Assembly (NCBI GenBank): GCA_949300485.1
Contig: CASGEL010000003.1
Coordinates: forward strand, 1-64,000
DNA: 64,000 bases
Direction: 5' to 3'
Source: an uncultured bacterium
GTDB lineage: Bacteria > Cyanobacteriota > Vampirovibrionia > Gastranaerophilales > Gastranaerophilaceae
Shown in pieces: positions 1 to 64,000 of the stretch (its first letter is position 1; every line of letters starts with the position of its first letter). The notes beneath the pieces were generated by a model that had not been told where the DNA came from, did not search any database, and saw only the letters and a program-made list of their open reading frames with translations. A program made the position numbers and the translations under genes.

Positions 1-1
1 T

Positions 2-1092
2 TCAATAAATTCTTTAGCAGTAAGCGAAAATAAATCAGATTTCTTTTCAACAATGATGTATAAAGATGCAGAACCTGAAAATTATGAAGACAGTTCAGAA
101 CTGTATATGAAAAAGTATTTAAAGACATCAAAGATGTGTGATAATCCTAAAGATTGTTTTGCAGAAACCTATTATGAATATGAAGCAGGAAAATCACGAA
201 AAGAATATAAACCTGATTATAAAGGAAGTTGTGCAATACTTAAAAACGGAATATATGTATAACTCCTCAAATTGGTGCAGATAATATAACAGGAATAATA
301 GATTTAAACGGTAAAAAAGGGCCAAATGTATTAGATAGAGATTTAAGAACATTTAGTATAGCAAGTAAAATGAGAGTAGGTTTAAATCAGGATACGGAAG
401 GGGTAAAAGTTACAAAATGGAATAATATTGCAGGTGATAACACACCATCGGGTTCCGATGATGCTTGTGATACTGATCCTAACAGTTTAGGTTGTTGTCA
501 AACTAAAACTATATCTGATCCATCTGATCCTTGTTGTACGTATGAAGATATTAAAAATAGTAACGAAAATTGTCTTAAACATGAAACTATAAATATAACA
601 AGAGAAATATATAAAAGTCTCGACTGTTATAAAGGAATCCATAATAGTGGAATAAAACCGCATCCCGGACTTAAATGCAGTTGTGATATACTTGTGAGTG
701 TATTTTATCACAATAATTCCTCCTATTTTTCAAATTTTAAAATGGATGCAGTTGTTAGGGGTTATGCTGAAGGTAAAATAATAGACGAATACCCATATAA
801 TACTGTTTCTTCATGGCTCGCGAATATACCCTCCCTTAGCACTCACTTATATGGCTGCACTACTAATATAAATAATGTTAATGATTTTAAATATTACAGA
901 GGATCTATGATTGCAAATGCAAAATATTTAATAAACATAGATGGAGTAACAGGAGAGCTTAAAAATGGAGCTACATTAAAAACAAAATCTGGAATTTATA
1001 CCATTAAAATTACAGATATTGTAAATGATTATAATACCCATTCATTTAATATAGATAGCTTTTTAAAATCTTTAGGTTTTGTATATCCATAG
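2..1092 (+). pseudogene. Prepilin-like secreted protein, 5'-truncated and frameshifted
   Basis: An open frame enters from the window edge and stops at 260-262. The next frame then continues the same kind of protein to 1092. Across the junction the reading goes from ...CAILKNGIYV to TPQIGADNITGIIDLNGKKG, and the stretch D-L-N-G-K-K-G-P-N resembles the minor-pilin-like C-terminal region common in prepilin-type proteins of gut melainabacteria (from memory). The break lies near 255-265, in a tat-gta-ta context. The downstream part is cysteine-rich (GCC, DPCC, CSC). The prepilin N-terminus would lie upstream of the window. It could be a true pseudogene, a single-base assembly error or programmed frameshifting. 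No second start with a good ribosome binding site is seen at the internal ATG at 370. Confidence 0.6.
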
Positions 1093-1150
1093 GAAGGTAT
1101 GCATAGATAAAAAAATGTTCTTTTTCCTATTTAGCATTTCAGAGTCCACA

Positions 1151-1175
1151 AAAAAAAGCTTCTGTAAAAGAAGCT
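1151..1175 (-). terminator. Terminator-like hairpin facing the minus strand
   Basis: A 7-bp stem (AGCTTCT / AGAAGCT, loop GTAAA) is followed on the minus strand by a run of seven T. It lies in the 332-bp gap between two plus-strand genes. Apart from this hairpin and the coaD promoter, nothing else is recognisable in 1093-1424. Confidence 0.45.
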
Positions 1176-1374
1176 CCTTGGAATTTTTACAATTCCTCGT
1201 GTAAAAGATTAGTAGGTAGAAAGTAGAAGGTAGTAATGTATATATAAAAAGCATTTATATATCATTTGTATATACTAATAAAGTATTTTTTATATATATA
1301 ATTGCTTAAAAATTTCAGAAAATTTACAATTATTAACATGTAAAAACTAGAAACGACATGGTTTACAGCATATA

Positions 1375-1403
1375 TTGAAAAAAAAAGCCCCTTCATCTAT
1401 AAT
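1375..1403 (+). promoter_or_regulatory. Sigma70-type promoter of coaD
   Basis: TTGAAA at 1375-1380 and TATAAT at 1398-1403 are separated by 17 bp. Transcription would start near 1410, just ahead of the GAGGA ribosome binding site of coaD. Confidence 0.7.
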
Positions 1404-1424
1404 CAAGCAAGAAATGAGGAAATT

Positions 1425-1898
1425 ATGAAAATTGCAATATATCCGGGTAGCTTTGACCCGATAACAAAAGGTCATCTTGATATCTTAAAAAATGCAGCAG
1501 GCATTTTTGACAAAGTAATAATAGCAGTTGCACATAACGGTGAAAAAAAAGGGTTTTTAACCGTAGAAGAACGTGTTGAACTCATAAAAAAAAGTATCCC
1601 TCATCTTGATAATGTGGTAGTTGATTCTTTTGAGGGACTGACAATAGAATATGCCAAAAGACAAGGGGCAGAAGTCTTAATTAGAGGATTGCGTGCTGTT
1701 TCAGATTTTGAATATGAAATGCAGTTATCTCAAACAAACAGCGCGCTGTGCGAAGATATTAAAACTGTATTCTTAATCACAAAACCTAAATATAATTTTA
1801 TATCTTCAAGCACAATTAAGGAAATACTTGCTAACGGCGGAGATATTTCAAAATTCGTCCCCGAAGCAGTAAATATCTATCTAAAAGAAAGGAAATAA
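1425..1898 (+). CDS. coaD: Phosphopantetheine adenylyltransferase (PPAT)
   Basis: PPAT transfers AMP from ATP to 4'-phosphopantetheine, the penultimate step of coenzyme A synthesis in the cytoplasm. The 157-residue length is normal for bacterial CoaD. The nucleotidyltransferase signature YPGSFDPITKGHLD is at residues 6-19 (TKGH 14-17), RGLR at 87-90 and ISSSTIK at 126-132 are the second ATP-binding signature. The start is set by a GAGGA site five bases upstream and a strong promoter. The stop codon touches the ATG of the next gene, so the two are probably co-transcribed. Confidence 0.97.
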   Translation: MKIAIYPGSFDPITKGHLDILKNAAGIFDKVIIAVAHNGEKKGFLTVEERVELIKKSIPHLDNVVVDSFEGLTIEYAKRQGAEVLIRGLRAVSDFEYEMQLSQTNSALCEDIKTVFLITKPKYNFISSSTIKEILANGGDISKFVPEAVNIYLKERK

Positions 1899-2288
1899 AT
1901 GCAATTTAGAACAAAAAAAATTATACAAGAGCTTGAAAATAAAATAGAAAAAAGTTATTCTTTACCTATTTTCAGAGGATACGTTGCCGTTAACAAAAGA
2001 GGATTAGAAAAACTTCTTGATGAAATGTATGCAACTTTACCTGTTGATATTCAAGTAGCAAGACAATACCTGAAAAATAGCAGTATAGAATTAAAGAGAA
2101 ACCAGCAAAATAGCAATAAAGCAAGTTTATATGATTACCTGAAAAAATTTGAGATAATTATTGAAGAAACTTTGAGTGTAGCATCCTATGTCATATTAAA
2201 TATTCGTGAAATTGAAGAATTACTTGATAAAATGTATGAAACTATTCCGGATGAAATAGTAGAAGTTGAAACCTTAAGTAACAAATAA
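1899..2288 (+). CDS. DivIVA/Cdv3-related N-domain protein, two repeats, no coiled coil
   Basis: This 129-residue protein has no firm functional assignment. It contains two copies of one motif: residues about 28-60 (AVNKRGLEKLLDEMYATLP followed by VDIQVARQYL) and about 100-120 (ILNIREIEELLDKMYETIP). The same motif forms the N-terminus of the DivIVA-like protein encoded just downstream (VVNKREMETLIDRIYAALP). It therefore looks like a headpiece duplicate lacking the long coiled-coil tail. It starts directly after the coaD stop codon (TAAATG), so it is probably translationally coupled to coaD. A role in cell division or polar organisation is only inferred from the neighbour. Confidence 0.6.
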   Translation: MQFRTKKIIQELENKIEKSYSLPIFRGYVAVNKRGLEKLLDEMYATLPVDIQVARQYLKNSSIELKRNQQNSNKASLYDYLKKFEIIIEETLSVASYVILNIREIEELLDKMYETIPDEIVEVETLSNK

Positions 2289-2329
2289 TAAAACATGTTA
2301 ACATATGTAATTACATAGAAAGATAATAT

Positions 2330-2358
2330 TTGACAATTAAAAAGTGCTTATGTAATAT
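2330..2358 (+). promoter_or_regulatory. Promoter of the DivIVA-like gene
   Basis: TTGACA (2330-2335) and TAATAT (2353-2358) have 17-bp spacing. They lie inside the 109-bp gap after the 129-residue gene, so the DivIVA-like gene can be transcribed independently of coaD. Confidence 0.65.
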
Positions 2359-2397
2359 ATATAATATAACATGTGAAAGGGATAAGGGATATTAAAC

Positions 2398-2961
2398 ATG
2401 CCACAAAACGGAGTGTATGATTTACTAAAGATGTTGGAAATAGCCTTAGACGAAGGATATTCCGTCCTAAAATACACTGTAGTAAATAAACGAGAAATGG
2501 AAACATTAATTGATAGAATATATGCGGCTTTGCCTGTAGAAGTTCAAGAAGCACGACTATTTCTAAAACGAAAAGAAGAATTGCAAAATGAAGCTCAGCA
2601 AAAAGCTAATAAAATTATACAAGATGCACAAGCAGAGGCCGACAGAAAACTATCTGAATCTGACCAAATTAAAGCAATTGAACGTGAAGGTATAAGAATT
2701 AAAAACGAAGTTGTTGAAGACTGTGAAAAGATTAAGCACATAGCTCTTCAAGATGCTGAAAATATAAGACTGCAAGCAACTGATGAAGCAATGAAAATTA
2801 GAGAAGGTGCAGAATTATACGCAGAACAAGTGTTAACAAGCCTTGAAGGCAATCTTACACAATTACAGCAAGTTGTTAAAAACGGACAAATATATATGGA
2901 ACAATTAAGAACTGATTCCATTGGAAAATATTCTTCACAAACAACAACGACCCGTCGTTAA
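2398..2961 (+). CDS. DivIVA-like coiled-coil protein, cyanobacterial Cdv3 type
   Basis: The protein has 187 residues. The N-terminal ~55 residues carry the motif VVNKREMETLIDRIYAALP, then VEVQEARLFL. Residues about 60-165 form a long charged coiled coil rich in Ala, Glu, Lys and Gln, ending EGAELYAEQVLTSLEGNL. This layout, including the 'GA-x-Y-A-x-x-V-L' tail and the '(A)LP-x-x-x-x-E-A' head, matches what I recall of the cyanobacterial DivIVA-like division protein Cdv3. Automatic annotation often calls such proteins ATP synthase subunit b or E because of the coiled coil, but no membrane anchor is present. It probably acts at division septa or poles. It has its own promoter and a strong terminator behind it. 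Confidence 0.6.
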   Translation: MPQNGVYDLLKMLEIALDEGYSVLKYTVVNKREMETLIDRIYAALPVEVQEARLFLKRKEELQNEAQQKANKIIQDAQAEADRKLSESDQIKAIEREGIRIKNEVVEDCEKIKHIALQDAENIRLQATDEAMKIREGAELYAEQVLTSLEGNLTQLQQVVKNGQIYMEQLRTDSIGKYSSQTTTTRR

Positions 2962-2970
2962 TTAGGTTTG

Positions 2971-3008
2971 AAATAAGAAGCCCAGTATTTTTACTGGGCT
3001 TCTTATTT
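2971..3008 (+). terminator. Strong intrinsic terminator behind the DivIVA-like gene
   Basis: A 16-bp perfect stem (2971-2986 with 2993-3008) flanks an AT-only loop. The right arm ends in T-rich sequence. It starts ten bases after the stop codon. Confidence 0.85.
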
Positions 3009-3106
3009 ATTAGTTTGACAAAACACCTACTAGAAAACAATAAATTTACATTTTGTTACAAACTAAGAAATCTCTGTCAAAAATGTAGTATTTGTTAACA
3101 ATTGGT

Positions 3107-3134
3107 TTGCATTTTATTTTGTTTGCGATAGAAT
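3107..3134 (+). promoter_or_regulatory. Promoter of the rpmG-tRNA-secE-nusG operon
   Basis: TTGCAT (3107-3112) and TAGAAT (3129-3134) are separated by 16 bp. A leader of about 85 nucleotides follows before rpmG. Confidence 0.5.
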
Positions 3135-3155
3135 AAAGTCATAAGCCGAAAAAGA

Positions 3156-3180
3156 TAGAATGTGTAATGCTCACATTCTA
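3156..3180 (+). promoter_or_regulatory. Leader hairpin upstream of rpmG
   Basis: TAGAATGTG (3156-3164) pairs perfectly with CACATTCTA (3172-3180) over a 7-nt loop and is followed by TTTTAAAT. It sits in the presumed untranslated leader and could be an attenuator, a protein-binding site or a simple stability element. Confidence 0.4.
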
Positions 3181-3226
3181 TTTTAAATAGGAGACAAGTT
3201 AATAAAAAATAAAGGAAATAAAAACA

Positions 3227-3394
3227 ATGGGTATCAAAGGAAAAAATGACAGAATGGTAGTTTTAGCCTGTGAAGAATGCAAAGAAAGAAACTACACAAC
3301 AACAAAAAACAAAAAGAACATTAAGGAAAGACTAGAATTAAACAAATATTGTCCAAAATGTCAAAAACACACAGCTCACAAAGAAACAAAATAA
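3227..3394 (+). CDS. rpmG: Ribosomal protein L33, zinc-binding type
   Basis: This 55-residue gene encodes L33 of the 50S subunit, starting [18 protein letters not shown] and containing the expected [10 protein letters not shown] segment. Two pairs of cysteines, CEEC (15-18) and CPKC (42-45), show it is the zinc-binding form rather than the cysteine-free paralogue. AAAGGAAA about ten bases upstream is the ribosome binding site. It leads the classical rpmG, tRNA-Trp, secE, nusG, rplK, rplA order found in many bacteria. Confidence 0.96.
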
Positions 3395-3446
3395 TGACTG
3401 AGCTATAGGGCTGAAAGTTTAATACAAAGGGGAAATATCCCCGCTT

Positions 3447-3519
3447 GCGTCCTTAGTTCAGTTGGTAGAACGTCGGTCTCCAAAACCGGATGTCGAGGGT
3501 TCGAGTCCTTCAGGGCGCG
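3447..3519 (+). tRNA. tRNA-Trp (anticodon CCA)
   Basis: A 73-nt cloverleaf: acceptor GCGTCCT pairs with AGGGCGC, the D arm contains AGTTCAGTTGGTAGAAC, the anticodon loop is CTCCAAA on a 5-bp stem, and the T arm contains GGTTCGAGTCC. The discriminator is G and no CCA is encoded. A tRNA-Trp between rpmG and secE is the arrangement seen in many bacteria. Confidence 0.96.
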
Positions 3520-3549
3520 GATTTAAATAAAAAAATAAAGGATTACAAA

Positions 3550-3741
3550 ATGAATCAAGCAGTAGAAGCAATCAAAACATATTTCAAAGGTGTAAAAACA
3601 GAATGGAGCAAAGTAAGCTGGCCTGAAAAACGACAGGTTGTTATGGAAACAATTTCTGTAATTGTTATTGTATTTGTATTCACTGTGGCAATATATTTAA
3701 TGGATCTTTTGTTCAAAGGGTTGCTTAGCCTGATTAAGTAA
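3550..3741 (+). CDS. secE: Preprotein translocase subunit SecE
   Basis: The 63-residue single-span subunit of the SecYEG channel. Residues 7-30 carry the amphipathic signature YFKGVKTEWSKVSWPEKRQV, followed by a hydrophobic segment at about 35-58 that crosses the inner membrane. The start at 3550 follows AAAGGATT. An upstream in-frame ATG at 3490 lies inside the tRNA and is not credible. nusG follows 30 bp downstream. Confidence 0.95.
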   Translation: MNQAVEAIKTYFKGVKTEWSKVSWPEKRQVVMETISVIVIVFVFTVAIYLMDLLFKGLLSLIK

Positions 3742-3771
3742 AATATTAAGCAGAATTTATAAAGGTGGCTT

Positions 3772-4410
3772 ATGACTAAAAAAGAAAAAACAATGGAAGA
3801 ACAACTTAATGAAGATGTCTTAGCAGAAAAAGCTGAAGCAGAAGCTAAAGAATCAGCCGAAAAAGAAGCTAAGGAAGCTAAGAAAAACCAAAAAAGATGG
3901 TACATCGTACATACATATTCAGGATATGAAAACAAGGTTAAAGTTAATCTTGAAAAACGTATCGAATACATGAATATGGGAGATAAAATCTTTAGAATTG
4001 AAGTTCCTCAAAAGACAGTAACCCAAATGAAAGCAGGTAAAAAACAGGAAAAAGAAGAAAAAATATTCCCTGGTTATGTACTTGTAGAAATGATAATGGA
4101 TGAAGACAGCTGGTATGTAGTAAGACATACTTCAGGAGTTACAAAATTTGTAGGTTCTGCTAAAAAACCAATTCCTGCAAGAGAAAGTGAAATTAAAAAG
4201 ATACTTCACAGATCAACATCACAAGTCGAAAAAGTTGAACTTGATGTTAAAGCAGGTGATAAAGTCAGAATTATATCAGGACCGTTTGCAGACTTTGATG
4301 CTGATATTATTGAAGTTTATCCTGATAAATCTAAACTTAGAGCAAACGTATCAATTTTCGGACGTGAAACTCCGGTAGAATTAGAATATAAACAAATAAA
4401 CAAATTATAA
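3772..4410 (+). CDS. nusG: Transcription termination/antitermination factor NusG
   Basis: NusG binds RNA polymerase and links it to ribosomes or Rho. The 212-residue protein has a lysine/glutamate/alanine-rich N-terminal extension of about 40 residues that most NusG proteins lack. The NGN domain starts at KRWYIVHTYSGYENKV (41-56) and includes IFPGYVLVEM. The KOW motif AGDKVRIISGPFADFDADII is at about 161-180. AGGTGG upstream sets the start. A second ATG at codon 8 is possible but lies further from the site. Confidence 0.96.
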   Translation: MTKKEKTMEEQLNEDVLAEKAEAEAKESAEKEAKEAKKNQKRWYIVHTYSGYENKVKVNLEKRIEYMNMGDKIFRIEVPQKTVTQMKAGKKQEKEEKIFPGYVLVEMIMDEDSWYVVRHTSGVTKFVGSAKKPIPARESEIKKILHRSTSQVEKVELDVKAGDKVRIISGPFADFDADIIEVYPDKSKLRANVSIFGRETPVELEYKQINKL

Positions 4411-4428
4411 TAAGTAAGTACAAATAAT

Positions 4429-4469
4429 GTGGAAGGATTTATCCCAAAAGGAAAAACCGCTTGAACCAC
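4429..4469 (+). promoter_or_regulatory. Possible L1-type leader ahead of rplK
   Basis: GTGG (4429-4432) could pair with CCAC (4466-4469), with AGGA..TCC inside and ACCGCTTGAACCAC at the end. A similar motif precedes rplA. Such paired leaders before rplK and rplA are reminiscent of ribosomal protein L1 autoregulation sites. That assignment is an inference. Confidence 0.4.
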
Positions 4470-4483
4470 AAAAGGAGAAAAAA

Positions 4484-4909
4484 ATGGCAAAAAAAGTAGT
4501 AGGAAAAATTAAGCTTCAAATCGAAGCAGGCAAAGCTAATCCGTCACCACCAGTTGGTCCTGCATTAGGTCAACACGGTGTTAACATCATGGATTTTTGT
4601 AAACAATTCAACGCAAAAACACAAGACAAAGCAGGATATATTATCCCTGTAGTTATTGATGTTTACGAAGATAAAAGTTTTACATTTATCATCAAATCCC
4701 CACCAGCTCCTGTATTAATTAAAAAAGCATTAAATATCTCTAAAGGATCATCAGCTCCTAATAAAGATAAAGTTGCTGAAATTACAAGAGCACAATTGGA
4801 AGAAATCGCTAAAATTAAAATGGACGATTTGAATGCAACAACAATGGAAGCTGCAGTAAAAATGATTGCAGGTTCATGTCGTGCAATGGGTGTTACAGTA
4901 AAAGATTAA
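4484..4909 (+). CDS. rplK: Ribosomal protein L11
   Basis: The 141-residue protein of the GTPase-associated centre of the 50S subunit. It starts [20 protein letters not shown] and contains the hallmark [20 protein letters not shown]. The start is set by AAAGGAG ten bases upstream. An in-frame ATG at 4427 would add 19 residues with no family counterpart and overlaps the leader hairpin. Length and C-terminal [13 protein letters not shown] are normal. Confidence 0.97.
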
Positions 4910-4913
4910 TTAG

Positions 4914-4943
4914 ATGGAAGGATTAAAAGTCCGCTATTACCAC
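4914..4943 (+). promoter_or_regulatory. Possible L1-type leader ahead of rplA
   Basis: The 50-bp rplK-rplA spacer contains TGGAAGGATTAAAAGTCCGC then TATTACCAC. It repeats the order of elements (TGGAAGGATT, CCGCT, ACCAC, AAAGGA) of the rplK leader, with GGA/TCC able to form an inner stem. Plausibly an L1 binding site by analogy with rplKA operons. Confidence 0.4.
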
Positions 4944-4959
4944 GAAAGGAAAATTAAAA

Positions 4960-5682
4960 ATGTCAAAATTAACTAAAAAACAAAAGAAAATGCAAGAAAT
5001 GCTGGAAGGGTTTGTTCAACCTTCTACTGCAGTAGATGCAATTAAAAAATTACAAGAAATATCAAAAGAAGTTTCAAAGTTCAATGAAACAGTTGAATGT
5101 CATATGCGTTTAGGTATTGATGTTCGTCAAGCAGACCAACAAATCAGATCAACTGTAGTATTACCTGCAGGTTTAGGAAAAGAAGTAAAAGTATGCGTTA
5201 TAGCAAAAGGTGCAAAGGCAACTGAAGCAACTGAAGCTGGCGCTGATTATGCAGGAGCTGAAGAAATTATTGATAAAATTTCAGGCGGTTGGTTTGATTT
5301 TGATACATTGATTGCTACTCCTGACTGTATGGGTATGTTAGGTAAATTAGGTAGAGTATTAGGACCTAAAGGTTTAATGCCAAACCCTAAAACAGGAACA
5401 GTAACAATGGATATAGCTAAAGCAGTTAAAGATGCTAAAGCCGGTAAAGTTGAATATAGAGCAGACAAACAAGGTATGATACACTGCCCTATAGGAAAAA
5501 TCCAATTCTCAGAAGAAGATTTGGTTAAAAACTATGCAACTTTAGCAGATGCTGTATTAAAAGCAAAACCTGCTTCAGCAAAAGGAACATTTGTAAAATC
5601 AGTTTACCTTTCAACTACAATGGGACCTGGTATCAAATTAGATCCAAAAACATTTGCTGCTGAAGTAAAAGAATTAGTATAA
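4960..5682 (+). CDS. rplA: Ribosomal protein L1
   Basis: The 240-residue L1-stalk protein, which binds 23S rRNA and helps release deacylated tRNA. Family signatures include [33 protein letters not shown]-like [13 protein letters not shown], and [18 protein letters not shown]. The ATG follows AAAGGAAAA. A terminator starts 19 bp after the stop, so rplJ-rplL are not in this transcript, unlike many bacteria. Confidence 0.97.
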
Positions 5683-5701
5683 CTAACTAATAAAGACTAA
5701 T

Positions 5702-5736
5702 AAAAAGACCTTGGAAAAAATTTCCAAGGTCTTTTT
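5702..5736. terminator. Intrinsic terminator behind rplA, bidirectional
   Basis: AAAAAGACCTTGGAAA pairs perfectly with TTTCCAAGGTCTTTTT over a 3-nt loop. The symmetrical A/T tails let it serve rplA and the convergent 152-residue gene. Confidence 0.85.
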
Positions 5737-5752
5737 ATGCATAGAATTGGAA

Positions 5753-6211
5753 TTATAGATCCCATGGGTTTTTATCCCAAGGATTGCTTAACGGATCATT
5801 ATTCAAAAATCCGTATCCGTCATCATTAGCTAAAGGATTATAATTTGGACTCAGTGGATTATTTTTATCAAATGGATCATCATTCAAAAAACTTGAATGC
5901 CTTTCCGGAGCTTTTTCATATCCGTCAAATCTTACAGTAGTTAATTTTTTATTACCGGAAATCTCAGTTTCAACACCTTTTCTATAATCAAAAACATCTA
6001 CTTTTTCATAACGGCCCTTTTTAATTCTGCCATTTAGAGAATTTTTCCAACTAAGTAACTCTCCATCAGGACTATATAACTTTGTATATTTCATTCCTTT
6101 TGAAGTCACACCGGTTTTAGCAATAACCTTTTCTCCGCCCAAATTAAAAATACGTTCAAACGGAACATTATTTACAAACGAACGTACATAACGACCAAAA
6201 GTTAACCCCAT
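5753..6211 (-). CDS. Hypothetical protein with NDDP/DKNP C-terminal repeats
   Basis: Not recognised. The 152-residue protein begins MGLTFGRYVRSFVNN, has a middle part rich in beta-type hydrophilic residues, and ends in imperfect repeats: NDDPFDKNNPLSPNYNPLA, NDDGYGFL, NNDPLSNPWDKNPWDL. No signal peptide or membrane segment is seen. The N-terminus (MGL, a basic helix, then a KVYSPDGEL-like strand region) loosely resembles the 221-residue protein at 30712-31377. Both could belong to one lineage-specific family, which is uncertain. AGGAAT upstream of the ATG supports the start. Confidence 0.6.
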   Translation of the reverse strand: MGLTFGRYVRSFVNNVPFERIFNLGGEKVIAKTGVTSKGMKYTKLYSPDGELLSWKNSLNGRIKKGRYEKVDVFDYRKGVETEISGNKKLTTVRFDGYEKAPERHSSFLNDDPFDKNNPLSPNYNPLANDDGYGFLNNDPLSNPWDKNPWDL

Positions 6212-6359
6212 AAAATAATTCCTTTCTGTTATTCCACTTTCCCCGTAATAAAAATCGATTTTAGCTTACTATTATATAAAAACATTTTGCAAGAAAAAAT
6301 TGCACTTTATATAAAATTTAACTTTACATAAGAAACAATTTCCTATAAAATAAATATAT

Positions 6360-6574
6360 GGATGGTTGGCACTCTGCCGAACAAAACAATTGAGTATCGT
6401 TTTGTGAGAGGGGTAGCCGTATCCGAGGAAAACGACAGTTTTCCGATCCCTTTGATAATTAAATATTTTTTATGGGCGGTTGGCACTCTGCCGAACAAAA
6501 CGATTGAGTATCGTTTAGCGTATCCGAGGAAAACGATAGTTTTCCAATTCATTTGATAATTAAATACTTTTTAT
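6360..6574 (+). repeat. Two-copy tandem repeat whose unit begins like tRNA-Val
   Basis: Unit 1 (6360-6473) and unit 2 (6474-6574) share TTGGCACTCTGCCGAACAAA, GTATCCGAGGAAAACGA and TTTGATAATTAAATA. Unit 1 has 13 extra bases. Unit 2 and the following tRNA-Val gene both begin GGGCGGTTGGC. Unit 1 begins GGATGGTTGGC. Each unit has two hairpins: AAACGAT/ATCGTTT (6498-6516 in unit 2; one mismatch in unit 1) and GGAAAAC/GTTTTCC (6528-6545). The short open frames across it on both strands follow the repeat and are not credible genes. Confidence 0.75.
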
Positions 6575-6650
6575 GGGCGGTTGGCGCAGATGGTAGCGTA
6601 TCACATTGACATTGTGGGGGTCATCGGTTCGAGTCCGGTACCGCCCACCA
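6575..6650 (+). tRNA. tRNA-Val (anticodon GAC)
   Basis: A 76-nt gene with acceptor GGGCGGT / ACCGCCC, anticodon loop TTGACAT giving GAC, T arm with GGTTCGAGTCC, and an encoded CCA end (6648-6650). It directly follows the tandem repeat whose second unit copies its first eleven bases. Confidence 0.93.
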
Positions 6651-6677
6651 CTTATATTTATTTTCAGAATTTTATAG

Positions 6678-9050
6678 TTATATAAATAAATTAGAATTTG
6701 CCTTATTACTGTCAGAAATATATTTGGCTACCCCGCCTATTTCAACCCCATCAATCAATTCTTCTTCTTTTATCCCCATAACATCCATAGACATATTACA
6801 AGCTATAAATTTTATACCATTATCCTGAGCTTGTTTTATTAATTCGCTTAATGTTGAAATATTTTTACTTTTCATCACGTTTTTCATTATTGAAGAACCA
6901 AATCCACCCATATTCATTTTTGACAAGGTTAATTGTTCTGGTCCTTTTGGCATCATTAGACCAAATAAAGTTTCAATAAAACCCTTTTTCATACAGACAT
7001 TCCGTTTTCTTAAGATATTTAATCCCCAAAAGGTAAAAAACATTGTAACATCCTTACCGCTTGCTTTTGCTCCATTTGCAATAATAAATGCAGCAAGGGC
7101 TTTATCTAAATCATTTGAAAACACTACTATTGTCTGAGCATTAGAAGTTGCTATATTTACACTTTGATCTGAATTCCCTTTTTTAATTATTGCAATAATC
7201 TTTTTATCCGTTTTTGACAATGATAAAAGAGAATTACCGGTTGAATCACACCAAGCCCCAATATCAGAGGCAAATCCTCTATCTGTTGATACTACTTCAA
7301 AAGTATCTCCAAGATTTGCCTTTTCAAAATATTGTGACACTTTCATAATAGGTCCTGGACATTGCAAGCCTGAAGCATCAATTTTGATATAATTATTTTG
7401 AGTATTATTTATTACTGAGGCGACCGGAATTTTTTTGATAGTTAAATTTTCTTTATTTTTAACAATCTCTTTATACAATTCTATTCCACCCATTAATGAA
7501 TACACATTATTAAAACCATTCTGCAAAAGAATTCTTGAGGCACAATAACTTGTATAACCGGTATTGCAAAATAAAATTACTTTTTTATCTTTCGGAATTT
7601 CATTTAATCTTTCTCTGAGATTATTTATAGGGATATTAATAGCATTTGGTATTGTTTTTATAGCAAAAGCTTGAGGAATTCTGACATCTATCAAATAAGC
7701 ATTATCTAAATCATCAAAATAGGCCGGTTTAACTAACCCCCTTAAAATATTATCAGCATTCATCCCCAAAATATTTATAGGATCCTTTGCAGAAGAATAT
7801 GGAGGGGCATAACAAAGTTCACTGTCCAACATATCCTGAACTGTTCCATTATTTCTCATTATTGAAGCAATAACATCAATACGTTTTTCCACACCATCTT
7901 GTCCAACAGCTTGAGCACCAAGGATGTGTCCTTGAGTTGTAAATAATAATTTAAATAGAGTCTGTGTTGAATCCGGATAATATCCGGCATGCGAACGACC
8001 ATAGATATATGTTTTCCAATATTGAATATTTTTATTTTTAAGTTGCTTTTCATTATTTCCAACACTTGCTACGGTAAGAGCAAATATTTTCAATACAGAA
8101 GTTCCTTGAGATTTTTTATATGCAGATTGCAGACCAACAATATTATCAGCAATAATTCTCCCTTGCCTGTTTGCAGGACCGGCTAATGGAATAAGAGTTG
8201 AATCATTTGTAACAAAATCCTTTACTTCAACACTATCCCCAGCTGCAAAAATATTAGGATCCGAGGTTTGCATATATTCATTTACTATTATTCCTCTATT
8301 CGTATCTAAACCTGCTTTTTGCGCCACACTTATTTCAGGCTTAACACCGATAGCCATAATTGCTATATCAAATGAAATTTCTTTGCCTGAACTGAGAATT
8401 ATCGTGTTCTGTTCAAATTTTTTAACACCATCAGCCAAAACTAAGTCAACACCATTATCTCTCATTTCATTTTGAACAACAGCAGCAACTTCTTCATCAA
8501 TAGGTGCAAGAATTTGATTGTTTAATTCTACTAAAGTAACACTTAAGCCCAATTCTACAAGATTTTCGGCCATCTCAATGCCTATAAAACCTCCACCGAT
8601 AACAACTGCCTTTTTAGCGTCATTATTTATTATATAATTTTTAATTTTATCAGCATCAGCTAATGATCTTACAACGAAAGTTTTGTTTAAATCAATCCCG
8701 TCAAAATTCGGAATAATAGGACTCGCACCAGGAGCTAATACCAACTTATCATATCCAAGGGTTTCATTATTATTCAAAGTTACAATTTTATTTTCTCTAT
8801 CTATTTTTACAACTTCGCAGTTTAATTTTACATCAATATTAAACCAGGTTTTAAACTTTTCAGGAGTAGATACAAGTATTTTATCTCTACTATTAATAAC
8901 ATCAGAAATATAATATGGCAGCCCACAATTTGCGATTGATATTTCATCAGTTTTTTCCAATATTACAATCTCTATATCTTCGTTTAATCTTCTTAATCTT
9001 GCTGCACAGCTGGCTCCTGCAGCACCACCACCTATTATTACTACTTTCAT
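6678..9050 (-). CDS. CoA-disulfide reductase / rhodanese / TusA / DsrE-like fusion
   Basis: A 790-residue multidomain enzyme that probably moves sulfane sulfur between thiols. Residues 1-440 form a CoA-disulfide reductase-type flavoprotein: FAD motif GGGAAG (7-12), catalytic-type NCGLPYY with Cys42, NAD motif IGGGFIGIEMAE (151-162), AAGDSVEV (269-276). Residues ~450-530 are a rhodanese domain with active loop CNTGYTS (Cys495). Residues ~553-625 are a TusA/SirA domain with CPGP (Cys564). Residues ~638-790 are a DsrE/F/H-like domain with ACNMSMDVMG (Cys751). All four sulfur-carrying cysteines are present. It is divergent from an ArsR-family regulator across a 46-bp palindrome. Substrate (CoA disulfide, CoA persulfide or polysulfide) cannot be told from sequence. 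Confidence 0.9.
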   Translation of the reverse strand: MKVVIIGGGAAGASCAARLRRLNEDIEIVILEKTDEISIANCGLPYYISDVINSRDKILVSTPEKFKTWFNIDVKLNCEVVKIDRENKIVTLNNNETLGYDKLVLAPGASPIIPNFDGIDLNKTFVVRSLADADKIKNYIINNDAKKAVVIGGGFIGIEMAENLVELGLSVTLVELNNQILAPIDEEVAAVVQNEMRDNGVDLVLADGVKKFEQNTIILSSGKEISFDIAIMAIGVKPEISVAQKAGLDTNRGIIVNEYMQTSDPNIFAAGDSVEVKDFVTNDSTLIPLAGPANRQGRIIADNIVGLQSAYKKSQGTSVLKIFALTVASVGNNEKQLKNKNIQYWKTYIYGRSHAGYYPDSTQTLFKLLFTTQGHILGAQAVGQDGVEKRIDVIASIMRNNGTVQDMLDSELCYAPPYSSAKDPINILGMNADNILRGLVKPAYFDDLDNAYLIDVRIPQAFAIKTIPNAINIPINNLRERLNEIPKDKKVILFCNTGYTSYCASRILLQNGFNNVYSLMGGIELYKEIVKNKENLTIKKIPVASVINNTQNNYIKIDASGLQCPGPIMKVSQYFEKANLGDTFEVVSTDRGFASDIGAWCDSTGNSLLSLSKTDKKIIAIIKKGNSDQSVNIATSNAQTIVVFSNDLDKALAAFIIANGAKASGKDVTMFFTFWGLNILRKRNVCMKKGFIETLFGLMMPKGPEQLTLSKMNMGGFGSSIMKNVMKSKNISTLSELIKQAQDNGIKFIACNMSMDVMGIKEEELIDGVEIGGVAKYISDSNKANSNLFI

Positions 9051-9063
9051 AATTCCCTCACTG

Positions 9064-9109
9064 CTATTGACAATATTAGAATATTATAATATTCTAATAT
9101 TGTCAATAG
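9064..9109. promoter_or_regulatory. Perfect 46-bp palindromic operator between divergent sulfur genes
   Basis: Each half begins CTATTGACAATATTAGAATA and the 23-base halves are exact reverse complements. It fills most of the 69-bp space between the fusion gene and the arsR-type gene. Both strands contain TTGACA near the outer edges, so both promoters overlap the operator. It is the obvious binding site for the adjacent dimeric repressor. Confidence 0.85.
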
Positions 9110-9119
9110 AGGAACGCAA

Positions 9120-9401
9120 ATGAACGCAGAAAATTATTCAAAAATATTTAAAGCTCTAAGTCATCCAATCCGATTGAAAATCGCTTGCGGCTTGATGCAT
9201 AAAGGTAAATGTAATGTAAATACAATGGTAGAACATTTAAAAGTTTCGCAATCACTCATTTCCCAACATTTAAACATCCTAAAAAATTGCCAAATAATTA
9301 AAGGCCACAGAGAAGGTAATATTATTTGGTATACATTGGAAAATGATTTAGCAGTAAAATTACTAAAGAATATTGAATTAAATTTATGTGACGAAAAATA
9401 A
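9120..9401 (+). CDS. ArsR-family regulator, probable persulfide sensor (BigR/SqrR-like)
   Basis: A 93-residue winged-helix repressor. [18 protein letters not shown] (10-27) and the recognition helix region [13 protein letters not shown] (42-54) are typical ArsR/SmtB. Cys23 in RLKIAC and Cys90 near the C-terminus (IELNLC) fall where the BigR/SqrR/YgaV persulfide sensors have their disulfide/tetrasulfide-forming pair, as I recall that family. The metal-site ELCVCDL motif of arsenic sensors is missing. The genetic context (sulfur-transfer fusion enzyme) agrees with persulfide or oxidant sensing. The start codon lies ten bases past the palindrome and follows GAGGAACG. Cys31 and Cys57 are additional. 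Confidence 0.85.
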
Positions 9402-9415
9402 TAACGGAGGTTGAA

Positions 9416-9865
9416 ATGTCAGATATAAAATTATCAGGTATTGATAAAAATGGAAATGAAACAACTTTTAGTTTAAGTAACTTAAAAGGTAATAAAATTA
9501 TTTTATATTTTTACCCTAAAGACAATACTTCAGGTTGCACACAAGAAGCTTGTGATTTTAGGGATAATATTAATCGGTTAACAAATTATGCCATAGTCGT
9601 CGGTGTCAGCCCAGACAGTATCAAAAGCCATAAAACATTTAAAGAAAAACAACATTTAAACTTTATATTATTATCGGATCCTGATCATACTCTATCAGAA
9701 CAGTATGGCGTATGGAAAGAAAAATCTATGTATGGAAAAAAATACATGGGAATTGAACGTTCAACCTTTGTATTAGACGAGAATGGGAAAATACTCAAAG
9801 AATGGCGTAAGGTTAAAGTAAAAGGACACGTTGATGAAGTTATAAATTATTTACTAACAGAATAA
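9416..9865 (+). CDS. bcp: Peroxiredoxin, BCP/PrxQ family
   Basis: A 149-residue thiol peroxidase that reduces hydrogen peroxide and organic peroxides. The active site [19 protein letters not shown] holds the peroxidatic cysteine and, five residues later, the resolving cysteine typical of BCP. GVSPDS and FVLDENGKI are family-typical. A GGAGG site precedes the start, and the gene lies 14 bp behind the arsR-type gene, so it is probably controlled by the same regulator. Confidence 0.93.
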
Positions 9866-9907
9866 GTCATACAATGTCACAGCATTAGTAAAATAATACA
9901 CATAATA

Positions 9908-10414
9908 CTATAAGGTATGACGCTTCTTATCCGTAACATTAACAAATTTAGTAAGATAAGTTTCTATCAGGTCATTAACTTTAGATAACATTTCAATATT
10001 GTGTCCGTTTTGTGAATTATAGGTTTTAACGGTTGCACTGCCATGATCTGTTTTTACAGCTTTTTCATATTTAAAAATATTTGGATTAGTTCTATCTATA
10101 GTAACTGTTTCAATATACTTGCCATCTTTGACCTCTAAATGAATTGCTTCTCTGATTAAATTATATACAGGTTTTAAGGTGACTGTACTGTCGCCTTTCT
10201 TAGCTGTAAATTCAGGGACTGTCATTGGCGCTTTCTTTTTAACTTTAGGCCATGTTTCATCAATAAGTTGTCCTGCTTTTTTTACAAGTTTACTTGCTTT
10301 TAGAGAAAGAGCTGTATCCATTGATTGCAGATTAGGACCACCCGTAAATGATACTTTTCTATTATTGGCAGAATTATTTGTCTGGGCTAAACTGTATAAT
10401 GTAATTGGCTGCAT
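9908..10414 (-). CDS. Hypothetical protein with N-terminal VSFTG motif
   Basis: Not recognised. 168 residues, starting MQPITLYSLAQTNN, with VSFTGG at 21-26, then a lysine-rich helix (LKASKLVKKAGQLIDETW) and beta-type repeats such as STVTLKPVYNLIREAIHLEV. The SF-x-G motif after a short N-terminal segment also occurs in the 822-residue protein at 48172-50640 (LSFKG). No membrane segment or signal peptide. It looks lineage-restricted. A GGAGG site is present upstream of the ATG. Confidence 0.6.
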   Translation of the reverse strand: MQPITLYSLAQTNNSANNRKVSFTGGPNLQSMDTALSLKASKLVKKAGQLIDETWPKVKKKAPMTVPEFTAKKGDSTVTLKPVYNLIREAIHLEVKDGKYIETVTIDRTNPNIFKYEKAVKTDHGSATVKTYNSQNGHNIEMLSKVNDLIETYLTKFVNVTDKKRHTL

Positions 10415-10503
10415 ACTTTAAACCTCCGTTAAATTGATATTGCATATTAAAAACAAACAAAATATTTTTTGCGGTTTAATTTTGAAAATAAAAAACCGAT
10501 AAA

Positions 10504-10533
10504 AAATCGGCTGTTTATTTAAACAACCGATTT
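10504..10533 (-). terminator. Terminator of the alsT-ACT operon
   Basis: AAATCGG-C-TGTTT pairs with AAACA-A-CCGATTT with one mismatch, followed on the minus strand by T-rich sequence. It lies 20 bp beyond the ACT gene stop. Confidence 0.65.
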
Positions 10534-10553
10534 AAAAATTATTAAAATTGTAA

Positions 10554-10829
10554 CTAAATTTTGTGCATATTATCAAAAATTTCTTTTTTCTGAACCCAGA
10601 TTTCCATTCCCATATCATGGCCTTTAGAAACAAGAGCCTCTTTTATTTCTTTAAAAGAAAATTTTGATTTTTCAATATCGCATAACATAAACATAACAAA
10701 ATGCCCTTGCATCAAAGTTTGTTTAATATCTTCAATATTAACCTCGTACTGTGCCAACACTGCAGTAACACCAGCAACAATTCCGACCTTATCAACACCT
10801 GATACAGTAACAATTATTTGATCTGACAT
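10554..10829 (-). CDS. ACT-domain protein
   Basis: A 91-residue protein consisting of one ACT-type fold, beginning SDQIIVTVSGVDKVGIVAGV with the glycine-rich turn expected in small-molecule-binding ACT domains. Related short ACT proteins (UPF0237 type) are widespread in anaerobes, of unknown ligand, presumably an amino acid. The gene overlaps the end of the symporter gene by 16 bp and has AGGAGAAG upstream, so the two are co-expressed. That pairing suggests sensing of the transported amino acid, which is inference. Confidence 0.85.
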   Translation of the reverse strand: MSDQIIVTVSGVDKVGIVAGVTAVLAQYEVNIEDIKQTLMQGHFVMFMLCDIEKSKFSFKEIKEALVSKGHDMGMEIWVQKKEIFDNMHKI

Positions 10830-12430
10830 TTAGAATCTTCTCCTATATTTTTTTCTTCGACAATAGTTTCCGCAACAACAGCCGGCACAGGGGTAAGTTC
10901 AGCTTCTTCAATCCATTTTTTATTAACTAACTTACCAACCTTATATTTTTGACAATAAGCTTTCAAATCTTTTTTAACTTCAGGAGCCAGAATATACATT
11001 GCAATAATATTTGGAACAGACATTGCAATCATCATTGCATCAGTAATATTTATAACTGAAGTTACGTTCATTACAGAACCAATAACAATAAATGCACAAT
11101 AAATAAATTGGAAAGTTAAAGTTCTTTTTTTACCTTCACCGACAAGATAGTTCCAGGATTTTTGTCCATAATAAGCCCAGGCTAACAGTGTTGACAGTGC
11201 ATATAAAAGAACAATAGCAGCCAGTAATTTCGGGAAAAACGGAAGAACAGACTGTATTGCACTTGATGTCATTTCAACACCGGAAGTTGAACCTGCATAA
11301 TCTTTATAAACACCTGTGATAACAATAGTTACAGCAGTTAATGTACACATAAAACCTGTCATAAAAGGTTCCATCAAAGAAACAAATCCTTGAGAAATCG
11401 GTTCATGAGTTTTAACGGTTGCATAAGCAATCGGAGCTGAACCCGTACCTGCTTCATTAGTTTGAACAGATCTGCGCAAACCCATAATCATTGCGACAAA
11501 CACTCCGCCATAAATTGATTCAGGACAAAATGCCTCTTTAACAATTACAAAACAAGCATGCGGCAACGCTTTTATATTAAATAAAATAACAGCTAAAGCT
11601 GAAAATAAATATACAAAAATTTTCAACGGAACAATTTTTTCGGTAACCTTAACAATACCTTTGATACCGCCAATAATAATCATTCCGACAACAATAGCCA
11701 TTAACAATCCGATTACCCAATGGAAATGAGCAAGAAAACTATGCTCTCCGCCTGTCACATTAACAAACTGATGAGCAGCCTGATTAATTTGAATCATATT
11801 ACCGCCGGTTATACCTCCACAGATACAAAGCACTGCAAAAATAACCGCTAAAGGCTGACCAAGCCATCTTAACTTTTTACGAGTCAAACCATGTGCCATA
11901 TAGTGCATAGGACCGCCGGAGATTGAACCGTCTAAATTAAATCTTCTGTATTTAACAGCCAATGCTGCTTCAACAAATTTTAATGACATACCTAAAATAG
12001 AACCGACAATTACCCAAAATGCAGCCCCCGGTCCGCCCATAGAAATAGCAAGAGCAACACCTGCGATACTGCCCATACCGATAGTTCCTGATAATGCCGT
12101 CATCAAAGCTTGGAAAGATGAAACTTCTCCGCTCCCGTCATCATTTGCACCTTGTTCTTTATTTGGTTTCACGATACTATGAATAGAATGTGCAAATCCC
12201 CAAATAGGAATACCTTTTAAATAAATAGTGAAGAATAAACCTGCGATCAAAATCCAAAAAATAATCAAAGGAACTTCTGCACCGCATATTTTTATAGGAT
12301 AAAAAATTATATCAGCAATAAAATTGGAGGCAGGCGCAATATGTTTATCCATAAAAGCATCAATGTTAAACGCATAAGCACCTTGCATACCAGATAATAG
12401 TAATGCACAAAAAATCATAAATTTTTTCAT
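10814..12430 (-). CDS. alsT: Alanine/glycine:cation symporter, AGCS family
   Basis: A 538-residue integral membrane transporter that imports small amino acids with sodium. The family signatures are present: GTIGMGSIAGVALAISMGGP, FVEAALAVKYR, ISGGPMHYM, and RRSVQTNEAGTGSAPIAYAT. About ten hydrophobic spans follow an N-terminal hydrophobic segment (1-20) that looks like an uncleaved signal. The C-terminal tail (VPAVVAETIVEEKN) is hydrophilic and longer than usual. The start is preceded by AAAGGATAAAG. It heads an operon with the ACT protein. Substrate choice (alanine versus glycine or glutamine) is not determinable. Confidence 0.92.
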   Translation of the reverse strand: MKKFMIFCALLLSGMQGAYAFNIDAFMDKHIAPASNFIADIIFYPIKICGAEVPLIIFWILIAGLFFTIYLKGIPIWGFAHSIHSIVKPNKEQGANDDGSGEVSSFQALMTALSGTIGMGSIAGVALAISMGGPGAAFWVIVGSILGMSLKFVEAALAVKYRRFNLDGSISGGPMHYMAHGLTRKKLRWLGQPLAVIFAVLCICGGITGGNMIQINQAAHQFVNVTGGEHSFLAHFHWVIGLLMAIVVGMIIIGGIKGIVKVTEKIVPLKIFVYLFSALAVILFNIKALPHACFVIVKEAFCPESIYGGVFVAMIMGLRRSVQTNEAGTGSAPIAYATVKTHEPISQGFVSLMEPFMTGFMCTLTAVTIVITGVYKDYAGSTSGVEMTSSAIQSVLPFFPKLLAAIVLLYALSTLLAWAYYGQKSWNYLVGEGKKRTLTFQFIYCAFIVIGSVMNVTSVINITDAMMIAMSVPNIIAMYILAPEVKKDLKAYCQKYKVGKLVNKKWIEEAELTPVPAVVAETIVEEKNIGEDSKCQIK

Positions 12431-12607
12431 AAATTCTTTATCCTTTCGAACTGATTAAAAGGTTCAATTACCTGATAGGGTAAACCAACCAAATATTACT
12501 AATAGTATAGCAAAAACATGATAAATGAGATAAATTATATGATTTTATGTTACCAACTGTTACACAAATCATGAGTTGTTTTAATAAAAGAGTCATTTTA
12601 TCCCTAC

Positions 12608-12635
12608 TTGTTTATAATTATTTAAATGTTACAAT
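12608..12635 (+). promoter_or_regulatory. Probable promoter of the GH57 gene
   Basis: TTGTTT (12608-12613) and TACAAT (12630-12635) have 16-bp spacing. Their position between two candidate start codons supports the downstream start at 12661. Confidence 0.45.
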
Positions 12636-12660
12636 GATTATAAGCAAAGGGTTAAGGTCT

Positions 12661-14931
12661 ATGATGAGTCAGACAAAAAAATTATCCATAGCTTTTTACT
12701 GGCATATGCATCAGCCGGTTTATTCTTTATCAGTGAATGGAGATTTTTTAATGCCATGGGTAAGACTTCATGCAGTGAAAGATTACCTTGATATGGCTCT
12801 TTGGGCAAAAAAATTCGATAAGTTAAAATTAAACTTTAACTATACTCCTGTATTAGTTGATTCAATTATTGATTATGCACAAAAAGATGCCCATGATATT
12901 CATTCAAGACTTACAATAACTCCTGAAGATCAGCTTACAAAAGAAGATAAAATATTTATTTTAAATAATTTTTTCGATTCAAATTATCAAACAATGATTC
13001 TCCCTAATGAAGAGTATCATAGGTTATATCAAATTGTTCAAGCCGAAGGGACAAGCGATATTTCTGTTTTGACAAATCAGGAATATGCAGACCTAATGGC
13101 ATTATTCAATTTGGCCTGGATAGATCCTTCATTTAAAACAAGTAATCAAGAATTAAAAAAACTTGTTAAAAAAGGAAAAAATTATACACTGGAAGACAGA
13201 ATAAAAATCATCGAGCTTCAAAGAGATATAATAAGGAAAATTATCCCTACATTAAAAAAATTAGTCGAAAAAAATAAAATCGAAATTACCACAAGTCCTT
13301 ATTATCATCCGATTTTACCTATATTGCTTGACTATAAAAATATCAAAAAAAATCCAGCTCCGGATGAAGAATTATCAAACTTAAGAACAGAGTTAGATGC
13401 AAAAATTCAAACAGAAGCAGCGCTGGACAGAATAGAAGAATTATTTGGGAAAAGACCGAGAGGAATTTGGCCATCGGAACAATGTGTGAGCGGCAAAACC
13501 CTTGATTTACTCAGTTCTTTAGGTGTGGAATGGTCAATAGCTGATGAGGGAATTTTGGCAAATTCAATAAACTTTGAATTTGAACATGATTTTAAAGGTT
13601 ACTTGAAAGAACCTTATCATTTATTAAAAACTTATCAGTATAAAACAAAAAATTCTGATATAAAAATGGTATTTAGAGATTCTACCATACCTAATCTTAT
13701 AGGTTTTGAGTACTCTAATCACAATCCTATATCAACTGCAAATGACTTATACGATAGAATAAAAGTATTACAAAGTAAAATTTTATCTTCACCTGACAAT
13801 GAACACCTTTTAACAATAGCATTGGATGGTGAAAACTGCTGGGAAAATTATTTGGAAGACGGAGCTTCCTTCTTAAAAACTCTGTATACTCTCATCTCAG
13901 AAGATGATACATTAGAAACAGTTTTAATCAGTGATTATCTTGATAAGGCAAAAGAAAATAAAATCTTAAACAAAATATCTTCAGGCTCCTGGATAAACAG
14001 AAATTTCAAATTGTGGATAGATGAACCCGTAAAAGATCTGGCTTGGACATATTTAAAAAGAGTAAGACAGGATTTTTCCGCATTTGTCAAAAGAGAACCG
14101 CTTAATCCGAATATAGAACTGGCAAGAAGAGAACTGTTTATATGCGAAGGCAGCGATTGGTTCTGGTGGTATGGTGAACCTAATGATTCAGGACGGGATA
14201 ATATATTTGATTTTCTGTTTAGAACACATTTAAAAAATATCTATAGATATCTTGATTTAGATACACCGAAATATTTGGATGAACCATTATCTAATATTTC
14301 TGCCTCAAAACCGTCAAAATACCCTAAATTTTTGATATCACCGGTTATAGACGGTAAAAATGTAACCAGTGAAGATGATATTTGGAACAATGCAGGATAT
14401 ATAGAAATCCCTGACGGACCTGTGTTAAGAGAATCAAAGTTATTTGATAAAATCAGATTTGGAAATGATGAAGAAAATTTCTATCTGAAGTTCCATTTAA
14501 ACAGATACATAAAAGAAAGAGCAGATTTGAGCAACAGAATATACCAGATGTATATTTATCTGCGAAAATCCACACACAAACAGGATTTAGCTCCGGTAAG
14601 ACTAATACACAAAACCCAGAATATTCTTCCTGTTTCAATGGAAAAATTCCATAATGAAATACAAATTTCAATATGCAACAGCGAATTGAAATCCATAAGA
14701 ATTATTAAAGCAATCCCTGGTGATATGTGGATAATTGGGAATTCCAAACCTATAGAATACGCTTATGACGAAGTTTTAGATTTGAAAATTCCTTTTGAAA
14801 CCCTCGAAATCAAAAACGGCGAAACTCTTGAATTCATATTCGTTAATGCAAACGATGAAATAAAAGATTTTTATATTCCAAATGAAATGGTTTTATCAAT
14901 CACAAGACCGTCATTAATTCTGCGCAAGTAA
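12661..14931 (+). CDS. Glycoside hydrolase family 57, alpha-glucan-acting
   Basis: A 756-residue enzyme of the GH57 alpha-amylase/amylopullulanase/glucanotransferase group. All five family regions are visible: HMHQPVY (17-19 HQP), TTSPYYHPILPIL, GIWPSEQC with catalytic-nucleophile Glu273, FRDSTIPNLIGFEY with acid/base Asp340, and ALDGENCWENY (Asp389). Beyond ~590 a beta-rich domain (ISPVIDGKNVTSEDDIWNN...) resembles the C-terminal domain of GH57 amylopullulanases. No signal peptide, so it probably acts on glycogen or imported maltodextrin in the cytoplasm. The start at 12661 (AAGG upstream) is preferred over 12547 because a promoter-like sequence lies between. Confidence 0.9.
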   Translation: MMSQTKKLSIAFYWHMHQPVYSLSVNGDFLMPWVRLHAVKDYLDMALWAKKFDKLKLNFNYTPVLVDSIIDYAQKDAHDIHSRLTITPEDQLTKEDKIFILNNFFDSNYQTMILPNEEYHRLYQIVQAEGTSDISVLTNQEYADLMALFNLAWIDPSFKTSNQELKKLVKKGKNYTLEDRIKIIELQRDIIRKIIPTLKKLVEKNKIEITTSPYYHPILPILLDYKNIKKNPAPDEELSNLRTELDAKIQTEAALDRIEELFGKRPRGIWPSEQCVSGKTLDLLSSLGVEWSIADEGILANSINFEFEHDFKGYLKEPYHLLKTYQYKTKNSDIKMVFRDSTIPNLIGFEYSNHNPISTANDLYDRIKVLQSKILSSPDNEHLLTIALDGENCWENYLEDGASFLKTLYTLISEDDTLETVLISDYLDKAKENKILNKISSGSWINRNFKLWIDEPVKDLAWTYLKRVRQDFSAFVKREPLNPNIELARRELFICEGSDWFWWYGEPNDSGRDNIFDFLFRTHLKNIYRYLDLDTPKYLDEPLSNISASKPSKYPKFLISPVIDGKNVTSEDDIWNNAGYIEIPDGPVLRESKLFDKIRFGNDEENFYLKFHLNRYIKERADLSNRIYQMYIYLRKSTHKQDLAPVRLIHKTQNILPVSMEKFHNEIQISICNSELKSIRIIKAIPGDMWIIGNSKPIEYAYDEVLDLKIPFETLEIKNGETLEFIFVNANDEIKDFYIPNEMVLSITRPSLILRK

Positions 14932-15076
14932 ACTTTTAGAAAGAGTACCAATAGCAAGTACCTGTATTGTTATAAATAAAAATCCCATTTTCTTTTCCCC
15001 TTTAATTACATGTGTATAAAGGATTTTTTAACTTCAGAATTGCTAATATGTTAACTTTTATGAAAAAACATTTTAA

Positions 15077-16207
15077 TTATACAGAAGTAATTTTACCCAT
15101 AACAACTCGTTTATTTGCTCCCGTACAACATGGAAGATTGTTTGGAATTCCATAATATGTACAGTAACCTAGAAGAGCAAAAGCCATTACTTCTTTAAAA
15201 TTATTGGAAATTCCATAGTTTTCACAAGTTGTTAAATCAATATGCTTTGGCAAATATCCTCTTAACATTCTCATCAAAGTTTTGTTATATGCACCACCAC
15301 CGCATATTACAGATTCATGAATTCCGACATTCGGATAAATAAAACGTTCATAACTTTGAGCAATTGTTTTAGCAGTTAGAGCAGTAACAGTTGCAATAAT
15401 ATCTTTAGGATCATCAGGTGCAAATTTTAAAATATTTTCTATATAGTTATTAGAAAAATATTCTCTGCCTGTCGATTTTGGAGGTTCCACTAAATAATAC
15501 TCATCAGACAACAAGCATTCAAGCCAACTATCAGAAACAACACCCGATGAAGCAATCTCACCATCTTTATCATAGGGAACGGAAAAATATTTATTTGCAC
15601 AATAATCAATCATAATATTTCCAAGCCCCGTATCAAATCCAAATGTATCAAAATCCTGAGATACAACAGTTACATTTGAAATTCCTCCAATATTCTGGAT
15701 TGCAAAATTCTTACCTTTATTTTTAAACCAAGCTTCATCTGCAAAACAAACCAATGGTGCACCTTGTCCATTTTGCGCAATATCGGCCTCTCTGAAATTT
15801 GATATTGTCATACATCCGGTATTTTGAGAAATTACAGAACTTTCTCCAATTTGCAAAGTGCTTTTTAAACTTATATTATCAATACTTTCATCAAACGGAT
15901 AATGATAAATTGTCTGACCATGACTTGATATAAAATCAGGTTTCCCGAATTCGGAAATTAAAACATTTGCCGCATCTGCAAAACATTTACCTATAACAAA
16001 ATTCATCTGACAAATATCTTTTACGGAAGCTTCACCTCTAAATAACTGAAAAATTTTTGCCTTGACATGTTCAGGATATTGATAATTTATACCCTGAATT
16101 AATTTAACACTCCTATCAGGGAAAACTTCACAAAATCCGGCATCAATACTGTCACATGAGGTTCCTGACATCAATGCTATAACTTTTTTTGACTCTAACT
16201 CTTCCAT
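15077..16207 (-). CDS. anmK: Anhydro-N-acetylmuramic acid kinase
   Basis: AnmK opens and phosphorylates 1,6-anhydro-MurNAc from wall turnover, giving MurNAc-6-phosphate. The 376-residue protein has the ATPase-fold start VIALMSGTSCDSIDAGFCEV, SSHGQTIYH, LQIGESSVIS, FREADIAQNGQGAPLV and IQNIGGISNVTVV, all typical. Two LysM wall hydrolases are encoded elsewhere in the window, which fits recycling. No good ribosome binding site precedes the ATG. Instead an intrinsic terminator lies only about 14 bases upstream, an attenuator-like arrangement described separately. The 145-bp gap behind it towards the GH57 gene shows only a weak AAAAATCC/GGATTTTT stem. Confidence 0.93.
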   Translation of the reverse strand: MEELESKKVIALMSGTSCDSIDAGFCEVFPDRSVKLIQGINYQYPEHVKAKIFQLFRGEASVKDICQMNFVIGKCFADAANVLISEFGKPDFISSHGQTIYHYPFDESIDNISLKSTLQIGESSVISQNTGCMTISNFREADIAQNGQGAPLVCFADEAWFKNKGKNFAIQNIGGISNVTVVSQDFDTFGFDTGLGNIMIDYCANKYFSVPYDKDGEIASSGVVSDSWLECLLSDEYYLVEPPKSTGREYFSNNYIENILKFAPDDPKDIIATVTALTAKTIAQSYERFIYPNVGIHESVICGGGAYNKTLMRMLRGYLPKHIDLTTCENYGISNNFKEVMAFALLGYCTYYGIPNNLPCCTGANKRVVMGKITSV

Positions 16208-16220
16208 ATATTAATAATAT

Positions 16221-16251
16221 AAAAAAGCCTGTACTTATTCAAGTACAAGCT
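16221..16251 (-). terminator. Intrinsic terminator directly upstream of anmK
   Basis: On the minus strand AGCTTGTACTT and AAGTACAGGCT pair around a GAAT-type loop (one mismatch) and run into TTTTTT. The anmK ATG lies about 14 bases beyond the T run. Confidence 0.75.
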
Positions 16252-16560
16252 AAGTTAAAAGTTTACAACTATCCTTTACTAACTCTCTTCTAAAAGTCTT
16301 TTACTTTTCTCCCAAAAATAAACTAGATATACATAACTTTCAGATGTAAACTATAAAAATATCCCTAATCCACAGTTAATAATACTGTACCTCAATAATC
16401 TCTTTTCCCTTTTGGACTTCTTCGCCATCACCTCTATTTCTTTCGTCCAACTTATTTATTTTTCCGATTATCTTTTTTGATAATCAACCCTTCCACATTT
16501 CTGGTAGCCGGTGATTTTTAATTCGGCTTTCTTTTATGTTATTTAATTTATCCCTAAATT
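16221..16560 (-). ncRNA. Candidate structured leader or small RNA ahead of anmK
   Basis: The 597-bp gap 16208-16804 has no credible gene. Read on the minus strand, about 340 nt are purine-rich and can form local helices: AGCCG/CGGCT (around 16535-16505), GATTATC/GATAATC with loop AAAAAA (around 16484-16465), TTGGAC/GTCCAA enclosing GAGGTGATGGCGAAGAA, and ACAGT/ACTGT. TTAGGGATA occurs near both ends. It closes with the terminator at 16221-16251 immediately before anmK. I could not match it to a known riboswitch, 6S RNA, SRP RNA or tmRNA. Confidence 0.4.
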
Positions 16561-16606
16561 CAGATGATTACAAGTAAAAAAATATTATTATTTTTTTACA
16601 TTTGAC

Positions 16607-16736
16607 CATGCCCCTTGAAAGCGTAAGTAAAAATTCGTGTTATTAAATCTTAATGAAGAAAATTTAATGAAATCATGTAAAAATTTTATGTATTTTTATT
16701 TGACATTATAAAATTACAAAAATGTCATGGGGCATG
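16607..16736. repeat. Inverted repeats upstream of the WYL regulator pair
   Basis: CATGCCCC (16607-16614) and GGGGCATG (16729-16736) are exact inverted copies 114 bp apart. Inside, TGACATT (16701-16707) pairs with AATGTCA (16721-16727). GC-rich octamers stand out in this AT-rich gap and may be an operator for the regulators encoded at 16805. Confidence 0.45.
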
Positions 16737-16804
16737 CAGCGTTAAAAATTAGCAAATCATAAAAATTTATGATAGACTTATTTTGAATAAATAAGAGAAG
16801 ATAG

Positions 16805-17746
16805 ATGAAAGAATTTCTAAAAACAAATACCGTTACATATAATCTTATGTCTTTTACCGGATTTAAATCTATCTTGCTATTCTCACTATTGACAACAGGA
16901 CCAAAGTCATATAATGAACTGCAAGAAAGTTTCAAAAACCATGAATACCTGCATGAAGAAATTTCAAAAGATACTTTAAGAATTTATTTAAATTCATTAA
17001 AAGAAATAGGATGCCAAATAGATAAAATCAGAGAAAATGGTGTAACAAAATATACAATAACCTCGCATCCTTTTGTTTTAAAAATCAATGATAAACAAGC
17101 CAAAAGTATTATAAAAATATATAAAGCAATTTCAAAGTCCATTGATGTTTCAGACCTTATGGCATTACAAAAATTCTTTGATAATATTTCCCAATACGTC
17201 GAAAATGAAAAGTTAAAAGAAAAACTACAAAATATCTCACCACTAAATAATATTGATCAGCAACTTGTTGAAGATCTTATGAATTTTACCCAGAATAATA
17301 CCGAAATTACAATACACTATAATTCAAAAGTATCCGGGAACAAAAATATTACTATCCTTGCAGATAAAATAGAAATAAATAACGGTAAATTATATTTATA
17401 CGGTTTTAATTCAGAGTATCAAAATTATTCAAGTTTTCTTGTATCAAAAATAAATAAAATTGTCAGCATAAATCTGAAAGATAAAACCCTAGAAATACCC
17501 AATATTACAGTAGGATATGAATATACAAAAGATTATAATGAAAAATTGGAACTTCTTGATTGCGAAAAAATTATCAAAGAAGATAAAAATAAGGCAATAA
17601 TAGAATTGACTTCAAAAAACAAATTTGAAATAATCCAAAGAATTATGTTCCAAGCAAACAAATGCAAAGTTTTATATCCTGACAACATTAGAAAAGAAGT
17701 TATAGCTAATCTGAAAAAGATGAAAGAAGGATATTTTGAAAGATAA
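16805..17746 (+). CDS. WYL-domain transcriptional regulator (first of a pair)
   Basis: A 313-residue protein. Residues ~10-95 form a winged helix (SYNELQESFKN, then ISKDTLRIYLNSLKEIGCQI as the recognition part). Residues ~155-245 look like a divergent WYL domain (ITIHYNSK, LADKIEINNGKLYLYGFN, SKINKIVSINL). The C-terminal ~60 residues resemble the WCX extension. AGAGAAG precedes the ATG. It overlaps the next gene by 11 bp; that gene encodes a second protein of the same layout. Assignment rests on fold-like patterns, not on a strong signature. Ligand and targets are unknown. Confidence 0.65.
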   Translation: MKEFLKTNTVTYNLMSFTGFKSILLFSLLTTGPKSYNELQESFKNHEYLHEEISKDTLRIYLNSLKEIGCQIDKIRENGVTKYTITSHPFVLKINDKQAKSIIKIYKAISKSIDVSDLMALQKFFDNISQYVENEKLKEKLQNISPLNNIDQQLVEDLMNFTQNNTEITIHYNSKVSGNKNITILADKIEINNGKLYLYGFNSEYQNYSSFLVSKINKIVSINLKDKTLEIPNITVGYEYTKDYNEKLELLDCEKIIKEDKNKAIIELTSKNKFEIIQRIMFQANKCKVLYPDNIRKEVIANLKKMKEGYFER

Positions 17747-18671
17747 TAAAAAATTAAATGAAGGCTGCCTAAAAATTTTTCAACTTCTTGAACTGCTATA
17801 TGAAGATAAAGCAGATTACAACCGCGTAATCGCCATTTTTAAAGATGAATTGGCAGATCAAACAACCAATAATATCCAAGTCATCCTAAATAAAAACATG
17901 AATGCTTTAAAAGTTTTTGGGATAAAAGTTGTTAAAATAAATAATAAATATAAATTACAAAGTAGCTTATATTCAATGCCTTTTACATTAAATGATCTAA
18001 AAGCTATAAGCATTTTGGCAAATTGTATTAAAGATTTTCCTGATGAAGAAATTGATAAAAATATTTTGAGTTTTATAAATAATATACAATTTAGAATGAG
18101 TAATAGCGATAGAAACATTCTAAATAATCTATCCCAAAACAGTAATTATGATTTTTCATTTTTTTATTCCAATATAAAAGAACAAGTTGAACAATGCAGA
18201 AAAATTTGCAAAGAAGGATTTATAATAAATGTTTATTATCTTAACAAGGGAAAAGAAACCTTCTGCAAATGCACTCCCCAAGACGTTTTATACGATACAA
18301 AAAATGCATATTTGAAAGTATATGATACAATATCCAGACAAAATATTGAAATTCCTATAAATAATATTTTGTCAATCGCAAAACTTCCACAAATAGCAAA
18401 AAAAGTAGAAATGACAACAACAGTTGTTTATAAATTAAAAAACCGACTTGCAAAAACCTACCATTTAAAAGAAGGGGAAACTTCAGAGGGCTTGAATGCT
18501 AACGGCGAATTAATTGTTATAAATAAAGGAGAACCGTTTGACAAACTAATACAAAGACTAATGAGATATACATTCAATTGTGAAATTCTTTCTCCTAAAA
18601 ATCTAAGAGAAGAAATGATAAAACTTATAAATGAAACACTGAGCCAATACGAAGAAAAAAATAATAAATAA
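17736..18671 (+). CDS. WYL-domain transcriptional regulator (second of a pair)
   Basis: A 311-residue paralogue of the preceding protein, probably translationally coupled because the frames overlap by 11 bp. It starts with TTG (ribosome binding site GAAGGA seven bases upstream). The order is the same: N-terminal helix-turn-helix (FQLLELLYEDKADYNRVIAI), a middle WYL-like domain (FIINVYYLNKGKETF, CTPQDVLYDTKNAYLKVYD, INNILSIAKL), and a WCX-like end (PFDKLIQRLMRYTFNCEILS). Tandem WYL regulators often act as heterodimers. Its C-terminal end stops 2 bp from the convergent der gene. Confidence 0.65.
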   Translation: MKDNKKLNEGCLKIFQLLELLYEDKADYNRVIAIFKDELADQTTNNIQVILNKNMNALKVFGIKVVKINNKYKLQSSLYSMPFTLNDLKAISILANCIKDFPDEEIDKNILSFINNIQFRMSNSDRNILNNLSQNSNYDFSFFYSNIKEQVEQCRKICKEGFIINVYYLNKGKETFCKCTPQDVLYDTKNAYLKVYDTISRQNIEIPINNILSIAKLPQIAKKVEMTTTVVYKLKNRLAKTYHLKEGETSEGLNANGELIVINKGEPFDKLIQRLMRYTFNCEILSPKNLREEMIKLINETLSQYEEKNNK

Positions 18672-18673
18672 AA

Positions 18674-20002
18674 TTATTTTTTATCTTGACGTTCTCTAAC
18701 AGAAATTCTAATAGGAGTTCCAAAAAAGCCAAAAGCTTCTCTTAATTTATTTTCCAAATATCTCTTGTAACTATCCTTTAATAATTCTTCGTTATTTACA
18801 AAAAGAACAAATGTAGGCGGTTGTGTTTTAGCCTGAGTGACATAATATATTTTTAATCTTTTCCCTTTAAAACTAGTAGGAGGATTCAAGGCATACGCCT
18901 CAGATATAACCTTATTTAACAGTCCGGTTGAAACACGTTTTATACACTGTTCATAGACTTCTATACTCTTATCAAAAATTTGTCCTAAACGTTGTTTTGT
19001 CACAGCACTTATAAAAATCTTCGGAGCAAAACTCAAAAAAGGAATATCAGAAGATAACTCTTTTTCAAATTTATTTATTGTCGTTGAATTCTTCCCTTCT
19101 ATCAAATCCCATTTATTAACTGCTACAATTAACCCTTTACCAGCTTCGGTAACAATAGACGAAATTCTCTTATCCTGATCAGAGATTCCCTCTTTTGCAT
19201 CAATAACCAATACTGCAATATCACAATCTCTTATTGAGCGAATAGCCCTATCTACAGCAAACTTTTCGACTCCATAATCGACTTTTGATTTTTTTCTTAT
19301 TCCTGCAGTATCAACAATTATAAATTCTTTATCATTATATGTAATATAGCTGTCAATACTGTCACGAGTAGTTCCTGAAACATCCGAAACAATCACTCTT
19401 TGAGTATTCAATAGGGCGTTGACAATTGAAGATTTACCTGCATTTGGACGTCCGACAATTGCAATTCTTATATGATTATCTTTTTCCTCTTCGTCAGTAA
19501 TTTCAAAATCTTTTGTCACTATATCCAACAGATCACCAACTCCACCTGACCCATGAAGTGCAGAAATGCCTATTGGATCTCCAAGAGCCAAAGCATAAAA
19601 ATCGCTTGTCATCATTAAAGATTCTTTATTATCACATTTATTAACAGCAACAAAAATCGGCTTGCCTGATTGACGAAGAATATTGGCAATGTCATAATCA
19701 ACAGGATTTATACCCTCTTGTCCGTCAACAAGAAATATGATTTTATCGGCTTCCTCACAAGCTAATTTTGCCTGATCAAAAATAGAAACCATAATATCAT
19801 CCTCATCGCCAGGAATAATCCCACCGGTATCAATTATTGTAAAACCTTTATTTTGCCATTCTACATCAAAATAAATTCTGTCTCTTGTTACTCCTGGTAA
19901 ATCATCAACTATAGAATGTCTTGCACCCATAAGACGATTTACAAATGTAGACTTTCCTACATTTGGTCTTCCAACTATTGCGACTATTGGTTTTCTTTTC
20001 AT
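18674..20002 (-). CDS. der: Ribosome-assembly GTPase Der (EngA)
   Basis: Der is the only bacterial GTPase with two G domains and is needed for 50S maturation. In this 442-residue protein G domain 1 has GRPNVGKST (11-19), DTGGI and NKCD, and G domain 2 has GRPNAGKSS, DTAGIRKK and NKWD. The C-terminal KH-like domain (ALNPPTSFKGKRLKIYYVTQ, then PPTFVLFVNN) is complete. Length is normal for the family. The ribosome binding site is weak. It is the first of a run of minus-strand genes with TPR proteins upstream. Confidence 0.97.
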   Translation of the reverse strand: MKRKPIVAIVGRPNVGKSTFVNRLMGARHSIVDDLPGVTRDRIYFDVEWQNKGFTIIDTGGIIPGDEDDIMVSIFDQAKLACEEADKIIFLVDGQEGINPVDYDIANILRQSGKPIFVAVNKCDNKESLMMTSDFYALALGDPIGISALHGSGGVGDLLDIVTKDFEITDEEEKDNHIRIAIVGRPNAGKSSIVNALLNTQRVIVSDVSGTTRDSIDSYITYNDKEFIIVDTAGIRKKSKVDYGVEKFAVDRAIRSIRDCDIAVLVIDAKEGISDQDKRISSIVTEAGKGLIVAVNKWDLIEGKNSTTINKFEKELSSDIPFLSFAPKIFISAVTKQRLGQIFDKSIEVYEQCIKRVSTGLLNKVISEAYALNPPTSFKGKRLKIYYVTQAKTQPPTFVLFVNNEELLKDSYKRYLENKLREAFGFFGTPIRISVRERQDKK

Positions 20003-20047
20003 AAAATTATACTATCATGAAAATTAAATATTAGGAAAAAATAAAAC

Positions 20048-20641
20048 TTACAAATTAACTTTGGCTGCTAATTTTTTTGCAGGATTATATTCAGGTAAAA
20101 TTGCAAGACAAGATGCAAGATACTTTTTACACATTTCAATATTTTTATCAATGTAATAAATATATGCCAAAAGGTAATGAAGTTCAGGATCCTGATAGAA
20201 CTTATCTTTAGCCCGTCTTAAGAAAAACATTGCAGCAGACATCAGATTATTTGCCCAAAAAACTCGTCCAAGAAATTTGTAAGTTTCAGGGTTATAATAT
20301 GCCATAAAATCTGCAAATTTTATAACCCGTTCAACATACGCACCCTTACAATACAATATAAGAATACTTAAATCAATTTCCAAAAAATTTCTGACTTCAA
20401 AATATGTAGGAAAATACTTTATATCACCTCTAAGCATCTGGATCAAAACCAAAGCCCATCTGGCTCTTATATCAATATCCTGTACTTTTTTGAAAAATTC
20501 TTCGGCTTTATCAAGTTTATCCAAAATTATACAACAATAACCGGCTTCAAGATAATAATGATTCTTTTCAAAATAAGATCTGCATCCTTTTATCCTGCCT
20601 GATAAAAAGTCTTGTTTTACTTTTTCATACTCAGATGTCAT
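20048..20641 (-). CDS. TPR-like hypothetical protein
   Basis: A 197-residue, mostly helical protein with TPR-type pairs of helices: YLEAGYCCIILDKLDKAEEF (28-47) followed by FKKVQ, then YKFLGRVFWANNLMSAAMFF and LHYLLAYIYYIDKNIEMCKK near the end. No signal peptide. It probably mediates protein contacts. The gene lies between the larger secreted TPR protein (22 bp upstream) and der, with no terminator between, so all three may be co-transcribed. Function unknown. Confidence 0.65.
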   Translation of the reverse strand: MTSEYEKVKQDFLSGRIKGCRSYFEKNHYYLEAGYCCIILDKLDKAEEFFKKVQDIDIRARWALVLIQMLRGDIKYFPTYFEVRNFLEIDLSILILYCKGAYVERVIKFADFMAYYNPETYKFLGRVFWANNLMSAAMFFLRRAKDKFYQDPELHYLLAYIYYIDKNIEMCKKYLASCLAILPEYNPAKKLAAKVNL

Positions 20642-20663
20642 TTAGGACTTACCGATTTTTACT

Positions 20664-21893
20664 TTATAAATTGAGATCACCCATCATTGACTTCATCATC
20701 ATTGCTTGAATAACTTCAGGTGGTAAATTTTGATTTTTATTTTCTGAATCTGACATATATGGTAACAAACTCATTAAATCACTACTATCCTGAGATTTAT
20801 CATTCCCAAGCAAAAGATTCAATTCATCAATTTCTTGTTTACTTTTTATATACTGAGGATCATTAGCTATATCACTCCAAGTTTGTGAAGAATTATTATA
20901 AGCTAATTTATCAACTCCGAGATCGGATTTTTGGTTATCAAATTTTTGAATATACTTCAAATCTCTTGTATCTTTCTCTTGAGAAGGCTCGCCTGTATTA
21001 ATAGTATCTCTGATTTTTCTTAATTGAAGTTGTTTATACTGTTTATTCAAATCAGGAGACAAGCCATTTCCATATGGTGCATTAATGAACTTATCCAATT
21101 CTTCATCCTGTTGACCAAACGGAAGCACAATTTTATCCTTATCTTTATCATCCTTAGATCTTGAAGATGATGGACCTTCTTCTTCTTCAACCTGTGGAGA
21201 TAATTTCTCTCTAAGTTTTGCAAGATTTTTATTAATCAAGGTTTCAGGATCAACAGGGGTCAAATCAGCAGTGACGACATCAGCATAAGGATATACTAAT
21301 TCTGGTTCATTAACATTAGGATAACATTTTTCATCGACATTACCCATAATACAATTACGTCCATTCGTAGCATATTTTACAATCATAGGATTGTCATTCA
21401 GTTCAATAACTTTTTCATATGCTCTTATAGCATTATCCTTATCATTAACTTTAGTATAAGCCATTGCAAGATAATAATAACCTAATGTATCAGTAGGATA
21501 CATTCTTACATAAGAAATACATTCTTGCATACAGCCAGCGAAATCACTCTTACGATATTTTGCAATAATACTTTCTAAAGTAGGATTTTCATAGAAAGAT
21601 GGTCCCTCCATCCAAGCAGGAGGAGTTGAATTATCGGCATAAACATTTCTTGAAGAATCTCTCAAAGTTTCATTACGTCCTTTTTCCTGTTCTTCACCTT
21701 CTGCCATAGAACCATCATCAGAAACAGTAGGTACACTCTTAGGTACAGAACTCATTGAAGAAGATCCTTCGCCAGGATGTGTATCTGCATACAGATCATA
21801 ACTTTTCAATGGATTTGTAAACCCATATGCTACCGAAGATACGGTATTTAGTACCATAACTGCTGCCAACAATAAACCTATGCGTTTCTTCAT
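20664..21893 (-). CDS. Secreted TPR-repeat protein
   Basis: A 409-residue protein with a clear signal peptide (MKKRIGLLLAAVMVLNTVSSVAYG, given here as MKKRIGLLLAAVMVLN plus the hydrophobic remainder, cleavage near residue 24). Then a low-complexity Ser/Glu stretch (45-95), TPR units at ~108-185 (FAGCMQECISYVRMYPTDTL; GYYYLAMAYTKVNDKDNAIR) and a long hydrophilic tail with DDKDKDK and MMMKSMMGDLNL at the end. GAGGA lies upstream. It presumably acts in the periplasm, perhaps as a scaffold. Function unknown. Confidence 0.7.
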   Translation of the reverse strand: MKKRIGLLLAAVMVLNTVSSVAYGFTNPLKSYDLYADTHPGEGSSSMSSVPKSVPTVSDDGSMAEGEEQEKGRNETLRDSSRNVYADNSTPPAWMEGPSFYENPTLESIIAKYRKSDFAGCMQECISYVRMYPTDTLGYYYLAMAYTKVNDKDNAIRAYEKVIELNDNPMIVKYATNGRNCIMGNVDEKCYPNVNEPELVYPYADVVTADLTPVDPETLINKNLAKLREKLSPQVEEEEGPSSSRSKDDKDKDKIVLPFGQQDEELDKFINAPYGNGLSPDLNKQYKQLQLRKIRDTINTGEPSQEKDTRDLKYIQKFDNQKSDLGVDKLAYNNSSQTWSDIANDPQYIKSKQEIDELNLLLGNDKSQDSSDLMSLLPYMSDSENKNQNLPPEVIQAMMMKSMMGDLNL

Positions 21894-21995
21894 TCTTCTA
21901 TCCTCTTTAGATTCCTTTTAATAAAAATATCTTCTTTGTCAAAGATATTATATGATATTATAAATTTATCGTCATAATACAAACGGATGATATTC

Positions 21996-22556
21996 TTATT
22001 TTTTTATTGCAAATTTACATCCACAATAATTCTGTCTATACAAATTTAACGATTTTGAAATATTATTTGTTTTTAAAAAACCATCATGTTTCCTAAAATT
22101 TGTTGACAGGTATTTTAAATCAAATTTTTCAGCAATTTTTTCACCTATCAACGTCAATTTTTCATAATTTTTATGCGGACTGATTACCATAGAAGTTGTA
22201 AAGGTTCCAATACCTAAATTTTTAGCAACTTCAGCAGCTGAATACAATCTCAACTCGAAACACTTATCACATCTTAATCCTTTTTCCGGTTCATCTTCAT
22301 ATCCTTTGACGAAATCATAATATCTATCAGGTTCATAAATTCCTTCAATCAATTCACAATCAAAATGTTTACATAAGATTTTCTCAGCATTAAGACGTTT
22401 TTCATACTCTTCATAAGGAAAAATATTTGGATTATAAAAATAAACGCAAACGGAATATCCCATATCCTTTAAATAAGATATGGGATAAGCCGAACATATA
22501 CCACAACAAGCGTGCAGTAAAATTTTAGAAAATTTTATGTTTTGGTTTTCCGCCAT
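21996..22556 (-). CDS. queH: Epoxyqueuosine reductase QueH
   Basis: QueH carries out the last step of queuosine synthesis in tRNA, replacing the cobalamin-dependent QueG in many anaerobes. In the 186-residue protein the conserved cysteines are all visible: HACCGICSAYP (15-25), RCDKCFELR and NYCGCKFAIKK, which hold a 4Fe-4S cluster and a second metal site. VISPHKNYEKL is also family-typical. The start lies 32 bp inside the upstream VKOR-DsbA gene, so the two are transcribed together, an unusual partnership. Confidence 0.92.
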   Translation of the reverse strand: MAENQNIKFSKILLHACCGICSAYPISYLKDMGYSVCVYFYNPNIFPYEEYEKRLNAEKILCKHFDCELIEGIYEPDRYYDFVKGYEDEPEKGLRCDKCFELRLYSAAEVAKNLGIGTFTTSMVISPHKNYEKLTLIGEKIAEKFDLKYLSTNFRKHDGFLKTNNISKSLNLYRQNYCGCKFAIKK

Positions 22557-23751
22557 GTTTAATAATCCATTCCTTCAATTTTGGATAACCTTTGACACCC
22601 ATTTCAAAATCATCACCCATTTTCATTGATGGTGTACCGAATTGACCTTTTTCAACCGCAAACTTAATATCTTTTTGCAACATTTTATCAACTTCTTTGC
22701 CATGAGCATCCTTTTTCAATTTATCCATATCAAGAGCGTAATCTGCATCTTTTAATACTTGGAGAACCTCATCCTCAGTTGCAGGTTTCTTCTCAAAAAA
22801 CAAATTATTTACTTCCCAGAATTTACCTTGCATACGAGCAGCCTCTGCATATTTTGCCATAGTGCATGAGCCATGGTGGAATTCTTGTTGTAAATAGGTA
22901 TTACAAGCAGTATCCAATGGCATACTATGCGGTTCTATCCTTAAATTTTCAAATTCCTTTACTACAGCATTAAGCATATTGTTACACGCATGACACATCG
23001 GACACATATAATCTGAATAAATTTCTAATACAACAGCATCTTTATCTTCTGAACCTAATATATTACCAGTTGTACCATATTCTGTAGCTTTAGCATTAAC
23101 AAAAGTTCCATATTCTCTTTGGAACTTCAACGCAGGCGAAAATTTTGCACTTGTATATGTCCAGCTCAAAAAAGAACAAGCACAAATCATAACTACAATA
23201 AATGCAATTCTGTAAGGAACAGGTTTCAATGCCTCAACAAAATCCAACCAGCTCTGTTTTATAGCACCGATAAAATTTCCTTTTATTCCTATAACAGCAA
23301 CAATACCTATACATAAATCAATAAAATAAGTAACTGCACACATAACACACAGCTTGTGTATTCCAAATAAACTTACACATAACAGTATCATTGAAATAAT
23401 AAATGAAATTAACCCTAAAGATGCAATATAATGAAATTTATTCTTAAATACTTCCAAGAATTTTAAAAATGGAATCTGTTTTAACTTATCAACACATAAT
23501 AACATTGTGATAAATGAATATAAAAATAAACCCCAATATGCCAAAGGAACTCCGAAAAATTGAGATTCTGTAGTTCTTGCAACTCCATCACAATCTATAA
23601 AATCACTTATTGAACAAAAACTTGGCAACGCATATTGATTAAAGTTAGCTTCATGATATATATATGCCAAATCAATTGTTACTAACAAGCCAATAGCCAA
23701 AAATATGCCTATCAAAATCGTTTTCTTAAACTGAAGTTTATTGTCTTCCAT
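22525..23751 (-). CDS. VKOR-DsbA fusion, disulfide bond formation
   Basis: A 408-residue membrane protein in which a vitamin K epoxide reductase-type oxidase (residues ~10-155, four to five spans) is fused to a periplasmic thioredoxin-fold DsbA/DsbG-like oxidant. The loop cysteines Cys46 and Cys54 (FCSISDFIDCDG) and the quinone-side CVMC (135-138) are present. After a further span at ~181-196, the thioredoxin part has CPMC (250-253) and the cis-proline context GTPSMKMGD. Such fusions are best known in cyanobacteria and plants. They oxidise exported proteins at quinone expense. GGAGAGA sets the start. Confidence 0.9.
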   Translation of the reverse strand: MEDNKLQFKKTILIGIFLAIGLLVTIDLAYIYHEANFNQYALPSFCSISDFIDCDGVARTTESQFFGVPLAYWGLFLYSFITMLLCVDKLKQIPFLKFLEVFKNKFHYIASLGLISFIISMILLCVSLFGIHKLCVMCAVTYFIDLCIGIVAVIGIKGNFIGAIKQSWLDFVEALKPVPYRIAFIVVMICACSFLSWTYTSAKFSPALKFQREYGTFVNAKATEYGTTGNILGSEDKDAVVLEIYSDYMCPMCHACNNMLNAVVKEFENLRIEPHSMPLDTACNTYLQQEFHHGSCTMAKYAEAARMQGKFWEVNNLFFEKKPATEDEVLQVLKDADYALDMDKLKKDAHGKEVDKMLQKDIKFAVEKGQFGTPSMKMGDDFEMGVKGYPKLKEWIIKHGGKPKHKIF

Positions 23752-23833
23752 AATAATTTCTCTCCATTTCTTCTTCTAAAATAATCTTACCTTTTTACAT
23801 GAAATTAATCAACTAACTTAATAACTATAAAGC

Positions 23834-23862
23834 TTGAAGAAAAAAAGTATTAATGATAGAAT
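23834..23862 (+). promoter_or_regulatory. Promoter of the MshEN-like gene and asparaginase
   Basis: TTGAAG (23834-23839) and TAGAAT (23857-23862) with 17-bp spacing, 26 bp before a TTG start codon. Confidence 0.55.
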
Positions 23863-23887
23863 ATAAAAACATTTAAGGGGTAAAAAT

Positions 23888-24610
23888 TTGAAACGAAATT
23901 TCTTGACACAATTTTTGAATAAAATCTCCGGATTCCCAGGATGGATAAAAGAAATTATCTATATTAAACTTTCCGAAGATGTTGATAAAGATAACAAACT
24001 TGCTTATACATTTGCTACATACAAGCCCATATTAACATACAAAGGCAGATGTGAATTAGACTTTAAAAAGTCAGGGTTTGACACAAATATTTATAATATC
24101 TTAGAAGCAAGCGACAATGACTGCAGTATTTCTGAAATGATACTAAACACTTACTTATCAATGGAAGAAATTGCAGGTTATTTTTTATTTTGTGTTGATG
24201 AAGGATATTTCGAACTTCCTGATAATTCCCAAATTTTAAATATTGCAGGTTTTCTTGCTGGTAAATATAGAACTGGAGAATTTTTTGTAAAAGATGGTAT
24301 AATTTCCGAAAACGAATTAGATACTGCGATTAAAACCCAAGAAAATGATAATCAACATAAAAAATTCGGTCAATATCTGATTGATCTTGGGCTAATTTCT
24401 CAAAAACAATTAGATACAGTTTTACATATCAAAGAAGAAGCAAAGAAAAGATTTATCCTTGACCATAATGAAGTCCCCAAAATCAATCAAGAATATTCTA
24501 AAGAAATTGACAGTTATAAAAAACAAATTGAAGACTTAAAAGAAGAGAATACAAAATTAAAAACAAGACTTGAACAGTTACTCACAATGGTAAAAAAAGA
24601 TGATGAATAA
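23888..24610 (+). CDS. Hypothetical protein with GspE/PilB N-domain-like repeats and coiled coil
   Basis: A 240-residue protein starting at TTG, with AAGGGG seven bases upstream. Residues ~123-185 contain two repeats of the type found at the N-terminus of type II secretion/pilus ATPases: TGEFFVKDGIISENELDTAI and FGQYLIDLGLISQKQLDTVL. The C-terminal ~45 residues (SYKKQIEDLKEENTKLKTRL) are coiled coil. There is no ATPase part. The N-terminal ~110 residues are unrecognised. It could link a pilus/secretion machine to another partner, but this is speculation. It overlaps the asparaginase start by 11 bp. Confidence 0.55.
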   Translation: MKRNFLTQFLNKISGFPGWIKEIIYIKLSEDVDKDNKLAYTFATYKPILTYKGRCELDFKKSGFDTNIYNILEASDNDCSISEMILNTYLSMEEIAGYFLFCVDEGYFELPDNSQILNIAGFLAGKYRTGEFFVKDGIISENELDTAIKTQENDNQHKKFGQYLIDLGLISQKQLDTVLHIKEEAKKRFILDHNEVPKINQEYSKEIDSYKKQIEDLKEENTKLKTRLEQLLTMVKKDDE

Positions 24611-25556
24611 AAATACCCAACCCGCAAAACTTGTTATATACAATAGAGATGGTTTAATTGAAGAAGAACATTTTGGTTATGTCATAAGATGTGACAAAAT
24701 GCATGTTATTGAACAAATAGGTGATGACAAAAATTACCCGTTTTATCTGCGTTCTTGCGCTAAGCCTTTACAAGCTTCACTTATTATAGATTACGGTCTT
24801 GATGAAAAATTTAATCTTACAGAAGAAGAAATTGCTGTTTGTGCGGCATCTCATGCCGGTGAAAAAATTCATGTTAACTTGGTAAAAAATATATTAGATA
24901 AATTTGAAATTCCGGTATCAAAATTAAAATGCGGTGAACACCAACCAATTTCAAGAACAGCTCAAGATGAACTGTTGACAGAAGGACATAATCCGACATC
25001 ACTTCACAACAATTGTTCAGGTAAACATGCTATGATGCTCGGCTTATGCAAATTAAATGACTGGGATATGGACAATTATGATAATATACATCATCCTCTG
25101 CAGCAGGCTGTTAAAAAGAAAATTTATGAACTGTGTGAAGTTAAAAATGAATACCCGATAACAAAAGACGGATGCGGTGTACCAATTCATTCTATGCCGT
25201 TAAAAAATATAGTTAAGGGCTATTTGAATTTGTTTTGCAGCCCTAAATATGAAAAAATTAAAAACGCATTTTTAAATCATCCGTACATTATCGGTGGAGA
25301 AAACAGAACAGATACAAAAATTATTGAAAATTCAAAAAATCTAATTGCAAAAGTAGGTGCTTCAGGCTTATGTGTTGTAGTAAATACAGAATTGGAAGAA
25401 GCTTTTATTGTAAAAATTTGCGATGCCGATATGAAAGCAAGAGAATTTGTTACGGTTGACTTAATAAATAATCTTCGTTGGGCAAATATCAAACTATCCC
25501 ACAATATAGAGACAAACCAAAATGAAAAAATCGGTGATATCATTACTTTGTTATAA
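24600..25556 (+). CDS. Asparaginase, Rhizobium etli type II-like (PF06089)
   Basis: A 318-residue enzyme of the asparaginase family related to the thermolabile R. etli enzyme and unrelated to E. coli AnsA/AnsB. Recognisable stretches are FYLRSCAKPLQASLIIDYGL, VCAASHAGEKIH, LHNNCSGKHAMMLGLC and KDGCGVPIHSMPLKN. The serine/lysine pairs of the active site (RSCAKP; CSGKH) are present. It converts asparagine to aspartate and ammonia in the cytoplasm. It is coupled to the preceding gene and its end overlaps the convergent lysozyme gene by 14 bp. Confidence 0.88.
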   Translation: MMNKNTQPAKLVIYNRDGLIEEEHFGYVIRCDKMHVIEQIGDDKNYPFYLRSCAKPLQASLIIDYGLDEKFNLTEEEIAVCAASHAGEKIHVNLVKNILDKFEIPVSKLKCGEHQPISRTAQDELLTEGHNPTSLHNNCSGKHAMMLGLCKLNDWDMDNYDNIHHPLQQAVKKKIYELCEVKNEYPITKDGCGVPIHSMPLKNIVKGYLNLFCSPKYEKIKNAFLNHPYIIGGENRTDTKIIENSKNLIAKVGASGLCVVVNTELEEAFIVKICDADMKAREFVTVDLINNLRWANIKLSHNIETNQNEKIGDIITLL

Positions 25557-26607
25557 GTTTAATTTTATTTCCTAGGTAGCTTTGAACATCTTTATTATAC
25601 CCGACAAGTTGGGAATGAAAATTTTTGCCTTCTTTCTTACACTCAGCACGCAATAATTCTATCCCTCTGTTATAAACCTGCTGCGCAGTATTAATGTTGC
25701 TCTGAGGAATTTTACCCTTGTACATTTTCACAGCCAAAGATATATCAAACAATCTGCGTTTGCTTAAACCTGACATTTCTTCACCCGTCGCCGTAGATTT
25801 GTTATTTGTAAATTTATTTATTGCAGCTTCATATTTACCTGATTTTAAACAATATAACAGGCCAGGAGTCTTCTCGATGATTGCAGTTCCTTTGTTAAAT
25901 GTCATATCAAGTAATGCCTCCTTCATACCCTGAGGAAGTTTATCATATTTTTGTTTACCGCCTAATAATGCACAAAGATTTTCTTCCATTCTTAACAAAT
26001 CCTTAGCACACAATTCACAAACCTGAGTATTAGAAAGCTCTCTTGGTTCGCCTTTTTTTAATACATGCCCAATACCTATTGTTTCAACTCCTGCTTTATC
26101 TTTATAAGGTGTGTTATGAAATTTATTAGGCGGAAGATTTTGGCTGTCCTCAGCCTGTTTTAATCTTTTTACAAAATCTAAGCTAACCCCCATAGATTTT
26201 GCAATATCATTCAAAGATTTAACATTTTTGATTTTTCTGGTATTCGGAATTTTTAAAACTTGTCCAAGACGAAGCTTACCGGCAGAATTTTTGTCTAAAC
26301 CATTTAAAGCCAAAATGCTATTTAATTCTACACCGTATTTCTTTGCAATTGAGTATACACTCTCCCCGCTTTTTACTTTATGAGGAGGATTCTTTATAAC
26401 AGTTATATATTTGGAACGAACAGCATTAGTCTGAATTTGTTCATCAGAAATGTCATTAACCATTTTAATTTCATTTTTATGTTCAGTTTTGTTCATTCCG
26501 TTGAAAATAGGCTTTTTAGCAGAAGAACTTTTAGCCGGCTTTGCTTCCGGCTTCATCCCGAATATATTAACTTTAATATAATTCCATATATCTGTTAAAA
26601 AATCCAT
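25543..26607 (-). CDS. LysM and GH24-type lysozyme protein
   Basis: A 354-residue wall hydrolase. A LysM domain lies at ~75-122 (VKSGESVYSIAKKYGVELNS), possibly a weak second one at ~123-150. From ~150 comes a phage T4/P22-type muramidase: Glu153 as the likely acid, then YKDKAGVETIGIGHVL (168-183), and MKEALLDMTFNKG. No signal peptide or membrane anchor is seen at the N-terminus (MDFLTDIWNYIKVNIFG is weakly amphipathic), so export is unclear. It lies 13 bp behind the LysM amidase gene, forming a two-gene wall-cleavage operon. No other phage genes are near, arguing against a prophage. Confidence 0.85.
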   Translation of the reverse strand: MDFLTDIWNYIKVNIFGMKPEAKPAKSSSAKKPIFNGMNKTEHKNEIKMVNDISDEQIQTNAVRSKYITVIKNPPHKVKSGESVYSIAKKYGVELNSILALNGLDKNSAGKLRLGQVLKIPNTRKIKNVKSLNDIAKSMGVSLDFVKRLKQAEDSQNLPPNKFHNTPYKDKAGVETIGIGHVLKKGEPRELSNTQVCELCAKDLLRMEENLCALLGGKQKYDKLPQGMKEALLDMTFNKGTAIIEKTPGLLYCLKSGKYEAAINKFTNNKSTATGEEMSGLSKRRLFDISLAVKMYKGKIPQSNINTAQQVYNRGIELLRAECKKEGKNFHSQLVGYNKDVQSYLGNKIKLITK

Positions 26608-26620
26608 AAATTAAAGTCCT

Positions 26621-28798
26621 TTACTCTAAACCAAAATATCTGTTCAATCCGACAGTCAATTTATCTAAAAATCTGCCTTGAAACGCTGAAGAATCTAAAT
26701 TTTGGCTTTTGGAACCGTTAACATACTCAACCTCCAACAAAACAGAAGGGTTACTTTCAGTTTGATGAAGAACTTGAATACCACCATTTCCCCAAACTCT
26801 TTCAGATAATCCAGCCTTAATCCAATCATCCTCATTTAACGAAGCTTGTAGAGTTTGTGCAAGTTTTGAATCATCATTAAATCTTGAATCATAACATATT
26901 CCTGAACCTGATTTACCAGGTTCAGAATCTGCATGCAGTGAAACAAAAACTATATCTTTTTTATCATATTTCTTATTTGTTAACTTACCACTTGAAATAT
27001 CATTAACCAAGCTGGAAACCGTACCTTGAGCAGAAATAGTTTGAGCATGGCCGCTGGCAATAACCACAGTATAACCTTTTGCTCGTAATTTATCTGCAGT
27101 TTTTTCCGCATAATCCTGCATTTTTTCATATTCTAATAATGGAGCATATTTACCATTACCTTTTTTAATAAAACTGTATGAACCAGGATCAAAATTTCCA
27201 CTTTTAACGCTATATCCGCCATGTCCAGGATTTAATATTACCACCTTTCCATTGGGTTTTATTGTAGGTTTTAAAACAGGGGAAATATTTGCAACAACTT
27301 TACCATTTCTTACAACCGGTGCCGGAATTCTCTCCATCGGAGTTAAGTCTAAATCATTTTTATCAAATACAATATCGTTTTGTATACAAAACTCTTTGTA
27401 TTTATCAACAGCCTCATTTTTAGCGGATGCTATTGCACCCTTTCTCCACTGCTCTGCCGTTTTAATTTCAGATTTTCCGGTAAATTTAACTTTTGGACTA
27501 TTATCAACTTTACTGCCGGAGGATTTAGTTGAAGATGAAGCTTTTGGTGTTCTATTATATTTTAATAGCATATTATTTATCATTTTATCTAATTCTTTAG
27601 TATTTACCATACCAAAAGAATTAAATTGATCATTTAATTCCTGCAAAAAACTATCTCGCGCTGATTCGGGAGCATTAATTTGTGCAGCCAAGGAATTATA
27701 AATATACATAACAGCCCTAATTCTGTCTTTTTTACTGCTTCCAATCTCACTTGTAATACCATTTATCAATGATTCGCCGGTATTTAAATTATCATAAGCC
27801 TTAATAACCTGTGCCGCATTTTTAGAATTAACTAAAGATATCAATTCGTTAAAAGACTCTTTACCAACAGCAGCACTTTTACTATCGATATCATGCTCCA
27901 TTTTAGCTGCTAATTCACTAGGTGATGCCATCATTCTATTTATAGTTTCGTCCAATTTTTTAGTACTTACCATTCCCCAAGAATCAAATTGGTCATCCAA
28001 TTCCTTAACAAATCCTGCTCTTACTGATTCTGGAGTGCCGAATTTTTTTGCCACCGCATCATATATTTTCATAACTGCAGCTTTCCGTAAATTTTTATCA
28101 CTGCGAATTTCACTTGTAATAGTATTTATCAAACTTTCTTTATTCTTATTTTTAGTATTCTTAGTATAACTTTTTAACACCTCTTCGACATTATTAGAAT
28201 TAATCTTATTTATTAAAGCATCAAAATCAGGCTTTCCTACCGCACCAAAATGCTCACAAGATTTTTGATAGAGGGCTTTAGCAATTTCTTCTGGGGAATA
28301 TGAAGAACCCCATTTGCCATTGTTAGAATGAGCTCCATTATGCCGTACTACAGGTTTTGAGCCGGAAACATTAGCTCTGGAATTTGATGAACGTGAAGGT
28401 ACATGTCCAGAGGCGACAGAAGATGATGAAGAATCAGAACCTGAATGTTTTATGACATAAAATTTTTCTCCAACTGCAGCTTTGTAATCTTTATAAGGCT
28501 TCGGAAGATTATTTAACTTGCCAAACTCTTCCATTGTCATATTATATTCACGAATTATTGCCATAATGCCTTTACCCTTAGGAACTTGTGCCATTGGAAG
28601 ATTAATTTTTTGGCCTTTTGATAAAGAAGACTTCTTAAGTCCTGTCCACTGCATAAATTGTTCAGTAGTCATACCAAATTTTTTTGCTATTTCAGACATT
28701 GTATCGCCTGATTTTACAATAATTTGTTCAGCTCTTGTTGGATTTCCTTTTTTAGTGCTAATATCTGTCGCATTTACAGCACTCACACCACCTGACAT
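26621..28798 (-). CDS. LysM N-acetylmuramoyl-L-alanine amidase (Amidase_3)
   Basis: A 725-residue protein. LysM at ~24-68 (VKSGDTMSEIAKKFGMTTEQ), a LysM-like copy at ~74-116, a Ser-rich linker, two ~115-residue repeats (marked by MKIYDAVAKKFGTPESVRAG and MYIYNSLAAQINAPESARDS, each followed by LDDQFDSWGMV- or LNDQFNSFGMV-type sequence), and a zinc amidase at ~515-725: LNPGHGG, LEYEKMQD, SLHADSEPG, LLEVEYVNG supply the His-Glu-His-Glu set. The start at 28798 is preferred (GGAGA upstream) over one 15 codons earlier. No signal peptide is seen. The repeats are unrecognised and look lineage-specific. Confidence 0.85.
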   Translation of the reverse strand: MSGGVSAVNATDISTKKGNPTRAEQIIVKSGDTMSEIAKKFGMTTEQFMQWTGLKKSSLSKGQKINLPMAQVPKGKGIMAIIREYNMTMEEFGKLNNLPKPYKDYKAAVGEKFYVIKHSGSDSSSSSVASGHVPSRSSNSRANVSGSKPVVRHNGAHSNNGKWGSSYSPEEIAKALYQKSCEHFGAVGKPDFDALINKINSNNVEEVLKSYTKNTKNKNKESLINTITSEIRSDKNLRKAAVMKIYDAVAKKFGTPESVRAGFVKELDDQFDSWGMVSTKKLDETINRMMASPSELAAKMEHDIDSKSAAVGKESFNELISLVNSKNAAQVIKAYDNLNTGESLINGITSEIGSSKKDRIRAVMYIYNSLAAQINAPESARDSFLQELNDQFNSFGMVNTKELDKMINNMLLKYNRTPKASSSTKSSGSKVDNSPKVKFTGKSEIKTAEQWRKGAIASAKNEAVDKYKEFCIQNDIVFDKNDLDLTPMERIPAPVVRNGKVVANISPVLKPTIKPNGKVVILNPGHGGYSVKSGNFDPGSYSFIKKGNGKYAPLLEYEKMQDYAEKTADKLRAKGYTVVIASGHAQTISAQGTVSSLVNDISSGKLTNKKYDKKDIVFVSLHADSEPGKSGSGICYDSRFNDDSKLAQTLQASLNEDDWIKAGLSERVWGNGGIQVLHQTESNPSVLLEVEYVNGSKSQNLDSSAFQGRFLDKLTVGLNRYFGLE

Positions 28799-28903
28799 AA
28801 TAGTTCTCCATCTAGAAATTACACACAAAAGCTTTAACGGCAAATGTAAAAATAAACTTTAAAATTTACCATACTATCATTCATAAAAATTTACATATAA
28901 TAT

Positions 28904-29554
28904 TTAGGTATTAAAAATCCTATCACCTGCATCACCCATGCCAGGAACAATGTAACCCTTTTCATTCAAATGATCATCAACTGCAGCTGTAATTATCTCA
29001 ATGTCCGGATAATGATTTTGAATATTCTCAATACCTTGTGGGGCAGCAATAATACAAACACATTTGATATTTTTAACAGGGATACCTTTGTCTGCATACA
29101 GATCAATCGCAGCTAACAAAGAGTTTCCGGTTGCAAGCATAGGATCAGTAATATAAACGTAAAACTTTTCAGGATTATCGGCTTTTAGAGGAACTTTGTT
29201 ATAATACCATACAGGTTTAAGAGTTTTTTCATCTCTATACATTCCAATATGACGAATAGTCGCCTGCGGAAGGATATCAATAGCTTCATCCGTAAATATT
29301 AAACCTGCTCTCAAAATCGGAGAAATAATCAAATTTATATCAGGATCAACAGTTTTAGCTTTGAACGTTGCTAATGGAGTTGTTACTTTACGTTCAACAA
29401 GCGGAAGATTTTTAGCAGCTTCATACAAAAGACACCTTGTAATTTTTCTTGTCGCGATTCTTACCCCCTGACTATCAGTATCTTTATCCCTCATTGTACA
29501 CAAATTTAGTAATACAACAGGATTGTTTATAATTTTCACTTTATCCAAATTCAT
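28904..29554 (-). CDS. upp: Uracil phosphoribosyltransferase
   Basis: UPRT salvages uracil to UMP using PRPP. The 216-residue protein has RDKDTDSQGVR, the IISPILRAGL uracil-binding region, the PRPP loop DPMLATGNS (137-145) and the C-terminal YIVPGMGDAGDRIF signature that contacts uracil. Length is normal. GGGGG six bases before the ATG acts as ribosome binding site. The MCE gene ends 20 bp upstream, so they may be co-transcribed. Confidence 0.96.
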   Translation of the reverse strand: MNLDKVKIINNPVVLLNLCTMRDKDTDSQGVRIATRKITRCLLYEAAKNLPLVERKVTTPLATFKAKTVDPDINLIISPILRAGLIFTDEAIDILPQATIRHIGMYRDEKTLKPVWYYNKVPLKADNPEKFYVYITDPMLATGNSLLAAIDLYADKGIPVKNIKCVCIIAAPQGIENIQNHYPDIEIITAAVDDHLNEKGYIVPGMGDAGDRIFNT

Positions 29555-29574
29555 TAGATGCCCCCAAACTTCTT

Positions 29575-30195
29575 TTATCTAAAATTATCCATAAATTTAT
29601 TTTTTGTTTCCATAATATTCTCAACAGCATTATCAACCTGAATTAGACTTTCTGTAGCATCAGCAGGTGTAATAACATTTTTAGGAACCTTACCTTCAGA
29701 TGTAAATTCAAACTGCCCTGCAGCATGACCTAGTGTTGTAACTATAGAATCCAACTCCTTAAAAATGCTATCAAATAAACCCATCACCTTACTTAACCTA
29801 GTAGGCTCTTTAGGAATAATTATTCTATCTGTTTTATTATTTTTATCAGGAGAATATATCTCTAAAGCTTTGGAACCGCCAAGACCAGAAGCCTCAACAG
29901 TAGCAATAGAACCTGCAGGAAGAGATAAATCTTTCTGAGTTACAACAAATTTAATATACACCTCGGTTGAAATAATCTGAATCTTCTTTACATAACCTAT
30001 CTGAACTCCTAAAAATTTCACAGGAGAACCAACAATAAGTCCATCTACATCTTCCATAAAAATTTGATAATTTTTATACTGTTTTTGATTTTGATAATTA
30101 TAATACCTAAAACCTAATACTATAAATGCCACTATAAAGAGCCATATTATAAATTCAATCCACGCATATACCCTTATATTACCAAAAATTTTCAT
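29575..30195 (-). CDS. MlaD/MCE-domain protein
   Basis: A 206-residue single-span inner-membrane protein. A transmembrane helix at ~10-30 (IEFIIWLFIVAFIVLGF) is followed by an MCE domain at ~38-115 (FMEDVDGLIVGSPVKFLGVQ, IGYVKKIQI, LPAGSIATVEASGLGGSKAL). The C-terminal ~70 residues are helical. MCE proteins are substrate-binding parts of lipid transport systems between the two membranes. Their permease and ATPase partners (MlaE/MlaF) are not in this window. Presence fits a diderm envelope. Confidence 0.85.
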   Translation of the reverse strand: MKIFGNIRVYAWIEFIIWLFIVAFIVLGFRYYNYQNQKQYKNYQIFMEDVDGLIVGSPVKFLGVQIGYVKKIQIISTEVYIKFVVTQKDLSLPAGSIATVEASGLGGSKALEIYSPDKNNKTDRIIIPKEPTRLSKVMGLFDSIFKELDSIVTTLGHAAGQFEFTSEGKVPKNVITPADATESLIQVDNAVENIMETKNKFMDNFR

Positions 30196-30274
30196 ATTTC
30201 ATATTATACACAAAAGTCGACGATTATAAAATTATGTTATTTCGTTTTATGTATTTTTGTAATAGATTTGTAGA

Positions 30275-30664
30275 ATGCTAGATCTAATAAAATCAATCAT
30301 TTATGAAACATTATCCTATTTCGTACCGGAACAGCTGACCTACGAAATAACAGGAGAATGCAAAAAATGCGGCAAATGCTGTAATTATATGTATAGTGTT
30401 GATACTTATACGGAAAAAGAATTTAGAATAATGCAAACGTTATTTCCTACATATAAAAGATTTTATATAAAAGGAAAAGATGATGAAGGGAACTTAATAT
30501 TTGCCTGTAAATTAGTAACACCTGACGGCTTATGTTCAGACTATAAACACCGTCCCAGAATGTGCAGAAAATATCCCGCAAAAAGAATTGCCTACCCCGG
30601 GAAACTCCATGACGGCTGCGGATATAAAGTCAATATAAAAACATTTAAAGACTTTCTGAAATAA
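30275..30664 (+). CDS. YkgJ-family cysteine-cluster protein
   Basis: A 129-residue protein with the zinc/iron-chelating cysteine cluster of PF03692: CKKCGKCC (29-36), CKLV, GLCSDYKHRPRMCRKYPA and CGYKV. These proteins bind a metal, probably Fe-S or zinc, of unknown function. It stands alone between divergent and convergent genes and is closed by a bidirectional terminator. Confidence 0.85.
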   Translation: MLDLIKSIIYETLSYFVPEQLTYEITGECKKCGKCCNYMYSVDTYTEKEFRIMQTLFPTYKRFYIKGKDDEGNLIFACKLVTPDGLCSDYKHRPRMCRKYPAKRIAYPGKLHDGCGYKVNIKTFKDFLK

Positions 30665-30665
30665 T

Positions 30666-30699
30666 AAAAAAGCCTTATGATAAAATATAAGGCTTTTTT
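30666..30699. terminator. Bidirectional terminator
   Basis: AAAAAAGCCTTAT pairs with ATAAGGCTTTTTT between the convergent cysteine-cluster gene and the 221-residue minus-strand gene. Confidence 0.8.
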
Positions 30700-30711
30700 A
30701 AAGTTGAAATT

Positions 30712-31377
30712 CTATGCTGTTTTATATTTGATCTTAATATCATCCCCGTATGGATTAACATTAAATTTTCTTAAATATTCCCCATCTAAAGGAGATACTC
30801 CTTTTTCGTAACCTATTCTGCCATTGTGAACTGCTCCGCCGGGGAACTTCAAACCATTCAATTCAAAATATTTCTTTACTGATTTAAAATCTTTATCCAA
30901 TTCCCTATTGACAGTTACTTTTGTAATATTCGGACGTTGATGAACAGAATAACTCCATGTATTGTCATTCGGTATTGAGTAATTAGTTCTTGAATCTACT
31001 AAATCATTGCCGTTATATTTTGCAACAGATCTTTTATTAACTGTCTGTCCACGATAAAAATATCTATCAAGCCAGCTTGTATCACGAGTAAGAGTAGTAT
31101 TTGTATTTTCAAGCTGTATTGTTTCATTTGCCGGATAATTTTTTACTGTCGTAGTATGCCCTGTAATCCTTTCATATATATTTGACTTATTTACACTTTT
31201 CTTTGTAATTTCTTTATATACCTTACCATCTTTTAAGGATGTAAGAACTTTTGTACCATCTTTACCTACCTTTTGATAAACTTTAATCCCATTATTTGAT
31301 TTGCCGATAAGTTTTCCGTACTTTGCACCCCGGCCAACAAAACGTAAAGCATGTCTAGCAATACTAAATAATCCCAT
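30712..31377 (-). CDS. Hypothetical protein, MGLF N-terminus
   Basis: Not recognised. 221 residues, beginning MGLFSIARHALRFVGRGAKY (basic amphipathic helix), then KVYQKVGKDGTKVLTSLKDG, with beta-type repeats of lysine and tyrosine and a C-terminal KSVKKYFELNGLKFPGGAVH. No signal peptide or membrane span. The N-terminal helix and the following G-D/E-x-V strand pattern loosely recall the 152-residue protein at 5753-6211. GGAG precedes the ATG. The next 165 bp (31378-31542) show nothing recognisable. Confidence 0.6.
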   Translation of the reverse strand: MGLFSIARHALRFVGRGAKYGKLIGKSNNGIKVYQKVGKDGTKVLTSLKDGKVYKEITKKSVNKSNIYERITGHTTTVKNYPANETIQLENTNTTLTRDTSWLDRYFYRGQTVNKRSVAKYNGNDLVDSRTNYSIPNDNTWSYSVHQRPNITKVTVNRELDKDFKSVKKYFELNGLKFPGGAVHNGRIGYEKGVSPLDGEYLRKFNVNPYGDDIKIKYKTA

Positions 31378-31542
31378 TATTTTCTCCTTTCAAATATTTT
31401 CCCCGTATATATATTAAAAAAATTTATGTAATAGAATTGACATTAATCTAAAAAATATTTCTAATATGTAATAATAGGAACTTGTATCGTAGTTTGCACC
31501 AAACACTAAAATGACACCCTAAAATTGGATATTCACAATTCT

Positions 31543-32391
31543 TTACAATAATATAAAACAGCTGCCGAGAATCATAATTATTGAGCCTAATAGTTTTTTC
31601 AAAATATTATGTTCATGAAAAACTTTATACCCAAAAATCACCGCCACAATACTTGATAATTGAAATAATGCTAAAGATAAACCAACATCAATGTATTTAA
31701 ATACTATATTTGTTGATAATTGCATTATCCCTAAACATAATGCAATTAAAAAACATCCATATAAACTTTGTCTTGTAAATATCTTAAATTTTATTCTATA
31801 AATAAACATCACTATAAGAGTAAATATAAAACCTGAAAAACACCATAAAATAAAACTTTCAGTAATCGAAGACATTAAAATAATCTTTTTTAAAACAACA
31901 GCTTCACAACCGGTAAAAAATAACGCACAAAACCTTAAAAGTATATCTCGACGCTTAAATAACTCAAAACTAAAGCCTTCTTTTGTAGTATCAAAAATAT
32001 ACCAACTTCCCCAGATAATTAATATAACACCGATAAATCCCGAAAATTTTGGGATTTCGCCCAATATAATAAATCCTAAAACTAGCCCAACAATACATTT
32101 ATATGAATTTATAGGACCCAAAAGTGACATTTCGCCACTCTGTAGTGCCTTTATCAAACAAATAGAGCCCAATGTACACAAAATTCCTGCCAATGAAACA
32201 TAACCCCAATAATTTAGCCCATAATGCCAATTATTACCCACTGCAGGATATAGACAGAATAAACTTAGAAATAAATAAGAATATAAATTAATTAATATAG
32301 CAGAATTTTCTTGTGATAAACGCTTTTGCATGGCATTTGCCATAGGATTTGACACAATTCGTGCACATAATGCGGCTATAGAAACTAACAT
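31543..32391 (-). CDS. EamA/DMT-family membrane transporter
   Basis: A 282-residue protein with about ten hydrophobic helices in two halves of five, the EamA layout. Family-typical pieces are LGSICLIKALQSGEMSLLGP and VLGFIILGEIPKFSGFIGVI in the first half and LALFQLSSIVAVIFGYKVFH in the second. It probably exports or imports a metabolite. The substrate cannot be inferred. Its start lies 3 bp behind the corA stop codon, so the two form an operon. Confidence 0.8.
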   Translation of the reverse strand: MLVSIAALCARIVSNPMANAMQKRLSQENSAILINLYSYLFLSLFCLYPAVGNNWHYGLNYWGYVSLAGILCTLGSICLIKALQSGEMSLLGPINSYKCIVGLVLGFIILGEIPKFSGFIGVILIIWGSWYIFDTTKEGFSFELFKRRDILLRFCALFFTGCEAVVLKKIILMSSITESFILWCFSGFIFTLIVMFIYRIKFKIFTRQSLYGCFLIALCLGIMQLSTNIVFKYIDVGLSLALFQLSSIVAVIFGYKVFHEHNILKKLLGSIIMILGSCFILL

Positions 32392-32394
32392 AAA

Positions 32395-33348
32395 CTACAA
32401 CATACCTTTTCTATTGAAAAATATTGCAACAATACAAGTTGCAAGTACAGAAATCAAGATTACAATAGAAAATCCAAAATGTGTATGGCTAAATGGCACA
32501 GGAACATTCATTCCCCAGAAACTACCTATAACAGTAGGTATAGACATTATAATTGTGATAGCAGCCAAAAATTTCATAATAAGGTTTAAATTATTATTGA
32601 TAATTGAGGCCATACAATCCATCATACTCTCAAGAATTGTTCTGTGCATTTCTACCATCTCAGCAGCCTGCTTATTTTCAATAATAACATCTTCCAGCAT
32701 ATCAATATCATCTTCAGTAAACTTTAAAATCCGCTGCAATGCAGGTGTATTAACCAATCTTAAAAGTTTTTGCAATACAAGTTGATTATCCTTTAATGCA
32801 GTTGTAAAATAAACTAGAGATTTTTGAATTTCCATTAACTGGAATAATGCTTTATTATTTGTTGTTTTCTTTAACGAATCTTCAATATTTTCAGTCTGTT
32901 TATTCAATATATTCAAATACCTTAAATAAAACTTTGCAGCTCTGAACAAGATATTAAGCATAAAATTGGCTTTATGACGTGTATCAAAAAACTTCGCTGT
33001 ATCTGCATTAAAAGAATTAATAATTTTATTCTCATGCGAACAGACAGTAATAATACTCTCCGGAGTGAAAATTAAACCTAATGGTAATGTATCAAAATTA
33101 CCCTCATCATCCATAACAGGAACATTGGTAATTATAAGAAGATTTCCGTCCTCAAAATCCATACGTGATAACTCATCAGCGTCTAACGAATTATTCAAAA
33201 AACTTTCGTCCAAACCCAAAACAAGAGAAACTTGTTGTATTTCTTCATGAGTCGGATTTATCAGATTAAACCAGGAACCTGAAACAGCTTCATTCAAATT
33301 CAATTTTTGTAAGGAGCCATTATCCTGAGTCTTTGTAATTTCTAACAT
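32395..33348 (-). CDS. corA: CorA-type magnesium transporter
   Basis: A 317-residue pentameric Mg2+ channel subunit. The long cytoplasmic domain (ESIITVCSHE, then helices) is followed by two membrane helices with the selectivity motif GMN in FWGMNVPVPF. The C-terminus is basic (FFNRKGML), as expected for the inside end. ATG at 33348 with AGGA ten bases upstream is preferred over the TTG at 33354. The last 100 residues match CorA best. Cobalt or zinc transport is possible in this family. Confidence 0.92.
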   Translation of the reverse strand: MLEITKTQDNGSLQKLNLNEAVSGSWFNLINPTHEEIQQVSLVLGLDESFLNNSLDADELSRMDFEDGNLLIITNVPVMDDEGNFDTLPLGLIFTPESIITVCSHENKIINSFNADTAKFFDTRHKANFMLNILFRAAKFYLRYLNILNKQTENIEDSLKKTTNNKALFQLMEIQKSLVYFTTALKDNQLVLQKLLRLVNTPALQRILKFTEDDIDMLEDVIIENKQAAEMVEMHRTILESMMDCMASIINNNLNLIMKFLAAITIIMSIPTVIGSFWGMNVPVPFSHTHFGFSIVILISVLATCIVAIFFNRKGML

Positions 33349-33457
33349 AAGCAACTATTCCTAAAATAATCTGACTTTATCTAATTAAACTACACATAAT
33401 GATAAAGTTCAATAGTCCAAATTAAGGAATTTAAACATTTATACCACAAATAAAAAG

Positions 33458-33859
33458 TTATTCGTCATCCTCAAAAATATTGCTATTATCATCTTCATCT
33501 TTATTTTGATAAGGATTTTGCTGTCGGTTTTGTTCTTTTTTTATTCTTAGCAATTCTTTTAAATCTTCAGCTATTTTCTCTTCTTCATCAACAACCGGTT
33601 TACGCTTTTTTGCATTCAATACATTAGCAACATTCATCATTGCAAGTGAATTCAAAGTCGCACGCAAAACTGCACTTTGGTCCATATACTGATTACTTTG
33701 AGGGACAGGTTCTTCTTCGGCATGTCTTTGAGAAAAATACTCACCGCCTTGTCCCATTTTATCATCTGATAATTTTGCTGCAGTTCCAGATATATCACCA
33801 CTTTTAAAATTAAAAGAGCCGCCTATACCGAAGAACCCGGCAGATCTGTTATCGACCAT
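33458..33859 (-). CDS. Hypothetical acidic protein
   Basis: Not recognised. 133 residues: glycine-rich start (FFGIGGSFNFKSGDISG), a short helix (VLRATLNSLAMMNVANVLNA), a basic patch (KKRKP) and a strongly acidic tail (EDDDNSNIFEDDE). Mostly disordered in appearance, without signal or membrane segment. AAAGG nine bases upstream supports the ATG. The following 271 bp to the prepilin gene contain only its promoter. Confidence 0.5.
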   Translation of the reverse strand: MVDNRSAGFFGIGGSFNFKSGDISGTAAKLSDDKMGQGGEYFSQRHAEEEPVPQSNQYMDQSAVLRATLNSLAMMNVANVLNAKKRKPVVDEEEKIAEDLKELLRIKKEQNRQQNPYQNKDEDDNSNIFEDDE

Positions 33860-34061
33860 AGTTTCTAACCTTTACTTCTTTTTTGGAATATATAATCCCA
33901 AATATCCGTGTTTAATTTACCATGCACATTATAAAATGTGTGATATGTTATTAACTCATCTGAACGGATTATTTTGCTACCTTGTAAACAAAATTTTACA
34001 ATCCGCAATAAAATATTACCTCTTATTTAAACTTCTACTACTAGTATAATAACACATTATA

Positions 34062-34090
34062 TTGAAAAATACAAGGAGATATGGTATAAT
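34062..34090 (+). promoter_or_regulatory. Consensus extended -10 promoter of the prepilin-rnpB unit
   Basis: TTGAAA (34062-34067), 17-bp spacer, TATAAT (34085-34090) with TGG just before it. Near-perfect sigma70 consensus, 41 bp upstream of the prepilin ATG. Confidence 0.8.
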
Positions 34091-34130
34091 GAGAAATATA
34101 TTGATATTATAGAGTTGAGGACTGTAAGAG

Positions 34131-34799
34131 ATGAAAAGATTCAATAATGCGTTTACGCTGACAGAATTATTGGTTGCACTCGGAGTTATTGCAATTCTTT
34201 GTGCCATATTAATGCCGGTTATATTTAACCTAATACCAAATCAGAACACAATTATGGCTAAAAGGGCATTTTATACCACACAAACTATTATAAGTGAATT
34301 AATAAATGACGAGGCTTGTTATCCTGATAAAACATCTTCAGTAACAGATAGAAAAATTGGTTTTGATGATGGTGCAGGAACAGCAAATTGTCTAAAATGG
34401 GATGAAGCATATATAAACGGAGGCGATCAAAACAAAAAATTCAGAACTCTTTTCTTAGATAAATTAGGAATGGATCATGTAGCAAGCAATACTGTATTTT
34501 CTACTAGTGATGGTATAGATTGGGTGTTCACAAGTACAAATTTTTCAACAACAGCAACTGATGGAGGATTTACATACCTTACTGTTGATGTAAATGGAAA
34601 AGACGACCCAAATTGCAGTAACGGACATTCATATTCCGGAGAACTCCAAACCGGAAGCGATGGAAATTGTACCTCTCGCAAATCAGGGTTTGACAGATTC
34701 CGTATGAAAATATATGGAAGCGGCAAAATTGAAATTGATAGCGGAGACAAATGGGCAATTGAAGCTGTAAAAGTCAGCAAGAGCCTAACAGAAGATTAA
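34131..34799 (+). CDS. Prepilin-like protein (type IV pilin/T2SS pseudopilin)
   Basis: A 222-residue protein with a class III signal: MKRFNNAFTLTELLVALGVI, with prepilin-peptidase cleavage expected between Ala7 and Phe8 and the conserved Glu at +5. The hydrophobic helix (8-33) would anchor it before assembly. The rest is a beta-rich pilin head with several cysteines (CYPD, NCLKW, NCSNG, NCTSR) and ends EDSG-type motifs. No assembly genes are nearby; the pilus machine is encoded elsewhere. The stop codon overlaps the first bases of rnpB. Confidence 0.85.
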   Translation: MKRFNNAFTLTELLVALGVIAILCAILMPVIFNLIPNQNTIMAKRAFYTTQTIISELINDEACYPDKTSSVTDRKIGFDDGAGTANCLKWDEAYINGGDQNKKFRTLFLDKLGMDHVASNTVFSTSDGIDWVFTSTNFSTTATDGGFTYLTVDVNGKDDPNCSNGHSYSGELQTGSDGNCTSRKSGFDRFRMKIYGSGKIEIDSGDKWAIEAVKVSKSLTED

Positions 34800-35139
34800 A
34801 GCAGCTGGATAATCGCGCTTGATATATTTCAAGTGAGGAAAGTCCGTACATCCAAGAACAGGCCGCCGGAGAAACTCCGGGCGATGTGAGTCGGCGGATA
34901 GTGCCACAGAAATGAAGACTGCCAATGGGCTTGTAGCCACAGGCGATGGTGCAACGGTGAGTTAAGAGCTTCACCAGTGATACCGGAAGGTATCAGCTAG
35001 GTAAACCCCGGTCGGATGCAAGATTGAATTGAAGGTTAAGGTTGTTCGCCATCTTCAGAAAAATCGCTAGAGATTAGGAGTAATCCTAATACCAGACAGA
35101 TGATTATCTATAAACAGAACACGGCTTATGGGTTGCTTT
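34798..35139 (+). ncRNA. rnpB: RNase P RNA, bacterial class A
   Basis: The catalytic RNA of RNase P (tRNA 5' maturation), about 342 nt. P1 pairs AAAGCAGC (34798-34805) with GTTGCTTT (35132-35139). Conserved cores are present: GAGGAAAGTCC near the 5' end, GTGCCACAGAAA, and near the 3' end CAGACAGATGATTAT with ACAGAACACGGCTTATGG. A terminator follows. The 5' end overlaps the prepilin stop codon, so the RNA is either processed from that mRNA or has a promoter inside the gene. Confidence 0.95.
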
Positions 35140-35148
35140 ATTATATAA

Positions 35149-35179
35149 ACGAACTTATGTTTTCATAAGTTCGTTTTTT
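35149..35179 (+). terminator. Terminator of rnpB
   Basis: ACGAACTTATG pairs with CATAAGTTCGT around TTTT, followed by TTTTT. Confidence 0.9.
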
Positions 35180-35216
35180 ACGTTATAATAATTATTATCA
35201 ATAATGAGAGGATTTT

Positions 35217-35828
35217 ATGCAAAAAGGTTTATTTATTACATTTGAAGGTGCAGACGGATGCGGAAAAACTACCCAATTAAATCTATTAAACGATTATCTT
35301 ATAAAAAAAGGGTATAAAGTGTTATTAACAAGAGAGCCTGGAGGAAAAGGCTTAGGAGAAAAAATAAGAGAAATTCTTTTAAATTATGATGGAGAAGTTT
35401 CAGACAGATGTGAATCATTTTTATTTCTCGCAGACAGAGCACAAAACATTGATGTGATAATAAATCCTGCAATTAAACAAGGAAAAATTGTTCTTTGTGA
35501 CAGGCACACCGATAGTTCAGTGGCATATCAAGGTTATGGCAGAGGATTAGATATTGAACAAATTAAAATTTTAAATAATCTTGCCACAAACGGCATACAA
35601 CCGGACTTAACTCTTGTTTTTGATGTTGATATTGAAACTTCAATGCAAAGAGTCGGTTCGGACAAGGACAGAATGGAAAATTCAGGGAAAGAATTTTTTA
35701 ACAGGGTTAGAAACGGATATTTAGAACTTGCTAAACAAAGTCCTGATAGAATTAAAGTTATAGATGCCACAAAAGCGATTGATAAAGTTCACAAAAATGT
35801 AATTGAAATTATTGAAACATATTTATAG
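35217..35828 (+). CDS. tmk: Thymidylate kinase
   Basis: dTMP kinase, which makes dTDP for DNA synthesis. The 203-residue protein has the P-loop FEGADGCGKTT (9-19), LTREPGG (37-43), the DRHTDSSVAYQGYGR substrate loop and a C-terminal helix typical of the family. GAGAGG upstream sets the start. It stands alone behind rnpB. The LID region lacks the arginine-rich loop of the type II enzyme. Confidence 0.95.
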   Translation: MQKGLFITFEGADGCGKTTQLNLLNDYLIKKGYKVLLTREPGGKGLGEKIREILLNYDGEVSDRCESFLFLADRAQNIDVIINPAIKQGKIVLCDRHTDSSVAYQGYGRGLDIEQIKILNNLATNGIQPDLTLVFDVDIETSMQRVGSDKDRMENSGKEFFNRVRNGYLELAKQSPDRIKVIDATKAIDKVHKNVIEIIETYL

Positions 35829-35901
35829 TTCAAAAGTTACAATACAACAAAATTGAATAGAATAACCTTCAATACTTTTATGAAGATAAAAAATTCACAC
35901 A

Positions 35902-37107
35902 CTAGAATTTATCAACAACAAACTCCTGATCAGTATAAGAAGGTTCATATTTCGGAAGTTCAGCAGGGGAAATTTGCGACATAGCAAAATCCATCGCCGC
36001 ACCTACAGTATCACCCATATGTTTTTTTGTAAATCCACGTTCTGCTAACAACGAAACTAACTGTTTCCCATACTGTTTTTGATTACCTTGCGCATAAGAA
36101 ACTAACATATTATAAACTTCCAAAGCTGATGCATATTCTCCCATCAAATACAATATATAGGCCTTATCCGAAGATAAATAAAACTGATTATCAGTATCTT
36201 TAGAATCCAAAGAACTTATCAAATCATCATATTCTTGTACAATACCCTCAGGTATATTATTTTCTACTTTAAATATTGATTTTATCCATAACATTTGAGA
36301 AGTTTCTAAAATAGATAAATCCTTTTTAGTCACATACTCATTGAAAACATCAACAGCATCCGTTGGTGTTGTAACCTTTTTTTGCATAAACAATAAATTT
36401 GCAAATCTTACATAATCCTGTTTACCAAAGTGTTTACCTGAAAGTTCCAATACCATTTTATAATCACTTAAAGAACCCTTATAGTCACGTTCCATAGCTC
36501 TTGCATAAGCTCTCATGTCATAAACTTTCTGAGATTTAGGATATAAGGCAAAATAAACATCTGATAGTTTAACAACCTGATGGAAATTTTTTTTCGCATT
36601 AACACTTAACTTCATTACATATTGCATAATAAAGGCAGGGAATAAAAATAATACGATAATAATACTTATAACAGCTATTTTTGAACGATAAACTGCAGCA
36701 AATTCTTCTTTCTTTGCTTTTGGAACATTTGGAGCAAACTTTGTATATTCAAACTTCCCTAAATTTCTGGCTAAAAAAACATTATATAAATATGAACAAT
36801 ATAACCTGCAAGAATTAACCAACACAAGCCATAAAAATTCAAAAAATAACAATCCAAACAATGAAAATTTGACATGGATAAAAATAAAATATAAAATTAC
36901 AGGAATAAAAACGTATGAAATCTTCAAATACCGATCTAACATAAGTCTATATTCTAAAATTTTACCTGCATTAGCTTTTGGAATTGTTGTTCGATACAAA
37001 AGCCCGGTATAACCTGTAATACTATAATTTCTAAATACAGAATTTCCTGCTTTATCAACATAATATAATATTGGATTACTTAAAGTTTCAAAAATTTCTT
37101 TCAACAT
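35902..37107 (-). CDS. Membrane protein with TPR-like C-terminal half
   Basis: Not recognised. A 401-residue protein: amphipathic N-terminus with FRNYSITGYTGLLYRTTIP, then three hydrophobic segments (YVFIPVILYFIFIHV, LFFEFLWLVLVNSCRLYC, IAVISIIIVLFLFPAFIMQY), followed by ~200 soluble residues with TPR-like helix pairs (ARAMERDYKGSLSDYKMVLE; DKAYILYLMGEYASALEVYN). Possibly an envelope or chaperone-like factor. Promoter and partners unclear. It heads a minus-strand run behind the DUF429-like gene (30 bp). Confidence 0.6.
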   Translation of the reverse strand: MLKEIFETLSNPILYYVDKAGNSVFRNYSITGYTGLLYRTTIPKANAGKILEYRLMLDRYLKISYVFIPVILYFIFIHVKFSLFGLLFFEFLWLVLVNSCRLYCSYLYNVFLARNLGKFEYTKFAPNVPKAKKEEFAAVYRSKIAVISIIIVLFLFPAFIMQYVMKLSVNAKKNFHQVVKLSDVYFALYPKSQKVYDMRAYARAMERDYKGSLSDYKMVLELSGKHFGKQDYVRFANLLFMQKKVTTPTDAVDVFNEYVTKKDLSILETSQMLWIKSIFKVENNIPEGIVQEYDDLISSLDSKDTDNQFYLSSDKAYILYLMGEYASALEVYNMLVSYAQGNQKQYGKQLVSLLAERGFTKKHMGDTVGAAMDFAMSQISPAELPKYEPSYTDQEFVVDKF

Positions 37108-37137
37108 AACACTAATAATTATAATCTATAAACTGAT

Positions 37138-37809
37138 TTATGCCAAATCTGACTTTACAGCAAGACTCCTTTCAAAATTATAAACATCGGTTGATATATT
37201 CAAATTATCTTTTATATCAATAACATCTAATCCTCTAAAATTATAAATAACATTTATCATCTCAGGATTATTAGCATATTCTTTTGCAAGGATTGCACCT
37301 AAAATTGCCTCCAAATGTGACATTGGAATCATATTCACAGGCAAATCGTCAAATCCCCATTCATACTTCAATGCCTGCTGCAAAAATTTACAATCAGCAG
37401 GAGATCTGTCTTTATAACAAGAATTCAAATGCATACTCTGCCTTGTCATGTAAATATCAAAACGACTAACCGTAATCCCTCTTTCTGATAACTCTTTAAG
37501 ATATTCTGAACCTCTATTTGAATGTCTTTGTGTCCAATTATCCCGATTTGGCATCAGCTTGTTAGAAGAAACAAGTTGATATGGTTTTGATAAAATTCTC
37601 CATTTCCCTTCAAGCATCGTTCTATCCGATGGTACAGATACACATATTTTAGAATTTTTAAGCGATGAAAAATTCTCAAAAAAGAAAATAACATCATTCA
37701 TTTTATACAGTTTATCAAGCAAGATAATTTTGTTATCTTCATCAACAACAGCAATGCCCGAATCCATACTCGAACCTGAAGCTAAAGACAAACCTATATA
37801 ATAATTCAT
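37138..37809 (-). CDS. Hypothetical protein, possibly DUF429-like nuclease fold
   Basis: A 223-residue protein. The start MNYYIGLSLASGSSMDSGIA has the glycine-rich turn and acidic residue of an RNase H-like fold; KICVSVPSDR and SHLEAILGAILAKEYA resemble DUF429 patterns. The match is weak, so the call is tentative. AGGAG is seven bases upstream. It follows map by 9 bp and precedes the membrane/TPR gene, in one minus-strand unit. Confidence 0.45.
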   Translation of the reverse strand: MNYYIGLSLASGSSMDSGIAVVDEDNKIILLDKLYKMNDVIFFFENFSSLKNSKICVSVPSDRTMLEGKWRILSKPYQLVSSNKLMPNRDNWTQRHSNRGSEYLKELSERGITVSRFDIYMTRQSMHLNSCYKDRSPADCKFLQQALKYEWGFDDLPVNMIPMSHLEAILGAILAKEYANNPEMINVIYNFRGLDVIDIKDNLNISTDVYNFERSLAVKSDLA

Positions 37810-37818
37810 TTAAATCTC

Positions 37819-38574
37819 CTAATTCATCAATTTTGTTGTAATTAATGGCCCATCATCAGTTGCAATAACCGTATGCTCAAAATGTGCTGAAGGTTTACCG
37901 TCTTTAGTACTTACGGTCCAGCCGTCTTCTTTAGAAACAACAACATCATCTCCGCCAAGATTCAACATCGGCTCAATCGCAATGGCCATATTTGATTTAA
38001 TTAAAGTATTATCTCCTACACTATAATTAAATAGGAACGGATCTTCATGCATTTCATGTCCTACACCATGCCCTCCGTATTGACGAACAATCCCGTAGCC
38101 TTCACGATTTGCTACAGCTTCTATAGCTTTTGAAATATCATCTAAAACATTTCCTGGACGCATCTGTTCAATACCTGCATATAAAGACTCTTCCGTAACC
38201 TTCATCAATTTATCAACTTCATCAGAAACTTTTCCGACACGATATGACCAGGCACTGTCACCAACCATTCCTCCATAAGTTGCACCAACATCGATTGCTA
38301 TTATATCTCCTTCTTTCAATATAACATCTTCTGATGGGATTCCATGTACAACCTGCTCATTAATAGATGTACAAATACTAGCAGGAAAACCCGAATAGCC
38401 TAAGAATGTCGGAATTGCACGATTTTCTTTAATAATATGCATTGCAATATTGTCTAACTCTTTTGTTGAAATACCCGGTTCAACAACCTCTTTCATTTTC
38501 TGATGTACAAGAGCTACAATATGACCGGCATGACGCATTCTTTTAATTTCATCTCTTGATTTTCTATTAATCAT
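37819..38574 (-). CDS. map: Methionine aminopeptidase, type I
   Basis: MetAP removes the initiator methionine from new proteins. The 251-residue enzyme has all five metal ligands in their motifs: IAIDVGATYGGMVGDSAWSY (two Asp), GHGVGHEMHEDP (His), AIEPML (Glu) and HFEHTV (Glu). GGGAATAA is the ribosome binding site. Length is normal. No SH3-type N-terminal extension (type Ic) is present. Confidence 0.97.
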   Translation of the reverse strand: MINRKSRDEIKRMRHAGHIVALVHQKMKEVVEPGISTKELDNIAMHIIKENRAIPTFLGYSGFPASICTSINEQVVHGIPSEDVILKEGDIIAIDVGATYGGMVGDSAWSYRVGKVSDEVDKLMKVTEESLYAGIEQMRPGNVLDDISKAIEAVANREGYGIVRQYGGHGVGHEMHEDPFLFNYSVGDNTLIKSNMAIAIEPMLNLGGDDVVVSKEDGWTVSTKDGKPSAHFEHTVIATDDGPLITTKLMN

Positions 38575-38669
38575 AATTATTCCCTACCCTTACCTTTAGG
38601 GTATCACAAAAAAGAAGATAAAATCAAATTTATAAAATTTTATAATATCTGAATTTAGTCATATTTTAT

Positions 38670-38698
38670 TTTACATAGCATTTCTTTTGTAATAAAAT
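38670..38698 (+). promoter_or_regulatory. Promoter of pheT
   Basis: TTTACA (38670-38675) and TAAAAT (38693-38698), 17-bp spacing, 41 bp before the ATG. Confidence 0.55.
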
Positions 38699-38739
38699 AA
38701 AGACACAGATTTATATTTAGATTATGAGGGAAATAATAA

Positions 38740-41220
38740 ATGCAAGTATCTTTAAATTGGTTAAACGAATTCGTAGATTTATCAAATATTGAAACATCTC
38801 AAATTGCTCATGAATTGACTATGAGCGGATTGGAAGTTGAAGGTATTGAAGATGTTAAACCAATGTTTACAAATATAAAAACAGTTAAAATAGATAAAAT
38901 TGATGCACACCCGAATTCTGACAGATTGCATCTTGTAACTGTTAACACCGGCTCCGGAGAAAAAACAGTGGTTTGCGGAGCTCAAAATATTCAAGAAGGT
39001 CAAATAGTTCCTTATGCAAGTGTGGGATCTCAAGTTTTGGACAGAAAAACAGGCGAGATGTTTACGCTGACTCCCGCAGTAATTAGAGGAGTTGAATCTC
39101 AAGGAATGCTCTGTTCTGCAGATGAATTAGGAGTTGCAGAAAGAGGATATCAGGAAGAAGATGGCATCTTGATCTTAAACAGAATCTTCCCGAATGTTCA
39201 AATTGGTCAGGATGTTAAAGATGTGTTGGGATTTGAAAAAGATACTGTATTAGATGTTGCTCCAACTGCAAACAGAGGCGATCAAATGTCTGTTATAGGT
39301 GTTGCAAGAGAATTGAGTGCAATATTTAATATTCCTCTAAAATCTAATAAAGTTGAATGTACAAAAGATTTATCAACTGACAAATTCAAAGTTGAAATTA
39401 AAGATAAAGATGTTTGCAAATACTATTCAATAGCAGTTTTGAAAGATATCAAAATAAAACCGTCACCTGATTGGATGCAAAAAAGACTGTTAGCTTCAGG
39501 TGTACGTGCAATAAATAACGTTGTTGATATTACAAACTATGTTATGCTTGAATACGGATGTCCTCTACACGCATTTGATTATGACAAGTTAAACGGATAT
39601 TTATGTGTAAGAAGAGCCAAAGAAGGGGAAAAACTGGTTACATTAGATGGCGTTGAAAGAACACTTACAACGGATTCCGTTTTGATTGCTACAGAAAAAG
39701 AAGGAGTTTGTTTAGGCGGAGTATTTGGCGGCGAAAATTCTGAAATTGATGACAATACAAAATCTATTGCTTTAGAAGCAGCTTACTTTACTCCTGCAAC
39801 AAACAGAAAATCTGCAAGAAGCGCAGGATATAGAAGTGAAGCAAGTGCAAGATTTGAAAGAGGCATTGATATAGAAGCTGTTAAACCTGCATTGATGCGT
39901 GCTATGCAATTACTTGTAGAATATGCAGATGCAAAAGTTGAAGGTATGGTTGAAGACGGTGAAAATAAACTTGAACCAATTGAAATTACTCTAAGATACA
40001 ATCAGATTAAACGAATTTTAGGCTGTGAAATTACACCTGAAAGATGTATAAATATTCTTGAAAATCTTGGATTTAAAAAATTAGGCGGAAATGATGCCGC
40101 AGCAAAATTTCTTGTTCCAAGCTTCAGAGCATATGATGTTACAAGAGAGATTGATTTGATAGAAGAAATAGCAAGAATTAACGGTTACGATAAAATTGCC
40201 CCGACTCTGCCGAATAAATCTCAAACTCCTGTTATTACACTTGCTGAAAAAGTAATAAAAAGAGTCCATGAATTGATGCTTTCTGCCGGTCTGAATGAAA
40301 TTCAAACAAGTTCACTTATCGGAAAACCATTATTAGATAAATTTAAAATTCCTTACGATGATGTTAATGCAGTGAAAGTTGCAAATGCAGCAAGCGAAGA
40401 TTACTCAATGCTTCGTCAAACACTTGCCGCAAGTGTACTAAACTGCATGAAATACAATTTTGATAACGGACAGAAAAATTTCTGGGCATATGAAATCGGC
40501 AGAACATACCTGAAAGTTGGTGAAGCTGATGAAAAATACTCAGGAGTAAAAGAAACACTTGTACTGGAAGGAATCTTAACAGGTGAAGTCCAAAACTCAA
40601 AATGGCAAATAAAAACTAAAACAGATTTTTATACAGTAAAAGGTATTATAGAAAATCTGTTTACAGATTTAGATGTTACAAGAAGAATTAAAATTGTACC
40701 ATTGGAAGAAACCGAACTTGCGAAAACACACAAAATTTTCCATCCTTATAAGACAGCAGTTATTTTACTGTTAGGTAAAAAACCACAAACTATTGGATAC
40801 TTTGGTCAACTACACCCAACACTGCAGGATAAATTAAAATTAAATCAGGATGCATTTTTATTCAAAGTCGATTTAGATGAATTGATCTCTGCAGTAAAAG
40901 AAACAGTGCCAAGATTTAAACACCTTCCTCAATATCCTGAAGTGAGAAGAGATCTTGCGTTCATTATAAATGATAGTGTATCTTCTGATGATATACAACG
41001 AGTTATCAAAGGTGCAGTTAAACAAAATATCTATAAAGGCTCTGAAATTTTCGATGTTTACCAGGGTGAACATATCGAAGACGGATTTAAAAGTGTAGCA
41101 TTCAGAATTAAAATGCAAGATGAAAATGCAACTTTAACCGATGAAATTATTGATCAGCAAATGCAGTCAGTTAGAGAAAAATTACAAAAAACATACGCTC
41201 AAATAACATTCAGGGAGTAA
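38740..41220 (+). CDS. pheT: Phenylalanyl-tRNA synthetase beta subunit
   Basis: The 826-residue beta chain of the (alpha-beta)2 PheRS. An N-terminal tRNA-binding OB domain (HPNSDRLHLVTVNTGSGEKT, CGAQNIQEGQIVPYA) is followed by B3/B4 editing regions, a B5 domain (PSFRAYDVTREIDLIEEIAR) and a C-terminal anticodon-binding FDX-ACB domain (FKHLPQYPEVRRDLAFIIND). GAGGGAAAT sets the start. pheS is not adjacent, which is unusual because pheST usually form an operon. It is probably elsewhere in the genome. A small secreted-protein gene follows after 4 bp. Confidence 0.97.
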   Translation: MQVSLNWLNEFVDLSNIETSQIAHELTMSGLEVEGIEDVKPMFTNIKTVKIDKIDAHPNSDRLHLVTVNTGSGEKTVVCGAQNIQEGQIVPYASVGSQVLDRKTGEMFTLTPAVIRGVESQGMLCSADELGVAERGYQEEDGILILNRIFPNVQIGQDVKDVLGFEKDTVLDVAPTANRGDQMSVIGVARELSAIFNIPLKSNKVECTKDLSTDKFKVEIKDKDVCKYYSIAVLKDIKIKPSPDWMQKRLLASGVRAINNVVDITNYVMLEYGCPLHAFDYDKLNGYLCVRRAKEGEKLVTLDGVERTLTTDSVLIATEKEGVCLGGVFGGENSEIDDNTKSIALEAAYFTPATNRKSARSAGYRSEASARFERGIDIEAVKPALMRAMQLLVEYADAKVEGMVEDGENKLEPIEITLRYNQIKRILGCEITPERCINILENLGFKKLGGNDAAAKFLVPSFRAYDVTREIDLIEEIARINGYDKIAPTLPNKSQTPVITLAEKVIKRVHELMLSAGLNEIQTSSLIGKPLLDKFKIPYDDVNAVKVANAASEDYSMLRQTLAASVLNCMKYNFDNGQKNFWAYEIGRTYLKVGEADEKYSGVKETLVLEGILTGEVQNSKWQIKTKTDFYTVKGIIENLFTDLDVTRRIKIVPLEETELAKTHKIFHPYKTAVILLLGKKPQTIGYFGQLHPTLQDKLKLNQDAFLFKVDLDELISAVKETVPRFKHLPQYPEVRRDLAFIINDSVSSDDIQRVIKGAVKQNIYKGSEIFDVYQGEHIEDGFKSVAFRIKMQDENATLTDEIIDQQMQSVREKLQKTYAQITFRE

Positions 41221-41224
41221 ACAT

Positions 41225-41887
41225 ATGAAAAAAATATTTTTATTCATTGTTATCGTACTAATGAGTTTTGTAACAACAGGATTTAATTGCGAAATCTATG
41301 CAAAAGATGTTATACCTAAAGCTCCAAGCACCAATACACAAACTATAGGATTATACCAAGTGGGAGATGATATAACAATCTATAAAGAACCTGATGAAAC
41401 CTCTCAGATTTTGTATCGTGTAAGATGGAATAAAAATAATGAATTCTTCCCTGAAGAAATCGGCTTTGATAAATTTTTTCTTGTATTTTTAGAAAAAAAG
41501 GCTCTGGCATTTGTAGAAGTAACTGATTATACTGATGAATGGGTACAAATAGTTTATGACAACTCTACAGGTGCAACCGGCTGGATAAAAAAAGACGATC
41601 CGTATAAATTTATGACATGGATAAATTTCTATAATACTTATGGAAAAAAATATGGTCTGACCCTTTTACATGGTGCGCCCGAATCATGCAAAAATATAAA
41701 ATCTGAGACAAATGACCTTGCCCAAAATATTTCAACAATGAATTATCCACAAAAAATTAATTTAAATGTAATTAGAGGGAACTGGGCTTTAGTTAGTGTT
41801 ATGGATCTTGACAGAATGCCTAAAACCGGTTATATCAGGTGGAGATCAGATGATGGTATAAGATACTTTTTCCCTGATTTAAAATAA
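41225..41887 (+). CDS. Secreted hypothetical protein, SH3-like
   Basis: A 220-residue protein with signal peptide MKKIFLFIVIVLMSFVTTGF and processing near residue 26. The mature part has SH3-like strand patterns: GLYQVGDDITIYKEPDETSQ, EWVQIVYDNSTGATGWIKKD and NWALVSVMDLDRMPKTGYIR. It may be a bacterial SH3-type domain protein in the envelope. It follows pheT by 4 bp without a clear terminator between, and ends at a bidirectional terminator. Confidence 0.6.
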   Translation: MKKIFLFIVIVLMSFVTTGFNCEIYAKDVIPKAPSTNTQTIGLYQVGDDITIYKEPDETSQILYRVRWNKNNEFFPEEIGFDKFFLVFLEKKALAFVEVTDYTDEWVQIVYDNSTGATGWIKKDDPYKFMTWINFYNTYGKKYGLTLLHGAPESCKNIKSETNDLAQNISTMNYPQKINLNVIRGNWALVSVMDLDRMPKTGYIRWRSDDGIRYFFPDLK

Positions 41888-41924
41888 TCATTACATATTC
41901 TGGATAAAAGGACTTAGTAAAATT

Positions 41925-41963
41925 TAAAAGACCTTGAATTTTTTTAAAATTCAAGGTCTTTTT
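41925..41963. terminator. Bidirectional terminator
   Basis: AAAAGACCTTGAATTTT and AAAATTCAAGGTCTTTT pair around TTT, between the pheT unit and the convergent 115-residue gene. Confidence 0.8.
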
Positions 41964-41972
41964 ATATAACTT

Positions 41973-42320
41973 TTAAAAAGGTTTTGTTTGATTAAGTTTT
42001 AATCTCAAATCCCTAAATCTTGCGATATCTTCCTGAGTTTTTCCGGAATCTTTAAATACAGCCTGAGTTGTCGGATGTACCATCAAAACATAATCCATAT
42101 GAATTTCTAAAAAATTATATCTTCTCGGCGACTGATTTCCTCCACGAGGATAAATTTCAGCATTTGTAACAGCCAAAAATCTTCTTTCCTTATCATTTAA
42201 TAAATCTGTCAGTTCTCTATTCGTGTTTGTATATTTTGACACATGAACGACACCTTTTATATCATGATCAGCTGTCAATATAGTAACTTCTATTGGAACC
42301 GTATCGGTATGTTTTGCCAT
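41973..42320 (-). CDS. Hypothetical protein, beta-rich, 115 residues
   Basis: Not firmly recognised. 115 residues starting MAKHTDTVPIEVTILTADHD, with a beta-rich run IKGVVHVSKYTNTNRELTDL, a patch RRFLAVTNAEIYPRG, and FLEIHMDYVLMVHP. It resembles small cyanobacterial-type DUF proteins that bind no known ligand. The start at 42320 follows AGAGGTAAAG; the longer open frame begins seven codons earlier without a good site. Monocistronic and convergent with the pheT unit. Function unknown. Confidence 0.5.
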   Translation of the reverse strand: MAKHTDTVPIEVTILTADHDIKGVVHVSKYTNTNRELTDLLNDKERRFLAVTNAEIYPRGGNQSPRRYNFLEIHMDYVLMVHPTTQAVFKDSGKTQEDIARFRDLRLKLNQTKPF

Positions 42321-42386
42321 ATTTTCTTTACCTCTTCTCAAAATTTAGTATATTATATTTTCAAAAAATTGTCCAGCCGTTAAAAT

Positions 42387-43253
42387 TTATTGATGTTTTT
42401 TAAACCTGCCGCCATAGGCCTCATGCACATCCACAACTGCGACAAAAGCTCTAGGGTCAATTTCCTTAATAATTTCAAGCATTTTAGGCAGTTCAAGCCT
42501 TGAAATTACACAATAGATTATATCTTTATCCTGCCCTGAATAACCGCCTATACCCCTTAGATAAGTAACACTTATATCTAACTTTTCTATTAAAGCATTA
42601 CCTATCGTACCAGCTTCATCGCTTATAATCTCGACAGATTTTGAACTGTTCAAACCTTCCATAACGATATCAATAACTTTTGAAGCGATAAAATAGGTTA
42701 AAATCGAATACATAGCATTCTCCCAACCAAATACTTTACCCGCCACCATATATATAAAAAGGTTTAAACCCATTATAAATTCACCAACGGAACAACTGAA
42801 TTTTTTAGACACTAACAGCGACAAAATTTCAGTTCCATCAAGAGAAGCTTCGTTTTTTAAAATAAAACCAACCCCGGCTCCTAATATAATACCGCCGAAA
42901 ACAGTTGCTAAAAGCAGGTCACCTGTTACTTTATATTGCTGGAAAAAATTCAAAGCTAATGCTAAAACAATGTTAGCATATGCAGTTTGAAATACAAACA
43001 TCTTACCCATTTTTTTAAAAGCTAATATAATAAATGGTGTATTCAAAATAATAACCAGCAAACCTAAATTCCACTTGGTCACATGACTTATTATCATTGA
43101 AATACCAATAACTCCACCGTCAATTATCTGATTAGGAACCAAAAAACTTTCCAGGGCAAAAGCCGCTATAACTGCACCTATAGTGATAAAAAGTATATTT
43201 TTTATAAATTTGAAAATAGTATTGCTTTTTGCTCCATCAGTTTTACTTGGCAT
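42387..43253 (-). CDS. YitT-family membrane protein (DUF161/DUF2179)
   Basis: A 288-residue protein: five to six membrane helices (ALESFLVPNQIIDGGVIGIS is the first family motif; LGAGVGFILKNEASLDGTEI the second) followed by a cytoplasmic DUF2179 domain of ~80 residues (DISVTYLRGIGGYSGQDKDI, YCVISRLELPKMLEIIKEID, DPRAFVAVVDVHE). YitT proteins are thought to be transporters of unknown substrate. Its ATG directly follows the cdaA stop, so it is co-translated with the cyclase. Confidence 0.88.
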   Translation of the reverse strand: MPSKTDGAKSNTIFKFIKNILFITIGAVIAAFALESFLVPNQIIDGGVIGISMIISHVTKWNLGLLVIILNTPFIILAFKKMGKMFVFQTAYANIVLALALNFFQQYKVTGDLLLATVFGGIILGAGVGFILKNEASLDGTEILSLLVSKKFSCSVGEFIMGLNLFIYMVAGKVFGWENAMYSILTYFIASKVIDIVMEGLNSSKSVEIISDEAGTIGNALIEKLDISVTYLRGIGGYSGQDKDIIYCVISRLELPKMLEIIKEIDPRAFVAVVDVHEAYGGRFKKHQ

Positions 43254-44159
43254 TTATTTTTTGTCCCTTTTTATAGTAATCAATTTTTCTAAATTAAATA
43301 TAGATTTTTTCTCAGGCTGCTCCAACTTTTTATATCCTAAGATATTTTCCAAATCAGCTTTTAATGTAGGAATATCATCATATTTTTTCAATACGCCATC
43401 AAGAGTGATAGAAACATCGCCAGTTTCCTCAGATACGACAAGACAAGCAGCATTACTTGATTCTGTCATTCCTATTGCGGCTCTATGTCTTGTTCCATAT
43501 TTCCAACTTAACTTTGGATCATCTGTTAATGGTAATAATACACCTGCAGAAATAATTTTAGAACCACTTATGACAACAGCACCATCATGCAACGGAGTAT
43601 TTACATGGAATATTGTTAAAAGCAATTCGGTTGAAACATCTGCATTTAACATTGTTCCTACATCATGATAAGTATTACTTAAATCATTTTGAAAAACTAT
43701 CAACGCTCCTGTATGTGATTTTGACAGATACTTAACAGCTTCAATAATCTCTTTTATTACATCAATAGATTTATTTGATTCTTTCTTTTTATCATTTTCA
43801 AAAAACCTTTTGAAAAAGTCAACCTGCCCAAGATATCCTAAAAATCTACGCAATTCGGGTTGAAAAACTACAATCAAACTCAATGCAATTAAAGAAACAA
43901 TTGACCTTAAAAATACACCCAAAATTGTTAAATCAATTGCTATTAAAATTTCGCTCATAATCCATAAAAATACAAGAACAATTGCTCCTTTTACAAATTT
44001 TTCCGAATGCGTATTCTTAATGAATTTTCGATAAAATACAATTAGTACTGCGGCAATTATACAAATTTCAAAAATATTTTTCCAGCCGAAAGTATCTTTA
44101 ATATAAAGATGCCAATTTCCTATTAAATTATGAAACAACATTAATAAATCATCTATCAT
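43254..44159 (-). CDS. cdaA: Diadenylate cyclase CdaA
   Basis: CdaA makes cyclic di-AMP from two ATP. The 301-residue protein has three N-terminal membrane helices (within residues ~28-100) and a DisA_N domain with the active-site DGA (HDGAVVI, 192-194) and RHR (GTRHRAAIG, 224-226). The cyclase is membrane-anchored and usually paired with CdaR and GlmM, which are absent here. It overlaps lysA by 4 bp (ATGA) and is followed directly by yitT, so c-di-AMP output is tied to lysine/DAP-linked gene expression. Confidence 0.96.
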   Translation of the reverse strand: MIDDLLMLFHNLIGNWHLYIKDTFGWKNIFEICIIAAVLIVFYRKFIKNTHSEKFVKGAIVLVFLWIMSEILIAIDLTILGVFLRSIVSLIALSLIVVFQPELRRFLGYLGQVDFFKRFFENDKKKESNKSIDVIKEIIEAVKYLSKSHTGALIVFQNDLSNTYHDVGTMLNADVSTELLLTIFHVNTPLHDGAVVISGSKIISAGVLLPLTDDPKLSWKYGTRHRAAIGMTESSNAACLVVSEETGDVSITLDGVLKKYDDIPTLKADLENILGYKKLEQPEKKSIFNLEKLITIKRDKK

Positions 44160-45490
44160 TTTTTCAACCTGTCAGGAATTATTTCATGTGACATCAAATC
44201 CTCAAGAGTTTCTCTACTGATAATGATATCAGATTGAGAATTATTTACAAGCACCATCGCCGGCTTTGAAACTTTATTATAATTAGATGCCATTGAATAA
44301 TTATAAGCACCTGTATTATAAACACAAATAATATCACCCTCATCTAACTGTGGAAGTTCTATTTCAGGAATTAAAACATCGCCTGATTCGCAAAACCTGC
44401 CTGCTAAAGTAATTTTTTCTTTCGGAATATTATCTCCTTTTTTATTAGCAACTTCAGCCAAGTAGTTAGCCTGATACATGCTAGGACGAGGATTATCAGC
44501 CATTCCGCCATCAACTGCTATATATTTTCTTCCATGTGGAACCTGTTTTGAACTACCTACTGTATATAAAGTTACACCAGCAGTAGAAATAATACTTCTA
44601 CCAGGTTCAAGAAATACTGTAGGAGGTTCAATACCATATTTTCCAATCATTATATCTAATTTATCAACAACCAGTTGACCAATATCATATATAGAAGGAG
44701 GCATATCAGTTTCTGTATATTTAACACCAATTCCGCCACCGATATTTATTTCATCAAGCTTTAATGAAAACTTTTCATCTAAACGAGCAATTTCCCTCAC
44801 TAAAATTTCAATCTCATCCGGATAAATACTTGTCTCAAATATTTGAGAACCAATATGTGCATGAAGCCCATGGATTTTAAGATTTTTATACTCATTCAAA
44901 ATCAGTTCAACAGCTTCATCTATTTGAGTTAAATCAAAGCCAAACTTTGAATCCAAATGACCTGTCTGGATATACTCATGGGTATGACATTCAATACCAG
45001 GAGTAATCCTTAACAGGATATCAACATTTTTATTTTTGCTTTGAGCAATTTCATTTAATAATGCAAGTTCAAAAAAGTTATCAACAGAAATTCTGCCAAC
45101 ACCCAAATCTAATGCTAAAGATAATTCATCATAAGATTTGTTATTGCCATTGAATAAGACATGGCTCATATTCACACCGGATTTATATACAGTATAAATC
45201 TCACCTGAGGAAACAGTATCAAATCCAAATCCTTCTTCATCCAAAATTCTTGTAACAGCAGAAGTACAAAGAGCTTTTGAAGCATACATCATATGAATTT
45301 TAGAATACTTCTCAAATGCCTTTTTATAATCCCTGCACACTGAACGAATTGTGTTTTCATCAACAACGTACAATGGAGTCGCATATTTTTCAGCCAAATC
45401 GACAAGGTCACAGCCGCCAATTTCCAAATTTCCGGCATCATTTACTCTTGTTGTAACAGGTTTCAGAAACTGATTGGTACTGGATGTCAT
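44156..45490 (-). CDS. lysA: Diaminopimelate decarboxylase
   Basis: LysA decarboxylates meso-DAP to L-lysine with PLP. The 444-residue protein has the PLP lysine Lys72 in MYASKALC, HAHIGSQIF, GGGIGV (PLP phosphate binding), EPGRSI and the C-terminal GRFCESGDVLIP with the substrate-contacting cysteine. AAAGGAG precedes the ATG. It begins the operon lysA-cdaA-yitT. The N-terminus is about 20 residues longer than the shortest homologues. DAP use implies a Gram-negative type peptidoglycan. Confidence 0.96.
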   Translation of the reverse strand: MTSSTNQFLKPVTTRVNDAGNLEIGGCDLVDLAEKYATPLYVVDENTIRSVCRDYKKAFEKYSKIHMMYASKALCTSAVTRILDEEGFGFDTVSSGEIYTVYKSGVNMSHVLFNGNNKSYDELSLALDLGVGRISVDNFFELALLNEIAQSKNKNVDILLRITPGIECHTHEYIQTGHLDSKFGFDLTQIDEAVELILNEYKNLKIHGLHAHIGSQIFETSIYPDEIEILVREIARLDEKFSLKLDEINIGGGIGVKYTETDMPPSIYDIGQLVVDKLDIMIGKYGIEPPTVFLEPGRSIISTAGVTLYTVGSSKQVPHGRKYIAVDGGMADNPRPSMYQANYLAEVANKKGDNIPKEKITLAGRFCESGDVLIPEIELPQLDEGDIICVYNTGAYNYSMASNYNKVSKPAMVLVNNSQSDIIISRETLEDLMSHEIIPDRLKK

Positions 45491-45565
45491 CTTTGCTCCT
45501 TTACTTTACAGACTCACCTTTATAATAACATAACCACAGACATTTTTCATACTACATATTTTGTA

Positions 45566-45889
45566 TTAATAAGAAAAATATCTGTCAAAATCTACATCAT
45601 CAAAACTGCACAACAGCATAAAAATTTCATCGTCTTCGTCCATTCTTTGAAAGTTATATTCATTAAATTTCCAATACTTTGGATTTATACCTTTTACCCT
45701 GACAATATCTTTTTCTTTAAGAATATTTAATTTTTTCTTTACAACTTCAAGCGGAAGATCAACTAATTTTGCCAATTCTACAGCAGTGATACCCTCTTTT
45801 GAAGAACATTTTTCAGGAGTCAGAAACATTAATTCCAATCCTACAGATTTTAATTGTTTATCCTCTTCGTTTTGGTCATAGTTATCCAT
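45566..45889 (-). CDS. Small protein with helix-turn-helix-like segment
   Basis: 107 residues, not recognised. The middle segment GITAVELAKLVDLPLEVVKKKL (given in two parts: GITAVELAKLVDLPLEV, VKKKLNILKEKDIVRVKG) looks like a winged helix-turn-helix. The C-terminus is acidic (DEDDEIFMLLCSFDDVDFDR). It could be a regulator or an antitoxin-like factor. No neighbour explains it. A weak ribosome binding site is present. It is separated from lysA by 75 bp and from the next gene by 98 bp. Confidence 0.5.
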   Translation of the reverse strand: MDNYDQNEEDKQLKSVGLELMFLTPEKCSSKEGITAVELAKLVDLPLEVVKKKLNILKEKDIVRVKGINPKYWKFNEYNFQRMDEDDEIFMLLCSFDDVDFDRYFSY

Positions 45890-45946
45890 ACTTATATGAT
45901 AACGTAAACATATCTATTGGGATATCCTATAAATATAGGAATAAAA

Positions 45947-45972
45947 AAGAAGGACATTAAATCCTCCTTCTT
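45947..45972 (-). terminator. Terminator of the 125-residue gene
   Basis: AAGAAGGA (45947-45954) pairs with TCCTTCTT (45965-45972), with a T run on the minus strand. Confidence 0.7.
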
Positions 45973-45987
45973 ATATAGGTTTGATAT

Positions 45988-46365
45988 TTATTCTTCAGAA
46001 CCTTCTTCAGTTTCATCTTTCTTTATTTCTTTAACGACTAACTGAGCCATTTCTTTAGCAATAACTTTTTGAGTATCAGCAGGACAATTTTGAAGCATGT
46101 TCATGGCTGTTCTCAATGTGGTGTCTATATCATACCAACGACCACGCCTATTATCATCCAATCCTGAACCTACTGCACTGATAATATCATCAACAGCTTC
46201 ATATTTTTCATCTTCAATATTATGTTCAATAATGATTTTGATCAAATTTAAAGCAATTCTTATTTGAGTTTGGTCATCTGTTTCCTCTAAAGTTTTAACC
46301 GCCTCTGACAACACAGGATCTTTGTCATACCAGCGTCTGTACTTGTTAGAATATTCTTCTTTCAT
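45988..46365 (-). CDS. Hypothetical protein with tandem RRWYD-type repeats
   Basis: Not recognised. 125 residues with two copies of one helical motif: YRRWYDKDPVLSEAVKTLEE (9-28) and GRWYDIDTTLRTAMNMLQNC (75-94), each followed by a helix (IALNLIKIIIE; IAKEMAQLVVKE). The tail is acidic. Helical and soluble in appearance; possible role as a small adaptor. Good ribosome binding site (GGAG) upstream. No partner gene suggests function. Confidence 0.55.
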   Translation of the reverse strand: MKEEYSNKYRRWYDKDPVLSEAVKTLEETDDQTQIRIALNLIKIIIEHNIEDEKYEAVDDIISAVGSGLDDNRRGRWYDIDTTLRTAMNMLQNCPADTQKVIAKEMAQLVVKEIKKDETEEGSEE

Positions 46366-46388
46366 ACATTTTCTCCTTTTATATGTAC

Positions 46389-46670
46389 TTATCCTTGTTT
46401 AAAAGTTACACCTTTTGTCCCTTTTGGGTATTGCCAGTCAATAGCTTTTCTCTCGCAGGCAATTCTACAGGCCCCGCATTCAAGACAGTTTTCATAATTC
46501 ACAATAATTTCCTGCTTTTCCTCATTCCATTCATAAACTTTTGCAGGACATATATATGTACAATTTCTGCTTTTACATAATCTGCATTGTTCTTTATCCG
46601 GATTCAGATGAGATTCCGTATCAGGTGAGTATTTTAAAGTATATAATTTTTTATCAATGTCTATATTCAT
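46389..46670 (-). CDS. fixX: Ferredoxin-like protein FixX
   Basis: 93 residues with two CxxC clusters of a 4Fe-4S/3Fe-4S ferredoxin: CRLCKSRNCTYICP and CLECGACRIACE. FixX accompanies FixC (flavoprotein:quinone oxidoreductase) and passes electrons. I set the start at 46670 because its ATGA overlaps the fixC stop and GGAG lies nine bases upstream. The longer frame starting with GTG at 46685 lacks a site. FixA/FixB (the electron-bifurcating ETF) are not in the window. Confidence 0.9.
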   Translation of the reverse strand: MNIDIDKKLYTLKYSPDTESHLNPDKEQCRLCKSRNCTYICPAKVYEWNEEKQEIIVNYENCLECGACRIACERKAIDWQYPKGTKGVTFKQG

Positions 46671-47965
46671 ATCAAAATACTCCACAATAATCTGATAACA
46701 GCCCAGGCATCTTTAAAAAGTTCCAAAATTTTTCTGTCAGTAAAAATACTTTTTATAAACTTCCAATATTTTTCTTTCTTAGGGATTCCATCTGAAGATG
46801 TAAACATCTCAAAAAATGCATTAATCTTTGTCAAATAATATGACAAAAACGCTTTCTTTCTAAGATGCATAACATCAAAAAGATTTCTGTAAGTTTTCAT
46901 ATCTTTTAGAACAAAAGAATTTTGCAGTTTTTTCTCATATTTTGATAATGTTTTTCTTGAATAATCTTCTTTTTCCAATGCAATAATTGCGGTTTCCCCT
47001 GCAAGCTTGCCGCTAATCATAGCAAGATTAGTACCTTCCCAGTGAAGATTATTAACAAGCATAGCCGCATCGCCGACTACCATAACGCCATCATCACAAA
47101 GCTTTGGAATTTTTTTATACCCGCCTTCAGGAATTAAGTGTGCAGAATATTCTTGTAATGTTGCCCCCTCAATCAACGGTGCAATTGAAGGGTGCTGCTT
47201 CAACTGTTCAAGCAGTTCAAAAGGTCTGTAGTTATTTTCGGCAAGCTCATTTAACGTAACTCCGAGTCCTATTGTCACAGACTCTTTATTTGTATACATA
47301 AACCCTAAACCTAGCATACCGAGCATCGGGCCGCCAAAAATCTCAACAATAGAACCTTCATCATCTTTAATTCTAAATCTCTGATTGATTAGATCTTTAT
47401 CAATTTTTAAAACTTCTTTTACACTCAAGGCAACATCTTTTGTTTCAATCTCGCTTCTTAAACCAATTTGCTTGGCTAATAGAGAGTTTACTCCATCTGC
47501 CAAAATAACAATATCTGCGTAAAACTCTTCAAGTTCCGTACGAACCCCGACAACTTTACCCTTTTCTTTTATTAAATCTCTTACTACAGTTTCTTCAACA
47601 AGATAAACTCCGGCCTTCTTAGCCTCTTCCGCAGCCCATCTGTCAAATTTTCCGCGAATAACCGAATAACTTGAGTTATCATCCTTGCGATAAGAAATAT
47701 TCGTTGAATCCTCAGCACCCAAAATTAAGTAATTATGTTCAATATTGCGTCTTTCAACAGGTGCCTCCGTTTCAAAATTCGGGAATATTTCTTTTGTCGC
47801 CTGAGTATATATAGCTCCGCCAAAAACATTCTTGCTGCCAGCAAACAAACCTCGTTCAATAAGCACAACCTCTCTGCCAGCTCTTGCAAGAGTAATCGCA
47901 CAAGCCACACCACCCGGACCAGCACCAACAACTATAACTTCTGTTTTATTTTCTTTTTTTAACAT
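46667..47965 (-). CDS. fixC: FAD-dependent oxidoreductase FixC (ETF:quinone oxidoreductase type)
   Basis: A 432-residue flavoprotein of the ETF-QO/geranylgeranyl reductase superfamily. The FAD motif VIVVGAGPGGVACAITLARA is near the N-terminus, VVGDAAMLVNNLHWEGTN is the second FAD motif, and the family segment GLGVTLNELAENNYRPF is present. It receives electrons from an electron-transferring flavoprotein and gives them to quinone or ferredoxin. The start at 47965 (GAGAAG upstream) is preferred to a codon six residues earlier. It overlaps fixX by 4 bp. Without FixAB nearby the electron donor is unknown. Confidence 0.88.
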   Translation of the reverse strand: MLKKENKTEVIVVGAGPGGVACAITLARAGREVVLIERGLFAGSKNVFGGAIYTQATKEIFPNFETEAPVERRNIEHNYLILGAEDSTNISYRKDDNSSYSVIRGKFDRWAAEEAKKAGVYLVEETVVRDLIKEKGKVVGVRTELEEFYADIVILADGVNSLLAKQIGLRSEIETKDVALSVKEVLKIDKDLINQRFRIKDDEGSIVEIFGGPMLGMLGLGFMYTNKESVTIGLGVTLNELAENNYRPFELLEQLKQHPSIAPLIEGATLQEYSAHLIPEGGYKKIPKLCDDGVMVVGDAAMLVNNLHWEGTNLAMISGKLAGETAIIALEKEDYSRKTLSKYEKKLQNSFVLKDMKTYRNLFDVMHLRKKAFLSYYLTKINAFFEMFTSSDGIPKKEKYWKFIKSIFTDRKILELFKDAWAVIRLLWSILI

Positions 47966-48171
47966 AAAACTTCTCTTTACCATTGATTATACACTAAAAC
48001 CAAAGACTTGTAAAATAGTTAGAATAGCTAAATCACCCAGATTTTTATATATAAATTATTTAACCCATAATTATAATAAATAAGAAATGTTAAATTACGT
48101 AAAATTTTAGCAAAATTTACTTGCCTTTTGTTTTAGTATGAATGAAAATACTTAAAAATGGGATGTGTGAA

Positions 48172-50640
48172 ATGATAATTAATAGTGTGACAAAATTCCG
48201 AATAGAAAAACAGCGACCGAAACAGGAATACATGTCCTCAAAATCAGACTCTCCGTTTTTAAATTCAGATTTATATTCACAAATTAATAAAAAAGATATT
48301 AAGAGACCTTTAAAATCAAATCCTTCAGATTTAAGTTTTAAAGGTCTTTCTTTAGGCTTATATAAACAAATTGATAAAACATACAGCAAAAAAGAATTTT
48401 TAGAATTTGCACGCAAATATCTCGGCGATATGGGCGAAGAATTATTGGACAATATAACAAATGTTCATGGTTCAAAAACAAACAAGCTTATCTCAATTGA
48501 TCCTAAAGATCCTGATAGAATTATTATCAACAAAAAAACAATTCCGCATTTAGCCTGGGACGGAATTATTTATCCGTTCAAAATCCTCCCGGGAGATTTA
48601 TTAAACGGAACAGTTGAACTTTTAGGAAAAATTCCCGGACTAAAAAATTGGTCTGAAAATATTTTGAAAAGACCATTGTTTAAAAATATCAGACAACGTT
48701 CAAAAATAGATGCAAAAGTTAATTCCCTAACAGGTTTGCTTACATATAGAGACATGAAAATCGACAGTGCCAAAGAAGCATTTGCCAAAAATGCAGGGAA
48801 AAAAGTAAATGAATTAACAAAAGCCGAAATAAATAAAATAATAGAAGATGTAGATGCCAATATGGATTCAAGCGTATTTCAAAGTGCATTAAAAATGTTT
48901 GATCCTAAATCAGGAAACTACGATACAAAACATGAAAGAGCATTGAACAGATTAGTTTCAGGTTTACCTCCAGCAATATTTTTAGCAAATGATGCTTATA
49001 ACCTGTCAAGAATGATGGATGATGACCCAAAAGCCGCTGAACACGAAAGAAAAGTCAGATTTAAACAGGAAGTCAGCAGAATTTTAACAAGCGGCTATTT
49101 AACCCTTATTACAATGGGTGCTTTCCAAAAATTTATTAACAAATCTAAAGCTGGTATTGTATTAACAACAGGTATTACAGTACTTATTACAGAAATGTTC
49201 TCACGTTTATCCAATGGTAAATATATAACAAGATTAACACCTGAACAGGCAAGAGAAATAAACGAAAAAAATCATGCTGCAGAAGCCAGTATAACACCTT
49301 TAACATTCAAATCAGAAGAAGAGAAAAATGTTTCTTCAACCGGAAACGAACAAAAACAAAAAGAACAGCAAAAACCGCTATTATCATTTGATACCGTTAT
49401 GAAAGCCTCACTTGCAATATTAGGTGTAGGTTACGGAATAAAAGGATTCAAAAATATTCCGGCTATTAAAAAAGCTGCATTGAAATATTTTGAAAATATG
49501 AAAACAAATAATGCTGAAAAATTTGCAAAACTCGGAATAAAAGATCTTGATTTAGATAATGCGGTAAAAACGTTTGAAGATAAGGTTATATATAAACCAT
49601 TTACTGATTTATATAAACAATTAACTTCAGAAAGATATATTGTAGATGAAAAGAAATTTGATGCGGTAGTTCAAACCCTAAAAGAAAATGGTTTTACAAA
49701 ACTTGCAGAAAAATATGACCAAGTAGGGAAATCAGCACTCAAAACAGAAAACGGAAAAACATTTATAGATCTTGAAAAAAGAGATAAAAAAGTTAAACCT
49801 TTTGTCAATTTTGTAATTGCACCATTTAAATTTATGTGGAATACAATAACTCTTCCATACTGGATGATTGACGAAAAATTGATGAGTGTATTTAGAAAAG
49901 CAAAACCTAAAAAGAAAATGAAAGATATCGAAGCTTTAGCAAACAGCTTTGAAAAAATTTCAAAACAAGCTCAAGCTCTTGCGGATAAAAAGATTTCAAA
50001 AGAACAATTCCAAGACTACATTCAGGTAAATCTTTTAAAAGCATTTAACGTAGATTCATTATCAAGCGTTTCAAATGCAGAATTATCAAATCTGGCCAAA
50101 ACTGCTGCAAGTATTGCTACTATCTGGTTCTTGATGACTGATAACTACAATATGGTTATGCTAAAATCTAATGGTAATGATAAACAAGGTGCTGATACGA
50201 AATTCAAAGAAAGATTTGTACAGGAAGGCTCCAGATTATTCTATCAAACATTATTGATTGACCTGTTCAATTCAACATTCAGAAATCAATATAACGCTTC
50301 TCTATTAGGAATGAGCTGGGTAACATTAACTGATACAACATTAGGTGAAATTTTAACCAGAAAATCTGTCGGGACACCGGTTAAGGCACATACAAGAGAT
50401 GAACTTATTGCTGAAGAAACCAGACAAAATAATTCAACAGGCTTTAAGAAAGATTATTACAAATTTATGCAGCGTTTGACAGGCAAACGTTCAATAAAAT
50501 CTTATGAAGTAGCTCCGAAAAACAAACAGCCTTCCCAACAGCCAAGCTATCCAACCGCATCAATACCAAGTATTTCTGCAAATAAAGATATTATATTTAA
50601 ACAAAACGATACCTTAAAACAGATGATAGAAAATAAGTAA
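48172..50640 (+). CDS. Large lineage-specific protein with LSFKG motif
   Basis: Not recognised. About 822 residues (start uncertain; 48142 is the alternative). A short N-terminal amphipathic segment (MIINSVTKFRIEKQ) leads to LSFKG at ~54-58. Then come mostly helical, lysine-rich sequences with hydrophobic stretches that may be membrane-associated (LTSGYLTLITMGAFQKFINK; GIVLTTGITVLITEMFSRL; IAPFKFMWNTITLPYWM) and a Gln/Pro/Lys tail. The hydrophobic segments around 325-375 and 440-460 could anchor it. The SFxG motif also appears in the 168-residue protein at 9908-10414. Function unknown. Confidence 0.6.
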   Translation: MIINSVTKFRIEKQRPKQEYMSSKSDSPFLNSDLYSQINKKDIKRPLKSNPSDLSFKGLSLGLYKQIDKTYSKKEFLEFARKYLGDMGEELLDNITNVHGSKTNKLISIDPKDPDRIIINKKTIPHLAWDGIIYPFKILPGDLLNGTVELLGKIPGLKNWSENILKRPLFKNIRQRSKIDAKVNSLTGLLTYRDMKIDSAKEAFAKNAGKKVNELTKAEINKIIEDVDANMDSSVFQSALKMFDPKSGNYDTKHERALNRLVSGLPPAIFLANDAYNLSRMMDDDPKAAEHERKVRFKQEVSRILTSGYLTLITMGAFQKFINKSKAGIVLTTGITVLITEMFSRLSNGKYITRLTPEQAREINEKNHAAEASITPLTFKSEEEKNVSSTGNEQKQKEQQKPLLSFDTVMKASLAILGVGYGIKGFKNIPAIKKAALKYFENMKTNNAEKFAKLGIKDLDLDNAVKTFEDKVIYKPFTDLYKQLTSERYIVDEKKFDAVVQTLKENGFTKLAEKYDQVGKSALKTENGKTFIDLEKRDKKVKPFVNFVIAPFKFMWNTITLPYWMIDEKLMSVFRKAKPKKKMKDIEALANSFEKISKQAQALADKKISKEQFQDYIQVNLLKAFNVDSLSSVSNAELSNLAKTAASIATIWFLMTDNYNMVMLKSNGNDKQGADTKFKERFVQEGSRLFYQTLLIDLFNSTFRNQYNASLLGMSWVTLTDTTLGEILTRKSVGTPVKAHTRDELIAEETRQNNSTGFKKDYYKFMQRLTGKRSIKSYEVAPKNKQPSQQPSYPTASIPSISANKDIIFKQNDTLKQMIENK

Positions 50641-50643
50641 ACA

Positions 50644-50796
50644 TTATTCATTACATTGTACAAGCTTACATTTACCTGCATTAGCATCATTATAATAATA
50701 GTTACATGAATAATGTCCCGGTTTGAGATTTGTTACAGCAAAAGCAAAACCTGAAAAGGCAAATATGCCAACCAGACCCAACAATATCTTCTTCAT
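50644..50796 (-). CDS. Small secreted cysteine-containing protein behind gyrB
   Basis: A 50-residue gene with signal peptide MKKILLGLVGIFAFSGFAFA (1-20) and a mature chain VTNLKPGHYSCNYYYNDANA followed by GKCKLVQCNE. It shares 'KPG-x-Y-x-C-x-Y-Y' with the secreted proteins at 62626-63448 (for example KPGRYNCQYYAQG). GAGGA is 8 bases upstream. Only 20 bp separate it from gyrB, so it probably rides on that mRNA. It ends 3 bp from the convergent 822-residue gene. Confidence 0.7.
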   Translation of the reverse strand: MKKILLGLVGIFAFSGFAFAVTNLKPGHYSCNYYYNDANAGKCKLVQCNE

Positions 50797-50816
50797 TCAA
50801 AAATTCCTCATAATTT

Positions 50817-53441
<2,625 letters not shown>

Positions 53442-53466
53442 TTAAATTAACCTGTTGTAAAGTAAA

Positions 53467-54813
53467 CTAAATATCAACACCCTGCATCATATCAACAAGC
53501 TGTTTTATTGTCCCTTCCATAGTAACACTTTCAGAAGTTCTTTGCTGCAAGAAAGCATTAATCTTAGGCATCATTTCAATAGCAGTATCCAAGCGAGGGT
53601 TAGATCCCGGTTGATACATACCGACATCAATCAAATCCTTGTTTTCTCGATACAGAGAAAGCATAGTTCTTAATTTTGCCGCAGCCTGTTTATGTTCCGG
53701 ACTTGCAATCGCACTCATCAAACGTGAAATACTTCCCAAAACATCAATCGCAGGATAGTGATTTGATTCTGCAACCTTTCTTGATAAGAAAATGTGTCCG
53801 TCAACAATACCACGCACGATATCAACAATAGGGTCAGAAATATCATCACCTTCCATCAAAACCGTATATAATGCTGTAATGGAACCCTTTGGACTGTTAC
53901 CGGCACGTTCCAAAACCTTTTGCAGCCATGAAAATATTGAAGGAGGATAACCTTTCATTGTCGGAGGTTCCCCTAATGACAAACCGACTTCTCTTCCAGC
54001 CATAGCACAACGAGTAACAGTATCTGTCATTAAGAAAACTTTTTTACCCTGATCTCTAAAGTATTCACAAACCGCAGTTGCTGTTAATAAAGCTTTTTGC
54101 CTAATCAATGGAGGCTGGTCACCTGTTGAACATACCAAAACGGATTTAACCATACCTTCTTCGCCCAAAGAATCTTCTATAAATTCCTTAACTTCACGTC
54201 CACGTTCTCCAATCAGAGCAACAACGTTAACATCAGCATCGGAATTTCTTGCAATCATACCTAAAAGTGTACTTTTACCGACACCTGAACCGGCAAACAA
54301 CCCCAAGCGCTGACCGCAACCCATTGTCATACAACCGTCAATAGCTCTGACGCCTGTTGAAAATTGTTCCGTAATAATAGGTCTTTCAAACGGTCCGGGC
54401 GGCGGCCCCTCTATAGGACGCCATAATGCTCCTGTTGTATCAAGAGGTTTACCGTCAAGCGGATTACCTAAAGGATCAATAAGTCTGCCCAACAAAAAAT
54501 CTCCGACAGGAACAGTAATAGGACGTCCCGTTGAAGTTACCAAACTTCCCTGTCCTATGCCGCTGCCGTCTAATAATAAAGACAACTGTGCTACTTCTCC
54601 TTTAAAAGCCTGAACCTCTGCAGGTTTTTGCTTGCCGTCGTACGTTTCAATATAACAAAGATCGCCGACCTTTAATCCAGGCAATTTAACCTCAACAGTC
54701 AAACCCAATAATTTTGATACAGATCCCCTATATGTATATAACTCAGTTGTTGCGAGTTTTTCTTGGACTTTTTGTTTTATTTCTTCTAAACCACTTTTAT
54801 CTATATCTAACAT
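53467..54813 (-). CDS. FliI/YscN-family export ATPase
   Basis: A 448-residue ATPase of flagellar/type III secretion systems, relative of F1 beta. The Walker A GLFAGSGVGKST (171-182) and ALIGERGREVKEFIEDSLG, LMTDTVTRCAMAGREVGLSL and YPPSIFSWLQKVLERAGN are diagnostic. It would power unfolding and export of substrates. No FliH, FliJ or export-gate genes flank it: neighbours are gyrB and adk. It may serve a dispersed flagellum or be a remnant. Start weakly supported; the protein is full length. Confidence 0.85.
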   Translation of the reverse strand: MLDIDKSGLEEIKQKVQEKLATTELYTYRGSVSKLLGLTVEVKLPGLKVGDLCYIETYDGKQKPAEVQAFKGEVAQLSLLLDGSGIGQGSLVTSTGRPITVPVGDFLLGRLIDPLGNPLDGKPLDTTGALWRPIEGPPPGPFERPIITEQFSTGVRAIDGCMTMGCGQRLGLFAGSGVGKSTLLGMIARNSDADVNVVALIGERGREVKEFIEDSLGEEGMVKSVLVCSTGDQPPLIRQKALLTATAVCEYFRDQGKKVFLMTDTVTRCAMAGREVGLSLGEPPTMKGYPPSIFSWLQKVLERAGNSPKGSITALYTVLMEGDDISDPIVDIVRGIVDGHIFLSRKVAESNHYPAIDVLGSISRLMSAIASPEHKQAAAKLRTMLSLYRENKDLIDVGMYQPGSNPRLDTAIEMMPKINAFLQQRTSESVTMEGTIKQLVDMMQGVDI

Positions 54814-54857
54814 ACCTATAATTATAACAATATTTATAAAGATATCAATTTGTTAAA

Positions 54858-54886
54858 TTGACATAAACCAATATAAAGTATAGTAT
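54858..54886 (+). promoter_or_regulatory. Plus-strand promoter in the fliI-adk gap
   Basis: TTGACA (54858-54863) with TAGTAT (54881-54886) at 17 bp; TATAGT (spacing 15) is an alternative. It points into the gap, against the flanking minus-strand genes. Confidence 0.5.
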
Positions 54887-54931
54887 TATAAAGTCATTAG
54901 TGAAAAGGCAGTTTCAAATCCTATCATAAAA

Positions 54932-54988
54932 ATGCGCAACGGTTTTGGAAAATTAATGGCTCATTTCCAAAGAGCATTAAAAAAATAA
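54932..54988 (+). CDS. Candidate 18-residue peptide
   Basis: A short open frame, MRNGFGKLMAHFQRALKK, lies between the plus-strand promoter and a terminator. The peptide is basic and could be amphipathic. No clear ribosome binding site precedes it (AAATCC only), so the transcript may instead act as a small RNA. Confidence 0.3.
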   Translation: MRNGFGKLMAHFQRALKK

Positions 54989-55004
54989 TTTTAAAATTAC
55001 CAAT

Positions 55005-55040
55005 AAAAAAAGAACCCTGAAAAATCAGAATTCTTTTTTT
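55005..55040. terminator. Bidirectional terminator between the mini unit and adk
   Basis: AAAAAAGAA..CTGA and TCAG..TTCTTTTTT pair around AAAA. Both strands end in T runs. Confidence 0.6.
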
Positions 55041-55063
55041 ATTATAAATTCTTATAAAATAAT

Positions 55064-55723
55064 TTAATCATTTATAACTTTTAACAATCTTTCCCATACT
55101 TCATCAATAGAACCGTCTGCATTGATAGTTTTTAAAACCCCTTTATTTTTATAGTAATCAATCAACGGTGCTGTTTCATGGAAGTAAGTTTCGAAACGAG
55201 CTTTAGCAATTTCTTCATTATCATCTTTTCTTTGGACAAGTGCCGTTCCGCAATTATCACAAATACCTTCAACTTTTGTCGGTTTAAACTTAATATTATA
55301 AATCTCACCACATTTCGGACAAGATCTGCGATTAACTATTCTTGAAATTAGAACATGCTGGTCTAAATCAAAATAAATTGCTCTGAAATCGACTTCAGTA
55401 TCTCCATTGATTTCTGAATTAATAACAGTTAAAATATCAGCCTGTTCCAAGCTTCTTGGATATCCGTCCAATATATAACCATTTTTACAGTCATCTTGAG
55501 ATAATCTGTTCTTAATAATAGAGCCTACAAGTTCAACAGGAACCAATTCGCCTTTATCAATAAAAGATTTTGCTACCTGACCGTCAGGAGAACCACTTTT
55601 TATTTCAGCTCTTAAAAGCGAACCTGTATCTATATGCGGAAGATTTAAATATAAAGCAAGTTTTGTTGTTTGTGTTCCTTTACCGCATGCCGGAGGGCCC
55701 AAAAATATAAGTTCTTTTTTCAT
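55064..55723 (-). CDS. adk: Adenylate kinase, zinc-LID type
   Basis: Adenylate kinase interconverts ATP, ADP and AMP. The 219-residue protein has FLGPPACGKGTQ (8-19), DTGSLLRAEI, GELVPVELV, the family motif DGYPRSLEQA and a long LID containing CPKCGEIY and CDNCG, a zinc-binding site as in Gram-positive and cyanobacterial enzymes. Length is normal. It stands alone upstream of a terminator. AGAAGAGAGTG precedes the ATG. Confidence 0.96.
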   Translation of the reverse strand: MKKELIFLGPPACGKGTQTTKLALYLNLPHIDTGSLLRAEIKSGSPDGQVAKSFIDKGELVPVELVGSIIKNRLSQDDCKNGYILDGYPRSLEQADILTVINSEINGDTEVDFRAIYFDLDQHVLISRIVNRRSCPKCGEIYNIKFKPTKVEGICDNCGTALVQRKDDNEEIAKARFETYFHETAPLIDYYKNKGVLKTINADGSIDEVWERLLKVIND

Positions 55724-55842
55724 AATGTCACTCTCTTCTATTTTTTATATGACAACCAAGCATTGTATCCAAATACAAATACAACATAATTGTACTACAA
55801 TATAAATCTTATTTCAAATTTTTAAATTATTCGAATAAAAAA

Positions 55843-55868
55843 GGAAGAAAGCTTTAAAGCTTTCTTCC
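55843..55868 (-). terminator. Terminator of the hydrogenase operon
   Basis: GGAAGAAAGCTTT and AAAGCTTTCTTCC form a 26-bp perfect palindrome, followed on the minus strand by a T run. Confidence 0.8.
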
Positions 55869-55879
55869 TGATTTTAATA

Positions 55880-57346
55880 TTACTTTTTAACAACATCCCT
55901 TATTTCAGGACTTTCTTTAACATAATTAGTAAGCTGCTTCAATGCAGGTTTGTATGCATTTATCGTACTTGAACCGCCTAAACAGCCACCCGTACATGCC
56001 ATAACCTCAATCAGATTACCTAATTCACACTTACCATTTTTGGCAAATTTTTTCAAATCTCTGATTGATTCCTTTGTCAACCCGTCAACAACATACGGAG
56101 TTGCTTTTTCACCTTCATCCAATAATGCATTAACAGCACCTGCAACACCGCCTGTATTCGCAAAGTTTCTGCCCTCAGCAGAAGATTCTTTTCTGTATTC
56201 AGATTCATCACAAGCAGAAACCTGAACATTTAAAGCAATAAACCAAGCACCTAATTCTTCAAAATTAAGTACATAATCTATATCCGGATTTTGCAATGCT
56301 TCGCGTCTTTTGGCAACACAAGGACTGAAAAATACAGTAACAGCCTCCGGAGATTCTTTCTTAACAAGCTCAGCAGTATAATATGCAGGAGTTTTTGTAT
56401 CTGAACGAAACGGTTTTAATTCAGGAACATGTTTTTCAACCAATTCATTGTATCCTGCACAACATGAAGTAGTCATAAAAGCCTGTCCCTCAGCCATTCG
56501 TTCTTTAAACTCTGCAGCTTCATTTTTAGTAGTAATATCAGCACCTTCTGCAACTTCAACAACATCTGCAAAACCTAAAGATAAAATTGCCTGCTTTAAT
56601 TGTTTAGGAGTACAAGGTAACTGACCCATTATTGCAGGAGCCAGCATTGCAACAACTTTTTTTCCTGCTTTAATCTCTTTTAATATATCAATTATTTGGC
56701 TTTTTTCATGTACTGCGCCAAAAGGACAAGCACTTACGCATTTCCCACAGGATATACACTTATCAAAATCAATATGAGCCAAACCTTCTTCATCTTTTGC
56801 AATAGCACCTACAGGACAAGCGCTTTCACATGGAACAATAATTTTTGTAATTGCATGATATGGACATACCTGAACGCACATCCCACAATTTTTACACTTT
56901 TCAGGGTCAATAACAGATTTTCCGTTTTCAACTTTAATTGCGCCAAATCTGCAAGTCGATTCACAAGGTCTTGCAACACAGCCCTGACACAAATCAGTCA
57001 CGTATATTCTTGATGGAACGCAGCCTTTGCAAGCAGTCTGTAAAACCGTTAGAGGATTATCCTCAGGTTCAGTTCTATCTTGTGCTCTTTTCGCCAAAGT
57101 TGATAACAACTCACTGTCATCAGCCTCTTCAATAGATAAGCCTAAACCTGCAATAGCTCTGTCTCGCAAAATTGCACGTTCTTTATGAATACAACACCTG
57201 AAAGGAACATCACTGCCTTTAGGCCTCATATCAAATGGTATCAATCTTGTATTTTCTTCAAAGTTATCACTTAGATATGCTCTTATGAGCCTTACCAGAA
57301 TTTCACGTTTTAAATGTGATGTTTGTTTAGGGGTATTTATTGCCAT
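55880..57346 (-). CDS. [FeFe]-hydrogenase, group B-like
   Basis: A 488-residue iron-only hydrogenase-type enzyme. The N-terminal ~215 residues hold several 4Fe-4S clusters (CQGCVARPCESTC, CKNCGMCVQVCP, CISCGKCVSACP). The H-domain has the three signature loops: TSCCAGY (293-299), SPCVAKRRE (Cys343) and CTGGCLGG (Cys451, Cys455). The TSCCxxY form with a two-cysteine L1 is typical of group B. It probably evolves hydrogen from reduced ferredoxin in fermentation, although group B activity is poorly characterised. It is last in the operon with a small [2Fe-2S] protein. Confidence 0.88.
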   Translation of the reverse strand: MAINTPKQTSHLKREILVRLIRAYLSDNFEENTRLIPFDMRPKGSDVPFRCCIHKERAILRDRAIAGLGLSIEEADDSELLSTLAKRAQDRTEPEDNPLTVLQTACKGCVPSRIYVTDLCQGCVARPCESTCRFGAIKVENGKSVIDPEKCKNCGMCVQVCPYHAITKIIVPCESACPVGAIAKDEEGLAHIDFDKCISCGKCVSACPFGAVHEKSQIIDILKEIKAGKKVVAMLAPAIMGQLPCTPKQLKQAILSLGFADVVEVAEGADITTKNEAAEFKERMAEGQAFMTTSCCAGYNELVEKHVPELKPFRSDTKTPAYYTAELVKKESPEAVTVFFSPCVAKRREALQNPDIDYVLNFEELGAWFIALNVQVSACDESEYRKESSAEGRNFANTGGVAGAVNALLDEGEKATPYVVDGLTKESIRDLKKFAKNGKCELGNLIEVMACTGGCLGGSSTINAYKPALKQLTNYVKESPEIRDVVKK

Positions 57347-57370
57347 TCTTTCAATCCTTTTCTTTATCCT

Positions 57371-57631
57371 TTATTTTTTCGCTAACTTTTCATCAATTGC
57401 ATGTAAAACTTTTTCAACAGTAGCTTCTTTGATAACATCATTATCAACTTTTACATACGGAGCCTTTGAAAATTCCCAGTCTGTAGAACATAATCCAAGA
57501 CAAGGAACACCGGAAACATCAACTTTTTCACCATATTTTTGAGGTACAATTTCAATCAATTCTTGAAGGTTTGCAGAACCCATTACAAAACAAGTTGTTC
57601 CTAAACATACTTTAACACTAACTTTTTCCAT
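57371..57631 (-). CDS. Thioredoxin-fold [2Fe-2S] ferredoxin
   Basis: An 86-residue protein of the NuoE/HndA-type thioredoxin-like ferredoxin family. Its cysteines, VCLGTTCFVMG (9, 14) and VPCLGLCST, would hold one 2Fe-2S cluster. Lacking a NuoE helical N-domain, it is the short form found beside [FeFe] hydrogenases, where it passes electrons to or from the catalytic unit. Gaps of 29 bp upstream and 24 bp downstream mark it as part of the operon. Confidence 0.85.
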   Translation of the reverse strand: MEKVSVKVCLGTTCFVMGSANLQELIEIVPQKYGEKVDVSGVPCLGLCSTDWEFSKAPYVKVDNDVIKEATVEKVLHAIDEKLAKK

Positions 57632-57660
57632 CTTTTACCTTTCTTCCGTTTAATCTCTTT

Positions 57661-58827
57661 CTACATATATTGTACACTAACTTTTTTAAAATATTTATCC
57701 TGCAGTACTGCTGCCATTTTTTTGATTATATTTTTTCTGATTTCAATTTCGACAGGCAATGCCGGATTATAATGCGCCTGATTTAACTTTGCACCTACCA
57801 TAAAGTTTATGCAATCGCTATCCAATAAAAATTTTATCAGCTTTCCGGCAGCATTGTCAATATCCAAATTCCCGGATTCCAAACATTCCCAAGTTTCCGT
57901 TAATGTAAGAATCCCTTCAGTAACCAAATCGACACCTTCCATATATGAACAGCTCGGAAGTTTTCCTATACTTATTTCTTTATCCATTGTTATAGGCAAA
58001 TTCAATTCTCTTGATATAAGATTTGCAGTAGTGCCGCCACAAATTGCCTTCTTACCAGGAAATTCTTTAAAAATTCTTGCATACTCCGCATCTTTTTTCT
58101 GATTAAACGGAGGACCTGTAAAAACTAAAGAGGTTCTGGGTTCTCTAAAATACAATACACAGGCAGAAATATCATCTTTCGGAAGCCTGTCTGTTTCAAT
58201 GTTTTCTGCCTGACGAATTATATAAGCAGACAATTCAGAACTTGAAATATCAGGTTCTTTTTCCAATTTTGCCTGTAATAAATTTATCAAACCTTCACGT
58301 CTCAAGCCAAGCTTTAACCTTCCGTTGCCTAAACCTGCTTGAGTAACTCCGTCTGAACAAAATATCAGTCTGTCACCTAATTCCAGACGAATTTTATAAC
58401 TTTTCATACACCTGTTTTTAAAAGTTTTGGAAGGAATTGTATCATAATGAGGTTCCATAATTTCATTATTATGTTTTATCCAAATAAATTCAGGATTACC
58501 TTCTTCAATAATTTTTGCATACCCGTCGTCATTAACATCAATAATAGAAAAAGTTGAATAACTTATTTTTCTGATTTTACAAACTGGCAGAGAGTTCATA
58601 ACAATTTCTGCAGCCTGTCTTATTGGAATTTGCTGACCTTCAACAAATTTTAACAACATTGTCGCAGTCATACAAGATAAAATATTAGCCTTAATACCAC
58701 TGCCAAGACCATCTGATAAAACTGCAATCAATTTTGCTTCATCAGGATATCTTTTAGAAATAAAATAATCACCAAATGCATTTTGATTATACTTTTTAAC
58801 CTGATTACAATCAATATCAATAAACAT
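57661..58827 (-). CDS. SpoIIE/PP2C-type serine phosphatase
   Basis: A 388-residue protein. Residues ~1-230 form a SpoIIE-like phosphatase (AVLSDGLGSGIKANILS with the metal-binding Asp-Gly, LIFCSDGVTQAGLGNGRLKL, DDISACVLYF). The last ~150 residues (TGPPFNQKKDAEYARIFKEF, KAICGGTTANLISRELNLPI, EGVDLVTEGILTLTETWEC) are an extra domain seen with HydS-associated SpoIIE proteins, function unknown. It starts at the stop codon of the HydS gene (TAATG), coupling their translation. It should dephosphorylate a serine/threonine in a partner-switching cascade. Confidence 0.85.
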   Translation of the reverse strand: MFIDIDCNQVKKYNQNAFGDYFISKRYPDEAKLIAVLSDGLGSGIKANILSCMTATMLLKFVEGQQIPIRQAAEIVMNSLPVCKIRKISYSTFSIIDVNDDGYAKIIEEGNPEFIWIKHNNEIMEPHYDTIPSKTFKNRCMKSYKIRLELGDRLIFCSDGVTQAGLGNGRLKLGLRREGLINLLQAKLEKEPDISSSELSAYIIRQAENIETDRLPKDDISACVLYFREPRTSLVFTGPPFNQKKDAEYARIFKEFPGKKAICGGTTANLISRELNLPITMDKEISIGKLPSCSYMEGVDLVTEGILTLTETWECLESGNLDIDNAAGKLIKFLLDSDCINFMVGAKLNQAHYNPALPVEIEIRKNIIKKMAAVLQDKYFKKVSVQYM

Positions 58828-60548
58828 TATTTTTTATCCTCATCAGTTTTATCATCGTAATCATTAGCTATAGAATTTAATAATGTTTCTGTTTCTACCA
58901 TATGTTCACCTAATAAACATGCAATTTCCTGAACAATTGAAATATTCTTTGAAATAACTTCTTTAGCTTTTTCAGAAATTTTTTCTCTGTTTGTTTCAGA
59001 CTGAGTAACATCAGTTATAATTGCACCAACAATTTCATTAGGTTCAATCGTAAATGCATTTATATCATAAAGCTTATCTTTAACTGCATAATGTTCTTTA
59101 TGCAAGCCTTTTCCTGTTTTTAAAATTGTCCTGAATATATCAGAAAACTCAACGATTCTGTCAATAGCGGCTCCAGTTAATCCATCAGGTCTTGCCTTGA
59201 ATATCTCATACATATCACCGGTAAACATTCTCATAAAATTATCATTTGCTTCAAGAATATTCATATTATTGTCAACCATTACAATAGCGGCAGGCATACA
59301 TCTTAGCATTGCAGCTGCTTTTCTCATTGCTATTTTTCTCATATAAGAAACACACATAGAAGGTTCAGCAACACCATCTAATAATGCAACTGCCAATTCT
59401 CTGCAAGAAGAATAACCACAACCACCGCAGTTTAATTCATCATCTATAGTATGTTTACCTATTTTCTTAAGAGTTTTTGTAATTTCCTCCAATGAATATC
59501 GAGATTCCTGAATTCCAGCAGGCTGATAATCATATTCAACAACAAATTCGGGCTTTTTAGGAATAACAGGTCTGTCTTTAACCTTTGCAAGAACATCCGA
59601 AATTATACTTATACTTGCTTTATCTGTGGAAATACATGGTCCTGCCACGCATCCACCTTCACAAGCTAATGCCTCAACAAAAATAGGACGATTTATTTTT
59701 TCAGGATCTAAATTATTCAATGCTTTTTCAAATGCCGGAATTGAACAAATTTCTAACAATTGGACCTCGTTTTTTACCCCGATTTTACGAATGGTTTCAT
59801 TCATACCGCCGTCTATAGGATATAAAGAACCTTCATAAGCACTTCTTGGAACAAAAGCATTATTTTCATCCTTCTGAATTTCGGAAATATCCGGCAACTG
59901 ATCATTAATCCAAATTTTCAATTCTTCAAAAGTAATTGCCAAATCTATAAGTCCGTCATGTGCATCCGCTTCTTTTTTCTTACCGATACAAGGTCCTATA
60001 AATACAACGGCAATATCATTACCATATTCTTCTTTAAGCATTCTGGCATGGGTTCGAGCCGGAGACCCAATAGGAGTAATGTATTTTGAAAATTCAGGCT
60101 TGTACATTCTGACATAATCCACAATAACCGGACAAGCACTTGAAATCCACAAACCTTTATCCATTTCATTAAGCATTTCTGCAGTTCTTATTGATACTTC
60201 CTGAGCCCCAAGTGCGGTTTCAGAAACAGCTTTAAATCCAAGACGTTTTAATACCGCAATCATCTTTTGCGGTGACATTTCAAAAACTCCGCTCCAAGAA
60301 GGCGCCAATGATACATATACATCCTTACCGCTTATTAAAAGGTTTTGCACTTTCTCCAAGTCACTTCTGACACATTTCGCATTTGCCGGACAAACTTTTA
60401 CACAAGTTCCGCAAGATATACATTTTTCAGGAATAACCGAAGCATGATTATTTTCTATTTTGATTGCCTTTACAGGGCATTCCCTGACGCATTTGTAACA
60501 ATCATGACACTCATTGACCAAAGTATAAACAGGATATTGATTATTCAT
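58827..60548 (-). CDS. Sensory [FeFe]-hydrogenase, HydS-like, with PAS domain
   Basis: A 573-residue protein. Two N-terminal 4Fe-4S motifs (CHDCYKCVRECP, CISCGTCVKVCP) precede a divergent H-domain: SSACP (Cys139), GPCIGKKKE (Cys187) and ALACEGGC (Cys296, Cys300) with GP in place of the usual tail. Then a 4Fe-4S domain with CGGCGYSSC (374-382) and a PAS domain (~410-520, INAFTIEP at end) follow. This set is typical of putative hydrogen or redox sensors (group C). The SpoIIE phosphatase downstream would be the output. It starts 18 bp after the first small ferredoxin gene. Confidence 0.85.
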   Translation of the reverse strand: MNNQYPVYTLVNECHDCYKCVRECPVKAIKIENNHASVIPEKCISCGTCVKVCPANAKCVRSDLEKVQNLLISGKDVYVSLAPSWSGVFEMSPQKMIAVLKRLGFKAVSETALGAQEVSIRTAEMLNEMDKGLWISSACPVIVDYVRMYKPEFSKYITPIGSPARTHARMLKEEYGNDIAVVFIGPCIGKKKEADAHDGLIDLAITFEELKIWINDQLPDISEIQKDENNAFVPRSAYEGSLYPIDGGMNETIRKIGVKNEVQLLEICSIPAFEKALNNLDPEKINRPIFVEALACEGGCVAGPCISTDKASISIISDVLAKVKDRPVIPKKPEFVVEYDYQPAGIQESRYSLEEITKTLKKIGKHTIDDELNCGGCGYSSCRELAVALLDGVAEPSMCVSYMRKIAMRKAAAMLRCMPAAIVMVDNNMNILEANDNFMRMFTGDMYEIFKARPDGLTGAAIDRIVEFSDIFRTILKTGKGLHKEHYAVKDKLYDINAFTIEPNEIVGAIITDVTQSETNREKISEKAKEVISKNISIVQEIACLLGEHMVETETLLNSIANDYDDKTDEDKK

Positions 60549-60566
60549 TTGTTAACCCCTAAATTT

Positions 60567-60806
60567 TTATTTTAAATTCGCTAAAAGATTTTCTAATTTC
60601 TCTTGATTGATTTCACTATATAAAACATCATCAATATATATATTCGGACCTGAACTGCATTTTTCCTGACATAAAGCCCCTGTTAATTCTAAATCAGCTT
60701 CCAGATTATTTTCCTTTATATAAGTTTCCAAAAAATTTAAATTATCAAGGTTGCCTCGAGCAAAACACGAACTGCCCATGCAAACCTTTATATTATGTTT
60801 CGCCAT
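60567..60806 (-). CDS. Thioredoxin-fold [2Fe-2S] ferredoxin, first gene of the hydrogenase operon
   Basis: A 79-residue relative of the second small ferredoxin. VCMGSSCFARG and GALCQEKCSSGPNIYI place four cysteines for a 2Fe-2S cluster. It leads the five-gene operon (ferredoxin, HydS, SpoIIE, ferredoxin, hydrogenase) and lies 18 bp before the HydS gene. It may supply electrons to or report the redox state of the sensor, an inference from order alone. Confidence 0.85.
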   Translation of the reverse strand: MAKHNIKVCMGSSCFARGNLDNLNFLETYIKENNLEADLELTGALCQEKCSSGPNIYIDDVLYSEINQEKLENLLANLK

Positions 60807-60861
60807 ATAATCCTCACTTTTTACTATATATTAATTTTATTACAGCTTAAATTTTTAGGCA

Positions 60862-60900
60862 AGTATTAAGGGGTAAATAAAATATTTACCCCTTAATACT
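60862..60900 (-). terminator. Hairpin behind metG
   Basis: AGTATTAAGGGGTAAATA and its exact reverse complement flank a 3-nt loop. The tail is not a clean T run, so termination is likely but not certain. Confidence 0.6.
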
Positions 60901-60933
60901 ATCAGTTTTATCAATTTATATTCTTATTATAAA

Positions 60934-62511
60934 TTACTTTAAAGCTTTGGTCTTATCAGCCAATTCACTGTCTACTCGCAAAAATACAGGATGAATATCT
61001 TCTTTTGAAATCAACTTGCCGGATTTGATATTACCGATTTTTATATCATCAAGCTTTACGGATAAATCATAAGAAAGCTGACGAGCCATATCAGCAGCAA
61101 TATTCGGGCAATATGGATAAATCAATGAAGAAATTATACACATAACTTCCAATACAACCGCTAAAACGGAACCGCATTCGGTCATTTTATCTTCTTTAGC
61201 TAGAGTCCAAGGCGCATTGTCTGTTACAAATTTGTTTGCGGCATCAACAAGAGAGATAATTTCCTGAGCAGCTTCCTGAATTTCAAAATGGTTAAAATGA
61301 TTTTCAACTATTTTTACAGTACCCAATGCTGTTCTTAAAAGACTTTCAGCCTCTTTCGAACGATTTGTCAAAAATTCATCCTTGATTTCACCGTCAAAAT
61401 ATTTAACAAGCATTGATAAACTTCTGTTTAATAAATTACCCATACTGTTTGCAAGATGAGCATTAACTTTTTCCTTAAAGTCCTGATCAGAATAATTACC
61501 ATCACGACCGCAAGGTGCTGATGTAGCCATATAATATCTGAATGCATCAGGGTGTTCAAGTTCAAAATGCTCTAAAACAGAAGTTGGAGAAACAACATTG
61601 CCCAAGGATTTAGACATTTTTGTTTCATCAATCGTTATCCATCCATGTGCAAAAATATGTTTTGGTAACGGCAATTCTAATGCCATTAAAATTCCAATCC
61701 AATAAATACTATGGAATTTTAAAATATCTTTACCTATTACATGAACATCTGCTGGCCATAATGTTTTAAACTGCTCAGACGGATTTTCAGGGTCATAACC
61801 AATTGCTGTAATATAATTTGATAATGCATCAATCCAAACATATATAGATTGTTCGGCATCATCTAATACATCAATTCCCCATCCTACATTTGCTTTATTT
61901 CGAGAAACAGAAATATCCTGAATATCTTCTAACTGATTCAAAACTTCATTTGCCCTGAAGCTTGGCACAATAAATTCAGGATTTTCTTTTATATGTTTAA
62001 TAATTGCATCTTTATAAGACGATAATTTGAAAAAGTAATTTTCTTCCTTAACAACCTCAGGCTTTTTTAAATGATCAGGACAAAGTCCGTCTTCTGTCAG
62101 GTCTTTAGGGTTTAAAAAACATTCACAACCAGAACAGTACAAACCTTCATACTCGTGTTTATATATGTCACCTTTTTCTACCAGCTTTTTAAATATTTTT
62201 TGAACAACTTTTTCATGATCCTCATCTGTTGTTCTAATAAATCTGTTGTAATTAATATCAAGAGCTTTCCAAGCATCCTTAAATTTCTGAGCATTTTCAT
62301 CGCAAAGCTCTTTTGGAGTTTTACCTAAAGATGCTGCTGTCTTTTGAATTTTAATACCATGTTCGTCTGTTCCGGTCAAAAAGAACATATTTTCAGTTCT
62401 TTGAGAATAATGTCTTGCTATAATGTCAGTTAAAATCTTTTCATAAGCGTGTCCTATATGAGGTGCACCGTTTACATAATCAATTGCCGTTGTTAAATAA
62501 TATTTATCCAT
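60934..62511 (-). CDS. metG: Methionyl-tRNA synthetase
   Basis: MetRS charges tRNA-Met. The 525-residue class I synthetase has the HIGH motif GAPHIGHAYEK, the zinc-type loop YCSGCECFLNPKDL with CPDH, the KMSKS motif ETKMSKSLGN and the anticodon-binding helical domain. It lacks the C-terminal EMAP/OB tRNA-binding domain of longer MetRS, as in many bacteria. AAGAGGAATT precedes the ATG. It is divergent from the secreted-protein cluster. Confidence 0.96.
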   Translation of the reverse strand: MDKYYLTTAIDYVNGAPHIGHAYEKILTDIIARHYSQRTENMFFLTGTDEHGIKIQKTAASLGKTPKELCDENAQKFKDAWKALDINYNRFIRTTDEDHEKVVQKIFKKLVEKGDIYKHEYEGLYCSGCECFLNPKDLTEDGLCPDHLKKPEVVKEENYFFKLSSYKDAIIKHIKENPEFIVPSFRANEVLNQLEDIQDISVSRNKANVGWGIDVLDDAEQSIYVWIDALSNYITAIGYDPENPSEQFKTLWPADVHVIGKDILKFHSIYWIGILMALELPLPKHIFAHGWITIDETKMSKSLGNVVSPTSVLEHFELEHPDAFRYYMATSAPCGRDGNYSDQDFKEKVNAHLANSMGNLLNRSLSMLVKYFDGEIKDEFLTNRSKEAESLLRTALGTVKIVENHFNHFEIQEAAQEIISLVDAANKFVTDNAPWTLAKEDKMTECGSVLAVVLEVMCIISSLIYPYCPNIAADMARQLSYDLSVKLDDIKIGNIKSGKLISKEDIHPVFLRVDSELADKTKALK

Positions 62512-62575
62512 CTATAAATTCCTCTTGTGTTATATAAAAATACTATCATAAAAATCTTATATATACTGCCAAATA

Positions 62576-62604
62576 TTTACAAAACTCTCAAAAAATGATA
62601 TACT
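62576..62604 (+). promoter_or_regulatory. Promoter of the secreted cysteine-protein cluster
   Basis: TTTACA (62576-62581) and TATACT (62599-62604) at 17-bp spacing. The first gene starts 21 bp later with AAGGAG as its ribosome binding site. Confidence 0.65.
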
Positions 62605-62625
62605 ACCTTTACAATAAGGAGTTAT

Positions 62626-63024
62626 ATGAAAAAGATTTTTTTTACATTACTGGGAATAATTATTAGTGCAAACATTGTTTTTGCAATCTCTCTTGACGAC
62701 TTTGAAGGAGTGAAACCAGGAACATATAAATGTCCACAAAAAACAGAATTTGATAGCACATGTGTTGTTACTCTTTATAAACATGGCGGAAGAAGTTTAT
62801 CAAATTGTGGAGATGACAAAAAAGTTATAGCAGATATGATTAAAAATAATAAATGTAAATTTGAGCCAGATGAAAGTAAATATTATTCATGCCAGTATTC
62901 CGAGGGTTCCTGCGAGGTTACACTAAGAAAAGAAGGACATGGTGTAACATGTATGGGTACAGTACCTCCAACATCAGAAGTTTTAAAACAAGCTCAAGAT
63001 GGAAAATGTTATTTAGAAGAGTAA
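62626..63024 (+). CDS. Secreted cysteine-containing protein 1
   Basis: A 132-residue protein: signal peptide MKKIFFTLLGIIISANIVFA, then VKPGTYKCPQKTEF with CVVTLYKH, a repeat of the same pattern KYYSCQYSEGSCEVTL (~87-102), and a C-terminal LKQAQDGKCYLEE. Two copies of a [YYSC...CEV] unit form the mature part, probably disulfide-bonded. It is first in a three-gene run. Function unknown. It may be a small envelope or secreted protein. Confidence 0.7.
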   Translation: MKKIFFTLLGIIISANIVFAISLDDFEGVKPGTYKCPQKTEFDSTCVVTLYKHGGRSLSNCGDDKKVIADMIKNNKCKFEPDESKYYSCQYSEGSCEVTLRKEGHGVTCMGTVPPTSEVLKQAQDGKCYLEE

Positions 63025-63028
63025 AGTT

Positions 63029-63448
63029 ATGAAAAAAATAATTACAATATCAATTCTTGGAATATTATTAGTTCAATGTTATGCATTTGCAAACGGGAAA
63101 AAATATAAACCTGGACGATATAATTGTCAATATTATGCTCAAGGCAAAGATAATATTTGTGCAATAGATGTTGACTGGACAGGAAAAGCTTCGACTGAAT
63201 GCTCATTTTTAGATCTTGAAAAGATTAAAATGTTATTAGACGGAAATAAATGTACATTTGAATCATATAAATATTATTCCTGTAAGTATAGTCCCAAAGT
63301 AAGATGTGAAGTAGCCTTGGGAATAAGAGAAGATATGTATATTGTGGGCTGTGAAGGTGATGACACATTCAGAACCAAAGCTCTAAACGATGCTAAAAAC
63401 GGCAAATGTATCCAACTGCCAGCTTCTATAGTTGAAGAAAACTTTTAA
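63029..63448 (+). CDS. Secreted cysteine-containing protein 2
   Basis: A 139-residue paralogue of the preceding protein: signal peptide MKKIITISILGILLVQCYAF, then KPGRYNCQYYAQGKDNICAI and YKYYSCKYSPKVRCEVALGI. The two proteins share the unit order, a conserved C near the C-terminus (AKNGKCIQLP versus AQDGKCYLEE), and the small peptide behind gyrB has the first unit only. 4 bp separate the two genes. The Cys in the signal region (VQC-Y-A) could be a lipobox but is not typical. Confidence 0.7.
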   Translation: MKKIITISILGILLVQCYAFANGKKYKPGRYNCQYYAQGKDNICAIDVDWTGKASTECSFLDLEKIKMLLDGNKCTFESYKYYSCKYSPKVRCEVALGIREDMYIVGCEGDDTFRTKALNDAKNGKCIQLPASIVEENF

Positions 63449-63471
63449 CGAAAAATAAACAGGAGATAAGA

Positions 63472-64000
63472 ATGAAAAAGAAATTTATAATTTTGGCAAT
63501 GATAAGTCTTATAACAACAAGTTCAATCGTTGTTGCATCAACAAATAATGAACCCCCACAGGAATATATAAATAATCTTAAATCCTGCAAAGAGAGTTCA
63601 GTTAATAAAGAAGGCTCAACAGTCAATCAATACACTATTAAAGGGTTATTACCGGATGGCAGATGCGAAGTTGAAATCTCCAGTTATACAAATTTTGCAG
63701 ACCCAAAAATTTATGAAGGCTTCATAACAATTATGAAGGGTTTTGCAGGAGATAAGCTGAAAGAATCTGACATCCCGACACAAGCTCAAATGATAGAACA
63801 AGGGAAAAAAGAAAAGACTATTACACACTGCAAATTCACAAAAGAACAAAGGTACGCATTACACGCAGCATATTTGAAACATGACGGAAAAAATAACTGT
63901 GTAACAAATGGTGGAACAACCAACTGTCATTTCAGCACATCTGATATGAGTTCTTATGACAGATTAATGATGAACTACAGTGTTGGTACCTGCTCTCAAA
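63472..64000 (+). CDS. Secreted cysteine-containing protein 3, cut by the window end
   Basis: The open frame runs off the window. AGGAG upstream and ATG at 63472 give MKKKFIILAMISLITTSSIV, a signal peptide, then a chain with paired cysteines (NLKSCKESSV, DGRCEVEI, THCKFTKEQ, NNCVTNGGTTNCHF, GTCSQ). DGRCEVEI resembles the GSCEVTL and RCEVAL units in its neighbours, so it is probably part of the same family and operon. 176 residues are visible. The rest is unknown. Confidence 0.6.
   Translation, partial: MKKKFIILAMISLITTSSIVVASTNNEPPQEYINNLKSCKESSVNKEGSTVNQYTIKGLLPDGRCEVEISSYTNFADPKIYEGFITIMKGFAGDKLKESDIPTQAQMIEQGKKEKTITHCKFTKEQRYALHAAYLKHDGKNNCVTNGGTTNCHFSTSDMSSYDRLMMNYSVGTCSQ

Follow-up and report, generated by a model that had tools for sequence, protein, structure and literature searches.

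The minus strand of the window (the whole 64,000-nucleotide stretch analysed, from an uncultured member of the Gastranaerophilaceae) very probably carries, at 16538-16221, an independent, single-copy small RNA gene outside Rfam. We consider that this RNA is not a leader of the adjoining anmK gene and may act in trans, with anmK predicted to be promoted separately. Read at the sequence level, the RNA gene has a σ70-like promoter of its own, a rigidly placed upstream box and an intrinsic terminator. The features are collected in Table 1.

Table 1. Coordinates of the small RNA gene, its control elements and neighbouring features in the window
Feature	Position	Strand	Remarks
anmK, anhydro-N-acetylmuramic acid kinase, downstream neighbour	15077..16207	-	Pfam PF03702
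Predicted anmK promoter, TTGAAT-17-TATTAT, overlapping the terminator	16214..16242	-	-10 at 16219-16214, ending 6 nt before the ATG; leaderless type
Intrinsic terminator of the RNA	16221..16251	-	Stem-loop 16251-16226, then T6; 97.6% paired, 8/11 pairs double-changed
Box 3, GGAUAGUUGUAAAC	16261..16274	-	Invariant in the genus
Box 2, GAUUAGGGAUAU	16359..16370	-	Core TTAGGGAT in 71/117
Helix 4 (ACAGU/ACUGU)	16372..16388	-	66% paired; gaps in the alignment
Box 1, AGAGGUGAUGG, Shine-Dalgarno-like	16425..16435	-	Invariant in the genus
Helix 3 (UUGGAC/GUCCAA), closing the loop that displays box 1	16412..16450	-	Inner 5 pairs 85.9% paired; 2 with double changes
Helix 2, sequence-variable hairpin (GAUUAUC/GAUAAUC)	16466..16485	-	Both sides changed in 5/7 pairs; local alignment imperfect
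Helix 1 (AGCC/GGCU), 5'-proximal	16506..16528	-	97.5% of cells paired
Small RNA	16221..16538	-	~318 nt, with a 5' end predicted by way of the -10; conservation, compensatory helices, terminator
-10 TAAATT (TAnAnT in relatives)	16545..16550	-	Alignment of 30 loci
-35 TTGTAA	16568..16573	-	Conserved in the alignment; 17-nt spacer to the -10
Activator-like box, GGGGCATGGTCAAATGTAAA	16595..16614	-	20 nt ahead of the CTTGT of the -35 in all loci measured
Upstream promoter element, TTTCATTAAATTTTCTTCATTAAG(A)	16649..16672	-	Kept in the source genus and in several more; 30-locus alignment, upstream regions L071-L103
wyl1, divergent upstream neighbour	16805..17746	+	Judged a WYL-type regulator from resemblance and context; Pfam gives no match
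RNase P RNA, class A	34797..35144	+	231 bits (Rfam)

Searching the source genome, we found the locus in a single copy. The -10 hexamer places the predicted start of the RNA near 16538 and thus its length at about 318 nt. The first-pass annotation had taken the whole of 16221-16560 as a purine-rich, structured minus-strand stretch. Its description holds, with conservation as the main support; its extent holds for 16538-16221, while the first ~20 nt (16560-16539) are promoter and not RNA. Inspection shows that A and G abound and C is scarce in 16560-16221, and the RNA of locus L001 is composed of A 0.42, G 0.22, C 0.08 and T 0.28. Across copies, a terminator finder, which misplaced a few 3' ends, gave RNA lengths of about 115-415 nt with a median of 258. 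The folding energy of 16600-16221 corresponds to z = -4.29, with none of 100 shuffles equally low, a score that overstates the RNA's own structure because an AT palindrome in the promoter, upstream of the RNA, contributes to it.

The promoter is σ70-like, with TTGTAA-17-TAAATT in the window and TTGTAA-17-TAnAnT in relatives. Aligning 30 loci of the genus, we find positions T1, A2 and T6 of the -10 invariant and A4 nearly so, and the upstream region is conserved to the same degree as the RNA itself. In every locus measured, the box, in the form GGGGCATGGTCAAnTGTAAA, stands 20 nt ahead of CTTGT. An inverted arrangement, GTAAA...TTTAC (16571-16612, minus strand), is found between this box and the -35; its ends are kept, its middle varies, and it is a possible operator.

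Within the RNA, the same alignment shows long invariant islands alternating with freely varying stretches. RNAalifold run by itself on the whole alignment recovers helix 1 and the terminator only; we assessed the remaining helices as named structures, with slid partners as the control. In this 30-sequence comparison, 84.0% of the cells of the named helices are paired, against 23.5-47.7% with slid partners, and the covariation score is 0.236 against 0.051-0.099. The figures for helices 2 and 4 are affected by the imperfect alignment there. The RNA ends in its own terminator, which is kept in relatives (30 genus loci). A scan of a 2.6-kb region gave three terminator-like sites where 0.9 were expected, and the site at 16251-16226 has 11 pairs.

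For comparison across the family, we used 117 non-redundant copies that had been chosen for having the promoter box and the terminator, so that these two features are not independent evidence within the set. The box 1 core GTGATGG occurs in 110 of these RNAs (expected 1.0), the box 2 core TTAGGGAT in the fraction given in Table 1 (expected 2.4) and the box 3 core GATAGTTG in 49 of 117 (expected 0.4). Helix 3 was not seen in the genera with GGAGTGATGG and is not family-wide. A helix enclosing box 1 was rejected as a general feature; the search pattern of this test omitted the GAGGTGATGG form.

Using the 340-base stretch as a BLAST query, we detected the RNA in 41 of the 46 genus genomes, among them all 34 good ones. 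To follow the range further, we used a pattern made of the box, the spacing and the -35, with the reversed pattern as the control. The pattern is present in 171 of 239 family genomes, which represent 31 of 41 genera, and a genome rarely has more than one match; the reversed control gave 0 matches, and 68 of the 239 genomes did not show it at the mismatch level used. It was found in 0 of 22 genomes from other families of the order, and across the class there was a single stray match outside the family. Among the matches listed, Gastranaerophilales/Melainabacteria MAGs make up the records that are named to that level. The list also holds MAGs that are not so named and a few other labels (e.g. 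Clostridiaceae, Heliobacteriaceae), which we take to be mislabelled records. An RNA model of the 3' part gave matches confined to close genera. Half of its weak matches (L045, L050, L051, L053 and L054) look like chance when judged by context and were rejected. The occurrence once per genome across most of this gut-bacterial family, together with the near-invariant promoter box, makes a core function likely.

We then examined the neighbourhood. Divergent from the RNA lies a pair of regulator-like genes (16805-18671, plus strand), the second with a sub-threshold WCX match; as a guess, it is a PafBC-like pairing. Such a pair adjoins 67 of the 117 copies. The other usual neighbour, anmK, lies beside the RNA at 25 of 30 genus loci and downstream of it in 73 of the 117 copies. 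However, anmK is missing downstream of 36 of the 117, each with more than 900 nt of sequence to judge by, and both neighbours are missing at 25. Within the genus, the loci L025, L026, L028, L029 and L030 keep the RNA and its terminator and lack anmK, and L015 lacks the divergent WYL-type gene. In some genera (L056-L062) the downstream gene reads as a phosphopentomutase.

The terminator stands 14 nt ahead of the anmK ATG (16207), and this start has no Shine-Dalgarno (SD) sequence, both as first annotated. Checking the region before the start codon, we find a TAnnWT hexamer 6 or 7 nt ahead of the anmK ATG at 52 of 73 loci and an SD-like sequence at 2 of 73. Among the 59 loci with an anmK start no more than 30 nt away, 50 have the combination TTG-N3-17-TAnnWT (shuffling predicts 1.6); among the 36 loci without anmK, none has it (expected 1.1). 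The TTG of this -35 sits inside the terminator hairpin of the RNA. At L006, L012, L014 and L016 the distance between the terminator and anmK is enlarged, and the -10 remains with anmK. Since the -10 lies only 6-7 nt before the ATG, the anmK mRNA is predicted to be leaderless. Most simply, anmK would be a leaderless gene whose -35 region doubles as the terminator of the RNA; this co-occurrence strongly supports a putative promoter of its own and a leaderless mRNA. The first-pass annotation had held that a promoter found by RNA-seq between the terminator and the ATG would count against its reading; a predicted -10 does lie there, seen in the sequence and not by RNA-seq. Like other leaderless mRNAs, anmK would have its -10 just before the start codon and no SD; it differs in that the -35 would be supplied by the terminator hairpin of an upstream RNA. 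Four other minus-strand genes of the window (53467-54813, 46667-47983, 29575-30195 and 18674-20002) lack an SD and have TAnnnT, often TATAAT-like, at 5-7 nt from the ATG, which suggests that leaderless genes are not rare in the source organism.

The first-pass annotation had offered two readings of this arrangement: a metabolite- or RNA-sensing leader of anmK that works by transcription attenuation at the terminator, or an independent small RNA whose terminator anmK must read through. The short distance to an ATG without SD and the frequent adjacency of anmK would suit the leader, and riboswitches and other attenuation leaders are likewise structured RNAs with a terminator just before a gene. 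Here, in contrast, the downstream gene changes or is missing and has a predicted promoter of its own. The leader reading is contradicted by the persistence of the RNA in the 36 copies that lack anmK and have enough sequence to tell, and by the conserved promoter of the RNA itself; we also found no conserved antiterminator pairing and no Rfam class. We therefore regard attenuation as highly improbable, and the same two observations favour the independent small RNA. Read-through by anmK is not needed, given its own conserved -35/-10. It could still occur beside that promoter, if an abundant small RNA with a leaky terminator feeds anmK in addition. Read-through from small RNAs into downstream genes (actuatons) has been described in Synechocystis (PMC5386190), and anmK has the same orientation as the RNA, 14 nt away. 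In the described cases (PMC5386190), however, the downstream gene has no start site of its own, whereas here a -35/-10 pair is conserved, and the terminator is strongly preserved. We hold an actuaton-like arrangement to be unlikely.

The first-pass annotation could not match the RNA to a known class, and Rfam 15 agrees: no family reached the gathering cut-off at the window locus or in the RNA of 20 related loci. Were the RNA a diverged form of some known housekeeping RNA (6S, SRP, tmRNA or RNase P), its single copy, family-wide range, structure and strongly conserved promoter would be accounted for. The genome, however, carries a 6S candidate, the SRP RNA and the RNase P RNA elsewhere. The sole match to 6S RNA (RF00013) in the genome, L031 (G000:C6:19169-19345), lies away from the locus; it scores 42.6 bits against a cut-off of 46.4 and is probably the 6S RNA. 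SRP RNA (RF00169) matches above the cut-off at another site with 52.7 bits. In the case of SRP and RNase P the possibility is already contradicted, and ARAGORN finds no tmRNA (tRNA-like ends, tag frame) at the locus. 6S RNA is likewise a single-copy stand-alone RNA, but no 6S-like long helix is seen here. We consider a divergent housekeeping RNA extremely improbable.

A sponge for a GGA-binding CsrA-type protein, as CsrB or RsmZ is, comes to mind because the RNA is purine-rich, carries about eight GGA and resembles CsrB in size. CsrB, CsrC and RsmZ are also stand-alone, GGA-containing RNAs with a terminator at the end. They hold many copies of one motif, whereas this RNA has three different islands, and we noticed no recurring pattern of GGA hairpins. 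The occurrence of CsrA within the family is patchy, with 29 of 78 genomes positive; in the genus, where the RNA is universal, it was found in 0 of 31. The RNA is present in genera both with and without CsrA, and box 1 of the genus carries GAGG in place of GGA. A CsrA sponge is rejected for the source genus by the absence of CsrA from all 31 genomes, and we hold it very unlikely in general. Binding to the ribosome is also quite unlikely. Box 1 would then be an extended SD that holds the 30S subunit or starts a tiny ORF (AUG-Ala/Val-...-stop). Of 139 RNAs, 116 have their best anti-SD site in this box, nearly all copies hold an AUG within it, and ORFs of at most three codons occur in 32% of RNAs against 18% of shuffles. 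Against this, box 1 does not outdo dinucleotide shuffles in its pairing with the anti-SD (mean z -0.95; a median of 20% of shuffles as good), the SD-to-AUG spacing is ~2 nt, and ORF length runs from 2 to more than 30 codons without any peptide being conserved. In the source assembly, from which the rRNA operon is perhaps missing, the canonical 16S tail GGATCACCTCCTTT has no match. Protein coding from the box 1 AUG was rejected: the length of the ORFs does not exceed that in shuffles, and they have no peptide in common.

Within the phylum, the Yfr2 family and other cyanobacterial small RNAs offer a comparison, being likewise conserved, with their own promoter and terminator and sometimes gene-linked. 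Yfr2 RNAs are 65-80 nt long in Synechocystis, with copy numbers from one to nine, and conserved small RNAs of unknown function exist there (PMC5386190). The present RNA differs in its size (~115-415 nt), its single copy and a linked gene with its own promoter. In the literature searched, we found nothing on small RNAs of Gastranaerophilales, nor the sequence, range or terminator-promoter overlap of this RNA. The main text of a survey of candidate RNAs in human microbiomes (PMC8040213) does not mention the lineage; overlap with its tables is possible.

For the independent small RNA, we propose the following course. The RNA would be transcribed from its own σ70-like promoter with the activator-like box and would end at the intrinsic terminator, while anmK would be started separately, from a -35 within the terminator hairpin and a -10 that lies 6-7 nt before the ATG, giving a leaderless mRNA. 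None of the 16 genus genomes examined has Hfq, and the RNA would act in trans without it, through exposed purine-rich islands, of which the SD-like box 1 (RRGRGUGAUGGY) would matter most. This box, presented in a loop in the source genus, may pair with C/U-rich targets, either on mRNAs or on the ribosome. We advance Hfq-less action through box 1 tentatively, as a possibility that falls short of an even chance.

More speculatively, and with considerable doubt, the RNA might be a lineage-specific housekeeping-type RNA of Gastranaerophilales, which binds the ribosome or many mRNAs via one SD-like box, without Hfq and CsrA, under a dedicated once-per-genome promoter box, its terminator co-opted as the -35 of a leaderless gene. 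The predicted promoter, ends and conserved islands are testable features. A terminator that doubles as the -35 of a leaderless gene would be a compact arrangement, and elsewhere it could pass for an attenuator. In summary, this RNA is kept across most of the family, in cells without Hfq and, in the source genus, without CsrA.
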